The notes beneath the pieces were generated by a model. That model did no database searches. It saw nothing but the letters and a program-made list of their open reading frames with translations, and was not told the DNA's origin. A stretch of 40,376 nucleotides of DNA from a virus. The stretch is from IMG/VR virus record IMGVR_UViG_3300017605_000587, positions 1 through 40,376 of that record; one strand, given 5' to 3'. Below are positions 1 through 40,376 of the stretch, piece by piece; position 1 is the first letter of the stretch, and each line of letters begins with the position of its first letter. The translations under genes and the position numbers were made by a program.

Positions 1-957
1 TATGACAATACACGGCTATCTGCTTATAAGAGATGCCCAAGGTTTTACTATTACCGCCATATTAGACACTGGGAGTCGAATGGTAGAAAAACGGCTCTGG
101 TGTTTGGGGGCGCTTGGCACTCTGCCATGGAGGTCATCTGGGCGGCTATCACACCACCCGCTAAACCGCCCAGTAGGGAAGTTGTGGTTAAAGCGGCGTA
201 TGCAGCCTTCCTCCAAAAATGGCTGGAGGAAGGTCTGCCGCCACCCGATGAGATTGACTACGAGACCGAGAAGGAATATGCCCCTCGCACTCCAGGCCAA
301 GCGTTGGAGATGATCGTCGGCTATGTTGACTATCGTCTCAAGACCATCGATAACTTCGAGCTTGTGGCTGTGGAGCGTGGATTTGCAGTTCCCCTTGATC
401 CGGACCAGCCTGATCTTTTCTATGTCGGTAAGATTGATAAGATCGTCAAGCGCAGAGGGAAGGTGCTGGGAATTGAACACAAGACGACTACTGCGTACAA
501 GAAAGGAGGTCCGTTCAAGGGCAATTTCGTTGATAGCTTTAGTCCAAACGCCCAGGTGGATGGTTACCTATATGCCCTTCATATGATCTTCCCCGATCAG
601 GTAGGCGGCGTATGGGTCGATGCAGCGCTGGTGCATAAGAACGAAGAAGGCTTTATGTTCATCCCTGTGGAGCGCCAGCTTCAGCACCTGGATAGCTGGC
701 TATGGGAGACCCTCGACTGGATCAATCGGGTTGAGGCCGATATTAAGCATGCCACGGCCGAGAGGGCCAGTGCTCCTTATATGCGGGCGTTCCCCAAGAA
801 CACCAACAGCTGCTGGGATTTCATGAGCCAGTGTCCATACCTGGGCCTGTGTAAGGTGTGGAGCAATCCCAAGGACAAGCCTATCCCAGCCGGCTTCACC
901 GAGCACAAGTGGGACCCACTGGAGCACTTGCCTCCGATTGAAGGAATAAACACATGA
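1..957 (+). CDS. Cas4-like PD-(D/E)XK nuclease, 5' end cut by the window edge
   Basis: The frame is open from base 1, so the start lies outside the window; the internal ATG at 100 is not the real start because residues encoded before it belong to the fold. Numbering from base 1, residues 6-17 carry the LSAYKRCPRFYY motif typical of the family, followed by FGGAWH. The catalytic core is GKID, then IEHKT (E-x-K). Four cysteines, C12 and C271, C278, C284, match the split Cas4/AddB 4Fe-4S cluster pattern. The family cuts or resects DNA ends; in phages it usually sits with recombination genes, as here beside a Sak4-like ATPase. It probably begins at the ATG at 40372 at the far end of the window if the molecule is circular. 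It overlaps the next gene by ATGA. The family is clear; the exact substrate is not. Confidence 0.85.
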   Translation, partial: YDNTRLSAYKRCPRFYYYRHIRHWESNGRKTALVFGGAWHSAMEVIWAAITPPAKPPSREVVVKAAYAAFLQKWLEEGLPPPDEIDYETEKEYAPRTPGQALEMIVGYVDYRLKTIDNFELVAVERGFAVPLDPDQPDLFYVGKIDKIVKRRGKVLGIEHKTTTAYKKGGPFKGNFVDSFSPNAQVDGYLYALHMIFPDQVGGVWVDAALVHKNEEGFMFIPVERQLQHLDSWLWETLDWINRVEADIKHATAERASAPYMRAFPKNTNSCWDFMSQCPYLGLCKVWSNPKDKPIPAGFTEHKWDPLEHLPPIEGINT

Positions 958-1292
958 GCCTTGAATGGGGTCCAGCGACCCAAGCAGCCGCTAAGCGCCT
1001 GGCCGATGCGATCAGCGCTAGTGCCCGTAACAAAGCCCATCGCCGGCTGGCTGAACGAGCGGCCAAAGGAGAGTTCACGGACTACTCCGACGCCCACACC
1101 TGCCCGATTACGACCCTGTACAGCATGTGCCGCAGGCTTGGCCTCAACGACATTGCGGATCGCCTGAAGAACGGCGACTTCGATGCTACGCCTGAGGAAA
1201 GTGACGAGTGGGCGCGCTCCTCATCAGGTCAGAGTGCGTTCGCTAAGCTGTCGCCTGCCATGCGTAAGAGTCTCGGAGACCCAAATGCCTAA
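954..1292 (+). CDS. Hypothetical protein (112 aa)
   Basis: I do not recognise this protein. It starts in an ATGA overlap with the nuclease (AAGGAAT ribosome site upstream) and overlaps the following ATPase by 8 bases, so it is translated as part of the recombination operon. It is soluble and helical in appearance, rich in Ala, Arg and Ser, with no membrane segment. Two cysteines (HTCPITTLYSMC) are present but do not make a full zinc motif. Its position between nuclease and ATPase suggests a role in DNA metabolism, which is only context. Confidence 0.8.
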   Translation: MSLEWGPATQAAAKRLADAISASARNKAHRRLAERAAKGEFTDYSDAHTCPITTLYSMCRRLGLNDIADRLKNGDFDATPEESDEWARSSSGQSAFAKLSPAMRKSLGDPNA

Positions 1293-2166
1293 TGCCAAAG
1301 ACACCGACCTGAACCCTACCAAGCGCATCCTGCTGGTGGGACCGACTGGGTCAGGCAAGACAGCCCAAATCTGGACGCTGCCAGGCAAGCGCTTTGCCTA
1401 CATATTCGATCCCAACAGTCTGTCAACGCTGAAGGGCTGCGATGTCGACTATGAGGAGTTCTATCCGGACTTCCTGGAGATGGACGCCACGCTGAAGGGC
1501 TTCAACAAAGGCTCACTGTCCGACAAGATGCCAGCTGTGGCAGGCAGGGCCAGCAAGCGTGAGCCGCTCGTCTACATGAAGTGGGTAGACGACATGAATA
1601 AGAAGTGTGACGCTGGCTTCTTCAAGGACTACAACTGGCTGTGCATGGATAGCTTGACGTTCCTCGCCAAGGCCACGATGGATCGTCAGCTCTACATCAA
1701 CAACCGCTATGGCGACGTCGAGGACCAGGCGGACTACAGGGTGGTTGGCTCCAAGCTGACCGATCTGTTCAACTCCCTATCGAGCCTCAAGCTGAACTTC
1801 TATTGCACCGGCCATCTGTCGGTGTTCCAGGACGAGAAGACCAAGAAGATCAGCACACAAATTCATTTGCCTGGAAAGGCTAGGAACTACCTTCCACTCC
1901 TCTTTACAGAGGTGTGGCTGTCTGGGACTGAGGATGATGGGAAAGGAGGTCTGAAGTACACCATTCGAACCAAGCCTGATCCGAGGGGTCTACAAGAGGT
2001 GCGCTCCAGCATCCAAGGCCTCAACACGATCGAAGATGTGACTATACGCAACTTTGGGGACCTTGCTGAGGGAGGGATTGGTGCCCTTCTGAAGCGGCGG
2101 AGTGCTGGGCAAAGGCCCCCAACTTCCAGTGTCAACGTAGCCCAGCTTCAACCGAAACAAGGATAG
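1285..2166 (+). CDS. Sak4-like / RecA-fold phage ATPase
   Basis: A P-loop NTPase of 293 residues. Walker A is GPTGSGKT at residues 19-26, and a Walker B-like hydrophobic strand ending in Asp-Ser (WLCMDS) follows in the middle of the protein. The layout, a short RecA-type core with no helicase motifs next to a PD-(D/E)XK nuclease and a small ssDNA-binding-like protein, is the common phage arrangement for Sak4-type single-strand annealing ATPases (AAA_24-like). The role inferred is recombination or replication fork repair in the cytoplasm. The start at ATG 1285 has GGAGA six bases upstream. A longer upstream reading to 1183 overlaps the previous gene and has no supporting site. The C-terminal ~25 residues look disordered. 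Confidence 0.75.
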   Translation: MPNAKDTDLNPTKRILLVGPTGSGKTAQIWTLPGKRFAYIFDPNSLSTLKGCDVDYEEFYPDFLEMDATLKGFNKGSLSDKMPAVAGRASKREPLVYMKWVDDMNKKCDAGFFKDYNWLCMDSLTFLAKATMDRQLYINNRYGDVEDQADYRVVGSKLTDLFNSLSSLKLNFYCTGHLSVFQDEKTKKISTQIHLPGKARNYLPLLFTEVWLSGTEDDGKGGLKYTIRTKPDPRGLQEVRSSIQGLNTIEDVTIRNFGDLAEGGIGALLKRRSAGQRPPTSSVNVAQLQPKQG

Positions 2167-2171
2167 CAAAC

Positions 2172-2570
2172 ATGCCTATCATCCATGCGCCTCTTGGCGA
2201 TGTCAAGGAGCCGGAGGCAGTACCCGAGGGCATCTACGATCTTCGGATTGTCAAGTTCGAGGAAGGGGAGTCCAAGAAGGGCAACCCTATGACCACAGTG
2301 TTCATCAAGATCGAAGATGCGGCCTACCCCAACGCTTCGATCGTGCGTCACTGGCTGATGCAGCCAACCTCGGACACCCCGTCCGATCAGCGGCAGATGC
2401 GCCTGCTTGACACCAAGCGCTTCCTGCTCGCCTTCGGCATTCCGTATGAGCATGACTCCTACAATACGGATGACTTCATCGGGGCCACTGCTCGGTGCAC
2501 GCTGAAGCAGGACGAGGGTGACGACGGCGGTCTCTACAACCGCCTGGTATTGCCACGTCTGAAGGAATAG
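2172..2570 (+). CDS. Putative ssDNA-binding / DUF669-like protein
   Basis: A 132-residue acidic protein that follows the ATPase by five bases, with AAGGA ahead of its ATG. The pattern is an N-terminal leader, a strand GIYDLRIVKFEEGESKKGNPM, then alternating strands and short helices and VLPRLKE at the end. This resembles the small OB-fold DUF669-type proteins that accompany Sak4 ATPases and act as phage SSBs. The phrase 'SKKGNPMTTVFIKI' (modified from 'skkGnpml.v.l.v' of that family) is the best clue. The family assignment is by resemblance only; the genomic neighbourhood fits. A hairpin follows the stop codon. Confidence 0.6.
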   Translation: MPIIHAPLGDVKEPEAVPEGIYDLRIVKFEEGESKKGNPMTTVFIKIEDAAYPNASIVRHWLMQPTSDTPSDQRQMRLLDTKRFLLAFGIPYEHDSYNTDDFIGATARCTLKQDEGDDGGLYNRLVLPRLKE

Positions 2571-2578
2571 TTCAATCA

Positions 2579-2607
2579 GGAGGTATCGGGGAAATCCCGG
2601 TATCTCC
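2579..2607 (+). terminator. 12-bp hairpin after the SSB-like gene
   Basis: GGAGGTATCGGG pairs with CCCGGTATCTCC across a GAAAT loop, 12 pairs with two G-U wobbles. The following run (CACTTTTA) is a weak U-tract, so this is either a partial terminator or an RNA-stability element between two co-directional genes. A related palindrome lies at 36417-36431. Confidence 0.5.
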
Positions 2608-2626
2608 TCACTTTTATGGAACGCCC

Positions 2627-2908
2627 ATGAGCCGGCTTGACGAAGTCAGGAAAGACATCACTGAGATGTCTCTTGAGGAACTGCGGGAGCATGTCCGGCA
2701 TCTACGCGCCGACCGCAGGATCACGAAGGTAAGCAGGGGGACTAAGAAGACGAAAGCCCGAAACAGTGCCACGTCCAAGACCAAGGTTGGCAAGGTCCTG
2801 GACAAGATGACCGCCGAACAACTGGAAGCGCTTCTCGCAGAGATGGAAGGGGAAGAGAATGGACCTCAGGCAAATTCCGCTAGCTCAGGTCAAGATACCG
2901 AAGGATAG
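2627..2908 (+). CDS. Hypothetical charged helical protein (93 aa)
   Basis: I do not recognise this protein. It is very rich in Lys, Arg and Glu: an amphipathic N-terminal helix (EMSLEELREHVRHLRADRR), a basic Lys/Thr linker, then a second helix (MTAEQLEALLAEME) and a polar tail. The C-terminal 50 bases overlap the start of the ParB-methyltransferase gene in another frame. The start follows a weak GGA site. It looks like a small DNA- or protein-binding accessory factor; nothing more can be said. Confidence 0.7.
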   Translation: MSRLDEVRKDITEMSLEELREHVRHLRADRRITKVSRGTKKTKARNSATSKTKVGKVLDKMTAEQLEALLAEMEGEENGPQANSASSGQDTEG

Positions 2909-4157
2909 GGCAAGGGAGGATAAAGGGGACATCGTCGGCCTGGCTGCCGACATCAAGGCTAGGGGCCTCCTGCAGCCAATCACCGTCAAGTCTGACTTCA
3001 CCCTCATGGCTGGAGAGCGACGGTATCTGGCGCATCGCCACAATAGTGCAGATACGATCTGGGTGATTGTGCGCGGTGGCGAAGATGAGACCACCGCATC
3101 TGAAATCGAGCTGGTCGAGAACGTCGCTCGGAAGGACCTGCTATGGCCTGAGCGAGCCAAGCTTGAGTTGAAGATATGGAACCTCAAGGTCAAGCAGCAT
3201 GGTGAGTATGATCCATCCAAGAACCCCAATGGATGGTCTAACATCAAGCAAGGTAAGCTGGTTGGCGCTGACGAGTCTACTATACGTCGGCGTCTGGAGC
3301 TGGCTGAGACAATGGCTGAGGTTCCCGACCTCGAGCTCGATACCTGCAAAACCGAGGATGAGGCTTGGAAGGTCAACTCCAAGCTGAAGGAGCGCGGCGT
3401 TGAGCTGGAGATGCTCAAGAAGGTGCCTCCGTCAGTTAGGACCGCCATTGACAAGGCCTCGGAGCACTACATCATTGGCGACTTCTTCGAGCAGGTTAAG
3501 ACCCTGGATGCGGAGGTTGCCGACTTTGCCGAGGTCGATCCGCCCTATGGCGTCGATCTTGATAAGCGCAAGAGCCGCAACGCCGACGATCGGCCTATGG
3601 AGGAGTATCAGGAATGGTCGGAAGGTTCCTACCCAGCCCTATTCAAGCAGACGGCAACCCTAGTCTATACCAGCCTCAAGCCCAACGCATTTGCTGTGTT
3701 CTGGTATGGGATGAGCTGGCACACGGAGGTTATGGAAATCCTGCGCTCTTCAGGCTTCACTATTCCGGATATTCCTGCTGTATGGACCAAGGGCGAGGGA
3801 GGTCAGACTGCCTCGCCGGACACGACTTTAGGGAGCTGCTACGAACCATTTTTCCTAGCGCGGAAAGGACAGCCGAAGCTCGCAAAGCCCGGTCGAGGGA
3901 ACGTGTTCAACTTTCCCGGCCTCCAGAAAAAGGTTCATCCGACTGAGAAGCCTATCGCTCTGCTCGAGGATATCATCAGAACGATCTGCTTCCCTGGCAG
4001 TTTCGTGTTGGTGCCCTTCCTTGGCAGTGGCGTAACCCTCCGGGCAGCCTACAAGCTAGGCCACACCGGCTTGGGCTGGGACCTATCGCAAGAGCACAAG
4101 AATGGCTTCCTAAAGCGGGTCGCTGAGGATAAAGGAAATGCAAAGCAGAAAGTGTGA
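2859..4157 (+). CDS. ParB-like domain fused to DNA methyltransferase
   Basis: Residues 1 to about 110 form a ParB/Srx-type domain (IPLAQVKIPKDRARED at the start, then LMAGERRYLAH and ELVENVARKDL). A linker helix region follows, then an S-adenosylmethionine-dependent methyltransferase. The catalytic motif IV is DPPY at residues 227-230, and the SAM-binding motif I is FLGSG at 387-391, after HPTEKP. Motif IV before motif I is the beta-class order of N6-adenine or N4-cytosine enzymes. Such ParB-methyltransferase fusions are known in phages and usually lack a partner restriction gene, as here. Likely roles are protection from host restriction or marking of replicated DNA. AGGGGAAG precedes the ATG. 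The 3' end overlaps the GIY-YIG gene by 20 bases. Confidence 0.88.
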   Translation: MDLRQIPLAQVKIPKDRAREDKGDIVGLAADIKARGLLQPITVKSDFTLMAGERRYLAHRHNSADTIWVIVRGGEDETTASEIELVENVARKDLLWPERAKLELKIWNLKVKQHGEYDPSKNPNGWSNIKQGKLVGADESTIRRRLELAETMAEVPDLELDTCKTEDEAWKVNSKLKERGVELEMLKKVPPSVRTAIDKASEHYIIGDFFEQVKTLDAEVADFAEVDPPYGVDLDKRKSRNADDRPMEEYQEWSEGSYPALFKQTATLVYTSLKPNAFAVFWYGMSWHTEVMEILRSSGFTIPDIPAVWTKGEGGQTASPDTTLGSCYEPFFLARKGQPKLAKPGRGNVFNFPGLQKKVHPTEKPIALLEDIIRTICFPGSFVLVPFLGSGVTLRAAYKLGHTGLGWDLSQEHKNGFLKRVAEDKGNAKQKV

Positions 4158-4629
4158 TCACTGCGGAGAAGTAAAGGACGTATCTAAATTTAGGGGATAT
4201 ACATGCTCAACATGTAGATATAGAATGTTTAAGGATAGTAGTAAGCGATCCACTGAGTATTATAGAGATGCACCATCGTGGGGTGGATGCACAGAAAGGA
4301 TTATGGATATAACTGGCCTTGTGTTTATAAATCCAGGTGTCTATCTTTTATACAGTGATAATCTCCTTCTTTACATTGGATCATCTAAAAATGTTATAAG
4401 GCGTGTGACCCATCATAGGACTTCATGTAGAAAGGCTCATGGAAGGATAGGTAATATATTCAATAGGGTCGAGTATATTCGAGAGGATAATATATATGCT
4501 ATGAGGGCTTTGGAAAGGAAGCTTATAGCAGAGCTTCAGCCGCCTTACAATAGATATGGTGTAAATAATCGACTAAGTTCGGAAGATTTGGATGATATGC
4601 TACATACGGTGAGGGCATCTCATGTCTAG
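4138..4629 (+). CDS. GIY-YIG endonuclease with N-terminal zinc ribbon
   Basis: A 163-residue protein. C6-x2-C9 and C23-x2-C26 form a small zinc ribbon. The GIY-YIG domain then has G67-V-Y69 and Y79-I-G81, with R88, E126 and N138 in the positions of the catalytic residues, so an active single-strand or double-strand nicking nuclease is expected. Free-standing GIY-YIG genes of this kind are commonly homing endonucleases. The gene is visibly AT-rich with many AGG, ATA and TAT codons, unlike the GC-rich genes on both sides, which points to recent acquisition. It is wedged by overlaps of 20 and 8 bases between the methyltransferase and the first half of the split DNA polymerase. Confidence 0.88.
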   Translation: MQSRKCDHCGEVKDVSKFRGYTCSTCRYRMFKDSSKRSTEYYRDAPSWGGCTERIMDITGLVFINPGVYLLYSDNLLLYIGSSKNVIRRVTHHRTSCRKAHGRIGNIFNRVEYIREDNIYAMRALERKLIAELQPPYNRYGVNNRLSSEDLDDMLHTVRASHV

Positions 4630-6244
4630 CCCATGGGAAGAAGGTGATCCTAACTCCAAACTGCTGGTTCTCGCCGAGGCGCCCAGCCGAATGGAGATGA
4701 AGCTGAACCGACCCTTGATCGGTCCAGCTGGCGAGGTATTCAACGACTGCCTACACACCTCAGGCATTGCTCGCCGCCAGTGCTATATCCTCAACCTCTG
4801 GCCGTTCCAGGTCACCAAGGATAAGGCTGGGCACTTCTGGCACGGCGGTGAGTGTCTGTGGAATAGCCGGGGCTTCACCGAGGCGGGTGTCCAAGCCTAT
4901 ATGCCCACCATCGAGAAGATCAGGGCGTGTGGGGCTAACAACATCCTCACACTGGGCCAGCAGGCTATGTCTGCCCTGACCGGCGATAAGCGGCCAATCA
5001 TGAAGTGGCGCGGTAGCCCGCTGTGGTCTCCTATCGTAGACCGGAAGTTCATGCCTACCGTACACCCGGCTGCTACGATCCACGGAGTGTATGTCTGGCG
5101 ATATCTGATATCCGGAGACATGCAGAAAATCGCCCGTGATTTGGATGATAGGCAGTTAGTTCTGCCATCCCGGAACCTTATAATAAGGCCAACGTACTCA
5201 GACTTTTACCACTATATTGAAGCCTGTCGCGAAGCCAAGCGGGTCTGCACCGACATCGAAGTTGTAAACCATCAGGTTTCTTGCTTCAGTCTGGCCTACA
5301 AGAAAGACGAGGCTATGACTGTGCCCTTGGTCGGCCCCACGGGCGATCACTACTGGGATGAGGACAATGAGATTGCGCTGTGGAAGGCATATGCTGGCCT
5401 CCTCAGCGATCCCGAGGTGATGAAGATCAATCAGAACATAGTGGGCTTCGACGCTGTGTTTCTGTTGCAGCAGTGTAACATCCACATCAAGGGACCCTTG
5501 GGCGATCCTATGATCGCGCAGCACATCATCTACCCGGACTTCAAGAAGGGTCTGGACTTCATCGCGAGCATGCATACGAGGGAGCCCTACTGGAAGGACG
5601 ATGGAAAGATATGGAAGAACCCAAACATAGACTGGAACACCTTCCAGCGGTACTGCGGGAAAGACGCTTGTGTGGCCCTCGAAACCTGGGACGTTCTATC
5701 TCAGGAGATGACCGATGGCGGCTACTGGCCCACATACAACAGGACTGTAAGAATGGCTGGACCCTTAGCCTACATGGCAGTAACTGGGCTCGCGGTGGAC
5801 CGAGAAGGCCTCGCGGCTACCAAGGTAAAGCTCGACAAGGCGATTGCCGAGAAGCAGGCCAAGCTGAACGAGTTGGTGGGCTTCGAGCTGAACGTACAGA
5901 GCCCGAAGCAGTGCATCACCTACTTCTACGAGACCCTAAAGCTCCCTCCGTACAAGAATAGGGAGGGTGGCTACACTACTGACGACAAGGCCATGAGCCG
6001 CATCTACCGCAAGGCAGGGGTGGGTGCGGCCCAGGCTAAGGTCGTCCAGGAGCTTAGGGCGCTGATGAAACTCAAAGGAACATACATAGATGTGGAACTT
6101 GATACTGATAACCGGCTGCGCTGTAGCTGGAACCCTCGGGGTACGTGGACTGGCCGGCTATCTAGCGGACAGACTCTGATGGGCACAGGCATGAACCTGC
6201 AGAACCTTCACCCTGAGTTTAAATCCTTCATTGTGGCAGGATAA
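4622..6244 (+). CDS. polA: DNA polymerase I family A, N-terminal half (UDG-like domain + 3'-5' exonuclease + polymerase start)
   Basis: 540 residues. Residues 1 to ~180 resemble family 4/5 uracil-DNA glycosylases: AEAPSRME, RPLIGPAGEVF, TLGQQAMSALTG and HPAATIHG. The iron-sulphur cysteines are not evident and GEAPG is altered to AEAPS, so activity is uncertain. The DEDDy exonuclease follows: D211-x-E213 (Exo I), N272...F276-D277 (Exo II) and Y344-C-G-K-D348 (Exo III). The polymerase begins with a thumb region and reaches TGRLSS at 510-515 and NLQN at 525-528. The protein then ends at SFIVAG, where family A enzymes normally continue through one short loop into motif A. That motif starts the gene at 7356. 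GAGGG precedes the ATG. This half cannot polymerise alone; I infer it assembles with the second half. Confidence 0.92.
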   Translation: MSSPWEEGDPNSKLLVLAEAPSRMEMKLNRPLIGPAGEVFNDCLHTSGIARRQCYILNLWPFQVTKDKAGHFWHGGECLWNSRGFTEAGVQAYMPTIEKIRACGANNILTLGQQAMSALTGDKRPIMKWRGSPLWSPIVDRKFMPTVHPAATIHGVYVWRYLISGDMQKIARDLDDRQLVLPSRNLIIRPTYSDFYHYIEACREAKRVCTDIEVVNHQVSCFSLAYKKDEAMTVPLVGPTGDHYWDEDNEIALWKAYAGLLSDPEVMKINQNIVGFDAVFLLQQCNIHIKGPLGDPMIAQHIIYPDFKKGLDFIASMHTREPYWKDDGKIWKNPNIDWNTFQRYCGKDACVALETWDVLSQEMTDGGYWPTYNRTVRMAGPLAYMAVTGLAVDREGLAATKVKLDKAIAEKQAKLNELVGFELNVQSPKQCITYFYETLKLPPYKNREGGYTTDDKAMSRIYRKAGVGAAQAKVVQELRALMKLKGTYIDVELDTDNRLRCSWNPRGTWTGRLSSGQTLMGTGMNLQNLHPEFKSFIVAG

Positions 6245-6245
6245 A

Positions 6246-6491
6246 ATGGCAGAAGATAAGTTAACCCCCGAGTATGCGAACGATCTAATCCTGGCTGAGT
6301 TCAAACGGGCCAGGCAGAAGTTCGCCCCTATGCGCGGCCCTCACGAGGGCTACGCCGTGATCCTCGAGGAGCTGGACGAGGCGTGGGATGAGATCAAGGC
6401 GAACAACATTCCCAGGGCACGGAAGGAAATGCTGCAAGTGGCTGCCATGGCCCTTGCATTCTTGGTGGAGGTAGGAAATGGTCCCGAGTAA
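6246..6491 (+). CDS. MazG-like nucleotide pyrophosphohydrolase (small)
   Basis: An 81-residue all-helical protein starting one base after the polymerase stop, with AGGA ahead of ATG 6246. The motif EELDEAWDEI matches the EExxE metal-binding helix of MazG/all-alpha NTP pyrophosphatases, and a second helix carries KEMLQVAAMAL. Phages use such proteins to hydrolyse unwanted nucleotides or to lower alarmone levels. Its length is about that of a single minimal MazG-like unit. It overlaps the lysozyme gene by 14 bases. It is one of two genes that interrupt the DNA polymerase. Confidence 0.72.
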   Translation: MAEDKLTPEYANDLILAEFKRARQKFAPMRGPHEGYAVILEELDEAWDEIKANNIPRARKEMLQVAAMALAFLVEVGNGPE

Positions 6492-7359
6492 AATCATCCA
6501 GCCTATGGTGGTCGATTTAAGCCATCACAACGTCGTCAACAGCTTTCAGCTCGCCAAGAACTGGGGGATCAGGGCGGTCATCCACAAGGCATCTGAGGGG
6601 ACAACCATCGTTGATCCCACCTACAAGACCAGACGAACCATGGCTAGGGATGTGGGCTTCCTGTGGGGGGCCTATCACTTCTTTCGTCCAGGCAATATTC
6701 AGCGACAGGTGGAGTGGTTTCTGGAGTGTGCTAACCCTGACGATCACACCCTCATGGTGCTGGATCACGAAGACTCTGGATGCTCAGCCGCTGACGCCGA
6801 GATGTTCTTGCGTCTCCTCGAGGATAAGATCAAACGTAAGCCCGCTCTGTACAGCGGCAACGTGATCAAGGATCAGTTGGGCAACCAGATTAACGATTAT
6901 CTGGGCTCGTGCCGACTGTGGCTGGCCCAGTACGGGGATAGTCCAAAGTGCCAAGCCAGCTGGGACAACTGGTGGCTGTGGCAGTACACTGGGGATGGCA
7001 TCGGACCTAAGCCACAGGTGGTGCCTGGCATCGGCGAGGGCAACAATCCCCAAGCGCCTATCGACGTGAATAGCTTCGCGGGGACCGTTGGCGAGCTACA
7101 GGAGAGTTGGGCAGGTGATATGTCTATCGGACCCTACGAACCTAACGCCTCTGAGATCACCGCCTTTATCCAGAGCGCTATCACCCTGCTGGGCTATGCC
7201 GATCTGGCAATCGATGGCCGCTATGGCGTCAAGACCCGCGATGCGATCTGCAAGTACCAGCTAGATAACGAGCTGCAGATCACCGGCCTGCCAGATCAGC
7301 CTACAATTGAAGATGTATGCGATGAGGTTCAGAAGTGGAATGTACGCAGACGCAAATGA
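6478..7359 (+). CDS. GH25 lysozyme (endolysin) with peptidoglycan-binding domain
   Basis: 293 residues. The GH25 (Chalaropsis-type) muramidase core opens with MVVDLSHHN, has the catalytic D96-x-E98 (LDHEDSG), and later WLAQYG, WWLWQYTGDG and a terminal IDVNSFAG. A PG_binding_1-type domain spans about residues 225-285 (LLGYADLAIDGRYGVKT). There is no signal peptide, so export should depend on a holin; a holin-like gene is encoded far away at 16650-16856. GGAGG precedes the ATG. The gene lies between the two halves of the DNA polymerase and ends in an ATGA overlap with the second half. An endolysin inside a replication operon, rather than in the lysis cluster, is unusual. Confidence 0.9.
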   Translation: MVPSKIIQPMVVDLSHHNVVNSFQLAKNWGIRAVIHKASEGTTIVDPTYKTRRTMARDVGFLWGAYHFFRPGNIQRQVEWFLECANPDDHTLMVLDHEDSGCSAADAEMFLRLLEDKIKRKPALYSGNVIKDQLGNQINDYLGSCRLWLAQYGDSPKCQASWDNWWLWQYTGDGIGPKPQVVPGIGEGNNPQAPIDVNSFAGTVGELQESWAGDMSIGPYEPNASEITAFIQSAITLLGYADLAIDGRYGVKTRDAICKYQLDNELQITGLPDQPTIEDVCDEVQKWNVRRRK

Positions 7360-8357
7360 TTATGATGGAGTTTGATCTAGCCGGCGCCGAGTGGGTTGTG
7401 GTTGCCTATCTGTCAGGCGACGCCAACATGCTCGGCGTCGTTGCTAGTGGCAAGAGCCCTCACGTGGTTACGGGCAGCCTAATCACCAGCGTTCCTGAAG
7501 ACCTGGTTATCGAGGAACACAAAGCAGTCGGGTCCAATACAGACGAAAACACCATCAGGGAGATCAGAGACACTAAGCTTCCGCATCTGGTTGACATGGC
7601 CGAGAAGGGGCTCATATTTCTGCCCCGTGTAATGTCTATCCGCCAGGCAGGCAAGAAGTCGAACCACGGCCTTAACTACAACATGAAATATAGGCGCTTT
7701 GCGCTTGAGAACGAGATAAGTGAGGCGGATGCCATGCCACTGGTAGAAGCCTACACAACAGTCGCCTATCCAGGGATACCTAAATGGCATGAGTCTATTC
7801 GGCAGGAGATGCGAGACCACGACCGGACTATGACCAACTGCTTCGGCCGAAAGGTTCGGCTGCTGGGAGAGTGGGGTTCGGAGCTGTTCGATCAGGCCTA
7901 CAGCTTCAAGCCCCAGTCGACTGTTGCTGACAGTTGTCTGCAGGCGATGTGTCAGGTGTATGAGAACGAGAGCGACCGCTTTCGCAAGGTCCGCCTGGGC
8001 GCTCAGGTTCACGACTCTCTGATGATTCTGCATCCTATTCCGACCAATTGGAACGAGTGGGTTGGTCTAGCCATGACCGTACAGGACATCAAGGGCTATA
8101 TGCGGCCCCCACTGGTGTATGAGGGCCGCGAGTTTAGGCTGGGCTGCGATCTGAAGATCGGCTTCGACTGGGGCCACATGCGAGAGGTCAAGACGTCAGA
8201 GGACTATCCTGAGAAGACCGCTGCCGCTATTAGGTCCGCCGTAGAAGCGGCGCGGGAGGAGCGCGCCTTGGCAGCTGCATCACCTGAAATCCCCCTTGAT
8301 CCTGGTCCTGAACCGGAGTGGTTGCCCCAGTTATCTGAACCCCTGAGCCCTGTGTAG
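7356..8357 (+). CDS. polA: DNA polymerase I family A, C-terminal half (motifs A, B, C)
   Basis: 333 residues from an ATG that overlaps the lysozyme stop (ATGA); a GTG at 7335 would only add residues lacking homology. Motif A is D7-L-A-G-A-E12 (catalytic Asp and steric-gate Glu), followed by AYLSGD. Motif B is R96-x3-K100-x3-H104-G-x2-Y108, aligning with E. coli R754, K758, F762 and Y766. Motif C is V-H219-D220-S221. His at the 762 position and Ser instead of Glu after the motif C Asp are departures from E. coli Pol I. Together with 4622-6244 it makes one near-complete enzyme split in the loop before motif A. The C-terminal ~45 residues are Ala/Pro-rich and lie antisense to the hydrolase gene. 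Confidence 0.92.
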   Translation: MIMMEFDLAGAEWVVVAYLSGDANMLGVVASGKSPHVVTGSLITSVPEDLVIEEHKAVGSNTDENTIREIRDTKLPHLVDMAEKGLIFLPRVMSIRQAGKKSNHGLNYNMKYRRFALENEISEADAMPLVEAYTTVAYPGIPKWHESIRQEMRDHDRTMTNCFGRKVRLLGEWGSELFDQAYSFKPQSTVADSCLQAMCQVYENESDRFRKVRLGAQVHDSLMILHPIPTNWNEWVGLAMTVQDIKGYMRPPLVYEGREFRLGCDLKIGFDWGHMREVKTSEDYPEKTAAAIRSAVEAAREERALAAASPEIPLDPGPEPEWLPQLSEPLSPV

Positions 8358-9408
8358 AATTGGATAGACCACTATATATCTTGCCCAGGCGCTGGCTATC
8401 AGCACCACCACCGAAGATTGGCTCCAGCAGAGGTCCCTTGGTGCCAAAGAGATATTCTTGCAGCGTGGGTATCTTGGTAGAGGTATTGGAGGCCTCAACT
8501 ACAGGATTACTGCCTCCCCCTTGTGGGGCGTCGGGAGATCGATTGAACTGACTGATGTCGTTATTGCCTTCACCGACATCAGTAGTGGGGTTGCTCTGAA
8601 AGCCAGGAGCGGTAGTATGAACGTCCATATCGACCAAGGGCCCACGATCAGCACTATGCCGCCCTTCAGGGGCAAGAAAGGCGTGGCTCCGATCCCTGAG
8701 GACTGGCGACCCATCAGGATTGGCATACTTCCCGCCATTAGCATCATAGCCGGTCCAGTTGACCCAGGAACGATACTTATTGGGTTCCTGGTCTCGCAGC
8801 TTTTCCATGACGGGCTCGTGGGCAAGGAAGTGAGTGGCCCCGTCTACCCAATCGTTGACCTGACCAGTATCCCTCATTTCGGCAAGCCTCGAGAGTGCCT
8901 GGAACTCAGGGAGCTGGACAATCTGCGGCAGACGCCGATACTGAGCTGGCTCGATGGTCGGCTGGTAGATACGCTGGGATACATGCTCCCCGAGATCGTT
9001 ACCTTCCTTGTCCGCCCTATTTATCATCGCACCCAGCACATTCCTGGCCGATGCGAAATCGGGCCTTCCCTCGACGCTATCAGCTTCGAGGAGACTCATA
9101 GCGGCTGCTTTCTGATACTTGGACAGCTGACTCCAAGCTGGGTCCTTTCCCCAATAACCGCTGGGTGACCTATCAGCAATCTCCTGAGCGGACCACTGCT
9201 TGACATATGGGCTGCCGGGACGGTAGAGATTTTCAGTCTCTTCCTTCGGAACGACAGGCCTCGAAAATTCCTTTACCCGCCCAGAATAGAGCTCCTGATT
9301 ATCCTGCATCTGGCTGTAGCGGCGCTCGAACTCCTGCTGGGTGTATAGGTCCCGCAGACTGTCTCGGCGCTTCCCGATCGTTCCTGGATCAACGCGTACC
9401 AACGGCAT
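8230..9408 (-). CDS. Virion protein with SleB-like cell-wall hydrolase domain
   Basis: 392 residues, the last gene of the late block. The middle part (about residues 100-215) reads like a SleB/hydrolase_2 peptidoglycan hydrolase: SLLEADSVEG, VLGAMINRA, IYQPTIEPAQYRRL, then GATHFLA. A virion-borne hydrolase helps DNA cross the cell wall at infection, and the position after three large internal virion proteins agrees with that. The N-terminus is charged and the C-terminus (GGGADSQRLGK onward) looks disordered. Start at ATG 9408 has GGGAGT upstream and overlaps the previous gene by 20 bases. The 3' end runs 128 bases antisense into the polymerase half gene. The domain call is by motif resemblance. 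Confidence 0.72.
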   Translation of the reverse strand: MPLVRVDPGTIGKRRDSLRDLYTQQEFERRYSQMQDNQELYSGRVKEFSRPVVPKEETENLYRPGSPYVKQWSAQEIADRSPSGYWGKDPAWSQLSKYQKAAAMSLLEADSVEGRPDFASARNVLGAMINRADKEGNDLGEHVSQRIYQPTIEPAQYRRLPQIVQLPEFQALSRLAEMRDTGQVNDWVDGATHFLAHEPVMEKLRDQEPNKYRSWVNWTGYDANGGKYANPDGSPVLRDRSHAFLAPEGRHSADRGPLVDMDVHTTAPGFQSNPTTDVGEGNNDISQFNRSPDAPQGGGSNPVVEASNTSTKIPTLQEYLFGTKGPLLEPIFGGGADSQRLGKIYSGLSNSTQGSGVQITGATTPVQDQDQGGFQVMQLPRRAPPAPLLRRT

Positions 9409-11536
9409 TCTGTACTCCCTTCTGCATGGCAGGCGGCAGATGATCATTAATCAGCCGCTCCATGACATCAGGCATACTACCAACCATGTGTAGGATCGCC
9501 TGCAGCTTTGCAGCCTGGGTAGCCATCTTGTCCGTGCTGATGATGGCCGCCTGGGCGACGCCTGGACGCATCAGGGAGCCCACACTGGCATTCATTACCA
9601 TCATACCCGCTAGAGTGGGGATTAGGCCTGCGCCGTGTGAGGCAGCTCCAGCAAGCCCAAGCGTCAGGGCTCCCTTCACAGCTTTCTCTAAACTCCCAGC
9701 TCCTTTGAGAATAGAAGCACGAGCCATAAAAGTGCTGATATCAGCAACAGGAGCAGTAGCCACACTTTCGGCGACACGAGCCAGCTTTTGAATATCCTCA
9801 ATACTGGAACCAGTACCACGGATCATCTCCTTCAGGGCTTCGTATCGCCCGCTGCCAGGTCGGTCAAGGCCCAGTTCTTTGTTGAACTTTTCAGAAGACC
9901 ACTTGAAGGGTTGTCCATCTTCACTAGTCACAGCCTTTTGCCAAGCGGACTCCAGCTTGACCCTGGCAGTCTGCTTGATAGGATCATCTCCTACAAGTGC
10001 ACGCATTTCCTGCACTTTCTTGGCGCTGGTGAGCTGTGAGATCGTATCAGCCATCTCCTCAGGGCTCTTACGGCCCGGCAGGATCTTGCCAGTAGCAAAC
10101 ACCTCTCGATCGAGCTTGCCAACATCCTTAGCGGTTTCGTTAGTGAATGTCAGAAGGCCAGTCTTAAAATCACTGTCAGCCTTAGCCATCAGCTTGGCGG
10201 CCGGATGACTGCTGCTCTTCAGGGCATCAGTTGCAGCCTTTCTCAGATCATTTAGGTAGGGCATCGACGTGCCGGTCCTGCGAGATACGTCCCTGATCAT
10301 GTTCTCCAGATAGGGATCGAGGGCCTTAACGTCGACTGTGCTGATCTTGTCTGGCATATCCTCGAAGCTGCGAAGTAGCTTTAGCTGAGGAGTGGTAAGG
10401 AAGGCTTTCGGACCCAGACTGAGACCTTCAATCTTGGTTAGGGCCTCTTCAGCAGCGGCCTTGATACCCTTAGTTGAGATGATAGGGCCAGCCTCGTAGC
10501 CGACGCGCATAGCATGTTCGGTCTGAGCCTGTACCTTTGTGGCGAAGTCAGCGAACTTACGAGTACCCGCCTCAGCGGCCTCTCGGCTGATCTCAGACGT
10601 GGCTTTGCCGCCTGCAATCTTGCCGAATATGTCGTTCTGAGCGGCTATCAACTGCTTAGCCTGCTCCTTGGCAGCCGATTGGGTAGACCAGCCGACTAGG
10701 GGCATACGGCCGAAGATGTTGACCATCCTGCCCGCGAGGGTGCCTGGCATATTGGCAGGGCCGATATCCACGCCAATGCTACCAGCCTCCTTCAGCAGTT
10801 CAGCCGAGTTGGGAGGCATGCGCAGGAGTTTGGACAGAAGCCACTTGCCTGGGCCAAGCACTATGGGTAGAGCAACCTGGGTTGCGCCAGTCAGAGCGCT
10901 ATCAGCCAATGCCTCCCTGGTATGGTTGAGGGAGTTAGCCAGCAGACCTGGATCTTTGCCAGTCGCCTTGTGGGTCTGATACAGGCTGTCGTAGATGTCG
11001 GCAGCGTAGTTGCCGGCCATAGAGCCGAGGCCAGTGCCTATCATCGTTCCGCCGGGGATCGGCGAGCCCGCACCGACTAGGCCACCACCTGTAGCACCGA
11101 CGCCACGCAGGATGCCTCTCATATTCTGGGGCGTGGTCGATTGCTTCAGATAGTTGGTGATTGCACTGGGTGTGAAGGCGTTGACGATGTCTGCACCGCG
11201 ATTGAATGCCCTACCAGGCCCAGACGGTAGCCCTGGCGTAGCCCCCATCTCGCTCGCCGGACCAACCAGTGGATTGACATAGCGATCATCGCCTGTCGGC
11301 CCCTGGGGCACATCCTCGCCAGCGGTCAGCGGCAGATTATCTAGAGAGGTGTCCCTCGGGGTGCCGCCAGTGGTGATGGGCTCACGCGCCGGCCTCTCGC
11401 CACGCTTGCTAGCCTCCTGATCAGCCTCCATCTTCTTGATGAGGGCATCCCAGTCGATGGGCTGTGCGCCTTTGTCCGCTACGTCCTGAGGCTCGGCGCG
11501 GCTCTCGAGTGTAATCTCGCGAGGATCATCTGCCAT
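9389..11536 (-). CDS. Large internal virion protein (715 aa)
   Basis: The N-terminus is charged and disordered (residues 1-100). A Gly/Ala-rich hydrophobic stretch of about residues 135-185 (GATGGGLVGAGS, MIGTGLGSMAG) resembles glycine-zipper segments of ejection proteins. Long amphipathic helices follow, with a second hydrophobic Gly/Ala stretch near residue 640. Size, strand and position in the three-gene tail end of the late block fit an internal core or ejection protein that forms a conduit through the envelope. A GTG at 11551 is also in frame, but GGAG eight bases before ATG 11536 favours the shorter form. No enzymatic motif was seen. Confidence 0.75.
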   Translation of the reverse strand: MADDPREITLESRAEPQDVADKGAQPIDWDALIKKMEADQEASKRGERPAREPITTGGTPRDTSLDNLPLTAGEDVPQGPTGDDRYVNPLVGPASEMGATPGLPSGPGRAFNRGADIVNAFTPSAITNYLKQSTTPQNMRGILRGVGATGGGLVGAGSPIPGGTMIGTGLGSMAGNYAADIYDSLYQTHKATGKDPGLLANSLNHTREALADSALTGATQVALPIVLGPGKWLLSKLLRMPPNSAELLKEAGSIGVDIGPANMPGTLAGRMVNIFGRMPLVGWSTQSAAKEQAKQLIAAQNDIFGKIAGGKATSEISREAAEAGTRKFADFATKVQAQTEHAMRVGYEAGPIISTKGIKAAAEEALTKIEGLSLGPKAFLTTPQLKLLRSFEDMPDKISTVDVKALDPYLENMIRDVSRRTGTSMPYLNDLRKAATDALKSSSHPAAKLMAKADSDFKTGLLTFTNETAKDVGKLDREVFATGKILPGRKSPEEMADTISQLTSAKKVQEMRALVGDDPIKQTARVKLESAWQKAVTSEDGQPFKWSSEKFNKELGLDRPGSGRYEALKEMIRGTGSSIEDIQKLARVAESVATAPVADISTFMARASILKGAGSLEKAVKGALTLGLAGAASHGAGLIPTLAGMMVMNASVGSLMRPGVAQAAIISTDKMATQAAKLQAILHMVGSMPDVMERLINDHLPPAMQKGVQNAVGTR

Positions 11537-12725
11537 TGTTGTCGTCTCCACGCAGCTCTCGGCGGCGCTGCATCAGCTTAGGTGTATTAGTGTTAGGATA
11601 ACCTTCCCACGAGTGATCTCCGATCGGTCTATAGTGAGCGACAGCCTCGGGATCAATCTTTTGCCAACGCATGTACTCCGCATTCGATAGGAAGGTATCA
11701 GGAACCATAGGCTTTTTGAACTTCTGTTCAAGGTATTGCTGGATGGCTGTGGTGATGCCTTTCCTCTGAATACTCTCCTCCAGAGATACGTTTCCAATCT
11801 GGATAGCATCCTGCCCACGGAGGTCTCTAACGTATACACGGCCTAGCTGCTCCCCCTTGGCATCGTGGATGTGGATGTTGGTCTGGCCCATGCCATTGGT
11901 GTGCTCCTCGAATGTCAGGCCTTCGGGAAGCTTCAGCTCACCACCTTCAACCCTGGCCTTGCCAGCCCCGCCTTTGATGCTCTCCAGCGCTGGAGCCACA
12001 GCCTCAGGATCATTGGCCGACTTCATCGTAGCGATGGCCTGGCTCTTGACCCACCGCTGCATATCAGGCGTCAGCTGATCGTAGGGCATCCCAAAGCGAG
12101 CCTGGGAGTCCGCCTCCAAGTCATAGCGGGAGACGTCGAACATATTTCTGTCAGGGTTCGGCCTAACGATCTCTCCTGGCAGGCGCTGCTTGATGGATGA
12201 GCCATCTTGACGCATCACCATGCCTTCGCCCTCAGGGATCAGATCCTTAACCCCCGCGATGACAGAGTCTCGCATCCTACCACCTAGGTAGATGGCATTG
12301 GTCGCCGTCGTGCCTCCAATGCCTAGCATGCCTAGGGCCACCTCAGCGCCCAGCTTTTGGGCGTCTGGATCCTCTGGATCGCCGCCAGCTGCCAAATAGT
12401 CGTGAAGCTGATGGAAGGCCTGATAAGGGGCGTGCAGTACGTGAGGCACATGCAGCCGCTCACCCACGCGAGACCATGTGAACGGCTCAGACATGAAGCC
12501 ACCCTCAGGGATGCCGATGGGTAGAATCAGGCCTCTCGAACCGGGATGGCCTGTCAACTTCTCAGCAGTGTCGGTGGGGGTCTGGGGATAGCTCTCAGGG
12601 GCAAGCGCATCTGCAGGGGTGGCGGCTTCGATCACCTTGCTTGCCAAGGGACCAATGTCGCCATCTTCTATAAAGCGCTGATGACCCTGCTCAAAAGGGT
12701 CAAACGGAGAACCATCGTCAGCCAC
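11526..12725 (-). CDS. Internal virion-type protein with acetyltransferase-like C-terminus
   Basis: 399 residues, GTG start directly after the upstream TAA, with GAGGG seven bases before it. The N-terminal third is polar and has a short Gly/Ala hydrophobic stretch near residues 130-150. The last ~130 residues (HIHDAKGEQLGRVYVRD, then SLEESIQRKGITTAIQQYLEQK) are reminiscent of a GNAT acetyltransferase fold, in which a strand is followed by an R/Q-x-x-G-x-G/A loop; here the loop is QRKGI. That resemblance is weak. The neighbours are other large virion proteins, so it is most likely packaged in the particle. Confidence 0.65.
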   Translation of the reverse strand: MADDGSPFDPFEQGHQRFIEDGDIGPLASKVIEAATPADALAPESYPQTPTDTAEKLTGHPGSRGLILPIGIPEGGFMSEPFTWSRVGERLHVPHVLHAPYQAFHQLHDYLAAGGDPEDPDAQKLGAEVALGMLGIGGTTATNAIYLGGRMRDSVIAGVKDLIPEGEGMVMRQDGSSIKQRLPGEIVRPNPDRNMFDVSRYDLEADSQARFGMPYDQLTPDMQRWVKSQAIATMKSANDPEAVAPALESIKGGAGKARVEGGELKLPEGLTFEEHTNGMGQTNIHIHDAKGEQLGRVYVRDLRGQDAIQIGNVSLEESIQRKGITTAIQQYLEQKFKKPMVPDTFLSNAEYMRWQKIDPEAVAHYRPIGDHSWEGYPNTNTPKLMQRRRELRGDDNNGR

Positions 12726-14636
12726 TTATTTCCCTCGTTGGAACCTAGATGCATCAATCGGCTGCGGGGCATGGCGCTGAGGTGCCGAACCTATCTTGAA
12801 TGCGTCAGGGTTCTGATCGCCGCCTCCACCTCCACCGCCACCTGAGATCGCAGCGTGGCCACTAGATGCGATAGCATGACCTAGCTGTGCAAAGGCAGCC
12901 ATGATCTCCTGGCGGCGCTGATGCTCTGCTGCACGATCTTCTTTACGGAGGGCCAGATCGTAGCGGCGCTGTTCCTGCTGCTGATGTAGCAAGGCCTGGT
13001 CCCGCGTGAACTTCTCATGCTCATACTGCCGCTGTTCGCGGGTCTGAGCGAGGTCGGACGCAGCCTGGGCACGCTGCTCAGTATTCTGCTCATGTGTCTG
13101 CTTGCGGTTGACGTCCTCTTGGGTGAGGCGCTCTTCCTCCGCGAGCGTGGGACTCCTCGCCTCGATCATATCGCCCGTTGCAGGAGCCCCGCCTTCCTTG
13201 CGCCGCTTAGAGTCATCGATGACAGCCTGACGCAGGTTAGGTGGAAGGATGCTAGAGCTCTGGGCCATGATAGCGATCTGTTGATCGGTCAGGCCGGTCA
13301 CGTCGATATTGACGTTCTTGCCCAGCTTAGCATACATATCGCTCTGGCTGCGATCCACCGCGCGCTGCAGGGTATCGCTCAGGGCCGCTTCGAATTGCGC
13401 CACTGAGTGCGAGCTGCCAAGCTCAGTCAGATGCTGATTGACGATCGCATTAGTCATACGATTGCCAGGTATTCCTCGAGCGATGGCCATCGAGTAGGCC
13501 ATGTTGATCATGGCTGATTGCAGCTTAGCGCTGTCAACAGCCACGTCCTCGATGCCTCGATTTTTATACCACTCAGCCACCTTCGATGCGAGGTCTTTAG
13601 CAAGTGCAACCGTCTTGCTATCATGTTCATCGATCTCGGACAGGTCGCCACCGCCATAGGCCCTATTTGCAAAACGCAGCAGGGCACGGCTCTGATCTGC
13701 AACCTGATCAGCAAGGCGTATGCCAGAGCCAACTACGCCCAGCACCTCAGGCTTGCCCTTGAACAGCTGATACATCTTGGATGCTTCAAGAGCCGTGTTC
13801 ACGGTGGAGCTGTTCTGATCCAACACCTTCTCAGCTACCTCCCGCTGAGTTTTGGCATCAGTGGGAATGGTATAGCCCTTTGCCAGCAAGTCCGAGTTAC
13901 GAACCTGCTGGGTCGGGTTGAGGCCCAGGGCCTTAAGAAGCTGCGGATCGGTCTGCTGATGCACCGGAGGCACCTCGGTGCCAGTCGGTCTGGCACGACG
14001 AGTTACGTCGGCGCCAGGCTGATACGGCCCTCCGCCTGGCAGGTCTGCGCCCGTTGATGTGGGCTGCTGAGTGGGATCACCACCGGGCAGGCCTTCGCCT
14101 GTCGAAGGACCTGTGCCGGCTGCCACCGCCCCTGCCGACTGCTTAGCCAGGCCAATCATCTGCATGCCGTTGACCTGGCCAGTAAGCACACCCTTCACCA
14201 GCTGGCTCACCTCACCAGGCTTGGCATCAGGGATCTTCGCCGCGATCGCTCGACGCATGTTGTCCATCGCTTCAGGGTCGAGGCCCATCAGCATCTGCCC
14301 AACCTCTTTCGAGGTCTGACCAGCCGGGTCCACGCCCATCTGGCGGCTCATCTCCTTGTAGATGAACTGCCTAACCGGCTTGGGTACGTTGGGATCGAAC
14401 ATCTGGACAAGGCGCTGCCCCAGCTCCAGATCATCCCCCTTCTGGATGCCGTACTGGTGAGCGTCCTTTAGGGCTTGGGCCTTTTCCTGCTCTTGCTGGT
14501 AAAATGCTTCGGGCGAACCACTAGGCCCGCCAGGAAAGCTAGGAGTAGGCATAGGAAGATCGCCCTGCCGATCCTGCAACTGCTGCTGCAGGATATCAGG
14601 GGGGATTTGTCCATAGCTCAGATCGTCGAACGGCAT
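12726..14636 (-). CDS. Large internal virion protein with coiled coils and Gly tract (636 aa)
   Basis: Residues 60-160 are helical, residues 165-230 are a Pro/Gly/Thr-rich linker, residues 240-480 are helical again, and about 490-590 form a long charged coiled coil (ERLTQEDVNRKQTHEQN, REQRQYEHEKFTRDQ). A run of Gly precedes the short basic C-terminus. The start ATG overlaps the TGA of the S74-type gene (TGATG). I do not recognise a named family. Composition and place in the operon fit a core or ejection protein. Confidence 0.72.
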   Translation of the reverse strand: MPFDDLSYGQIPPDILQQQLQDRQGDLPMPTPSFPGGPSGSPEAFYQQEQEKAQALKDAHQYGIQKGDDLELGQRLVQMFDPNVPKPVRQFIYKEMSRQMGVDPAGQTSKEVGQMLMGLDPEAMDNMRRAIAAKIPDAKPGEVSQLVKGVLTGQVNGMQMIGLAKQSAGAVAAGTGPSTGEGLPGGDPTQQPTSTGADLPGGGPYQPGADVTRRARPTGTEVPPVHQQTDPQLLKALGLNPTQQVRNSDLLAKGYTIPTDAKTQREVAEKVLDQNSSTVNTALEASKMYQLFKGKPEVLGVVGSGIRLADQVADQSRALLRFANRAYGGGDLSEIDEHDSKTVALAKDLASKVAEWYKNRGIEDVAVDSAKLQSAMINMAYSMAIARGIPGNRMTNAIVNQHLTELGSSHSVAQFEAALSDTLQRAVDRSQSDMYAKLGKNVNIDVTGLTDQQIAIMAQSSSILPPNLRQAVIDDSKRRKEGGAPATGDMIEARSPTLAEEERLTQEDVNRKQTHEQNTEQRAQAASDLAQTREQRQYEHEKFTRDQALLHQQQEQRRYDLALRKEDRAAEHQRRQEIMAAFAQLGHAIASSGHAAISGGGGGGGGDQNPDAFKIGSAPQRHAPQPIDASRFQRGK

Positions 14637-15550
14637 CAGAGCGCCTCATAGTTCACAACGTCCCAGCCATCCCTGGTTCTGACGGCATCGGGGAACACCA
14701 TCTCGACATCAGTAGACAGCACGCCCAGCATTTGCTCTCCGGTGTCCTTCCGGGTGTACATATAGATCGGAATGCCGCTACTCGTTTTGCTGATGGGGAC
14801 CATGTCCTCCTTACCAGTGGTGTCACTGAAGAGAGCCATGCCAGTCAGGCCAATGCCAGCTCCCATGAGGGATGTTTGCCTCTGAGCATTCGCCGATGAG
14901 ACCTGAGCCTGCAATGTCCGCTGCTGCTGATACGGCTGCTGAGCCGCGCCGTAGCCTTTGGCCACCTGACCATAGGCGCCTGCGAGGGCCAGTGGATCGC
15001 CGAAGGCTGACTGACGCAGAACGTCTTGGTTCGTTTGCTGGGTGAACTGATCCTGCTGCTGACGTGTGATGCCTAGCTGCTCTCCAAGGGTTAGCTGCCC
15101 AGTCCTGGCACCGTATCGCAGCTGCTCAGATTGGTTCATGAAGTTGCCAAGCGTCTGTATACCAGGCGTACTAGTCTCATAGCCGGGGCCGAACTGCTGG
15201 GCTAGGCGCTCTCGAAGCTGCTGTTCGTTCGTCTGGAGGCTAGTCTCCAGTGCTGGATCGACCGGAAGATCACCATGTAGCGCATCCAAAGTGCGCTGAT
15301 TAAGCAAACCAGTGATCTCATCGTTCTGCTGCTGCAGGGGATCATTCTTTTTGGTGATCCCAGTAATGTTGCCATTGTCGTCCATCTGGACGGCATAGCC
15401 CTGCTGATCAGCTAGGAAGGGCAACAGGACCTTCTGCTGCTGTTGCTGCTGTTTCAGGATATCGGTCTGAAACTTCAGCATCTCAGTCTGCTGAGCCTGG
15501 AGGGCCCTTTCCTCAGGACTTGGTCCTGGTACTGATGTGGAGCCGCCCAT
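14636..15550 (-). CDS. Gln-rich virion protein ending in S74-type intramolecular chaperone
   Basis: 304 residues. The first ~45 are a Gln-rich helix (DILKQQQQQQK), encoded by runs of CTG/TTG on the + strand, and Gln richness continues to residue 225. The last ~65 residues carry the S74 peptidase/chaperone pattern: S242-D-T-T-G-K247 (the catalytic Ser-Lys pair sits five residues apart as in endosialidases), then VGV-like LGVLSTDVE, FPDAV and VNYEAL. S74 domains normally trimerise and cleave themselves off tail spikes. Here the domain ends a protein that is not a fibre, next to the internal virion proteins. GGAG precedes the ATG. Confidence 0.75.
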   Translation of the reverse strand: MGGSTSVPGPSPEERALQAQQTEMLKFQTDILKQQQQQQKVLLPFLADQQGYAVQMDDNGNITGITKKNDPLQQQNDEITGLLNQRTLDALHGDLPVDPALETSLQTNEQQLRERLAQQFGPGYETSTPGIQTLGNFMNQSEQLRYGARTGQLTLGEQLGITRQQQDQFTQQTNQDVLRQSAFGDPLALAGAYGQVAKGYGAAQQPYQQQRTLQAQVSSANAQRQTSLMGAGIGLTGMALFSDTTGKEDMVPISKTSSGIPIYMYTRKDTGEQMLGVLSTDVEMVFPDAVRTRDGWDVVNYEAL

Positions 15551-15552
15551 CT

Positions 15553-15942
15553 TTAGAGCCTCCTAACGTAAAATCGAACACCGTTCCGTTCGGCATAGAA
15601 CTCGCCTATGCCCATCTTCTGCGCCGACTTATCCAAAATAGAGTCAGTTTCCGTGTGGAAAATGTAGGACTTTATACCCATGTGGCGCATTGTAATATCG
15701 TATAGATCGACCAGCCTAATCGCTGCCCGTGGACGTCGCCTATCAGATTTCAGGCAAAGCGGCCCAGCAATGATCATCTTGTCCTGGATGTGAGTACTGA
15801 TGAGGCCCACAACCTCACCTTCATCCAGCGCCAAGATAGTAGGAAAACGCAACTCCTGCTTACCGAAACCCTCCTTCGCTAAGAGGGCGTGGGCGGCTGC
15901 GTACTCCCCTGGGTTCTTTGCCAGTCTGTAGGCGGTTGTCAT
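15553..15942 (-). CDS. GNAT-like acetyltransferase (129 aa)
   Basis: Start at ATG 15942 in an ATGA overlap with the membrane protein upstream. The protein has the alternating helix-strand order of the GNAT fold: YAAAHALLAKEGF, FPTILALDEGEVVGLIS, a central AGPLCLK strand, RAAIRLVDLYDITMRHMGIKSYIF and a terminal GVRFYVRRL strand. GNAT proteins transfer acetyl groups from acetyl-CoA to small molecules or proteins; similar genes occur next to tail or internal protein genes in other podoviruses. Conserved acetyl-CoA loop Q/R-x-x-G-x-G/A is replaced by SDRRRPRAA, so the activity is unproven. Confidence 0.65.
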   Translation of the reverse strand: MTTAYRLAKNPGEYAAAHALLAKEGFGKQELRFPTILALDEGEVVGLISTHIQDKMIIAGPLCLKSDRRRPRAAIRLVDLYDITMRHMGIKSYIFHTETDSILDKSAQKMGIGEFYAERNGVRFYVRRL

Positions 15943-16208
15943 CGCTTCAGGGCCTCTCCCCTGGCTAGTCCAAGCTCGACCTTCTGCCTGATAATGGCGA
16001 TGTCGGACTTGATGCCCCACAGCGAGTTGTTCAGATCCTCGGCGCGGGTGTTGTACTTCTCAACTGCCTTCTCAATGTTCTCCAAGCGGCTCTGGTGTTC
16101 ATTAAGCGTAACTTTAGCAGCCACATAGGCGCTGATGCCTGAGCCTAGCATGCCTACCATGATAAGAATGTGCCCCAGGTTTACTTTACTGTCGATCTCG
16201 ATAGACAT
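15939..16208 (-). CDS. Small membrane protein with coiled coil
   Basis: 89 residues, ATG 16208 preceded by GGGAGG. One membrane segment near residues 12-33 (HILIMVGMLGSGISAYVAAKV) is followed by a charged coiled coil (NEHQSRLENIEKAVEKYN) and more helix. It is the last member of a cluster of four small membrane or secreted proteins. The shape fits an inner-membrane lysis accessory or signal-anchor protein; it could also be virion-associated. A longer reading upstream to 16409 overlaps the previous gene completely and is rejected. Confidence 0.72.
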   Translation of the reverse strand: MSIEIDSKVNLGHILIMVGMLGSGISAYVAAKVTLNEHQSRLENIEKAVEKYNTRAEDLNNSLWGIKSDIAIIRQKVELGLARGEALKR

Positions 16209-16432
16209 GCTTTGTCCTCCCAGCCACGGCAGGTGCACAGATAGTCTAGATCGTTGCCTTGTACCCGTCTGCGCATCTCCAGGGGCAAGGCTTTCACTGC
16301 CTCTTTGTCCTTCTCGCCTTTTACGATCCTCTCGTACGTACTGCAGAAGTCTCCTTTCAGTGGTGGCACCGCTAGAGGCTCCGACGCTCCGAAGCAGATG
16401 ATGAAGCATACTATTCCGCCTTCTGCTCTCAT
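16181..16432 (-). CDS. Small secreted Cys-containing lysis protein (o-spanin-like)
   Basis: 83 residues starting in an ATGA overlap with the upstream membrane protein. A short hydrophobic N-terminus (GGIVCFIICFGAS) with cysteines looks like a signal or lipoprotein signal. The body has FCSTYERIV, a helix (EAVKALPLEMRRRV), then NDLDYLCTCRGW. The pattern 'FC...., helix, N...Y..lC.W' occurs in small Rz1-like lysis proteins of phages of Gram-negative bacteria. Its partner would be the 74-residue membrane protein upstream. The assignment is tentative; the ORF itself is well placed. Confidence 0.55.
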   Translation of the reverse strand: MRAEGGIVCFIICFGASEPLAVPPLKGDFCSTYERIVKGEKDKEAVKALPLEMRRRVQGNDLDYLCTCRGWEDKACLSRSTVK

Positions 16433-16653
16433 AGCTTAGTCATCCGGTCCCAGAGATCGTCTTCCTCAGCCTGTGTCTGCCCTTTGACATATTCCCGAAG
16501 GCGTTTGCCTTCTTCAGTACGCTCCAACAGCTGCAGTGTTGCCGATGCAATGGCCTTGTCCTCGCCCTCCTTGATGAGCTTACGCTGATTGAGGTATGTC
16601 AACGTCTCGCTGACAATCCTCAACCCAAGGAGAACGAGGGAGGCCCAGGTCAC
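16429..16653 (-). CDS. Membrane-anchored helical protein (i-spanin-like)
   Basis: 74 residues, GTG start in a GTGA overlap with the holin-like gene. The N-terminal membrane segment is about residues 1-18 (TWASLVLLGLRIVSETL) and the rest is a charged helix (LIKEGEDKAIASATLQLLERTEEGKRLREYV) ending DDLWDRMTKL. One N-terminal anchor plus a periplasmic helix is the plan of inner-membrane spanin subunits. It is sandwiched between the holin-like and the secreted Cys gene, as in typical lysis cassettes. Confidence 0.65.
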   Translation of the reverse strand: MTWASLVLLGLRIVSETLTYLNQRKLIKEGEDKAIASATLQLLERTEEGKRLREYVKGQTQAEEDDLWDRMTKL

Positions 16654-16856
16654 GGCTTCGACGCCGCTGCCGCTGCAGGATCAGTCTTCTCTGGAGCCAT
16701 AAAGGAGAAGACCAAGCCAGCTACAGTGACCACCAATCCTCCGATGGTCTCTACCTGCGTTGGATCGAGCTTGCCTCTGGCCACCAAGATGCCACCTGCG
16801 AAGGTGATAACGTGGCGGATGAAGCCAAGGACCTGATCTCTGTTCACACCTGGCAT
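16650..16856 (-). CDS. Holin-like protein
   Basis: 68 residues with two predicted membrane segments, about 11-28 (FIRHVITFAGGILVARG) and 36-54 (VETIGGLVVTVAGLVFSFM), and a short polar Ala/Pro tail. Size and topology match small two-segment holins such as the Pam3-gp28 type. Holins permeabilise the inner membrane at a set time and let the endolysin out; the endolysin here is the GH25 enzyme at 6478. GGGAGAG precedes the ATG. It is the first gene of the lysis cluster. Confidence 0.75.
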   Translation of the reverse strand: MPGVNRDQVLGFIRHVITFAGGILVARGKLDPTQVETIGGLVVTVAGLVFSFMAPEKTDPAAAAASKP

Positions 16857-16877
16857 AGTACTCTCCCGTCATTTGCC

Positions 16878-16918
16878 ATTGGCCAGGCACCATAACACAG
16901 GCCGGGGCCGGGGCCAAT
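16878..16918. repeat. Inverted repeat ATTGGCC/GGCCAAT between cupin and holin genes
   Basis: Seven-base arms at 16878-16884 and 16912-16918 flank a GC-rich CCGGCCCCGG segment. It fills most of the 69-base gap ahead of the lysis cluster, one of the few intergenic gaps in the late block. It could attenuate or stabilise the lysis transcript; there is no U-tract. Confidence 0.35.
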
Positions 16919-16925
16919 CCAGACG

Positions 16926-17177
16926 TCAATACCTAATGTTGATCACCCTAGTATTGGGCACCAGGGCCTTGATGCGATGAGGCTCATCAGGGACGAACTT
17001 TATGATCCCTCCGGCCTCGACAGTCAGATCATTGATCTCAGCCCCTCCGCGGGCGACGATTGAGATGTGGGCCTCGCCTTCCGGATGGGTGTGTAGGGGA
17101 ACCATATCCCCTACCTCCTCAAGGTCCTCGATGGTGATGAAGAGCTTGCCCACCTCGATGTTCTTGCTCTTACGCAA
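16926..17177 (-). CDS. Cupin-fold protein, TTG start
   Basis: 83 residues. The single cupin beta-barrel shows VPLHTHPEGEAHISIVARG (metal ligands His and Glu as in cupin motif 1), then GGIIKFVPDEPHRIKAL (motif 2 with PxxPH) and NTRVINI. The family is diverse and binds small molecules or metals; the role in the phage is unknown. TTG at 17177 is supported by a perfect AGGAGG five bases upstream, so the rare start is credible. It overlaps the preceding gene by 8 bases. Confidence 0.78.
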   Translation of the reverse strand: MRKSKNIEVGKLFITIEDLEEVGDMVPLHTHPEGEAHISIVARGGAEINDLTVEAGGIIKFVPDEPHRIKALVPNTRVINIRY

Positions 17178-17391
17178 GCTGGCCTCCTGGCAGCGGGGTC
17201 TCGGGCGGGGTATCAGGCGCAGGTGGAACTAGCCCAGGCAGGCCTGGGTCCCATACCCAGCCAACTGCTACTGGCGATGTATCATCTGTGATCCTCACGA
17301 GGATGCCAGGGATCAGCCAGGGTGTGTTATCGTCCCACTCCGCTACGTTGATCACCTGCATGTCGTTGTTTAGGATTGCAAACCTAGCCAT
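17170..17391 (-). CDS. Small protein downstream of tail fibre (73 aa)
   Basis: ATG 17391 shares a base with the TAA of the fibre gene (TAATG), so translation is coupled. The protein reads MARFAILNNDMQVINVAEWD at its start, has WLIPGILVRITDD and a GWVWDPG turn, then a Pro-rich tail (PPAPDTPPETPLPGG). Proteins with this leader (a short strand pair then 'G..v....G..WDG/DPG') are common next to phage tail fibres and may help fibre assembly. The function is not known. Confidence 0.7.
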   Translation of the reverse strand: MARFAILNNDMQVINVAEWDDNTPWLIPGILVRITDDTSPVAVGWVWDPGLPGLVPPAPDTPPETPLPGGQLA

Positions 17392-18710
17392 TACCAAATC
17401 TCCACCGTAACCTGCCCAGCTCCACCATTGCCGGCTGTAGCGGCTACGTTTCCACCTCCACCACCGCCGGGCTGAGAGCCGTTACTGCCCGAAGCACCTC
17501 CGTTGCCGCCACCCTGAGATGTGCCTGCGGCTACAAGTGTCGCATTCTGCTTACCACCTCCGCCTGCGCCACCCATGATAGCATTGGCCGCAGTTATATT
17601 ATGGCCTCCGCAAGCAGAGTTATCAGAGTTAGCGCCTCTACCTCCATGCCAAGCATATATGGCAGTCCATACGGTTGAAATCTCAATCCATGAACTAGCT
17701 GATACTGTCGAAGATGTAGCAGTCCCTCCGGCGCCGCCTGCCTGACCCGATCCACTCGCTCCCTGTGTACCTTTTACGCCTCCATATCCGGTTAAGTGAG
17801 TGCCAAAGGTAGTAGTACCACCATCGACTCCGTTAGTGCCGTTTGAAGCTCCACCTAATGCACCTGCACCTACAGTAACACTTTCAGTCGCTCCCAGCGC
17901 AGATAGATCTTTGGTAATCTCATTATATCCGCCTCCACCGCCGCCAGAAGCGTTGCCACCCGCGTTAGCACGAGCCCCGCCACCGCCTGGTCCCCAGCAG
18001 CCAATCTTGATGCGAGTGCCCACGCCTGGCTTGGTGAAAGTACCTGATCCCGTGAACGTCTTCCGCATCGCGTTGAGCAGAACGCTCTCAAACGCTGTCC
18101 CAGTGCATGTAACCAGTATCGCACCGCCTGGATATAGAACCCAGCTTGTCAGACCATCGATCTGCTCGGTGCTGTTAGGATCGAGGGTAACGTCGCCAGT
18201 GCCGTTGTTATAGATAATGGTATAGAAACCATTGCCTAGCGTCGCCGCTGCAGTGAATGCTAGGGTAAACGTACCGCTGGTGATCTCAACAAGGTTAGCT
18301 CGATCGCCGGCTACAACTGTGTCAGTGGTAGTGATCGCCCGTCTAGTCAGAGAGGGCGTCGTGGCGATACTAGATGTTAGGTACTTCCTAAGCTCTCCGG
18401 TGGACAGGAAGCCCATAATAAAGTCGGTGCCAGCCGGCGTAGCGGTAGCTACATCCGCCACCGCGGCGTCGCTTGGAACTCCAGCTGCCGCGTTGTTCCT
18501 AACCTTAACTGACCAACCTGGCATGTTGGCAAGCTTGGCATTCGTCACAGTCGCATCTGTGACGCCAGTCGACGCATCGATAGGCAGCTCGGCCTTAGCA
18601 GCGTTCAGGGCATTGGCGTTAGTAATATGATTGATATGATCGGCGTTATAGATAGTCGCCGTCAGGATCGTGCCCGCCGCCCTAGTCGTATGTGGGTTAA
18701 TCGTGGTCAC
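17391..18710 (-). CDS. Tail fibre / receptor-binding protein with polyglycine tip
   Basis: 439 residues, GTG start immediately after the TAA of the other fibre gene. The first ~35 residues are a virion-attachment module shared with the neighbour (HTTR, then IYNADHINHITN). A middle beta-rich region (TITTTDTVVAGDRANLVEI, then FTLAFTAAATLGNGFYTI) resembles fibre shaft repeats. From about residue 245 the protein becomes a Gly/Ala/Ser-rich tip (CWGPGGGGARANAGG, NASGGGGGGYNEI, GAGGGG runs), the style of polyglycine-helix adhesins such as T4 gp38-like tips and of glycine-rich phage tail tips. It is likely to bind the host surface. Confidence 0.8.
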   Translation of the reverse strand: MTTINPHTTRAAGTILTATIYNADHINHITNANALNAAKAELPIDASTGVTDATVTNAKLANMPGWSVKVRNNAAAGVPSDAAVADVATATPAGTDFIMGFLSTGELRKYLTSSIATTPSLTRRAITTTDTVVAGDRANLVEITSGTFTLAFTAAATLGNGFYTIIYNNGTGDVTLDPNSTEQIDGLTSWVLYPGGAILVTCTGTAFESVLLNAMRKTFTGSGTFTKPGVGTRIKIGCWGPGGGGARANAGGNASGGGGGGYNEITKDLSALGATESVTVGAGALGGASNGTNGVDGGTTTFGTHLTGYGGVKGTQGASGSGQAGGAGGTATSSTVSASSWIEISTVWTAIYAWHGGRGANSDNSACGGHNITAANAIMGGAGGGGKQNATLVAAGTSQGGGNGGASGSNGSQPGGGGGGNVAATAGNGGAGQVTVEIW

Positions 18711-20123
18711 TTACAGTATCCCGAAGAGGCCCCACTTGCCGGATGCGATGTTGCCTGACTCGCAGAAGAACTGCACGGCATCGATATCTTGTGTAGATGC
18801 TAGGGTGCCGTGCATGTGCGATCCCCAGGTACCTCCGCCTGCACCTACATGTCCTCCAACCCAGTCGAAGTGAGGCCATACCCCAGTGTTAGAGCAGTCA
18901 CCTATGGTAAATTCCAGGCTAACGCCACCCTCGCTTGCCGTGTTACTGACTTTATCTCCAGCTCCAACAAATGGAGTGAGGAGAATTGAAGTGTTGCCAA
19001 GGCTACCAGTATTGCCACCTGTAACAGACGAGCTAACTATATTACCACCTTGTCCATATGAGGCAGTGCTAATCCAAGTGGATCCTCCGTCTGTGGATAG
19101 TCGAGCGAACACTCGAACATCATCAGTAGCAGGGACAAGTCTATCCAGGACAATCTTGAACCGTCGATATGTCGAGATAAATCCAACCAGCGATATATCG
19201 AGGCTAGCTGCTGATGCCACTGTTCCCGAGTTCAGCAGCTGCATAGCACCGATAAGGGCACTCTCGTTACCAGCGCTATCCTTCATAAAGGGCAGTGTGA
19301 CGCCGCCTACATCCTTGACATATATGCGTCCCTTGTCAGCGGCTGGGCTGGCGGGGGAAGCGATCTCCGATACCTCAAGATATCCGGTGGTCTTGACATT
19401 GACCACTGACGATATGTCGCCACCGACGGTTAGGTTGCCGACAATCGTCTTGTTGACCAGCTCAGCAAATCGCGAGGTACGCCACCTATTGGTCGTTCCG
19501 CCATCGTACTGGAGCCACAGGGTCTGGTTGGCAGCGAGAGCTACATCGCCGCTGTTCAGGAATCTATTGGCAGCACTCGATCCGGCGTCCTGCTCCTTTA
19601 GCGTGATGGTAAAGGTGCCAGTGTTCGTAATGGCTACGACACGCCCAGCTACACCTCCGGCCAGGCCTGTGATGTTGAATGCGGCGCTGCTGTTGATCAG
19701 AAAGCGAAATGCACTCGCATGCCCGGTAGGCGCATAGTCGTTCTGGTTGCCGGTGATCTGTGTAGGGGTCAGATCGCCAGTGAAGTTGACATCTTTGCTG
19801 ACAGTCAGCTTCTGTGTGGTGATAGCCGTTCCCAGGCCTGCAAGGCTAGGAGATGGCGGGGCATACCACTGGGCTCCGCCAGTAATAGCCTTCAGCTGGA
19901 AGCGCAGTCTCTCAAGCTCGCCCGCGAGGCTAGGGGCAAGGCTCTCCGTCCCGATCCCACCGGGATCAGTCGTAAGCTGCATCTGGGTGACGTTATCACT
20001 GTATGCGCCCGTCATAGACGGGTTCTGATTAGTGATGTGGTTCGTGTGATCTGCGTTGTAGATCGCAGCCGTCAGAACCGTCCCCGTACCTCGCGTGGTA
20101 TGCGAGTAGAGGCCGCTACTCAT
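18711..20123 (-). CDS. Tail fibre protein
   Basis: 470 residues. The N-terminus (residues ~7-34) is 21 of 28 identical to that of the next gene, by my count. The body has typical fibre segments: TLTVSKDVNFTGDL, a repeat-like NLTVGGDISS, RIYVKDVGG, and a C-terminal beta-sandwich-like domain (ISTYRRFKIVLDRL, STDGGSTW, SLEFTIGDCSNTG). Position right after the nozzle gene and a small zinc-motif protein suits a tail fibre that attaches through the shared module. ATG 20123 overlaps the upstream TGA (ATGA). Confidence 0.8.
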   Translation of the reverse strand: MSSGLYSHTTRGTGTVLTAAIYNADHTNHITNQNPSMTGAYSDNVTQMQLTTDPGGIGTESLAPSLAGELERLRFQLKAITGGAQWYAPPSPSLAGLGTAITTQKLTVSKDVNFTGDLTPTQITGNQNDYAPTGHASAFRFLINSSAAFNITGLAGGVAGRVVAITNTGTFTITLKEQDAGSSAANRFLNSGDVALAANQTLWLQYDGGTTNRWRTSRFAELVNKTIVGNLTVGGDISSVVNVKTTGYLEVSEIASPASPAADKGRIYVKDVGGVTLPFMKDSAGNESALIGAMQLLNSGTVASAASLDISLVGFISTYRRFKIVLDRLVPATDDVRVFARLSTDGGSTWISTASYGQGGNIVSSSVTGGNTGSLGNTSILLTPFVGAGDKVSNTASEGGVSLEFTIGDCSNTGVWPHFDWVGGHVGAGGGTWGSHMHGTLASTQDIDAVQFFCESGNIASGKWGLFGIL

Positions 20124-20542
20124 ATAATGCCTCCCCCATCAGTTCGGATAGCTACCACCATCGCAGCCTTACGGGCCATATGCTCTTCTTGGCCAGGGTA
20201 GATCTCTTCCTCGACCGACATATCAGCCTGATGTAGCTCATCCAGCTGCTCGGGAGTTAGGTTGACGGACATACACTGATTGCATCCACACGTAACGTGA
20301 TATGAGCCATCCTCGAACTGCATCTTGACTTCGACGTAGTTGTGATAGCGCCGAAAGCGGACGATCTGCTCCTCAATCTGCTTGCCCTCACGAGTGATAC
20401 GGGTGCCTTTGACTTGCGTGACCAGGCCTCCGATGGCCGTCCCGCACACCTTGCAGAACAGTTCCTCCAGAGACATCGAAGGGCCATACAGGACGTAGTT
20501 GGGCCGCTTCACGAACTTGAACTGAATAGGGTTAAGAGGCAT
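20120..20542 (-). CDS. Zinc-motif protein between nozzle and fibre genes
   Basis: 140 residues. CKVCG near residue 30 and CGCNQC near residue 85 give two pairs of cysteines suited to a zinc knuckle. The protein ends with an acidic region (DMSVEEEIYPGQEEH) and a short basic helix. It overlaps the nozzle gene by 11 bases and the fibre gene by 4, so it is made with them. I do not recognise the family; a tail assembly role is inferred from position. Confidence 0.7.
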   Translation of the reverse strand: MPLNPIQFKFVKRPNYVLYGPSMSLEELFCKVCGTAIGGLVTQVKGTRITREGKQIEEQIVRFRRYHNYVEVKMQFEDGSYHVTCGCNQCMSVNLTPEQLDELHQADMSVEEEIYPGQEEHMARKAAMVVAIRTDGGGII

Positions 20543-22151
20543 CTGCTATCCGTTCATCCATGACATTGAAGCTGATATGAAACTCAGCGATCGTGACATC
20601 CTGATCTAGCCCGCCATTGTGGCCGACCAGCTTCACGCGTCTACCTGATCCAGTCATGCGTTTTCGCTGGCTATGCACAACATCTGAACCTAGAGCATCA
20701 GTGTCCAGGATGAAGTCTCCTAGCGCCGCACCACCTCCACCCATGGTGAACTGCAGTGTATCAGTCAGAACATCATCCCAAAACACCTGCACTGTCAGGT
20801 CCCAGTCGCCACGCGGCTCAGACGCAAGCTCTAGGAACTGCCCAGCCTTCATCTTGGTGGCGAGGCTAGGATCGATGAAGGACAGATCAGTATTCGCCGT
20901 CTCAAAGTCGATAGAATACGCGTTGCCATCCTTATTGCGGCTGTCAGCGTCGAGGCGCCACACAAAGCCAATGGTATCGCCTACCGTTGGCCTGGGGATG
21001 TTGTTAGTGTCAGGCCGCATCCACAGCGACACACAGGAGTCTCGGCGGGACATAAAGAACCGCGGACCGCCCTGCTGCTGGTTCTGATCCTGCGTCTGGC
21101 TATAGCCAATCATGATACGCAGACTATTGTCGGATGAGCCTAGCAGCGGTACACAGAACCAAGCCTGCCGCTTCGAGGCGTACCACGCGCCTACTGCCCG
21201 CCTGATGCTAGCACGATTGGTATCAGTGCGCATAAAAGGCTCAAGATTTGCAATGGCAGAGATATTGCTAGTGTTGACATCGCCAAACTCCTGAGTGGCA
21301 CTCAGCATATGGATATTGCCAGCGTGGTCCATGTAGAGAACATCGTTCTCAATCTGGACAATTGAGTGCTGGTTCAGGGTGCCTACAGACTTAGAGAGGC
21401 GCTCGACTTGCCAGTTAGCTGGCGTCGGATCTTGGGTGTTTACGAGATAGATGCCAAACGGATACTTGAAGAGAACTAGCGCTCCACGGAACGAGATGCC
21501 GCCGACCAGCCTCTCGCCTTCGCCTGGATAGATAGCCAGAGTGCCAGACCCTGCACCGCCGAAATCGCCGTGATTGCCCAGAGTGCTATAATATATCCGA
21601 TGTAGATCGCTATTATTCCCTCCAGCAAATAGCCGCAGTTGATGCTGCACCCCAAAGGTGGGAAATGAGCCTGCACTCCAGTCGGCCGGAGGCGTGGGGA
21701 TATCCGCCATAGCTCCGCCAGTGCCAGAAACCACCTTGACCTGATTTGGGGCACTGAATAGGAACAGCTTGCGAAGGGAGCCAACACTCTCACCACCTGC
21801 GGGCACAAAGACTGGCGGAGGATCCCTGACACTGGTCAGCCCTGATATGAGCGTTGTTCCAAAGGTGCCGGCGCCCGTATCCTTCCGGACAGAACCATCG
21901 CCTAGGAAAACAACATCGTTATGCCCGGCAGAGGTGGGGTCCCAGCTAATACCAGATATAACCACAGCGCCGGATGCAAGGGCACTGGCATTGATCTTTA
22001 CTGCGCCTCCCTCTTTACGGATGATGCCGCCATCTAGCTCAGCGCCATCGACATACGTGAGGTTACCCGGTCCCGCCTGGGATGGGTTTCTAGTACCAGT
22101 AAATCCCTGACTCCCGACAGGGAATTTCGCTGTTACGCCTCGGTATGCCAC
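20532..22151 (-). CDS. Tail nozzle-like beta-propeller protein (tail tubular protein B type)
   Basis: 539 residues, GTG start with AGGA upstream. The sequence is made of repeated short beta strands with turn motifs (LRKLFLFSAPNQVKVVSG, HQLRLFAGGNNSDLHRIYYS, GISFRGALVLFKYPFGIYLV, NDVLYMDHAGNIHML), typical of the beta-propeller 'stabilisation' or nozzle protein of podoviruses. A beta-sandwich-like C-terminus follows. It lies directly downstream of the adaptor gene, the standard podovirus order (tubular A then B). Confidence 0.78.
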   Translation of the reverse strand: MAYRGVTAKFPVGSQGFTGTRNPSQAGPGNLTYVDGAELDGGIIRKEGGAVKINASALASGAVVISGISWDPTSAGHNDVVFLGDGSVRKDTGAGTFGTTLISGLTSVRDPPPVFVPAGGESVGSLRKLFLFSAPNQVKVVSGTGGAMADIPTPPADWSAGSFPTFGVQHQLRLFAGGNNSDLHRIYYSTLGNHGDFGGAGSGTLAIYPGEGERLVGGISFRGALVLFKYPFGIYLVNTQDPTPANWQVERLSKSVGTLNQHSIVQIENDVLYMDHAGNIHMLSATQEFGDVNTSNISAIANLEPFMRTDTNRASIRRAVGAWYASKRQAWFCVPLLGSSDNSLRIMIGYSQTQDQNQQQGGPRFFMSRRDSCVSLWMRPDTNNIPRPTVGDTIGFVWRLDADSRNKDGNAYSIDFETANTDLSFIDPSLATKMKAGQFLELASEPRGDWDLTVQVFWDDVLTDTLQFTMGGGGAALGDFILDTDALGSDVVHSQRKRMTGSGRRVKLVGHNGGLDQDVTIAEFHISFNVMDERIADAS

Positions 22152-22154
22152 AGA

Positions 22155-23114
22155 TCATCCTATGATCAAGCCACTATCTGTGCGAAGGGGACCTCTGCGC
22201 AGTATGCGGGACTGTCTGGGGGCGATATGCCCAGCGCGGTAGTCGATCTTCACTGCCCGTCGGCGGTTTTCTTTGAGCATTGCCGCCAGCCCTGTCCGAG
22301 CGCCCAAGGCAGCAGCGTTGGAGCGATCGTCATTCTTGTCCAGGAGTATATAGACGAGGGCCATGTCTGATAGAATATGCATCCACTGGGTTGGCACCAG
22401 GGGTACACTCCCGGTGGAGTCAACAAGGTCGGTGATGAAGGGACGATAGCGGTATTCCACTCGGGTCTGCTTACCGTCATTTCTGCCCCCATGAGAAAAG
22501 CGAATTGTCTGCTCATCCTCGAGGGAGAATGCCTGTGATACGCCGGGAACCAGTCTGGTGAGGGGGAAAAGCTCATCCATACGCTCCGGGCTGATGCCAT
22601 AGATGCGGTTTGGCTCCTGATACGCGATGATTGGACTGATCAGGACCTGTACAGCTGCCGCCAGCGGATACTCGGTCTTCATAGCGTCGAACGGACACGC
22701 TGCGTTCGTATCGCTTGTGTAGTTGCCATCCAGGGTGGCTGCCCCAGCGCCACCTGTGTGAGCCGCAATCACGTACAGGTCAGGCGTCCGCGTGCCTGCT
22801 GGTTTCACTCGCAGACGTCGGCCTGCGAGCGACGACGCCGGGGCAGGGTTGAAGGTGACAGACGTGGAGCCTTGAGTGACCGCAACGGTCCCTGTGTTGT
22901 AGTTGGGCTCCAGCATCAGGACTGCATCCTGACGCATCCACCACCAATCTTCGACAAACTCAGGGAGAAATTCAGAGGCACCTGTGGACAGCGTGCGATA
23001 CACGCGGTTCAGGTAGTCCATCACCTTGGCGTCCCACTGGGACGACCCGGCTATAGGCTCGCTCGCCCTGAAGAGGACGTCCTGCTTAAGCTCACGGGCA
23101 TTGGCAAGGGCCAC
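22155..23114 (-). CDS. Head-tail adaptor (tail tubular protein A type)
   Basis: 319 residues, GTG start. The N-terminus is helical (ARELKQDVLFRASEP, WDAKVMDYLNRVYRTLSTGA), followed by EDWWWMR, a small beta domain (TGTVAVTQGSTSVTF) and a helical C-terminal half (TQWMHILSDMALVYILLDKND). This layout, with an inserted beta domain in a helical gatekeeper, resembles the tubular A proteins that attach the tail to the portal. Gene order portal - scaffold - capsid - adaptor - nozzle supports it. The basic tail is rich in Arg. Confidence 0.72.
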   Translation of the reverse strand: MALANARELKQDVLFRASEPIAGSSQWDAKVMDYLNRVYRTLSTGASEFLPEFVEDWWWMRQDAVLMLEPNYNTGTVAVTQGSTSVTFNPAPASSLAGRRLRVKPAGTRTPDLYVIAAHTGGAGAATLDGNYTSDTNAACPFDAMKTEYPLAAAVQVLISPIIAYQEPNRIYGISPERMDELFPLTRLVPGVSQAFSLEDEQTIRFSHGGRNDGKQTRVEYRYRPFITDLVDSTGSVPLVPTQWMHILSDMALVYILLDKNDDRSNAAALGARTGLAAMLKENRRRAVKIDYRAGHIAPRQSRILRRGPLRTDSGLIIG

Positions 23115-23115
23115 A

Positions 23116-23460
23116 TTACACCGCCGTCAGGATTACAGTCAGCGCTGTAGTGCCGTCTCCCGCGCTGACACGAGCCCTAATAAAGCGACAGTTCTGATCG
23201 ATGCTATGGATCGCAGCTGTCGTGATGGTAGCTAACGCTGTTCCCAGCGCATTGTTGAGCGTAGCCCAGTTGACGTTGTCCTGAGAGCCTTCGATGATGA
23301 CGTTACCGCCAGCTCCGAAGGTTCCAAAGACTTGGATCGTTCGAGTGGCAGCTTCGACAGGGAGGTCCGCACCAATTCCAGCTTCGCCGTTCAGCAAGCT
23401 AGCCCAGGTCGCGATAAAGAGACCTTGGGCAGGATTGGTGATGATCCTCGCTGTGCTCAC
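23116..23460 (-). CDS. Small beta-rich protein, probable capsid decoration or head fibre
   Basis: 114 residues, GTG start in a GTGA overlap. Almost all is beta-structured: AATRTIQVFGTFGAGGNVIIEGS, DNVNWATL, AIHSIDQNCRFIRARVSAGDG. The 'G.N..iegS.D...W.tl' pattern is found in phage proteins encoded downstream of the major capsid gene. A role on the capsid surface is an inference. Confidence 0.65.
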   Translation of the reverse strand: MSTARIITNPAQGLFIATWASLLNGEAGIGADLPVEAATRTIQVFGTFGAGGNVIIEGSQDNVNWATLNNALGTALATITTAAIHSIDQNCRFIRARVSAGDGTTALTVILTAV

Positions 23461-23696
23461 AAGCCAACTTCCTTCCGAGCCTCAGGCGTCATCGCTTCCA
23501 GTTCATCCTCGAACCAAGGAGGAAGATCTTCCGCCTTGATTACATCCCCGGCCTCACAGTAGAATTGGCCGTTCTGGATGTAGATAGGAGGGCCATCCCC
23601 TGCGTTCAGTCGAACGTAAGGAGTGACCCGAACCAGTTGCGCCTCCCGCCCATCTGAAGGGCGGTTTTTGACGTGCGTCTTAAGCGAGAATGCCAT
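23457..23696 (-). CDS. Hypothetical small protein (79 aa)
   Basis: The ATG shares a base with the stop of the upstream gene (TAATG) and its own stop overlaps the next start. It has a basic N-terminus (SLKTHVKNRPSDG), beta strands (VRVTPYVRLNAGDGPPIYIQNG) and an acidic helix at the end (PPWFEDELEAMTPEARKEVG). I do not recognise it. Placement in the head gene run suggests a head completion or assembly role. Confidence 0.65.
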   Translation of the reverse strand: MAFSLKTHVKNRPSDGREAQLVRVTPYVRLNAGDGPPIYIQNGQFYCEAGDVIKAEDLPPWFEDELEAMTPEARKEVGL

Positions 23697-24124
23697 TAGG
23701 CACTCGCGATCTGATTGGCGTTATCCAGCGGGTTGGCCCACTGGGGCTCCCCGAAGAAGCCAAACGCCGCAGCACCAGCTGTCGAAGCTGTGGTGATGTC
23801 CACCACCAGCTCACCGCCTGGCAGGGCCAGGTAGTCGAACAGCTTTTTGTAGTACTGTTTACCGATGGCAGCAGCGACCGGCAACGTCAGAGTGCCAATC
23901 ACCACCTCGCCGGTGGCAGAGCCAGGCGTCGGACGGTACTTGAAGGAGGCCACGACGTTGGTGACGGTCGGCGCAGTGATGATCGTCGCCCATATAGCCT
24001 TGACGCGAATGCCCTTGTATCCGACGATGTGCCTCATCGAGATGCCGGTGGCAGTGGTGACAACGCTGACTACCGGAGGCGCTCCGTTAGCAGCATTGAC
24101 GTCCATCTGGGTATCAGTGTACAT
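23696..24124 (-). CDS. Capsid-associated / decoration-like protein (142 aa)
   Basis: 142 residues, directly after the major capsid gene by 12 bases. Mainly beta: MRHIVGYKGIRVKAIW, VASFKYRPTPGSATGEVVIG, PVAAAIGKQYYKKLFDYLAL, GGELVVDITTAST. It has the look of the small beta proteins encoded next to N4-gp56-type capsid proteins and may decorate the shell. No catalytic motif is visible. Confidence 0.65.
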   Translation of the reverse strand: MYTDTQMDVNAANGAPPVVSVVTTATGISMRHIVGYKGIRVKAIWATIITAPTVTNVVASFKYRPTPGSATGEVVIGTLTLPVAAAIGKQYYKKLFDYLALPGGELVVDITTASTAGAAAFGFFGEPQWANPLDNANQIASA

Positions 24125-24136
24125 CAGGCCCTCCCG

Positions 24137-25081
24137 TTAGGTGCTGGAGACGTGGACGATGCGGGCCTCGCCAGCATTGCCAGTGTCCCAGATGATATCG
24201 AACGCCAGGATGCCGTACCAGGCAACTGCCTTGGACCGTCCGAAGTCACCAGGGATCGCTGCGCGAAGCTCAGGGGTCATCGCCTCAGCGATGGCGACCG
24301 AGTCTTCACCGAAGACAACGCCTTCGCCGAGGACTGAGCCGGAGCCCACCTTTGCCAGCGCGCGGGCGTGGTTGCACTCGATGAAGCGGATGCCTTCGAT
24401 CCGACCCACTTCGCCATTGTACTTGGCCTGGGGATCGAGATACTTGTGCCACTCCTCCCACTTCGTGTCCCGCTTGATGCCGCGGAGGCCGAGTGTACGG
24501 AAGATACCCAGATAATCGTCGCCTTCCAGCGGCGGCACCTGCAGCGTATCGAACATATAGTCGCGAATTTCCTCAACGTGGAAGAAATTCATGTTGACAG
24601 TTGCAGTGGCGCCTGGGGTGCCGTTGGTAGTGATGGTGTTCGTAGTGGCGCCGGTCGGGACATACTTGACCTTGGCCAGCTTGAAGGCCGTGGCCGCCTT
24701 GGTGTCGAGAACGAGGCGCATCTGATCCCGCAGCTTGCGCTGGATCGGGTTCTCGATGTCGTACTCAGACAGGTCCTGGGCGAGGTTGGTATAGGGAACT
24801 GCTCGGCCCAGCTCGGTGACAGTGATGGTCTTGGTGGTGAGGTTGAACTCGTCCTCAGGGATGCGGACGGTTTCCTCAAGGTCGGCCGTAGTTGGCTCGG
24901 TGATGTTCTGGACCCTTGTTAGGGTGACGGTCTCACCCTTGTTCCGCCCATAGCCATCGACGGGTCGAACGTGATCTACGAAGACGCTGTTCTCGACGGC
25001 GGCTTCGTACAGCTTCGACGCAAGGGCATGGCTCTTGTACGTGCCAGTCGGTGCATCAAAGGTCCAGTTGAAGGAGGCCAT
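24137..25081 (-). CDS. Major capsid protein (N4-gp56-like, HK97 fold)
   Basis: 314 residues with the features of the N4-gp56/P22 coat family: a short N-arm (SHALASKLYEAAVENSVFVDHV), GRNKGETVTLTRVQNI, ITVTELGRAVPYT, the E-loop and spine helix region (DQMRLVLDTKAATAFKLAK), FFHVEEIRDYM, FRTLGLRGIKRDTKWEEWHKY and IRFIECNHARAL near the end. It forms the icosahedral shell. It is preceded by a scaffold-type gene 14 bases upstream and followed by decoration-like genes. Confidence 0.88.
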   Translation of the reverse strand: MASFNWTFDAPTGTYKSHALASKLYEAAVENSVFVDHVRPVDGYGRNKGETVTLTRVQNITEPTTADLEETVRIPEDEFNLTTKTITVTELGRAVPYTNLAQDLSEYDIENPIQRKLRDQMRLVLDTKAATAFKLAKVKYVPTGATTNTITTNGTPGATATVNMNFFHVEEIRDYMFDTLQVPPLEGDDYLGIFRTLGLRGIKRDTKWEEWHKYLDPQAKYNGEVGRIEGIRFIECNHARALAKVGSGSVLGEGVVFGEDSVAIAEAMTPELRAAIPGDFGRSKAVAWYGILAFDIIWDTGNAGEARIVHVSST

Positions 25082-25095
25082 GCCCTATACTCCCG

Positions 25096-25770
25096 TTAAG
25101 CAGCGACACCTCGACGTGCCTTTCGGCGGTTCTTAATGACATCGCCAATGCTCCCCGGTCGAGCTGGCTCAGCCGCCGGGCGCCTAGGAGCGGGTGGGGC
25201 CGAGCCCTCGACAACCGCCTTTTTGCCTTTTGGCTTCACCCCACCGGCATAACGCATGATGCGCTCGGTCGTCAAGTCCGACAATTTCTTGAGGGCCTCG
25301 GCCACGGGGATATTTGCGAGATCGTTCAGGTTCTTGTTCAGGGTCATCTCGACGAGGTCGTGATCCTGCTCACGATTGAACTGCGGGTTGTGAGCATAGA
25401 AGGCATCCCAGAAGCGCTTTGTGCCCTCCTGCTTATTGTAGAGCTGGGTCATCTCCTGGATGGTAGCTCTGCGGGTATCCTCCATGATCTTCTTGACAGC
25501 TTCCTTAGGCTTGCTGAAGAGCAGGGCGTCCCAGTCTGTCGTATCCTCTGGAGGCGTCGGAATAACCTTGGGCTCAGCAGGAGGCAACTGCCGTTGCTGC
25601 TTGGCAATAACATCAAGCCGGGCTTCAAGCTCAAGGATCTTCTTATCCTTTGGATCAAGCTCGGGCTGCGGCGGATCAGCATCGCCAGGATCATCTTGCT
25701 CCCCCACCAGCTTGGCCTCTTCCCCATCCTTGGGAAAGCCCTGCAGCACGTCGTCAGTTTCCTTTGCCAC
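25096..25770 (-). CDS. Scaffold-type protein
   Basis: 224 residues, GTG start. Acidic and Pro-rich N-terminus (PGDADPPQPELDP), a coiled coil (DKKILELEARLDVIAKQQRQL), a helical middle (AVKKIMEDTRRATIQEMTQLYN) and a strongly basic Lys/Arg C-terminus (GDVIKNRRKARR). Disordered acidic start, central coiled coil and basic C-terminal hook, just upstream of the major capsid gene, are the hallmarks of podovirus scaffolding proteins that guide shell assembly and leave or are processed. Confidence 0.8.
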   Translation of the reverse strand: MAKETDDVLQGFPKDGEEAKLVGEQDDPGDADPPQPELDPKDKKILELEARLDVIAKQQRQLPPAEPKVIPTPPEDTTDWDALLFSKPKEAVKKIMEDTRRATIQEMTQLYNKQEGTKRFWDAFYAHNPQFNREQDHDLVEMTLNKNLNDLANIPVAEALKKLSDLTTERIMRYAGGVKPKGKKAVVEGSAPPAPRRPAAEPARPGSIGDVIKNRRKARRGVAA

Positions 25771-26026
25771 GACCTAACTCCCGGTTTGCAGCGACTTCAC
25801 CCTGGCGTTGAGTGGAGTCTAGGTTACTAATCATATCCATCAGGGCAGCCATCTCGGCGATCTTGCCCAGCATCAGGTCATGCGTGAGAGTGCGGCCCCT
25901 ATAGTCTTGGACCAGCGCAATCACACAGTTGTCGATCCTATCCTTGATGTAGGGTTGGACGATAGATGCTATGACGGCGGCATTCCTGCCGTCTTCCATA
26001 GCATCCAGGTCGCCTTCCCTACTCAT
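25754..26026 (-). CDS. Hypothetical helical protein (90 aa)
   Basis: The protein is mainly alpha-helical and amphipathic (AAVIASIVQPYIKDRIDNCVI, MLGKIAEMAALMDMISNLD). It overlaps the scaffold by 17 bases. The pattern 'G..A..il....v......r....l........ltpe.l....a.lsal..m...L' is frequent in small genes ahead of scaffold genes of podoviruses. Function unknown; possibly a head assembly factor. Confidence 0.65.
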   Translation of the reverse strand: MSREGDLDAMEDGRNAAVIASIVQPYIKDRIDNCVIALVQDYRGRTLTHDLMLGKIAEMAALMDMISNLDSTQRQGEVAANRELGRGKGN

Positions 26027-26334
26027 CCGAACTTCTTGAGGTCGCCCTGATAGTCAAGTCCACGGGGCAGCCACAAGTTGGACATGCCACGCTTAGCTGC
26101 CTCAAGCTCGTGGTTTCGTTCGAGCAAGAGGGCAATGACCTCAATCTGGATCCAGAATGACTTCTCGAGGAACGCTTGACGAGCCGCGAGATTATCTCTG
26201 GGAATGCTTCCTTTGTTTTTGTAGTGCCAGATAGTGAGGTCAGCCAAGCGGCGTTCCAGCGCCCTGCCCCCACTAGCCTGTGCGTTATGGAGGAGTTCGT
26301 TGATAAGGACTTCTTCAGAGCGGCCGTTCCTCAC
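26023..26334 (-). CDS. Hypothetical protein (103 aa)
   Basis: GTG start in a GTGA overlap with the previous gene. Helical and charged: RRLADLTIWHYKNKGSIP, NLAARQAFLEKSFWIQIEVIALLLERNHELE, ending in GLDYQGDLKKF. I do not recognise it. Its tight coupling with neighbours on both sides argues that it is a real head gene product. Confidence 0.65.
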   Translation of the reverse strand: MRNGRSEEVLINELLHNAQASGGRALERRLADLTIWHYKNKGSIPRDNLAARQAFLEKSFWIQIEVIALLLERNHELEAAKRGMSNLWLPRGLDYQGDLKKFG

Positions 26335-26729
26335 TTGTACTTCCCGACTTTCTCAGAGGCATTCGAGCCTTTGGTCTTGGCGATGAAGCCACGATCGCCC
26401 TTCGACGCCTCATGACCAGGGTAGCCCTTGTTGCGAGATTGGGGCCACGCGCCAGGCGTGATTTCCTTCTTCTCGTAGCCGGGCTTCATAATAGTGTTGG
26501 TGGCGTTCTTGCCCAGATCCCTGCCACCGCTGGTATCTTTTGGCTTGCCAGTGCTTTGCACGAGGAGACCCCTATGGTTGACCATTCGGTTTTCAGTGGC
26601 AGACATCCCACCACCCATCTCACCGAATTGGATTACAGGCTTGAAGCGATCTACACTGACATCACCTTCGATATCAGTGTCCACTCCACCAGGATCATCT
26701 TCGTCCTGGCTAGCACGATCCTTTGCCAT
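26331..26729 (-). CDS. Hypothetical hydrophilic protein (132 aa)
   Basis: The ATG at 26729 follows a GTG at 26732 that is also in frame; GGAAAG sits upstream of both, and the ATG overlaps the stop of the 51-residue gene (TGATG). The protein is very hydrophilic, rich in Gly, Asp, Lys and Asn (DEDDPGGVDTDIEGDVSVD, then GRDLGKNATNTIMKPGYEKK), so it is probably disordered. I do not recognise it. Confidence 0.65.
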   Translation of the reverse strand: MAKDRASQDEDDPGGVDTDIEGDVSVDRFKPVIQFGEMGGGMSATENRMVNHRGLLVQSTGKPKDTSGGRDLGKNATNTIMKPGYEKKEITPGAWPQSRNKGYPGHEASKGDRGFIAKTKGSNASEKVGKYK

Positions 26730-26884
26730 CACTTTTTCCTTCCGCCCTTCTTGCCACGAGCCCTATCCACGCCTTTGATCCGGCCCTTATTGCGACTGGC
26801 ATAGAAGACCTGATCTCCCTTCTTAGAGCCGTACTCCTGATCCATCGCGGACTTGATCTTCTTGCCTTTCTTGGTCAGTGGCAT
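26729..26884 (-). CDS. Small basic protein between portal and scaffold genes (51 aa)
   Basis: 51 residues, too short for most gene finders. It reads MPLTKKGKKIKSAMDQEYG, then KKGDQVFYASRNKGRIKGV and a Lys/Gly-rich end. The phrase 'KKG..VFYAS.NKG.I.GV' is a conserved short protein pattern seen in many podoviruses and other phages near the portal and capsid genes. The TGA overlaps the next ATG as TGATG, and a promoter-like pair of hexamers lies just upstream. Function unknown. Confidence 0.72.
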   Translation of the reverse strand: MPLTKKGKKIKSAMDQEYGSKKGDQVFYASRNKGRIKGVDRARGKKGGRKK

Positions 26885-26912
26885 GGGCGCTCTCCGATTG
26901 GGTTACGTCCCA

Positions 26913-26942
26913 TATATAAAGCCATGTCCAGCCCTTTGTCAC
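26913..26942 (-). promoter_or_regulatory. Candidate sigma70-type promoter for the head genes
   Basis: On the - strand GTGACA (five of six to TTGACA) is followed after 18 bases by TATATA (four of six to TATAAT). It sits in the 54-base gap between portal and the small basic gene, the only gap in the front half of the late block, and could boost scaffold and capsid expression. By eye only. Confidence 0.4.
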
Positions 26943-28915
26943 GCATTCGGCGGCATGCCAGTCGCGGGCTTAGCGATCTGGTTTATCTGAGCCGGTAGGC
27001 TTGAACCCCCACCTACCGGCTGGCCACTTGCACCCTGAGCCCCTGGTGCAGCGGCTCCCCCCTGACCGCCAGCTTGACCCATCATGTTGGCAGCTCCCAT
27101 AGTGCGGAGCATCTCAGCATTCTGGGCATCCGGGGCCATCTCAGCCTGATCTTTCTCGATGTCATCAGGGTTGATGTTTAGGCGGGTCATAAGGTAGCGA
27201 AGGCTTTTCTCGCTAGAGAACCTGTACTGATATGCTTGGAAAAGAAGCGGATTTGTCGATACCGCCTGGGTAAGGGACATGAACTTCTGGAAGTCCAGCG
27301 CTTTAGCCATTGTACTCGATAGGCCAAATACTCGAAACTGGGATTTGCCAGCGAATAGGGCAAACCTTTCCTCCGGTGACGCGCGCATGAGAAGCAGGGC
27401 GACGGTCTTGTCAACAACACTCTCCATGATTGACGAGTTGATATCGTCAGCGTTCTGTAGCATCGTCAGCCAGCTTTTGCGGATCACTTGCTCGATCCAC
27501 TGCTCAATGTCAGCCACAATGCCGTCAAGGGTAACGGCCTGGCTTTGGCTGGCTTCGACGATCTCAGTTGCGCGAACTTGCTTGCCGGGCAGGTTGCCCA
27601 GCTTCAGCTCGTTCGTCATCATGGCTTCATTGTACTCGCGGCCTACGGCCTCGTAGACGGCCATAGCGTCGTTGGGCACGTTACCCTCAGCGACAACCTC
27701 CATCACCTTGGCGTTGTGTGGCAGCGTCTGCTTGACAGCAAGGGTCATGCCCTGCTTGATGCCGCCCTCGACCTGACTGGGGTCTTCCAGGTCCTCGATG
27801 CGCAGCTGCCTAACACCCCACACGGCAGCCATACCGCCATCCAGGATCAGGTTGAACATCTCATTCATAGCGATGTTCAGGCTGCTAGCCGTATCACACA
27901 GTGCCTTATGCCACACACTGAATGGCACTCTGATGATCGGTGCGACGCAGAATGGGCTCTCCTGATGCCAGAAGGGATTTGGCTCAGGCGGGCGGATTAG
28001 CACCTTGTCGTTAGCAATCGTACAGACGATGTTCCTATGGGCAACAGTGCCGTCGTCTTTGAGCAGTGTGCCCCAGAACTCAGTCAGCACCACACGCTTG
28101 CGAAAGCTAGGTGTGACCGTCTCGTTCTGGTTCTTGTCCATCTCCGGCCGCTCTTCGTCTTCCGGCCGCTTGTAGTCAACATTGATCAACTGCTCGACGG
28201 CAGCCTTATCGTATATGCCATTGTCGGCACCTTGCATCACCTCATCGAGATCGCGCTCCACCTTATGGATTTCATAGAGCCCACGGCCAGTGGGATCAGG
28301 ATAGTAGTCCTCCGCGCGCACGAGATCGACGCGCAGCTTCCACTCGTCAGTCTCCTCCATCTGGAGCTGATGCTCAGCCTCAGGGCTGTCTGGAGGTGCA
28401 GTGACGTCGCCACGCTTGAAGGCGAACTTGCGGGTAGGCATCATGCCCCCGTGCACCTTCACGATCATCAAGCTCTCGAGAAGGCCAACCTTCACTGCGT
28501 CACTGATGACGATGGGCAGTACAGTGGTCTGATTGTTCCCAGCCCATAGATCGTTGAAGAAGGTATTGAGGATCGCCCTGACCTGGCCACCGCTGATCTG
28601 CTGAGCCAGCGATCGATCCAGATCGACCGAGTACCAGTCGCCGAACTTCATCAGGCCACGCTTGATGAAGGCTGAGAGCTGTTCTACTGATGTCGCGGTC
28701 TTGGGTATGAACTCGGTAGACTGGCCATCCTGTTTCTGCGACCAGTCCTGCCTGCCGAAGAAGGCATCCCTGTTGATGCGATTTTGCAGGAGACGATCGA
28801 CCTTGGCGTCGTCAGCCTCGTTGAAGCATGCCCGTACTGCTTGGATGACGGAGAGCGACGTGTCCGGAGCGACTTTCTCATCCTCGCCCGGTCTCTTCCT
28901 TGCGCCGCGTGCCAT
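26939..28915 (-). CDS. Portal protein
   Basis: 658 residues. Long helical protein with features of podovirus portals: NRDAFFGRQDW near the start, then SVEQLSAFIKRGLM, NTFFNDLWAGNNQTTVLP, VDLVRAEDYYPDPTGRG (wing region), an Asn/His-rich clip-like PFCVAPIIRVPFSVWHKAL, the long crown helices, and a Gly/Ala/Gln-rich tail (GGQGGAAAPGAQGASG). It forms the dodecameric DNA channel at one capsid vertex. It follows the terminase and a zinc-motif ORF and precedes the scaffold and capsid genes. Confidence 0.87.
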   Translation of the reverse strand: MARGARKRPGEDEKVAPDTSLSVIQAVRACFNEADDAKVDRLLQNRINRDAFFGRQDWSQKQDGQSTEFIPKTATSVEQLSAFIKRGLMKFGDWYSVDLDRSLAQQISGGQVRAILNTFFNDLWAGNNQTTVLPIVISDAVKVGLLESLMIVKVHGGMMPTRKFAFKRGDVTAPPDSPEAEHQLQMEETDEWKLRVDLVRAEDYYPDPTGRGLYEIHKVERDLDEVMQGADNGIYDKAAVEQLINVDYKRPEDEERPEMDKNQNETVTPSFRKRVVLTEFWGTLLKDDGTVAHRNIVCTIANDKVLIRPPEPNPFWHQESPFCVAPIIRVPFSVWHKALCDTASSLNIAMNEMFNLILDGGMAAVWGVRQLRIEDLEDPSQVEGGIKQGMTLAVKQTLPHNAKVMEVVAEGNVPNDAMAVYEAVGREYNEAMMTNELKLGNLPGKQVRATEIVEASQSQAVTLDGIVADIEQWIEQVIRKSWLTMLQNADDINSSIMESVVDKTVALLLMRASPEERFALFAGKSQFRVFGLSSTMAKALDFQKFMSLTQAVSTNPLLFQAYQYRFSSEKSLRYLMTRLNINPDDIEKDQAEMAPDAQNAEMLRTMGAANMMGQAGGQGGAAAPGAQGASGQPVGGGSSLPAQINQIAKPATGMPPNA

Positions 28916-29168
28916 ACGTTGGCCCCTTAATCCGTCTAGTAGCTCGCTGGTTCATATCATACACGCACCGCACATGAACTCCAAGCCGGTTCTCGGCATC
29001 CGAGTTCATCGGAATGTGGCACACACGACATTTTACGCGAGGTCTCTCAACTTTTCCGAAAGCCCTCTGGATTTTTTCAGAAACGTCTTCCAAATCCGTA
29101 ACCCGGCTGAGCAATCCGGACCTTCTGTGAGGGCAGTCTATCTGACGGGGGACGTACTGGCTCATCAT
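28878..29168 (-). CDS. Small Cys/His zinc-motif protein overlapping terminase and portal
   Basis: Up to 96 residues. The clear part is the C-terminal half: VKCRVCHIPMNSDAENRLGVHVRCVYDMNQR, a C-x2-C...H-x2-C zinc-binding candidate, followed by a basic Arg/Lys tail. ATG 29168 overlaps terminase by 92 bases and lacks a good ribosome site; a TTG at 29093 gives a 17-base overlap and is an alternative start. The 3' end overlaps the portal start by 38 bases. Small zinc-finger-like genes in this spot are common in related phages. Real gene likely; start uncertain. Confidence 0.6.
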   Translation of the reverse strand: MMSQYVPRQIDCPHRRSGLLSRVTDLEDVSEKIQRAFGKVERPRVKCRVCHIPMNSDAENRLGVHVRCVYDMNQRATRRIKGPTYGTRRKEETGRG

Positions 29169-30627
29169 AGGAGAGCCAATAGCCTAGCGCGTCGCTGGTA
29201 TGGGTTCTTCTGAAGTATGGGTCCTTTTTATTTCGCACTTTGAATATGCCACCCTTCTGATCTCGCAGAACTCCCTCGAGGTCAGCAATAAGCTCAGTGC
29301 AGCTTGGGTCAACTTGCAGCCTAATGAACCCTTTTTCGTCTTTGCACAATCTATTGACAGAATTAACTCGGTCAGCGATCTTGGGGTTTTCTGTAGGGAC
29401 ACGCATCTTGATGGGCAAGTTGAAGGATCGCATTTCCTGCATGACAGTGAAGTAATCAGACTTTCCAGTCTGGCCGGTGCGCCTTTCACCTGTTGCATCG
29501 CCATAGATCCAAATCTCCGCCTCGTGTGTGGGGAAAGCTACCTTGAACATCTCGCACATCTCAGGGATCGAGCCCTCATCGAGGACAAGTTCCTTAAAGA
29601 CGCGGTAGATCGGCCCGTCGACCTGTCCCACGAGAGAGACCATAGGCTCGACGTTGAAGTCCATAGTCCAGCAGAGGGGCCTTCTGAGCGAAAACTCGGT
29701 CTGCGGGCGTACATGCAGCTCTCGACTGAAGGAACCGTAGGCCCTAGAGCCTCCAATTCCTGGCAACCACTCACCTTCAAGGCGAATTCGCCGGCTAAGG
29801 CTACCCAAGGGGTATATACTCTCAAGCCGTTTGATCTCCTCTAGGGGAATACCGGGGTTATCGTAGATAGAAGCGCCAAAAAGCGCTGCGTGAGGCAGCT
29901 GACCTGACTTCCAAGGCTGGATTATCTTCGAAAAGACCCAGCTGACGGTCGAATTTATGCCTTCCGGAGGCAAAATGGTCGCTGTGCAGAAGAAACGCAG
30001 CGGCCGAGCGCCCACTCGGATGACAGCTTCCTCATAAATCTCCCAAGGATGCTCCTCATCCATGTGAAACCAGTCCTTCTCGGCGCCTTGGTACTTGCGG
30101 CGACCCGAGTCGGCTGATTTGAAGCCTATCAGTGAACCGTTTTTGAGTCTAAGGATCTGATCATCGACCCTCCAGGAGTCGATTTCGTGCGGAGGTATAA
30201 AGGGAGGATGCCTCTGGCCAGCCGGTACGAAGCCGTTGTCAAAGTATTTGGGTTGGATGACATCTCGAGAGGTAGGAAAATCGAGGGCGGAGACCCATCC
30301 GCTTGTGGCACGATCCAGCACCTGCACAGAGCTGGCCGTCCCATCACTATTCGTTTGGATTTTCTTGTTCTCGACACCAAATCTAGCGATAGAGGCACCA
30401 GTATAAGCTCCAGCATCGGACTTTCCTGACCTGTTAGCGGCGATGAACCAGTTCTCTTTGGATATGCCATCCAGCACAGAGCGGACAAAGGCCCTCTGCT
30501 TGGGATGCAGCTGATAGTTGCGGATCGGATCTTGCTCTCGGCGCCTCTCAAGTTCAGTCGCCAGGGAGAGGAGTTGCTCCTTCTCAATGCGGGAGGGCAT
30601 CCCTAGGGGCGGATATGGTTCAGACAT
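29077..30627 (-). CDS. terL: Terminase large subunit
   Basis: 516 residues. ATPase: Walker A-like AANRSGKS at 63-70, Walker B with catalytic carboxylates D190-E191 (WFHMDEE), coupling motif CTAT at 214-217. Nuclease: D323 (MDFN), D377 (GDATG) and D479 (HTSDALGY), the three acidic residues of the RNase H-like fold. It packages DNA by cutting and translocating it into the procapsid. GGAG precedes the ATG. It is the first gene of the late block; the candidate small subunit is about 5 kb away at 35600. Confidence 0.92.
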   Translation of the reverse strand: MSEPYPPLGMPSRIEKEQLLSLATELERRREQDPIRNYQLHPKQRAFVRSVLDGISKENWFIAANRSGKSDAGAYTGASIARFGVENKKIQTNSDGTASSVQVLDRATSGWVSALDFPTSRDVIQPKYFDNGFVPAGQRHPPFIPPHEIDSWRVDDQILRLKNGSLIGFKSADSGRRKYQGAEKDWFHMDEEHPWEIYEEAVIRVGARPLRFFCTATILPPEGINSTVSWVFSKIIQPWKSGQLPHAALFGASIYDNPGIPLEEIKRLESIYPLGSLSRRIRLEGEWLPGIGGSRAYGSFSRELHVRPQTEFSLRRPLCWTMDFNVEPMVSLVGQVDGPIYRVFKELVLDEGSIPEMCEMFKVAFPTHEAEIWIYGDATGERRTGQTGKSDYFTVMQEMRSFNLPIKMRVPTENPKIADRVNSVNRLCKDEKGFIRLQVDPSCTELIADLEGVLRDQKGGIFKVRNKKDPYFRRTHTSDALGYWLSYDEPVRPPSDRLPSQKVRIAQPGYGFGRRF

Positions 30628-30744
30628 GCAGGCTCCGGCGTTGTTTTTTTGTCACATTCGACCCGAAAATCAATCCAAATCAAGGTGTTATCTCGGTTTG
30701 GACATGCCATAATGACCGAATTGTGACCTATGGGGAACCCTAAC
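30628..30744. promoter_or_regulatory. Divergent intergenic region between terL and RNR
   Basis: 117 bases that must start transcription both ways. A near-perfect inverted pair, GTCACATTCG at 30651-30660 and CGAATTGTGAC at 30717-30727, flanks it. Inside are two AAATCAA repeats (30667-30673, 30677-30683) spaced exactly ten bases, one helical turn. A CATAAT at 30708 is a possible -10 for the + strand. These look like operator sites for a regulator acting on both sides. Confidence 0.5.
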
Positions 30745-32454
30745 ATGACGAGCATGCCAGCGCCAGGCCCACAGTCCCGTGCATCAGTCGAGACGTTCCA
30801 GTTCAAATACGCTCAAAAGGAGGAAACCTTCAGGGATGTATGTAACAGAGTGGCCGGTGCCCTCGCTGACAGCGATAGTCACTATAGAGCATTCCGCGCA
30901 ATCACCCTGGATGCCAGGTTCTCTCCCGCAGGTCGAATTTTATCTAGCATCGGGACAACCAAAAAGGTTACGCCCTATAACTGTTTCGTATCAGGTACGT
31001 TCGAAGACAAGCTCCGAGGACCAAATTCTATTCTTGACCGCTTTGATCAGGCGGCAGAGACCATGAGGCGAGGCGGCGGCATCGGCTATGACTTCAGCCC
31101 ACTGCGCCCGCGGAACTCAGTGATCCGATCCCTGGACAGCCATGCCACCGGCCCTGTCGGGTTCATGGAGATGTTCAATACGCTGGGCAGCACGATCGCC
31201 TCCACTGGGGAGCGCCGAGGCGCCCAGATGTCGATGTTGCGCGTGGACCATCCTGACATCGAGGAGTTCATCCTTGCCAAACAGAACAAAGACAAGTTCA
31301 ACCGATTTAACTTCAGTATCGCTATCACTGACGAATTTATGCGAGCGGTGCAGACTGGCAGTGAGTTCCCCTTACAGTTCGAAGGTAGGACTTATCGGTC
31401 TATTTCTGCCACGACGCTGTGGGAGACTATCATGCGCTCGACTTGGGACTGGGGCGAGCCAGGAGTTATCTTCATCGACGCCATCAACCGAGAAAACAAC
31501 CTCAACTATTGCGAGCAAATAGCAGCCACGAACCCATGCTCAGAACAACCTCTCCCGCCCTTCGGCGCGTGCTTGCTCGGCTCAGTCAACCTGCCGAGAT
31601 ATCTGATCCCTTGCGCAAAGCCCAGCAAGATAAGCCAGCGGTGGCAACTCAACGTCATGCAGATGGCAGAGGACCTGAAGCACATCGTCAGGGCCATGGA
31701 CAATGTGGTAGACGTGGCCATGTATCCTATCGCGGAACAGAGGCAGACCGCTATTGGTACGAGGAGAATGGGGATTGGCCTTATGGGAGTGGCCAACGCA
31801 ATCGAGGCATGCGGTTTCCCCTACGGGACCTCGGACTACATCGCTATGCAGGATCAGGTAATGGAGATCCTGAAGAACGAATGCTACTACAACAGTGCCC
31901 TACTGGCGAAGGAGAAGGGCCCGTTCCCAAGATACGACGCGGACAAGTATCAACAGCAGCCCTTTATCCGTGGGCTAGGCTCCAAGGTGCAGGAGACGAT
32001 CCGGGAGCACGGCCTGCGGAACAGTCATCTGATCAGCATGGCTCCGACCGGCACAATCAGTATGTGTCTCGGTCACGTCTCGAGTGGCGTAGAGCCGGTG
32101 TTCAGCCCAAGGACGCAACGCGTCGTGCAGATGCCAGGTGGACCTGTACTGTACGAGACAGTCGACTACTCGGTGGCGCATCTGGGAGTGGAGCCACGCA
32201 CTGCCATGCAGGTTTCTGCACAGGAGCATATTGCAGTATTGGCCGCCGCCCAGAAGCATGTCGACAGTGCTGTTTCGAAGACATGCAACGTTCCGGCCGA
32301 TACTCCCTGGGATGACTTCAAGGGCCTGTATATGTCGGCGTGGCAAGGGGGAGCGAAGGGCTGTGCTACATTCACATCGGGCGGCAAGAGGGATGGCCTC
32401 CTGGAAGCCAAACCTGTGGCTGACTGTGAGGGACCCAGCTGTGCATTGGCATAG
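30745..32454 (+). CDS. nrdJ: Ribonucleotide reductase, class II (adenosylcobalamin-dependent)
   Basis: 569 residues. Redox cysteines C80 (YNCF) and C276 (GACLLGS), and the radical motif N263-P-C265-S-E267, are those of class II reductases; SMAPTGTISM and a C-terminal C-x4-C pair (CEGPSC) for re-reduction are present. There is no small subunit gene nearby and no glycyl radical motif (no class III). The enzyme makes deoxynucleotides using B12 from the host. Start at ATG 30745 has GGGGA seven bases upstream; an ATG at 30730 lacks a site. Length is compact for the family. It overlaps the deaminase by 14 bases. Confidence 0.9.
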   Translation: MTSMPAPGPQSRASVETFQFKYAQKEETFRDVCNRVAGALADSDSHYRAFRAITLDARFSPAGRILSSIGTTKKVTPYNCFVSGTFEDKLRGPNSILDRFDQAAETMRRGGGIGYDFSPLRPRNSVIRSLDSHATGPVGFMEMFNTLGSTIASTGERRGAQMSMLRVDHPDIEEFILAKQNKDKFNRFNFSIAITDEFMRAVQTGSEFPLQFEGRTYRSISATTLWETIMRSTWDWGEPGVIFIDAINRENNLNYCEQIAATNPCSEQPLPPFGACLLGSVNLPRYLIPCAKPSKISQRWQLNVMQMAEDLKHIVRAMDNVVDVAMYPIAEQRQTAIGTRRMGIGLMGVANAIEACGFPYGTSDYIAMQDQVMEILKNECYYNSALLAKEKGPFPRYDADKYQQQPFIRGLGSKVQETIREHGLRNSHLISMAPTGTISMCLGHVSSGVEPVFSPRTQRVVQMPGGPVLYETVDYSVAHLGVEPRTAMQVSAQEHIAVLAAAQKHVDSAVSKTCNVPADTPWDDFKGLYMSAWQGGAKGCATFTSGGKRDGLLEAKPVADCEGPSCALA

Positions 32455-32989
32455 ACGGTTCCTAGGCCTAGCCCGTCATATCAGCCAGTGGAGCAAGGAT
32501 AGCAACACTTGCTGCGGAGCAGTGATCGTTCGGCCTAACAAGTCGATCGCCTCACTGGGGTTCAATGGCTTCCCTCAGGGCATCGAGGATAACCCTGAGT
32601 GGCTGGTGAAGGACCCTACGCCACAGGATAGACACGAGAAGCTGAAGCGCGTCATCCATGCAGAGATGAATGCGCTTCTGTTCCTGCCAGAGAGGCAGCC
32701 CAACCTGATTATGTATGTGTGGCCGATGCTGCCTTGCCATCGATGTGCGGTTCATATTATACAGGCCGGGATTGCTCGGGTGATTGCACCTAAGTGCGAG
32801 CATGAGAGGTGGCAGGATAGTATGAACCTCACAAGGCAGCTGTTTCAAGAGGCGAAAGTTGCATCAGAGGAGATCGACTATGAAGATGTCTATAGCGGTG
32901 ACCGCCCTCGTGGCGGTGGTGCTGGGGGCTCCCTCATCCTGGGGAGCGGACAAGGGGGGACCGGCGGTCCGCCAAGGTACGATCTTTGA
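32441..32989 (+). CDS. Deoxycytidylate (dCMP) deaminase, GTG start
   Basis: 182 residues. The start GTG 32441 gives the usual family N-terminus (HWHRRFLGLARHISQWSKD) with GAGGG upstream; longer readings to 32138 run through the RNR gene. Zinc motifs: HAEMNALLF (His and catalytic Glu) and PCHRC. It converts dCMP to dUMP on the way to dTMP. The last 37 residues (SGDRPRGGGAGGS and on) are Gly-rich and read in the 110 bases that also encode the signal peptide of the next gene, so the true end function of this tail is unclear. Confidence 0.87.
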   Translation: MHWHRRFLGLARHISQWSKDSNTCCGAVIVRPNKSIASLGFNGFPQGIEDNPEWLVKDPTPQDRHEKLKRVIHAEMNALLFLPERQPNLIMYVWPMLPCHRCAVHIIQAGIARVIAPKCEHERWQDSMNLTRQLFQEAKVASEEIDYEDVYSGDRPRGGGAGGSLILGSGQGGTGGPPRYDL

Positions 32990-33485
32990 TGACTATGATC
33001 GACCTCTTCCGAAGAGTCCACCGCAAGGTTTCGCATACGTCGGAGTTACGGCCGGTGCTGGCGTGGCTCATCTTGATCTTGAAGATCTGCGTGATAGCGA
33101 TCATAGTTGGCTGGCTGGTGGGTACATTGGTTACTGGATCAGACCTGCGAATACGTTCTTCGGTCTTGGGGCCGAGGGTGACTTCGCTTGGCAGGACTTC
33201 AAGTTCCTGCGAAAGGCCGAGGATGATGTACTCTCTGATAGGAGTCGCTGGACTGCCAGCGCTCGGTTCAGGGGTGGCATCTACCTCACCGACAATCTGA
33301 TCGCGTATGGAACAGTGGGAGCGGGCTTCACAGATGTGGCGGATCCTGGTCCTGTGTATGGTGGTGGGCTTGAGCTATCACTTAGCCGTGTGGCTATCCG
33401 GGCCGAAGTCCTGAGGTATGACTTCTCGGGAGATGGTGCGGATCAGACGGTGGGCCGAGTTGGCCTGACGTTCAAGCTGCCTTGA
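32880..33485 (+). CDS. Outer-membrane beta-barrel protein with signal peptide
   Basis: 201 residues. ATG 32880 has GGAG upstream. A signal peptide (MKMSIAVTALVAVVLG, cut after SSWGA) leads to a short linker and an eight-strand-like barrel: GFAYVGVTAGAGVAHLDLED, SWLAGGYIGYWI, FFGLGAEGDFAWQDF, WTASARFRGGIYL, IAYGTVGAGFTDV, YGGGLELSLSRVAIRAEVLRY, and a terminal VGRVGLTFK strand. Opacity/OmpA-like barrels of this sort are typical alphaproteobacterial outer-membrane proteins. In a phage it could alter the host surface, for example to exclude other phages. Overlaps the deaminase by 110 bases. Confidence 0.8.
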   Translation: MKMSIAVTALVAVVLGAPSSWGADKGGPAVRQGTIFDDYDRPLPKSPPQGFAYVGVTAGAGVAHLDLEDLRDSDHSWLAGGYIGYWIRPANTFFGLGAEGDFAWQDFKFLRKAEDDVLSDRSRWTASARFRGGIYLTDNLIAYGTVGAGFTDVADPGPVYGGGLELSLSRVAIRAEVLRYDFSGDGADQTVGRVGLTFKLP

Positions 33486-33533
33486 GAAAGGCTGCGACCG
33501 TCAACCTTCCCCGGTAAGCGGATCGTGGCCCTG

Positions 33534-33568
33534 GGGCTGCCGGCAGCTTCGGCTGGGCAGCCCTTTTT
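33534..33568 (+). terminator. Strong rho-independent terminator after the barrel gene
   Basis: GGGCTGCC (33534-33541) pairs with GGCAGCCC (33556-33563), with an inner CAGC-UUCG-GCTG stem, followed by TTTTT. It closes the RNR - deaminase - barrel operon. Confidence 0.88.
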
Positions 33569-33574
33569 ATAGGT

Positions 33575-33779
33575 CGGCCCTCCCCTTGAAACCCAGCTTT
33601 ATGGCTGAAGGAGAGGGCCGGCTATCCGTTGTTGTTTGTATCGATGTTAGCTACATCTGCCTCGGCAGCCTAGGCGTTGGCCTCTGTCCCTACCAGGGGT
33701 GACTACGTCCCTGACTTTGTCCTTAGTCTCGGTCGGCCGGATGGGCCGAGGGGACGCTGCCCTTGCGGCTTACGCCGCA
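33575..33779 (+). other. Non-coding stretch with a series of hairpins
   Basis: After the terminator comes about 250 bases without a credible gene. Hairpins: CGGCCCTC/GAGGGCCG (33575-33620), GATGT-tagct-ACATC near 33643, TCGGCC-ggatg-GGCCGA (33733-33749) and TGCGGC-ttac-GCCGCA (33764-33779). They precede the small gene at 33819. Candidates: a structured 5' leader, a small RNA, or a chain of degraded terminators. No known riboswitch was recognised. Confidence 0.4.
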
Positions 33780-33818
33780 TCCGTGATATTGTCAAGCGAA
33801 TGGAGAGAGGTATGAGAT

Positions 33819-34124
33819 ATGGAACTGAAGCCAACTCGGAAGCCAGGATGGGACCCAGAGGGCAAGAAGCCCATCAAGCCGCTGGAGAGCATAGGGGCGG
33901 GCGGGGACAACCCCTGGGAGGTGGTGAACCGAGGGGCAGTGGGCGCCCCTTCGTCAAAGCGCCGGAACTGGACGAGGGCCGCACTGGGTGCTACTCCGCC
34001 CAGGGATGGTCCCTTCCAGGAGCCGGCCTCAGGTGTCGCTGGCTTGATGCCCCCGAAGGGCAGGGTCCAGCGCCAGTCCTCACCGTGGGAGATGCTGAAC
34101 GGGCGTTCCTCAAAACGTGGCTAG
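33819..34124 (+). CDS. Hypothetical protein with internal repeat (101 aa)
   Basis: ATG 33819 has GAGAGG upstream. The protein is rich in Gly, Pro, Arg and Lys and looks disordered. NPWEVVNRGAVGAPSSKRRN and SPWEMLNGRSSKRG repeat the same short motif (PWE..N......SSKR). I do not recognise it. A different frame running from 33677 to 34249 is less credible because it lacks a ribosome site. Confidence 0.55.
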   Translation: MELKPTRKPGWDPEGKKPIKPLESIGAGGDNPWEVVNRGAVGAPSSKRRNWTRAALGATPPRDGPFQEPASGVAGLMPPKGRVQRQSSPWEMLNGRSSKRG

Positions 34125-34140
34125 GTGTGTGGCGGCGCAC

Positions 34141-34172
34141 AAAGAAAAGGCCCCGGCTTGGACGCAGGGGCC
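34141..34172 (-). terminator. Terminator of the coiled-coil gene (- strand)
   Basis: On the - strand GGCCCC pairs with GGGGCC across a 12-base loop and is followed by TTTTCTTT. It lies 20 bases past the stop of the gene at 34194. The stem is short but the U-rich tail is good. Confidence 0.6.
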
Positions 34173-34193
34173 CTGATCTGGTGTATCCGAGGG

Positions 34194-34526
34194 TTAAGCG
34201 GGAGGCTCGGATCCCTGTGCAGGCGTATTGGCCAGGACGGCGTCGCTGAGGGACTTGGTGTTCGCTTCGAGATCGGCGCTGATCGCCTCGATAGCTTCGG
34301 TGTCCTCGCTCGCCACGGCGCTCTTGAGCTTCTGACTGATATCGTTGAGCAGGGTCAGCACAGAGCCGGTGACGGTCTTCTGGGCCTCGACGTCTGCGCG
34401 CAGGCGATCCATTGCTTCTGACATGGCTGTCTCCAGGTTGGCTAGCCTTAAATCGACCCTACGGAGCAGCATCTCGATCCGATCGATCTGAGCTGGGATG
34501 TGTAGGAGCTGGTCCAGTGTGGTCAT
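34194..34526 (-). CDS. Small coiled-coil protein (110 aa)
   Basis: Begins MTTLDQLLHIPAQIDRIEMLL and continues as one or two long helices with heptads (DLRLANLETAMSEAMDRLRADVEAQ, LLNDISQKLKSAVASEDTEA), then SADLEANTKSLSDAVLANTPAQG. Small coiled-coil proteins with the ending 'N...L..AV.ANTPA' are widespread in phages; their role is not known. The ribosome site is poor, so the start may be wrong. A terminator follows. Confidence 0.65.
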   Translation of the reverse strand: MTTLDQLLHIPAQIDRIEMLLRRVDLRLANLETAMSEAMDRLRADVEAQKTVTGSVLTLLNDISQKLKSAVASEDTEAIEAISADLEANTKSLSDAVLANTPAQGSEPPA

Positions 34527-34911
34527 GTGGGGGACCGTGGCAGACCCGGCGGGCATTGTCAACCAATGCAGACGGCGCCTCACTAGGTGGAGGTTCTCAC
34601 TATGGAGATGCCTTGGTGTGTGCACGCGCGGGAGGAGGCATGGCCTAGGGTGTCCGCCCTACCACAGGCCACCCCTAGGGGGGTGTGGCAGATATAGCAC
34701 GTTAGACAGTGTTCACAGCTGAGATGTCACTACTTTAGGGGTAGAGTGTGCCTTGTTGGCTACATAGACGCCGTTCAGCAGGAGCAATGTAGCTCGTTTG
34801 TCACTGTTGGTCGCCCTCCTGTGGTAGGCGTACATCAGTGGGACAAATAAGCAACAAAAAAAGGGTGGCATTTGCGCCACCCTTCCTATTAGCCCGTGAG
34901 CAACGGTGTGC
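34527..34911. other. 385 bases with no credible gene
   Basis: Open frames here lack ribosome sites and have odd Cys/Trp/Arg-rich translations. The stretch holds a GC-rich region with a CCCCTAGGGG palindrome at about 34672-34682, followed by AT-richer sequence and the terminator of the - strand gene at 34912. It may hold the promoter of the coiled-coil gene; I could not place it. Confidence 0.4.
34855..34884 (-). terminator. Rho-independent terminator of the 34912 gene (- strand)
   Basis: On the - strand AAGGGTGGC (34884-34876) pairs with GCCACCCTT (34869-34861) over a six-base loop and runs into a poly-T tail read from the A-tract at 34855-34862. A textbook terminator. Confidence 0.88.
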
Positions 34912-35394
34912 CTATTCGGCATCACCTTCCTGTGACAATTCGGCCAGAAGCGCCTTCCGCTGAGCGGGGCTCAGACGCAACAGTTGCTTCCGGGCCACAG
35001 TTTCCGGGTCGCCCCGTTGAACGCTGTTCTCAATCACGTCTTTGAGAACATCAACGGTAGACAACGTCTTTTTGGCGACCATCTCCGCCGGCGAAAGATT
35101 GCGGAGAATATGCTGCACTGTGACCTTTACGCCATACATTGCCAGAAGATATAGTTGCTCCTCGGACACGTTGCTAAAATCAAACAGTGATGTCTTTTCG
35201 TAACGGGTGCCCTTGGCGTGTGGCCGAAATGAGAACGTCGCCGTGACCTTTTTGTCACCAAGGTAGCGCGTGACCGCCGAAAAGTTTTCGCCGTCCGGGA
35301 TGACCCTCAGTGACATTTCTGCCCCAGGGGCCTGTTGCATCTCGGACGCATCTGCCTGATTTTGAACAACGTTAGCGAGGTCGATATTAGACAT
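34912..35394 (-). CDS. Unknown protein with RBS hairpin leader (160 aa)
   Basis: ATG 35394 has GAGGA eight bases upstream. I do not recognise the protein. It has an N-terminal polar part, a beta section (MSLRVIPDGENFSAVTRYLG, KVTATFSFRPHAKGTRYEKTSL) and a helical C-terminal half (VDVLKDVIENSVQRGD, LLRLSPAQRKALLAELSQE). The ribosome site lies inside the 3' arm of a hairpin (35403-35420), which suggests translational control. It is the first gene of its own transcript, between a strong terminator and a promoter-like region. A longer reading to 35508 has no site. Confidence 0.75.
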   Translation of the reverse strand: MSNIDLANVVQNQADASEMQQAPGAEMSLRVIPDGENFSAVTRYLGDKKVTATFSFRPHAKGTRYEKTSLFDFSNVSEEQLYLLAMYGVKVTVQHILRNLSPAEMVAKKTLSTVDVLKDVIENSVQRGDPETVARKQLLRLSPAQRKALLAELSQEGDAE

Positions 35395-35402
35395 TGTTTT
35401 GT

Positions 35403-35420
35403 CCTCACATTTACGTGAGG
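35403..35420 (-). promoter_or_regulatory. Hairpin that contains the ribosome site of the 34912 gene
   Basis: CCTCAC (35403-35408) and GTGAGG (35415-35420) form a perfect six-base stem with a six-base loop. In the - strand transcript the 3' arm reads GTGAGG-AC, so the GAGGA ribosome site is partly buried. Opening of the hairpin, for example by a protein, would control translation. Confidence 0.5.
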
Positions 35421-35428
35421 TCCCTTGT

Positions 35429-35520
35429 AAATCAGGGGGCGGGATTGCCCTCCTGATTTTGACATTATACCTCAACATTGTGGCGGAATTATGGCAGCTA
35501 GTGATCACAAAAATGTGATC
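35429..35520. repeat. Two further inverted repeats upstream of the 34912 gene
   Basis: AAATCAGG (35429-35436) with CCTGATTT (35452-35459), extendable to an 11-base stem; and GATCACA (35503-35509) with TGTGATC (35514-35520) around AAAA. They lie between the promoter-like site at 35574 and the gene and may be operators. Confidence 0.45.
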
Positions 35521-35573
35521 GCTAAAACGCTGCTCAATAAGCCTGGGCCTAACGGCTCTTGGTTGGATTAAGA

Positions 35574-35603
35574 ACTATATAATAAAGGGTTTCCGTGCAT
35601 CAA
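35574..35603 (-). promoter_or_regulatory. Candidate promoter of the 34912 gene (- strand)
   Basis: TTGATG, 18 bases, TATAGT on the - strand. Both hexamers are near the sigma70 consensus (four and five of six). It overlaps the end of the 35600 gene and precedes a 180-base leader with inverted repeats. By eye only. Confidence 0.4.
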
Positions 35604-35986
35604 TCTGGTGGAATTTTAGATCCAGATTTCAGTTCAACATCGGGCTCGGGCGTCAGGTCGATGACTTTGCTCATCATATTTTTCAGCTTATCTTCGAGCT
35701 GACTATCCGAGAGCAGATGAATGTTGAGGTTCACACCGACGTCTATCTCTTTTTTCTCAGTGAAGCCGGCAACCTGTGCGATTTGGCGCATCGCACCTGC
35801 ATATCGGTCAGGATATTTGTTAGCAAACTTCTGGATATCCTCTGGATCAGGACTACACAACAGCCATTCAGCCAGCAGATCCAGGAATGGTCTTCGATCG
35901 TATTGCTGCAGCATGCTCCTCAGCTGCTCGGCGTTCCACTGCACTTTCGATACGTGCACGACGTTTCTCGGCGGAACTTGAGCCAT
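35600..35986 (-). CDS. Terminase small subunit-like protein (128 aa)
   Basis: ATG 35986 has AGAGGA six bases upstream and overlaps the previous gene by 119 bases. The core reads FANKYPDRYAGAMRQIAQVAGFTEKKEIDV, then HLLSDSQLEDKLKNMMSK; the 'K.PDR...A...iA..aGf.eK.ei' and 'lSD.qLe..L' patterns resemble phage TerS oligomerisation regions. TerS recognises the packaging site and activates TerL. It is unusual that it lies about 5 kb from terL and points the same way. The N-terminus lacks an obvious HTH, but the overlapping upstream gene has one. Confidence 0.6.
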   Translation of the reverse strand: MAQVPPRNVVHVSKVQWNAEQLRSMLQQYDRRPFLDLLAEWLLCSPDPEDIQKFANKYPDRYAGAMRQIAQVAGFTEKKEIDVGVNLNIHLLSDSQLEDKLKNMMSKVIDLTPEPDVELKSGSKIPPD

Positions 35987-36275
35987 CTGCGGTCCTCTGC
36001 TCTGCGGTTGCCTGTGCGGCCAGCATGATCCACTGATCTATACTGGTGACAGTAGTCATCCATACGCCATCAGGCCTCTTGATTGCAGGTAAGGCCCACT
36101 CATCAACCCAACGGCCAAGGGTTTTGCGATCCCTAATGCCCAGATATGTGCAGATCGCCCACCAGCCTATGAGGACGTTATCTTCGGGTTTCACCCACAT
36201 CTGGCGAAACTGATCCGTGCCCAGATGGCGCCTGATCTCCGCCCAGATTTCGGGTGTTGCTCTGCGATTGGTCAT
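35868..36275 (-). CDS. HTH DNA-binding protein (135 aa)
   Basis: ATG 36275 preceded by AGGAAA. Residues ~40-90 (LIGWWAICTYLGIRDRKTLGRWVDEWALPAIKRPDGVWMTT, then IDQWI) have the layout of excisionase/MerR-like or Nu1-like winged HTH domains: a helix pair, a Gly turn, R-x-T-L-x-R-W, then a wing. The rest is an Ala/Arg/Glu-rich helix. It may be a regulator, or part of a small-terminase system with the overlapping gene downstream. It overlaps both neighbours by about 100 bases each. Confidence 0.65.
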   Translation of the reverse strand: MTNRRATPEIWAEIRRHLGTDQFRQMWVKPEDNVLIGWWAICTYLGIRDRKTLGRWVDEWALPAIKRPDGVWMTTVTSIDQWIMLAAQATAEQRTADGSSSAEKRRARIESAVERRAAEEHAAAIRSKTIPGSAG

Positions 36276-36405
36276 GTGCTTTCCTGATGGCCTCCGCGAG
36301 TTTCAGCCAAGCTTCGCGCGTGGCAGGGCTGAGGCTGGCCCTGACTGATGTGAGGCTGGGGTAATCCATGTTCAATTGAAAGCCACCGACTGCGGCATTT
36401 GTCAA
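36178..36405 (-). CDS. Small ORF upstream of the HTH gene (75 aa)
   Basis: A short ORF; the central part (LTSVRASLSPATREAWLKLAEAIRKAHDQ) looks like a real amphipathic helix, while the C-terminus overlaps the HTH gene in another frame. ATG 36405 and ATG 36369 both lack a clear ribosome site. I do not recognise it. It could be the first gene of the leftward regulatory transcript. Confidence 0.4.
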   Translation of the reverse strand: MTNAAVGGFQLNMDYPSLTSVRASLSPATREAWLKLAEAIRKAHDQSQSNTRNLGGDQAPSGHGSVSPDVGETRR

Positions 36406-36416
36406 GTCAGGTGAGG

Positions 36417-36431
36417 TCGGGAATTTCCCGA
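36417..36431. promoter_or_regulatory. 15-base palindrome TCGGGAA-T-TTCCCGA
   Basis: A perfect inverted repeat at the start of the 236-base divergent gap between the leftward regulators and the rightward helicase operon. It is a good candidate operator. Extended and reverse-complemented it resembles the hairpin at 2579-2607 (both contain ATCGGG-AAAT-CCCG inside GGAG/CTCC arms). Confidence 0.5.
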
Positions 36432-36565
36432 TGTCTCCTTACGGCCCATATAAGTGGTTGAGCAACGTATTTTTTGATTTTTGTGTGTGCTCTTCAGGCT
36501 ACACCTGGTGTGACATTTCTGCGTGGAATATGTGGATACCCTCCACCATATAACGTGCTCTACAC

Positions 36566-36594
36566 TCGACTTCTGTAAAGCCTAGGCGTATTAT
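36566..36594 (+). promoter_or_regulatory. Candidate promoter of the helicase / early operon
   Basis: TCGACT (four of six to TTGACA), 17 bases, TATTAT (five of six to TATAAT), about 48 bases upstream of the helicase ATG in an AT-rich gap. The best sigma70-type match in the window, and it is placed where the main + strand early transcript should start. Confidence 0.5.
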
Positions 36595-36641
36595 ATTGGG
36601 ATATCCCCAACATCCTCCACACACAACTCTCCGGTGCATAA

Positions 36642-38114
36642 ATGGACGAAATGCAACCCTCGGGTGTAATCTCATTCCCAGAGGCCGCTATTGAAAAGCC
36701 CGAGCTGAACTACAGTGAGGACGCAATTGCACTGGAGTTTGCCAATCTACACAAGGACATATTGCGATATGAGGGCTACCGCAATAGATGGTTCAAATGG
36801 GCCGGGCAGCGATGGGAAGTAGATCATACCCTGAGCGCTCATGCGATGGCCCGCAAGATGTGCCGTGAAGTGGCGTCCACGCTGTATAAAGAGAGCATAG
36901 AGAGAGCTCTCAAGGCATTGCCAGCTGATACCATCAAACCTCATCGAGATAATGCACGCAAAACCGCTAAACGCCTCGCAACCGCTGTGACGCGCCAGCT
37001 GCGCAGTGCCAAAACCGTCTTTGCCGTCCTCAACCTGGCCCGCTCCGATGCCAAGCTGAGCAGCAAAGTCAATCAGTGGGATGCAAATCCTTGGCTTTTG
37101 AATACACCGGAAGGCACCATCAATCTCAAAACTGGAGCGCTGGAGCGCCATAACATAAGGCATTACATCACCAAGATATGTGCGGTGTCGCCTGAGCCAG
37201 GTGAGCCCACACGTTGGCTTCAGTTCCTAAATGAGATCTTTGAGGGCAACGCTGAGATGATCGCCTATATGCAGCGCGTCCTCGGATATTGCATCACAGG
37301 CGTAACGATAGATCACGCATTGTTCTATGCATGGGGCAGAGGCCAGAATGGAAAGACTACAATCCTTGAAACCGTGGGTCACATTCTGGGGGACTACTGG
37401 ATTGAGAGTCCACCGCAAGCCTTTATCGCCAGCAATGAGGCACGCCATGAAACTGAGATTGCACGCATGCACAATGTGCGGCTCGTTACCTCCGACGAGC
37501 TACCTCAAGGTAAGGAGTGGGATACCTCTAAAGTCAAACGCCTCACGGGTGGCAGCACGATTAGCGCACGTTTCATGCGGCAGGATTATTTCGAGTTTGA
37601 GCCACAATTCAAACTCCTCATGGCGGGAAACGATCGACCTTCCCTCAAACAAGTGGACGATGCCATACGCAGACGCTTTCATCTTATTCCCTTCGCTTAT
37701 AAAGTACCGGAGGAGCGAAAGGATAAAGACCTCCCGCTGAAGCTCGAGGCTGAGGGCGCACGCATTCTCTCGTGGATCATCGAGGGCTGCCTCATCTGGC
37801 AGCGTGAAGGGCTGCAGCCGCCCGCTGTGGTTCGGGAAGCCACCGATGCCTACTTGGAGGCTGAGGATAGCCTGGCCTCATGGTTCGAAGAGTGCTGCAT
37901 CCTATCACCCAACTCTATATGCACATCGAGCGAACTGTTTCAGAGTTGGTCTAAGTGGTGCATCCTCAATGATGAATATGTGGGCAGCCGAAAGTCATTG
38001 TGTCAGCAATTGGCTGGCCGTGCCCCGCTATTCGGCATCACTAAGTTCAAAGGGCGCGACGCGAATGGCTTCCGCGGGCTTGAGTTAAAAAATATTCAAT
38101 CTAAGCCCAATTAG
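36642..38114 (+). CDS. D5-type SF3 helicase (phage/plasmid primase family)
   Basis: 490 residues. The N-terminal ~150 residues are a D5_N-like region (RNRWFKWAGQRWEVD, then helices, WLLNTPEGTINLKTG). The SF3 helicase core has Walker A GRGQNGKTT at 232-240, the Walker B-like strand VRLVTSDELPQG, and FKLLMAGNDRP with RRRFHLIPF as motif C and sensor. A C-terminal wing (CTSSELFQSWSKWC) follows. These enzymes unwind the replication fork; a separate primase domain is not visible here, so priming may use the host. It heads the early operon. A promoter-like site lies upstream and no strong ribosome site is seen. Confidence 0.9.
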   Translation: MDEMQPSGVISFPEAAIEKPELNYSEDAIALEFANLHKDILRYEGYRNRWFKWAGQRWEVDHTLSAHAMARKMCREVASTLYKESIERALKALPADTIKPHRDNARKTAKRLATAVTRQLRSAKTVFAVLNLARSDAKLSSKVNQWDANPWLLNTPEGTINLKTGALERHNIRHYITKICAVSPEPGEPTRWLQFLNEIFEGNAEMIAYMQRVLGYCITGVTIDHALFYAWGRGQNGKTTILETVGHILGDYWIESPPQAFIASNEARHETEIARMHNVRLVTSDELPQGKEWDTSKVKRLTGGSTISARFMRQDYFEFEPQFKLLMAGNDRPSLKQVDDAIRRRFHLIPFAYKVPEERKDKDLPLKLEAEGARILSWIIEGCLIWQREGLQPPAVVREATDAYLEAEDSLASWFEECCILSPNSICTSSELFQSWSKWCILNDEYVGSRKSLCQQLAGRAPLFGITKFKGRDANGFRGLELKNIQSKPN

Positions 38115-38126
38115 GAAATTTTGTTG

Positions 38127-38155
38127 TTGCATCTGATGTCCCGTCATGGTACAAT
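38127..38155 (+). promoter_or_regulatory. Candidate promoter of the small early genes
   Basis: TTGCAT, 17 bases, TACAAT (five of six). It lies just after the helicase stop and 50 bases before the first small gene. The -35 match is weak. Confidence 0.4.
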
Positions 38156-38206
38156 GGGCGGGTAAGGGGGAGCTCTGTGCTCTTCCGATCAACAGGGGAA
38201 CTTACG

Positions 38207-38401
38207 ATGTTGTGTCTCAAAGTCCGCACCCCTCGCGGGTGGGAAGTCCTCAGCACACGCCAGCCCAAGGATGACACTGAGGATGCCATGGCCCTAGCGC
38301 TGTGGCAACTCGATAAGCTCCGATCGGCCTGGCGCTGCATCTTTCCCACCGAGCCTATGAAGCTGACGAGGTACAGCCATGATCTCTATACATCGCATTG
38401 A
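38207..38401 (+). CDS. Small early protein (64 aa)
   Basis: ATG 38207 with AGGGGA seven bases upstream. The protein (MLCLKVRTPRGWEVLSTRQ, then EDAMALALWQLDKLRSAWRC) looks like a small alpha/beta protein. I do not recognise it. Overlaps the next start by 23 bases. Possible host-takeover factor by position. Confidence 0.65.
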   Translation: MLCLKVRTPRGWEVLSTRQPKDDTEDAMALALWQLDKLRSAWRCIFPTEPMKLTRYSHDLYTSH

Positions 38402-38609
38402 GGACCTGTGTCTGCGCCATCATGGCTACGTGGGCACCTCGCACTGGTTTGAGTTTGAGGTCATAACGCGAGAGGGCGTGCAGGAGGTCACGCTCTACAC
38501 AGAGGAGAATACTAACGCATACAAGAAGATCATGGAGATCATAGATTTTCTTGCCATCGCAGCCGTCGTGAACAAGGTCAAGGAGATTGAAGATGAAACT
38601 ACTGAGTGA
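38379..38609 (+). CDS. Small early protein (76 aa)
   Basis: ATG 38379 with GAGG upstream. Beta-rich start (HHGYVGTSHWFEFEVITREGV, EVTLYTEENTN) and an acidic helical end (KIMEIIDFLAIAAVVNKVKEIED). I do not recognise it. Overlaps the neighbours, so it is coupled. Confidence 0.65.
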   Translation: MISIHRIEDLCLRHHGYVGTSHWFEFEVITREGVQEVTLYTEENTNAYKKIMEIIDFLAIAAVVNKVKEIEDETTE

Positions 38610-38928
38610 ACAAGACGTGACGGATATCGGTGAGAAGGTTATCCATGTGATCACCGAAGAGATGCGATCGCGTAACGCTCGGGCGGTTGAGTCTACCCGC
38701 ATTCTTGCAAGCGTGGTTGCTTCATCGTGTGCTTCGCTTGCCACTATCCAATCGAAGACGTGCTTCGCTAGTCAGTGCATGATGTTTCTGTCCTTCTTCA
38801 CTAAGGAAGCCGCCATCATGAAGGACATCATCAACGCTGAGATCGAAGCCAAGCATGGGCAGGGCTCAGGCTTCATGCAGCAGCGCCGCAATCCTGCTGA
38901 CATGGAGTCAGGCCCTCGGGAGGTATAG
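38593..38928 (+). CDS. Small early helical protein (111 aa)
   Basis: ATG 38593 with AGGAG seven bases upstream. Mostly helical, with several Cys (ASVVASSCASLATIQSKTC, ASQCMMFLSFF) and a polar Gln/Arg tail. I do not recognise it. The hydrophobic Ala/Ser/Cys stretch near residues 40-72 might be a buried helix rather than a membrane segment. Confidence 0.65.
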   Translation: MKLLSEQDVTDIGEKVIHVITEEMRSRNARAVESTRILASVVASSCASLATIQSKTCFASQCMMFLSFFTKEAAIMKDIINAEIEAKHGQGSGFMQQRRNPADMESGPREV

Positions 38929-38934
38929 GCCGAA

Positions 38935-38970
38935 ACGGCCCTGCGGGGCCGTCGCGGGCTGAAAGCCCGC
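38935..38970 (+). other. Two tandem hairpins
   Basis: ACGGCCC-tgcg-GGGCCGT (38935-38952) and GCGGGC-tgaaa-GCCCGC (38954-38970), no U-tract. They separate two small genes and may stabilise the mRNA ends or pause RNA polymerase. Confidence 0.55.
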
Positions 38971-39015
38971 CTGACGAGGCCATTGTGGCACGCAGAACAT
39001 AAGTGGAGACTAAAG

Positions 39016-39267
39016 ATGCCTAAGCTTTCTATCGATGCAATCAAGACCGCCTTCCTGAATGCCGTCCAGGACCCGGACGCTGACAGCATGGACGCTATGC
39101 TGCAAGCGGCATCGGACCTGCAGGATGCGGGCTACGACGTCCACGGTGCGGCTCACACCGTCACTGGTTGGGGCGTCGAGGCGGGTCTGTTCGACCAGGA
39201 CGAGGCTGGCGAGGCCGAGCGTGAGGCCGAGGACGCCATCAACGTCGTCAAGCAGGCCGCGGAGTAA
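39016..39267 (+). CDS. Small acidic early protein (83 aa)
   Basis: ATG 39016 with GGAGA eight bases upstream. Acidic and helical: SIDAIKTAFLNAVQDPDADS, DAMLQAASDLQDAGYDVHGAA, then EAEREAEDAINVVKQAAE. I do not recognise it. High Asp/Glu content suggests a DNA-mimic or regulatory role, which is speculative. Confidence 0.65.
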   Translation: MPKLSIDAIKTAFLNAVQDPDADSMDAMLQAASDLQDAGYDVHGAAHTVTGWGVEAGLFDQDEAGEAEREAEDAINVVKQAAE

Positions 39268-39278
39268 CCATCGGCATC

Positions 39279-39372
39279 CTGTGGCCCTTGGTCTCCCTTG
39301 TGGGGCCACAGCAGTTTAGCCGGCTGAACTAATCCCCCGGACGAGGAAGGTAGCCGGTCTTAGGCCTTCCTC
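39279..39372 (+). other. Two hairpins between small early genes
   Basis: CTGTGGCCC/GGGCCACAG (39279-39311) and GAGGAAGG/CCTTCCTC (39343-39372), the second followed by ACTTTGTG. The 125-base gap otherwise holds no gene. Weak terminators or processing sites are possible. Confidence 0.55.
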
Positions 39373-39392
39373 ACTTTGTGCAGGAGTACGTC

Positions 39393-39605
39393 ATGCTTAC
39401 CAAGGAAGAGCATCTCGCAGCCCTCAAGCGCATTCAGGAGAGCCTCGCCGCTCATGTGGTGGACCTGAAGCGTATTCAGGACGATATCGCTGACGACGAC
39501 GAGATCGATGATGATCTGAAGGAAGGCCTCAGCGAGATCATCGACACTCTCGATGAGATCAAGGACGACCTGGGTGGCTACACGGGCCAGACGACCGAAG
39601 GTTAG
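39393..39605 (+). CDS. Small acidic coiled-coil early protein (70 aa)
   Basis: ATG 39393 with AGGAG seven bases upstream. Helical and strongly acidic (DDIADDDEIDDDLKEGLSEI, then DTLDEIKDDLGG). I do not recognise it. Like the gene before it, the acidic surface could mimic DNA, but nothing proves that. Confidence 0.65.
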   Translation: MLTKEEHLAALKRIQESLAAHVVDLKRIQDDIADDDEIDDDLKEGLSEIIDTLDEIKDDLGGYTGQTTEG

Positions 39606-39658
39606 GAAAGGCTTCGGCCCCCTGCTGTATGGGACAGTGGGGAACCCGTGAGGGTTTT

Positions 39659-39922
39659 ATGTTCAATCTTGCATCATGGCTAGGTCCATCCCCAGAGCCA
39701 TCACGCCATTCGCAGGACCATGGCGTGCATATCCTGACTGATGAGGATATGGCTTTGATACGGTCTCGCAACCCTCGGCCTATACACCGGCGCTGCCGGA
39801 TGGGCCATTTAGTGCAGGGCGTCAATGCCTACTTCCGTGCAAACGGAAAGATCGAGTGCCGCAAGTGCCGTTCTGAGGCATCCAAGCGGTATCGTGCGAG
39901 GGTTAAAGCACAAACGCAGTAA
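39659..39922 (+). CDS. Zinc-ribbon protein, HNH-like fragment (87 aa)
   Basis: ATG 39659 with GAGGG in a small hairpin (AACCC-gtga-GGGTT) just before it. The second half has C-x2-GH (CRMGHLVQGVN) and C-x2-C (ECRKCRSEASKRYR), the zinc-binding start of many phage HNH endonucleases, but the HNH core itself is not present. It may be a short DNA-binding derivative. The basic C-terminus (RYRARVKAQTQ) agrees with that. Confidence 0.6.
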   Translation: MFNLASWLGPSPEPSRHSQDHGVHILTDEDMALIRSRNPRPIHRRCRMGHLVQGVNAYFRANGKIECRKCRSEASKRYRARVKAQTQ

Positions 39923-39929
39923 CTTGAAG

Positions 39930-39960
39930 GGGCTCCTTGCCGCTGGCAGGGGGCCCTTTT
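39930..39960 (+). terminator. 12-bp hairpin with T-run
   Basis: GGGCTCCTTGCC (39930-39941) pairs fully with GGCAGGGGGCCC (39945-39956), two G-U pairs, three-base loop, then TTTT. A fair rho-independent terminator sitting inside the early operon, so it may only partly stop transcription. Confidence 0.7.
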
Positions 39961-39975
39961 CTATGGAGAACGAGT

Positions 39976-40158
39976 ATGAATGAGAGAATGATCGAAGGCC
40001 TTATGACCATTATCGCTGAGATAGTCAACGCTGATTGCGCATGGCAGGAAAAGCGCGATGCCATCGCTGCATATCTCCTGAAGGATATGAACGCTAACAT
40101 AGCGTTCAATGAATTCTGGTGCTGGTTTGAGGAGCCGGAAGAGTCCGAGAAGCAGTAA
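39976..40158 (+). CDS. Small early protein (60 aa)
   Basis: ATG 39976 with GGAGA eight bases upstream. Helical (MIEGLMTIIAEIVNADCAW, then RDAIAAYLLKDMNANI) with an acidic Trp/Phe-rich end (EFWCWFEEPEE). I do not recognise it. The next gene starts one base past its stop. Confidence 0.65.
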   Translation: MNERMIEGLMTIIAEIVNADCAWQEKRDAIAAYLLKDMNANIAFNEFWCWFEEPEESEKQ

Positions 40159-40159
40159 C

Positions 40160-40375
40160 ATGGCAGAACTAATCGGAGGCATGGTATGTTTGGACGAGGA
40201 CGAAGCAGGCTCTCTGAGCGTGTTTCTACGAATGGGCGCACAGAGTCAGCAGGGCGTGCAGATAGCGGACACGCTATTGCTCTTGGCGGACCAGCTGCTG
40301 ACCATGAGGGACCGCGACCCATTCGTAGGACGGCGATTTACGATTTTGGTGGAGCAACGGAGAACGAGACAATGA
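40160..40375 (+). CDS. Small early protein (71 aa)
   Basis: ATG 40160 one base after the previous stop. Sequence starts MAELIGGMVCLDEDEAGSL and has a helical middle (QSQQGVQIADTLLLLADQLL) and an Arg-rich end. I do not recognise it. The TGA overlaps the ATG at 40372 (ATGA), which is the probable start of the nuclease at base 1. Confidence 0.65.
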   Translation: MAELIGGMVCLDEDEAGSLSVFLRMGAQSQQGVQIADTLLLLADQLLTMRDRDPFVGRRFTILVEQRRTRQ

Positions 40376-40376
40376 A
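40372..40376 (+). CDS. Probable first codons of the Cas4-like nuclease
   Basis: ATG overlaps the TGA of the preceding gene (ATGA), the same coupling seen between many genes here, and GGAG lies about 15 bases upstream. Joined to base 1 with one extra base, the reading becomes Met-Lys/Asn-Tyr-Asp-Asn-Thr-Arg-Leu-Ser-Ala-Tyr, a normal N-terminus for this nuclease family. Joined directly, the frame is off by one. This is inference about the molecule's topology. Confidence 0.6.

Follow-up and report, generated by a model that had tools for sequence, protein, structure and literature searches.

A family A DNA polymerase encoded as two chains, cut beside motif A, in a lineage of viral contigs

The only family A DNA polymerase that we detected in the viral lineage described here is encoded as two separate chains, cut beside a catalytic motif. 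Replicative polymerases are seldom found interrupted in the catalytic core, and the known cases often involve a homing element. Our starting point, referred to below as the window, was the whole 40,376-base virus record IMGVR_UViG_3300017605_000587; with 26 IMG/VR contigs it makes up a set of 27 distinct split polymerases, which we compared with their 11 nearest contiguous relatives. Very probably, a single old gene fission split the enzyme into two chains that are translationally coupled and come together again as one polymerase, and the site between the two genes came to house cargo.

The split locus lies on the plus strand at the end of an early module, in which it follows, in order, a PD-(D/E)XK nuclease, a Sak4-like ATPase, a DUF669 protein, a ParB-methyltransferase fusion and a GIY-YIG gene. 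The gene for the N-chain (4622-6244, 540 amino acids) is followed after a 1-base gap by a small MazG-like ORF (6246-6491), which overlaps by 14 bases an endolysin gene encoding a GH25 lysozyme with a peptidoglycan-binding domain (6478-7359); this gene in turn shares an ATGA overlap with the gene for the C-chain (7356-8357, 333 amino acids), all four being on the plus strand. A preliminary description of this DNA had given the same coordinates and junctions, and they are correct to the base. The N-half terminates in ...NLQNLHPEFKSFIVAG-TAA, its last palm strand (the FIVAG region) and stop codon occupying 6230-6244, and relatives have the same end point. From the ATG at 7356, the C-half opens with MIMMEFDLAGAE. 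An alternative in-frame start, a GTG, is present at 7335, but relatives such as L005, L012, L013, L015, L016 and L028 have their sole start 4-5 codons before the motif, which supports the ATG as the likely start of the C-half.

At its 3' end the C-half runs into a convergent minus-strand ORF (8230-9447), sharing 128 bases with it (8230-8357); L004 and L006 show comparable overlaps. Upstream of the N-half, and overlapping its start by 8 bases, is the GIY-YIG nuclease gene (4138-4629), with a possible zinc-finger start. We considered and rejected a gene split by this putative homing endonuclease, as the GIY-YIG gene does not lie in the gap and the loci compared contain no homologue of it. Elsewhere in the record, an ORF at 32859-33485 has a weak match to an outer-membrane beta-barrel family (PF13505, below the cut-off); its neighbours are a deaminase-like ORF and a class II ribonucleotide reductase.

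The features of a family A (Pol I-type) polymerase, namely PF00476, motifs A, B and C, and TGR/NLQN, are found only when both chains are combined. The PF00476 matches of the two chains are complementary: of the 381 profile positions, the N-half (amino acids 396-517) covers 3-125, and the C-half (6.4e-17) covers 206-341 and, more weakly, 149-206. A search of the whole 40,376-base record with PF00476 found no second polA. Profile comparison matched the N-chain to Klenow up to TGRLSS (it also matched phrog_17 at 5.7e-40), and the C-chain to Taq Pol I from motif A through motif C.

The N-chain begins with a uracil-DNA glycosylase (UDG) superfamily domain that the preliminary description had missed (4640-5074, amino acids 7-151; PF03167, 6.6e-13). 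It matches family 4 UDG structures and family 4/UdgX-like proteins, and its motifs EAP... and HPAA are conserved; catalysis by this domain is putative. Next comes a 3'-5' exonuclease with motifs I (DIE), II (NxxGFD) and III (YCGKD) at 5246-5665. Its catalytic residues DxE, D and YxxxD are all present, and the acidic residues and the Tyr are conserved in 26 of 26 aligned N-chains. The thumb and the first part of the palm (TGRLSS, NLQN and the strand FIVAG) complete the chain. The C-chain supplies motif A (EFDLAGAE, 7368-7391; E5, D7, A11 and E12 invariant in 26 C-chains), the fingers with motif B on the O-helix (IRQAGKKSNHGLNYN, 7638-7682), and motif C (QVHDS, 8004-8018; H, D and S invariant in 26 C-chains). 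Thus the earlier claim that both halves keep intact catalytic motifs holds for the exonuclease and polymerase motifs alike.

Motif B carries a His that aligns with position 762 of E. coli Pol I, by alignment in all 27 split polymerases and in all 11 contiguous relatives (the window and L004-L045). Published surveys recognize Phe, Tyr or Leu types at this position, and one filters for a single ORF with F, L or Y (PMC9069017). Surveys with such a requirement would miss the lineage twice, because its halves are separate and because its residue 762 is His.

Single-chain AlphaFold2 models had a pLDDT of 89.1 for the N-chain and 93.6 for the C-chain, and the top PDB fold matches of both were Pol I structures. 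The C-chain model opens directly with the motif A strand, which starts at residue 2. The end of the N-chain model is less confident (block means 69-79), as would be expected for a strand modeled without its partner, although this is no proof of a partner.

All 27 split polymerases are broken in the same place, a tight turn immediately before motif A. In this set the N-chain ends on FIVA(G/D) or shortly past it, and the C-chain begins shortly ahead of the motif A strand, most C-chains having their start 1-9 residues before motif A. All 11 contiguous relatives read through the turn; for example, L030 has FIVPDEGYVFFEMD where the window has FIVAG at the end of one chain and MIMMEFD at the start of the other. 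About one or two residues were lost from the turn at fission, in agreement with the earlier statement that almost nothing is missing. The close relatives L004, L005 and L006 have this break, with gaps of 1642, 865 and 462 bases. The 27 split sequences group as a single clade, with support of 100/98, in a maximum-likelihood phylogeny of the polymerase domain, and the contiguous forms fall outside it; within the split lineage, C-chain identity drops to 38%. The preliminary description had held that related phages with an intact polymerase would speak against its reading. Such relatives do exist, but they are the outgroup of the split clade, and what they provide is a date for the fission, not an argument against it.

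Stop codons of the N-chain differ among loci (TAA, TAG and TGA), and in three loci (L015, L026 and L031) the N-chain carries an extra tail of about 10-70 residues; both kinds of variation are expected of a free end. In 24 of the 27 loci the start of the C-chain either overlaps the ORF before it or directly adjoins it, which suggests that translation of the C-chain may be coupled to that of this ORF.

We also looked for this arrangement outside the set. No host or prophage copy was confirmed in a scan of genome contigs, no isolate phage matched window positions 4000-8800 at the DNA level, and a plasmid search with an N-half returned ordinary Pol I-like matches only. Four stand-alone viral proteins of about 300-330 amino acids in BFVD (A0A5Q2W9E7, A0A2D0ZPU5, A0A7G5CGP6 and A0A8S5QSE8) match the C-chain over nearly their whole length, a hint of further split polymerases. 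A second and different split, between a UDG-exonuclease ORF and a polymerase ORF 0.2-0.9 kb apart, occurs in L010 (Caulobacter phage Kuura), L030, L034, L036 and L037.

Another check on whether the two halves are maintained is the pattern of substitution. For pairs with finite dS, dN/dS was 0.04-0.11 for the N-half and 0.07-0.20 for the C-half, several other comparisons being saturated at synonymous sites; by this measure both halves are under strong purifying selection. The distance matrices of the two halves correlate at 0.81, while the best of 2,000 permutations reached 0.35, and on this evidence the halves have a shared history. Conservation across the chains extends to the exonuclease motifs, to TGRLSS/NLQN and to all three polymerase motifs (A, B and C); both halves look functional, with polymerase activity as the likely outcome. 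The preliminary judgement that the gene is functional rather than decayed is therefore borne out by the break conserved in 27 loci, the dN/dS of about 0.04-0.2 at unsaturated sites, the intact motifs, the co-inheritance of the halves and their confident separate folds.

In contrast to the break, the gap varies widely. It ranges from a gene overlap without insert in L042, a form that could be a sequencing frameshift, to 3.4 kb, and different sub-lineages carry different contents. In nine loci it is occupied by one or two small ORFs (L018, L019, L022, L025, L027, L028, L029, L039 and L040), and the gap of about 206 nt in L022 is filled by its ORF. A GH25 lysin is found in the window and in L004, L012, L013 and L015, and an M15-type lysin in L014 and L016 (by Pfam) and in L026, L043 and L044 (by homology). 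Gaps of the window, L006, L012, L013, L014, L024 and L033 hold a MazG-like ORF; ThyX is present in L031, L043 and L044, and a subtilase in L035. Neither an intron nor an intein nor a homing gene was detected in the window gap. The small ORFs compared between sub-lineages (the L018, L019 and L039 types) had no detectable relationship to one another, indicating that the site has been refilled more than once.

The preliminary description had drawn attention to MazG-like and GH25 genes inside a polymerase. The GH25 assignment is solid (PF01183, 3.6e-31, with PF01471, PG_binding_1, at 1.5e-8), but MazG is a motif-level label: a firm assignment failed by Pfam, NCBIfam and PDB, the ORF matches PHROGs of unknown function, and what is conserved in seven homologues is the pattern HEGxxVxxEExDExWD. 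The MazG-GH25 insertion does recur, in L012 and L013, but as one of several gap contents, the lysin being of M15 type or absent elsewhere.

From these observations we infer the following history. An ancestral contiguous gene would have been cut where an exposed palm turn joins the strand ending in FIVA(D) to the motif A strand, and the fission may have been begun by a homing endonuclease (the HNH ORF of Vibrio phage ICP2 sits about 20 codons from the split). The two genes would then be translated separately, with the start of the window C-chain coupled in vivo to the stop of the preceding gene through the ATGA overlap. The chains would associate and fold together non-covalently, each supplying one of two neighboring palm strands, to give an active polymerase/3'-5' exonuclease. 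The gap would be a tolerated landing site in which small genes, and then lysis and nucleotide-metabolism genes, were gained and exchanged, the fission having probably preceded most insertions.

A bolder proposal, which we consider doubtful, is that selection favors the two-chain state as such. By translating the motif A chain separately, in coupling with the lysis and nucleotide genes of the gap, the phage would be able to tune or delay the assembly of active polymerase relative to lysin production. Family A polymerases would have a general fission point in the palm turn preceding motif A, and at least two phage lineages would have made use of it independently.

Several quite different readings of the locus were weighed against two reassembling chains. 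It is very unlikely that only one half matters, with the N-chain acting as an exonuclease/UDG, the C-chain a regulatory or vestigial palm-fingers fragment, and a host polymerase replicating the phage. The domains can work apart, as the loci with a UDG-exonuclease ORF separate from the polymerase gene indicate (L010 and the four others). However, catalysis jointly requires motifs A, B and C, which the C-chain carries, and TGRLSS/NLQN, which the N-chain carries; all of these are conserved, and the halves remain in one locus and co-evolve.

Less probable still is a group I or group II intron that carries unusual cargo and splices itself out, leaving a mature mRNA that encodes a contiguous polymerase. 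Group I introns with homing genes occur in several phage polymerase genes, an intron was suspected by the authors who described phage MEP401 (PMC10580990), and in ICP2 the HNH ORF lies within the gene, after NLQN but before motif A and upstream of the split. Yet Rfam gave no match in window positions 4000-8800 at E<=1, no intron at the gathering threshold in nine relatives including MEP401 and none at E<=0.5 in five more; the power of this search is limited, as it also found no intron in ICP2, whose gene is annotated as joined. Independently of Rfam, the gaps range from overlap to 3.4 kb with unrelated contents, the ORF-filled gap of L022 leaves little space for a ribozyme core, and L042 has no gap at all. 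Moreover, C-chains have their own start codons, and some N-chains extend past the junction.

Phages with fractured polymerase genes and split inteins are known, such as MIJ3 with its family B polymerase (PMC6892783), but joining of the two chains here by protein trans-splicing is extremely unlikely: there is no space for intein halves when most N-chains finish no more than a few residues from FIVA(D) and the start of most C-chains lies so close to motif A. A decaying gene or a chimeric assembly has an equally negligible probability; a lone contig could be mis-assembled, as the preliminary description had cautioned, but the same break in 26 further contigs excludes an artefact, both halves are under purifying selection, and the record holds no substitute PF00476 polymerase.

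If two reassembling chains are the correct explanation, a two-chain family A enzyme has been maintained through deep divergence. The locus also illustrates how splitting can turn an essential gene into an insertion site for endolysins and other cargo. The turn beside motif A would also be a natural and already optimised split point, useful for split-polymerase sensors or controllable polymerases.

One close comparison is with contiguous UDG-exonuclease-polymerase phages (Desulfofustis phage LS06-2018-MD01, MW202489, Microcystis phage Mel-JY34 and L045), which have the domain order and His 762 of the window and share its ParB-methyltransferase neighbor, with Sak4 in L030, L034 and L045. Unlike the window, they have an unbroken polymerase, and none of the cargo genes, including any lysin or MazG-like homologue, was found in the flanks examined.

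Our literature search for split family A phage polymerases found one paper, on the Methylophilales phages MEP401 and MEP402 (Zobellviridae; L063; PMC10580990), plus split family B and Pol III cases. As here, the N gene of these phages encodes the exonuclease and the first part of a family A polymerase, and the C gene runs from motif A. MEP401 is cut in the same turn, its N-chain ending in FLSRYGE and its C-chain beginning with MILNADAKALEW, with a small ORF between. It differs in having a very distant polymerase, no N-terminal UDG and a single 77-aa ORF of unknown function, published as a possible intron. In our tree MEP401, an isolate belonging to a different family, sits on a very long branch and its placement is not firm. 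HMO-2011, among its closest relatives, has a contiguous polymerase, so the MEP401 fission is probably independent of that in the window lineage.

ICP2 resembles the window in that its family A gene is interrupted between NLQN and motif A, but the insert (L065, 1966-2500) holds an HNH homing gene and the gene is annotated as a joined, spliced CDS. We rejected the idea that the two sites coincide, because translation of the exons places the ICP2 interruption about 20 codons upstream. In the T4-like phages 25 and 44RR, the family B replicative polymerase is encoded by two genes, gp43A and gp43B, and in phage 25 the two halves co-purify and are active as a polymerase (reviewed in PMC2988022), a precedent for the proposed reassembly of the chains here. 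Those polymerases belong to another family, and their gap holds a seg homing endonuclease gene or untranslated intercistronic sequence instead of lysis or nucleotide genes. Split family A polymerases of the MEP401 type and split, active family B polymerases such as that of phage 25 are thus already known; new here are how deeply the split is rooted, its single origin, the exact turn, the non-homing cargo with lysins, and evidence for joint selection on the halves.

Follow-up and report, generated by a model that had tools for sequence, protein, structure and literature searches.

Small barrels borne by phages are known already, and phage-coded barrels that remodel the cell surface, such as Lom of phage lambda or the porin of phage PA-2, usually belong to the lysogen's story. 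What, then, would such a protein do in a phage with no detectable integrase, where its gene lies behind those for nucleotide metabolism? The question is raised by a virus record (hereafter the window) that is linear, 40,376 bases long and may be incomplete.

The barrel gene and its predicted product

The gene and its parts are as follows.

32880..33485, plus strand: gene for an outer-membrane beta-barrel protein of 201 aa, ATG start at 32880 and stop at 33485 (Pfam, AlphaFold2, relatives)
32866..32872, plus strand: Shine-Dalgarno-like AGAGGAG, read from the sequence
32880..32945, plus strand: predicted signal peptide, residues 1-22 (simple rule and a model helix at 2-15; cleavage after SSWG placed by eye)
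32946..33023, plus strand: N-terminal periplasmic linker, residues 23-48, a low-confidence coil in the AlphaFold2 model
33024..33482, plus strand: residues 49-201, predicted domain of eight barrel strands (AlphaFold2 model, structure searches)
33063..33104, plus strand: residues 62-75, putative surface-exposed loop L1 (mean pairwise identity 21%; a periplasmic N-terminus being assumed)
33189..33251, plus strand: residues 104-124, putative surface-exposed loop L2 (mean pairwise identity 21% in the family alignment)

The sequence-only reading of this locus had claimed a signal peptide and barrel strands. The N-terminus of the protein, positively charged and hydrophobic and modelled with low confidence as a helix, resembles a Sec signal peptide and passes a simple signal-peptide rule, which agrees with the first claim. 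The rule was passed by 3 of 45 hand-listed window genes, the other two lying in the lysis cassette, and by 142 of 5000 shuffles of the barrel protein. The putative mature start, ADKGG, is common to the related proteins at loci L010 and L008 (tblastn).

The absence of a barrel from structure prediction had been named beforehand as refuting the second claim; a barrel was predicted. AlphaFold2, run with a five-sequence alignment, gave eight strands (residues 49-67, 70-88, 94-113, 116-135, 140-151, 157-168, 171-180 and 188-200) at a mean pLDDT of 77.4, with 10-residue blocks from residue 51 onwards scoring 75-95, except for 59 at residues 111-120. In a Foldseek search of solved structures the leading matches were the OmpA transmembrane domain, Ail and OmpX, a second structural aligner gave Z scores of 17-19 for OmpA, OmpW and NspA, and a profile of five family members had the OmpA transmembrane domain as its best match among solved structures (E 3.5e-4). 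Strand amphipathicity was reached by 250 of 5000 shuffles and is weak evidence taken alone. The Pfam family OMP_b-brl (PF13505) matched the window protein at E 8.5e-5 and 23.2 bits, below its curated cut-off of 28.7; it matched four of the five family members (best 5.4e-14), and its cut-off was exceeded by relatives from the same slot, L087 (L014), L088 (L011), L089 and L086, in 3 of 50 and 1 of 32 records. The product is thus confidently predicted to be an 8-stranded barrel of the OmpA/NspA/OmpX fold, and during infection it probably resides in the host's outer membrane.

The protein resembles OMP_b-brl and the OmpA transmembrane domain, NspA and OmpX/Ail in predicted fold, in size and in its putative export signal. 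Full-length OmpA has a C-terminal domain, whereas the window protein, of 201 residues, stops right after strand 8, which reaches residue 200. Lambda Lom is likewise a phage-coded small exported outer-membrane barrel, but its phage is temperate; the Ail_Lom family (PF06316) had no match in nine records at E 0.1 and was not among the families listed at that threshold for five family members. Among predicted structures in BFVD, 26 phage barrels matched with E values of 1e-3 or lower, the lowest being 8.5e-8. These, from uncultured Caudovirales, Vibrio phage nt-1 and Synechococcus phage S-CBWM1 among others, share the predicted fold but only 6-20% identity, many with a high whole-alignment rmsd. 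PagL and PagP also appeared in the structural match list; a lipid A enzyme is nevertheless unlikely, as the family columns hold no invariant histidine or serine.

A slot between nrdJ and a conserved small protein

The barrel gene closes a string of genes bounded downstream by a conserved marker.

30730..32454, plus strand: nrdJ, adenosylcobalamin-dependent (class II) ribonucleotide reductase (TIGR02504, 482.1 bits, over cut-off; Pfam)
32441..32989, plus strand: deoxycytidylate deaminase gene (Pfam dCMP_cyt_deam_1, E 3.5e-16; PHROG dCMP deaminase, E 5.9e-30; GTG start placed by eye)
33533..33568, plus strand: hairpin with a UUCG loop and then a U-run, a probable terminator ending the string 3' of the barrel (folding energy against shuffles)
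33819..34124, plus strand: conserved small protein, the downstream edge of the slot (the downstream marker), conserved in relatives

The presumed deaminase start, GTG at 32441, sits within the end of nrdJ, and the deaminase gene continues, in a different frame, for 110 nt beyond the barrel start. These successive overlaps on one strand support the operon with nucleotide metabolism genes that had been proposed. The barrel start overlaps the upstream ORF out of frame, and in the same relative frame, in all seven carriers examined (the window, L008, L010, L011, L014, L017 and L086); the upstream ORF is not the deaminase in L011, L014 and L086. The segment 33525-33575 folds at -25.9 kcal/mol (z -1.74), with 9 of 200 shuffles equally good, so the hairpin outdoes most shuffles, though not strikingly; a simple terminator scan did not list it, and promoter and terminator scans of the window gave output near chance level. 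The downstream marker had no PHROG match, and a tRNA search found none. The terminase, portal, capsid and lysis genes lie on the strand opposite to the barrel. A search of 13 records for tyrosine and serine recombinases found none, in keeping with the claim of a phage with no integrase, although the window, being a linear record, may lack part of the genome; a role in lysogenic conversion is therefore without support.

Searches with the single protein in viral contigs, phages and PHROGs yielded no relative, and the gene could have been taken for an orphan; that reading was discarded when a route through the terminase revealed a family. A terminase search of viral contigs gave 80 loci, and tblastn of the barrel on 86 loci (including the window's own, L001) identified relatives at L010, L011, L014, L017 and L008, all on the strand opposite to the terminase; the L008 barrel is truncated where its contig stops. 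At the other four loci the barrel lies between nrdJ, with the deaminase present or absent, and the downstream marker. Record G050 (L089, L093) encodes the same barrel protein as L011, so that a family relative is present in the same slot of six related virus records, two of them with an identical protein. Full-length members are 31-41% identical to one another. A Pfam search of whole records found a barrel in 5 of 50 and 1 of 32; Pfam missed L008 and L017, which tblastn had detected, so these tallies are lower bounds, and adding both gives 8 of 82 records, many of which are short fragments unable to show the slot. The barrels of L041 (record G035) and L086 (G082) show weak likeness to the family and are 29% identical to each other. 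The absence of the family from a phage record collection and from PHROGs suggests a new family of an already known kind, the small phage barrels. In the stretch behind nrdJ of RHph_I65 and Pam3, both cultured and near in nrdJ, no outer-membrane protein is annotated and most products are hypothetical.

In a quick maximum-likelihood tree of 40 terminase rows, with slot labels assigned by hand, the window falls in a clade of ten rows (SH-aLRT 96). All six assessable members of this clade carry a barrel (the window, L008, L010, L011, L014 and L086); the contigs of the other four end before the slot. L017 and L041 are carriers outside the clade. The 22 labelled rows comprise eight with a barrel, seven with other small exported proteins and seven with neither, requiring at least three changes; the 14 rows without a barrel in the slot are more distant relatives. 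The barrel is a standing trait of the window's phage clade. Since small predicted phage barrels also recur in BFVD, the earlier description of the gene as unusual cargo was too strong.

In the slot before the downstream marker, L004, L028, L031 and L033 have paired small exported proteins beside a membrane protein. The pairs share recurring TTVVQTAPAID-like motifs and a SPIPLK-like C-terminal end, and that of L004 matched no Pfam family over cut-off.

Divergence of the barrel and its apparent exchange

Across the ten pairs of full-length family members, barrel identity is 31-41%, against 60-74% for nrdJ and 77-83% for the terminase. Between the window and L010 the barrel is 37% identical, nrdJ 70%, the deaminase 75% and the terminase 82%; between L011 and L014 the barrel is 41% identical, nrdJ 74% and the terminase 83%. 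L086 is a seventh record whose slot holds a barrel, here a different one, and the pair L011 and L086 is more extreme, the barrels being 30% identical and the terminase, nrdJ and downstream marker 93%, 82% and 73%. The L086 barrel is again modelled with eight strands, at a lower confidence (pLDDT 68.5) and from an alignment that included the window family. Such unlike barrels in close relatives point to replacement of the gene, or of its barrel part, or else to very fast divergence. The L086 gene (positions 1650-2369 of that locus, minus strand) has a leader and linker (AEGLFP...FDPI) like those of L014 and L011 and an unlike barrel, and from these sequences it looks as if the barrel part alone had been exchanged.

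Variation within the family is uneven. With loops and strands assigned from a topology inferred from the fold, mean pairwise identity over five sequences is 41% for strands and periplasmic turns, 21% for L1 and L2, 30% for L4 and 45% for L3. The barrel is not the sole fast gene of these phages, as the D5-type helicase is also poorly conserved, at 33-44% identity in three pairs.

What the barrel may do

Two features outside the string bear on a role in lysis.

15942-16856, minus strand: compact lysis cassette of holin-like, Rz-like and further spanin-like ORFs, conserved in records G012 and G050
6478-7359: GH25 endolysin (Pfam)

A barrel that destabilises the outer membrane or partners spanins could serve as an outer-membrane lysis step. 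Several relatives without a barrel have small exported, holin-like and Rz-like or spanin-like proteins in the slot, and in G035 a holin-like ORF adjoins the barrel and the late cassette has no holin match. The window and the barrel-carrying records G012 and G050, however, have a full late cassette, in which a holin, an Rz-like protein and a further spanin-like ORF lie at 16181-16856 (the holin being the only lysis PHROG match under E 1e-3), with the endolysin elsewhere, and the barrel sits on the opposite strand in the nucleotide cluster. The separate late cassette makes lysis an unlikely role. Such slot genes in some barrel-less relatives do leave room for later expression from the slot in part of these phages.

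The gene might also be a recent capture from a host, or neutral cargo useless to the phage. The fold is a cellular one, and weak bacterial matches at 25-34% identity came from Devosia, Methylocapsa, Phyllobacterium, Rhizobium and Shinella, all of them Hyphomicrobiales; these matches give a hint, and no more, of the host group. The proposed check for host homologues, made by limited searches, returned distant matches, but no close cellular relative. Bacterial genome contigs yielded nothing when searched with the terminase, or with a two-barrel alignment in a pattern-based and therefore insensitive search. The gene's GC content, 0.580 against 0.557 for the window, is not foreign, the barrel has been kept in every assessable clade member despite its divergence, and its start overlaps the upstream ORF in every carrier examined. 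Capture of a host gene, which the sequence-only reading had offered, is not supported as a recent event and appears very improbable, as does neutral cargo. Less probable still is a protein carried in the virion. HbpA/Pap31 of Bartonella, a broadly similar barrel (BFVD match at E 3.1e-3, 15% identity) that is not known from a phage operon of the window kind, was found in phage preparations (PMC2697382); in that paper it was not identified in preparations from liquid-grown cells without hemin, which suggests carry-over of host membrane, and the window barrel gene lies outside the structural cluster.

The main rival to the reading that we prefer is envelope maintenance or host mimicry, which we consider a lesser but serious possibility. 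The barrel would replace or supplement a host Omp25/OmpA-like protein and stabilise the outer membrane while host synthesis is shut down; drift would be tolerated, as any small barrel would serve. The bacterial genera matched and the OmpA transmembrane domain as best profile match are consistent with this, and if one barrel can be exchanged for another with the same fold, a generic structural need would explain it. On the other hand, relatives with the same replication genes manage without a barrel, and the excess of loop over strand variation goes beyond a purely structural need, although loops drift faster in any barrel.

With lysis weaker and lysogenic conversion unsupported, the best single reading, which we hold tentatively and at somewhat less than an even chance, is that the barrel is a surface-exposed superinfection-exclusion or receptor-masking protein; the block to superinfection or change of the host surface suggested earlier is thus favoured and compatible with the evidence. 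The exported 8-stranded barrel would be made from the nrdJ-deaminase string, and so, from gene order, probably ahead of lysis and together with the genes of DNA metabolism. After insertion in the outer membrane, its variable surface loops may mask, fill or push aside the receptor on which the phage and its competitors depend, so that secondary adsorption would be blocked and progeny kept off infected cells and debris. Replacement of the barrel and its fast divergence against conserved neighbours would then represent tracking of changing rivals or hosts. A precedent is Llp of the lytic phage T5, which mediates early superinfection exclusion at an outer-membrane receptor (PMC9586334); the window barrel would act in a functionally similar way, but Llp is a lipoprotein rather than a barrel and no homology is implied. 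The predicted fold and export signal, the use of one slot throughout the assessable clade, the divergence of the barrel relative to nrdJ and terminase, the unlike 8-stranded model of L086 in surroundings close to those of L011, the variable L1 and L2 on conserved strands and turns, the separate late lysis cassette and the lack of a recombinase in the records searched all argue for exclusion or masking. Set against it are the likewise poorly conserved helicase, the conserved L3, by which the surface is not variable throughout, the general tendency of barrel loops to drift, the more distant relatives without a barrel and a timing read from gene order alone. PADLOC anti-phage defence models returned no family for three barrels at E 0.01.

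What is of interest here is the fixed slot with exchanged barrels and no detectable integrase, which suggests that lytic soil phages, too, repaint the infected cell. It is possible, although we would not count it as likely, that these soil phages without an integrase reserve the place behind nrdJ for a barrel, which has diversified, and at times given way to a very different one, because it serves in lytic infection as a modular mask of the cell surface and follows changes in receptors or in rival phages. We found no modular barrel mask of such kind for a lytic phage in the literature searched, most subscription journals falling outside it. The pair L011 and L086, alike around the slot and unlike in the barrel, offers a ready comparison of barrel type with exclusion range.

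Elsewhere in the window, a family A DNA polymerase is split between ORFs at 4622-6244, which begins with a uracil-DNA-glycosylase domain, and 7335-8357, with the GH25 lysozyme gene in the gap. G012 and G050 show the same split together with GH25; G003, G027 and G035 show it too, but the stretches searched there gave no GH25 match. The ORF at 2859-4157 is conserved in five relatives and, judged by eye, presumably fuses an N-terminal part like ParB with a C-terminal part like a DNA methyltransferase.
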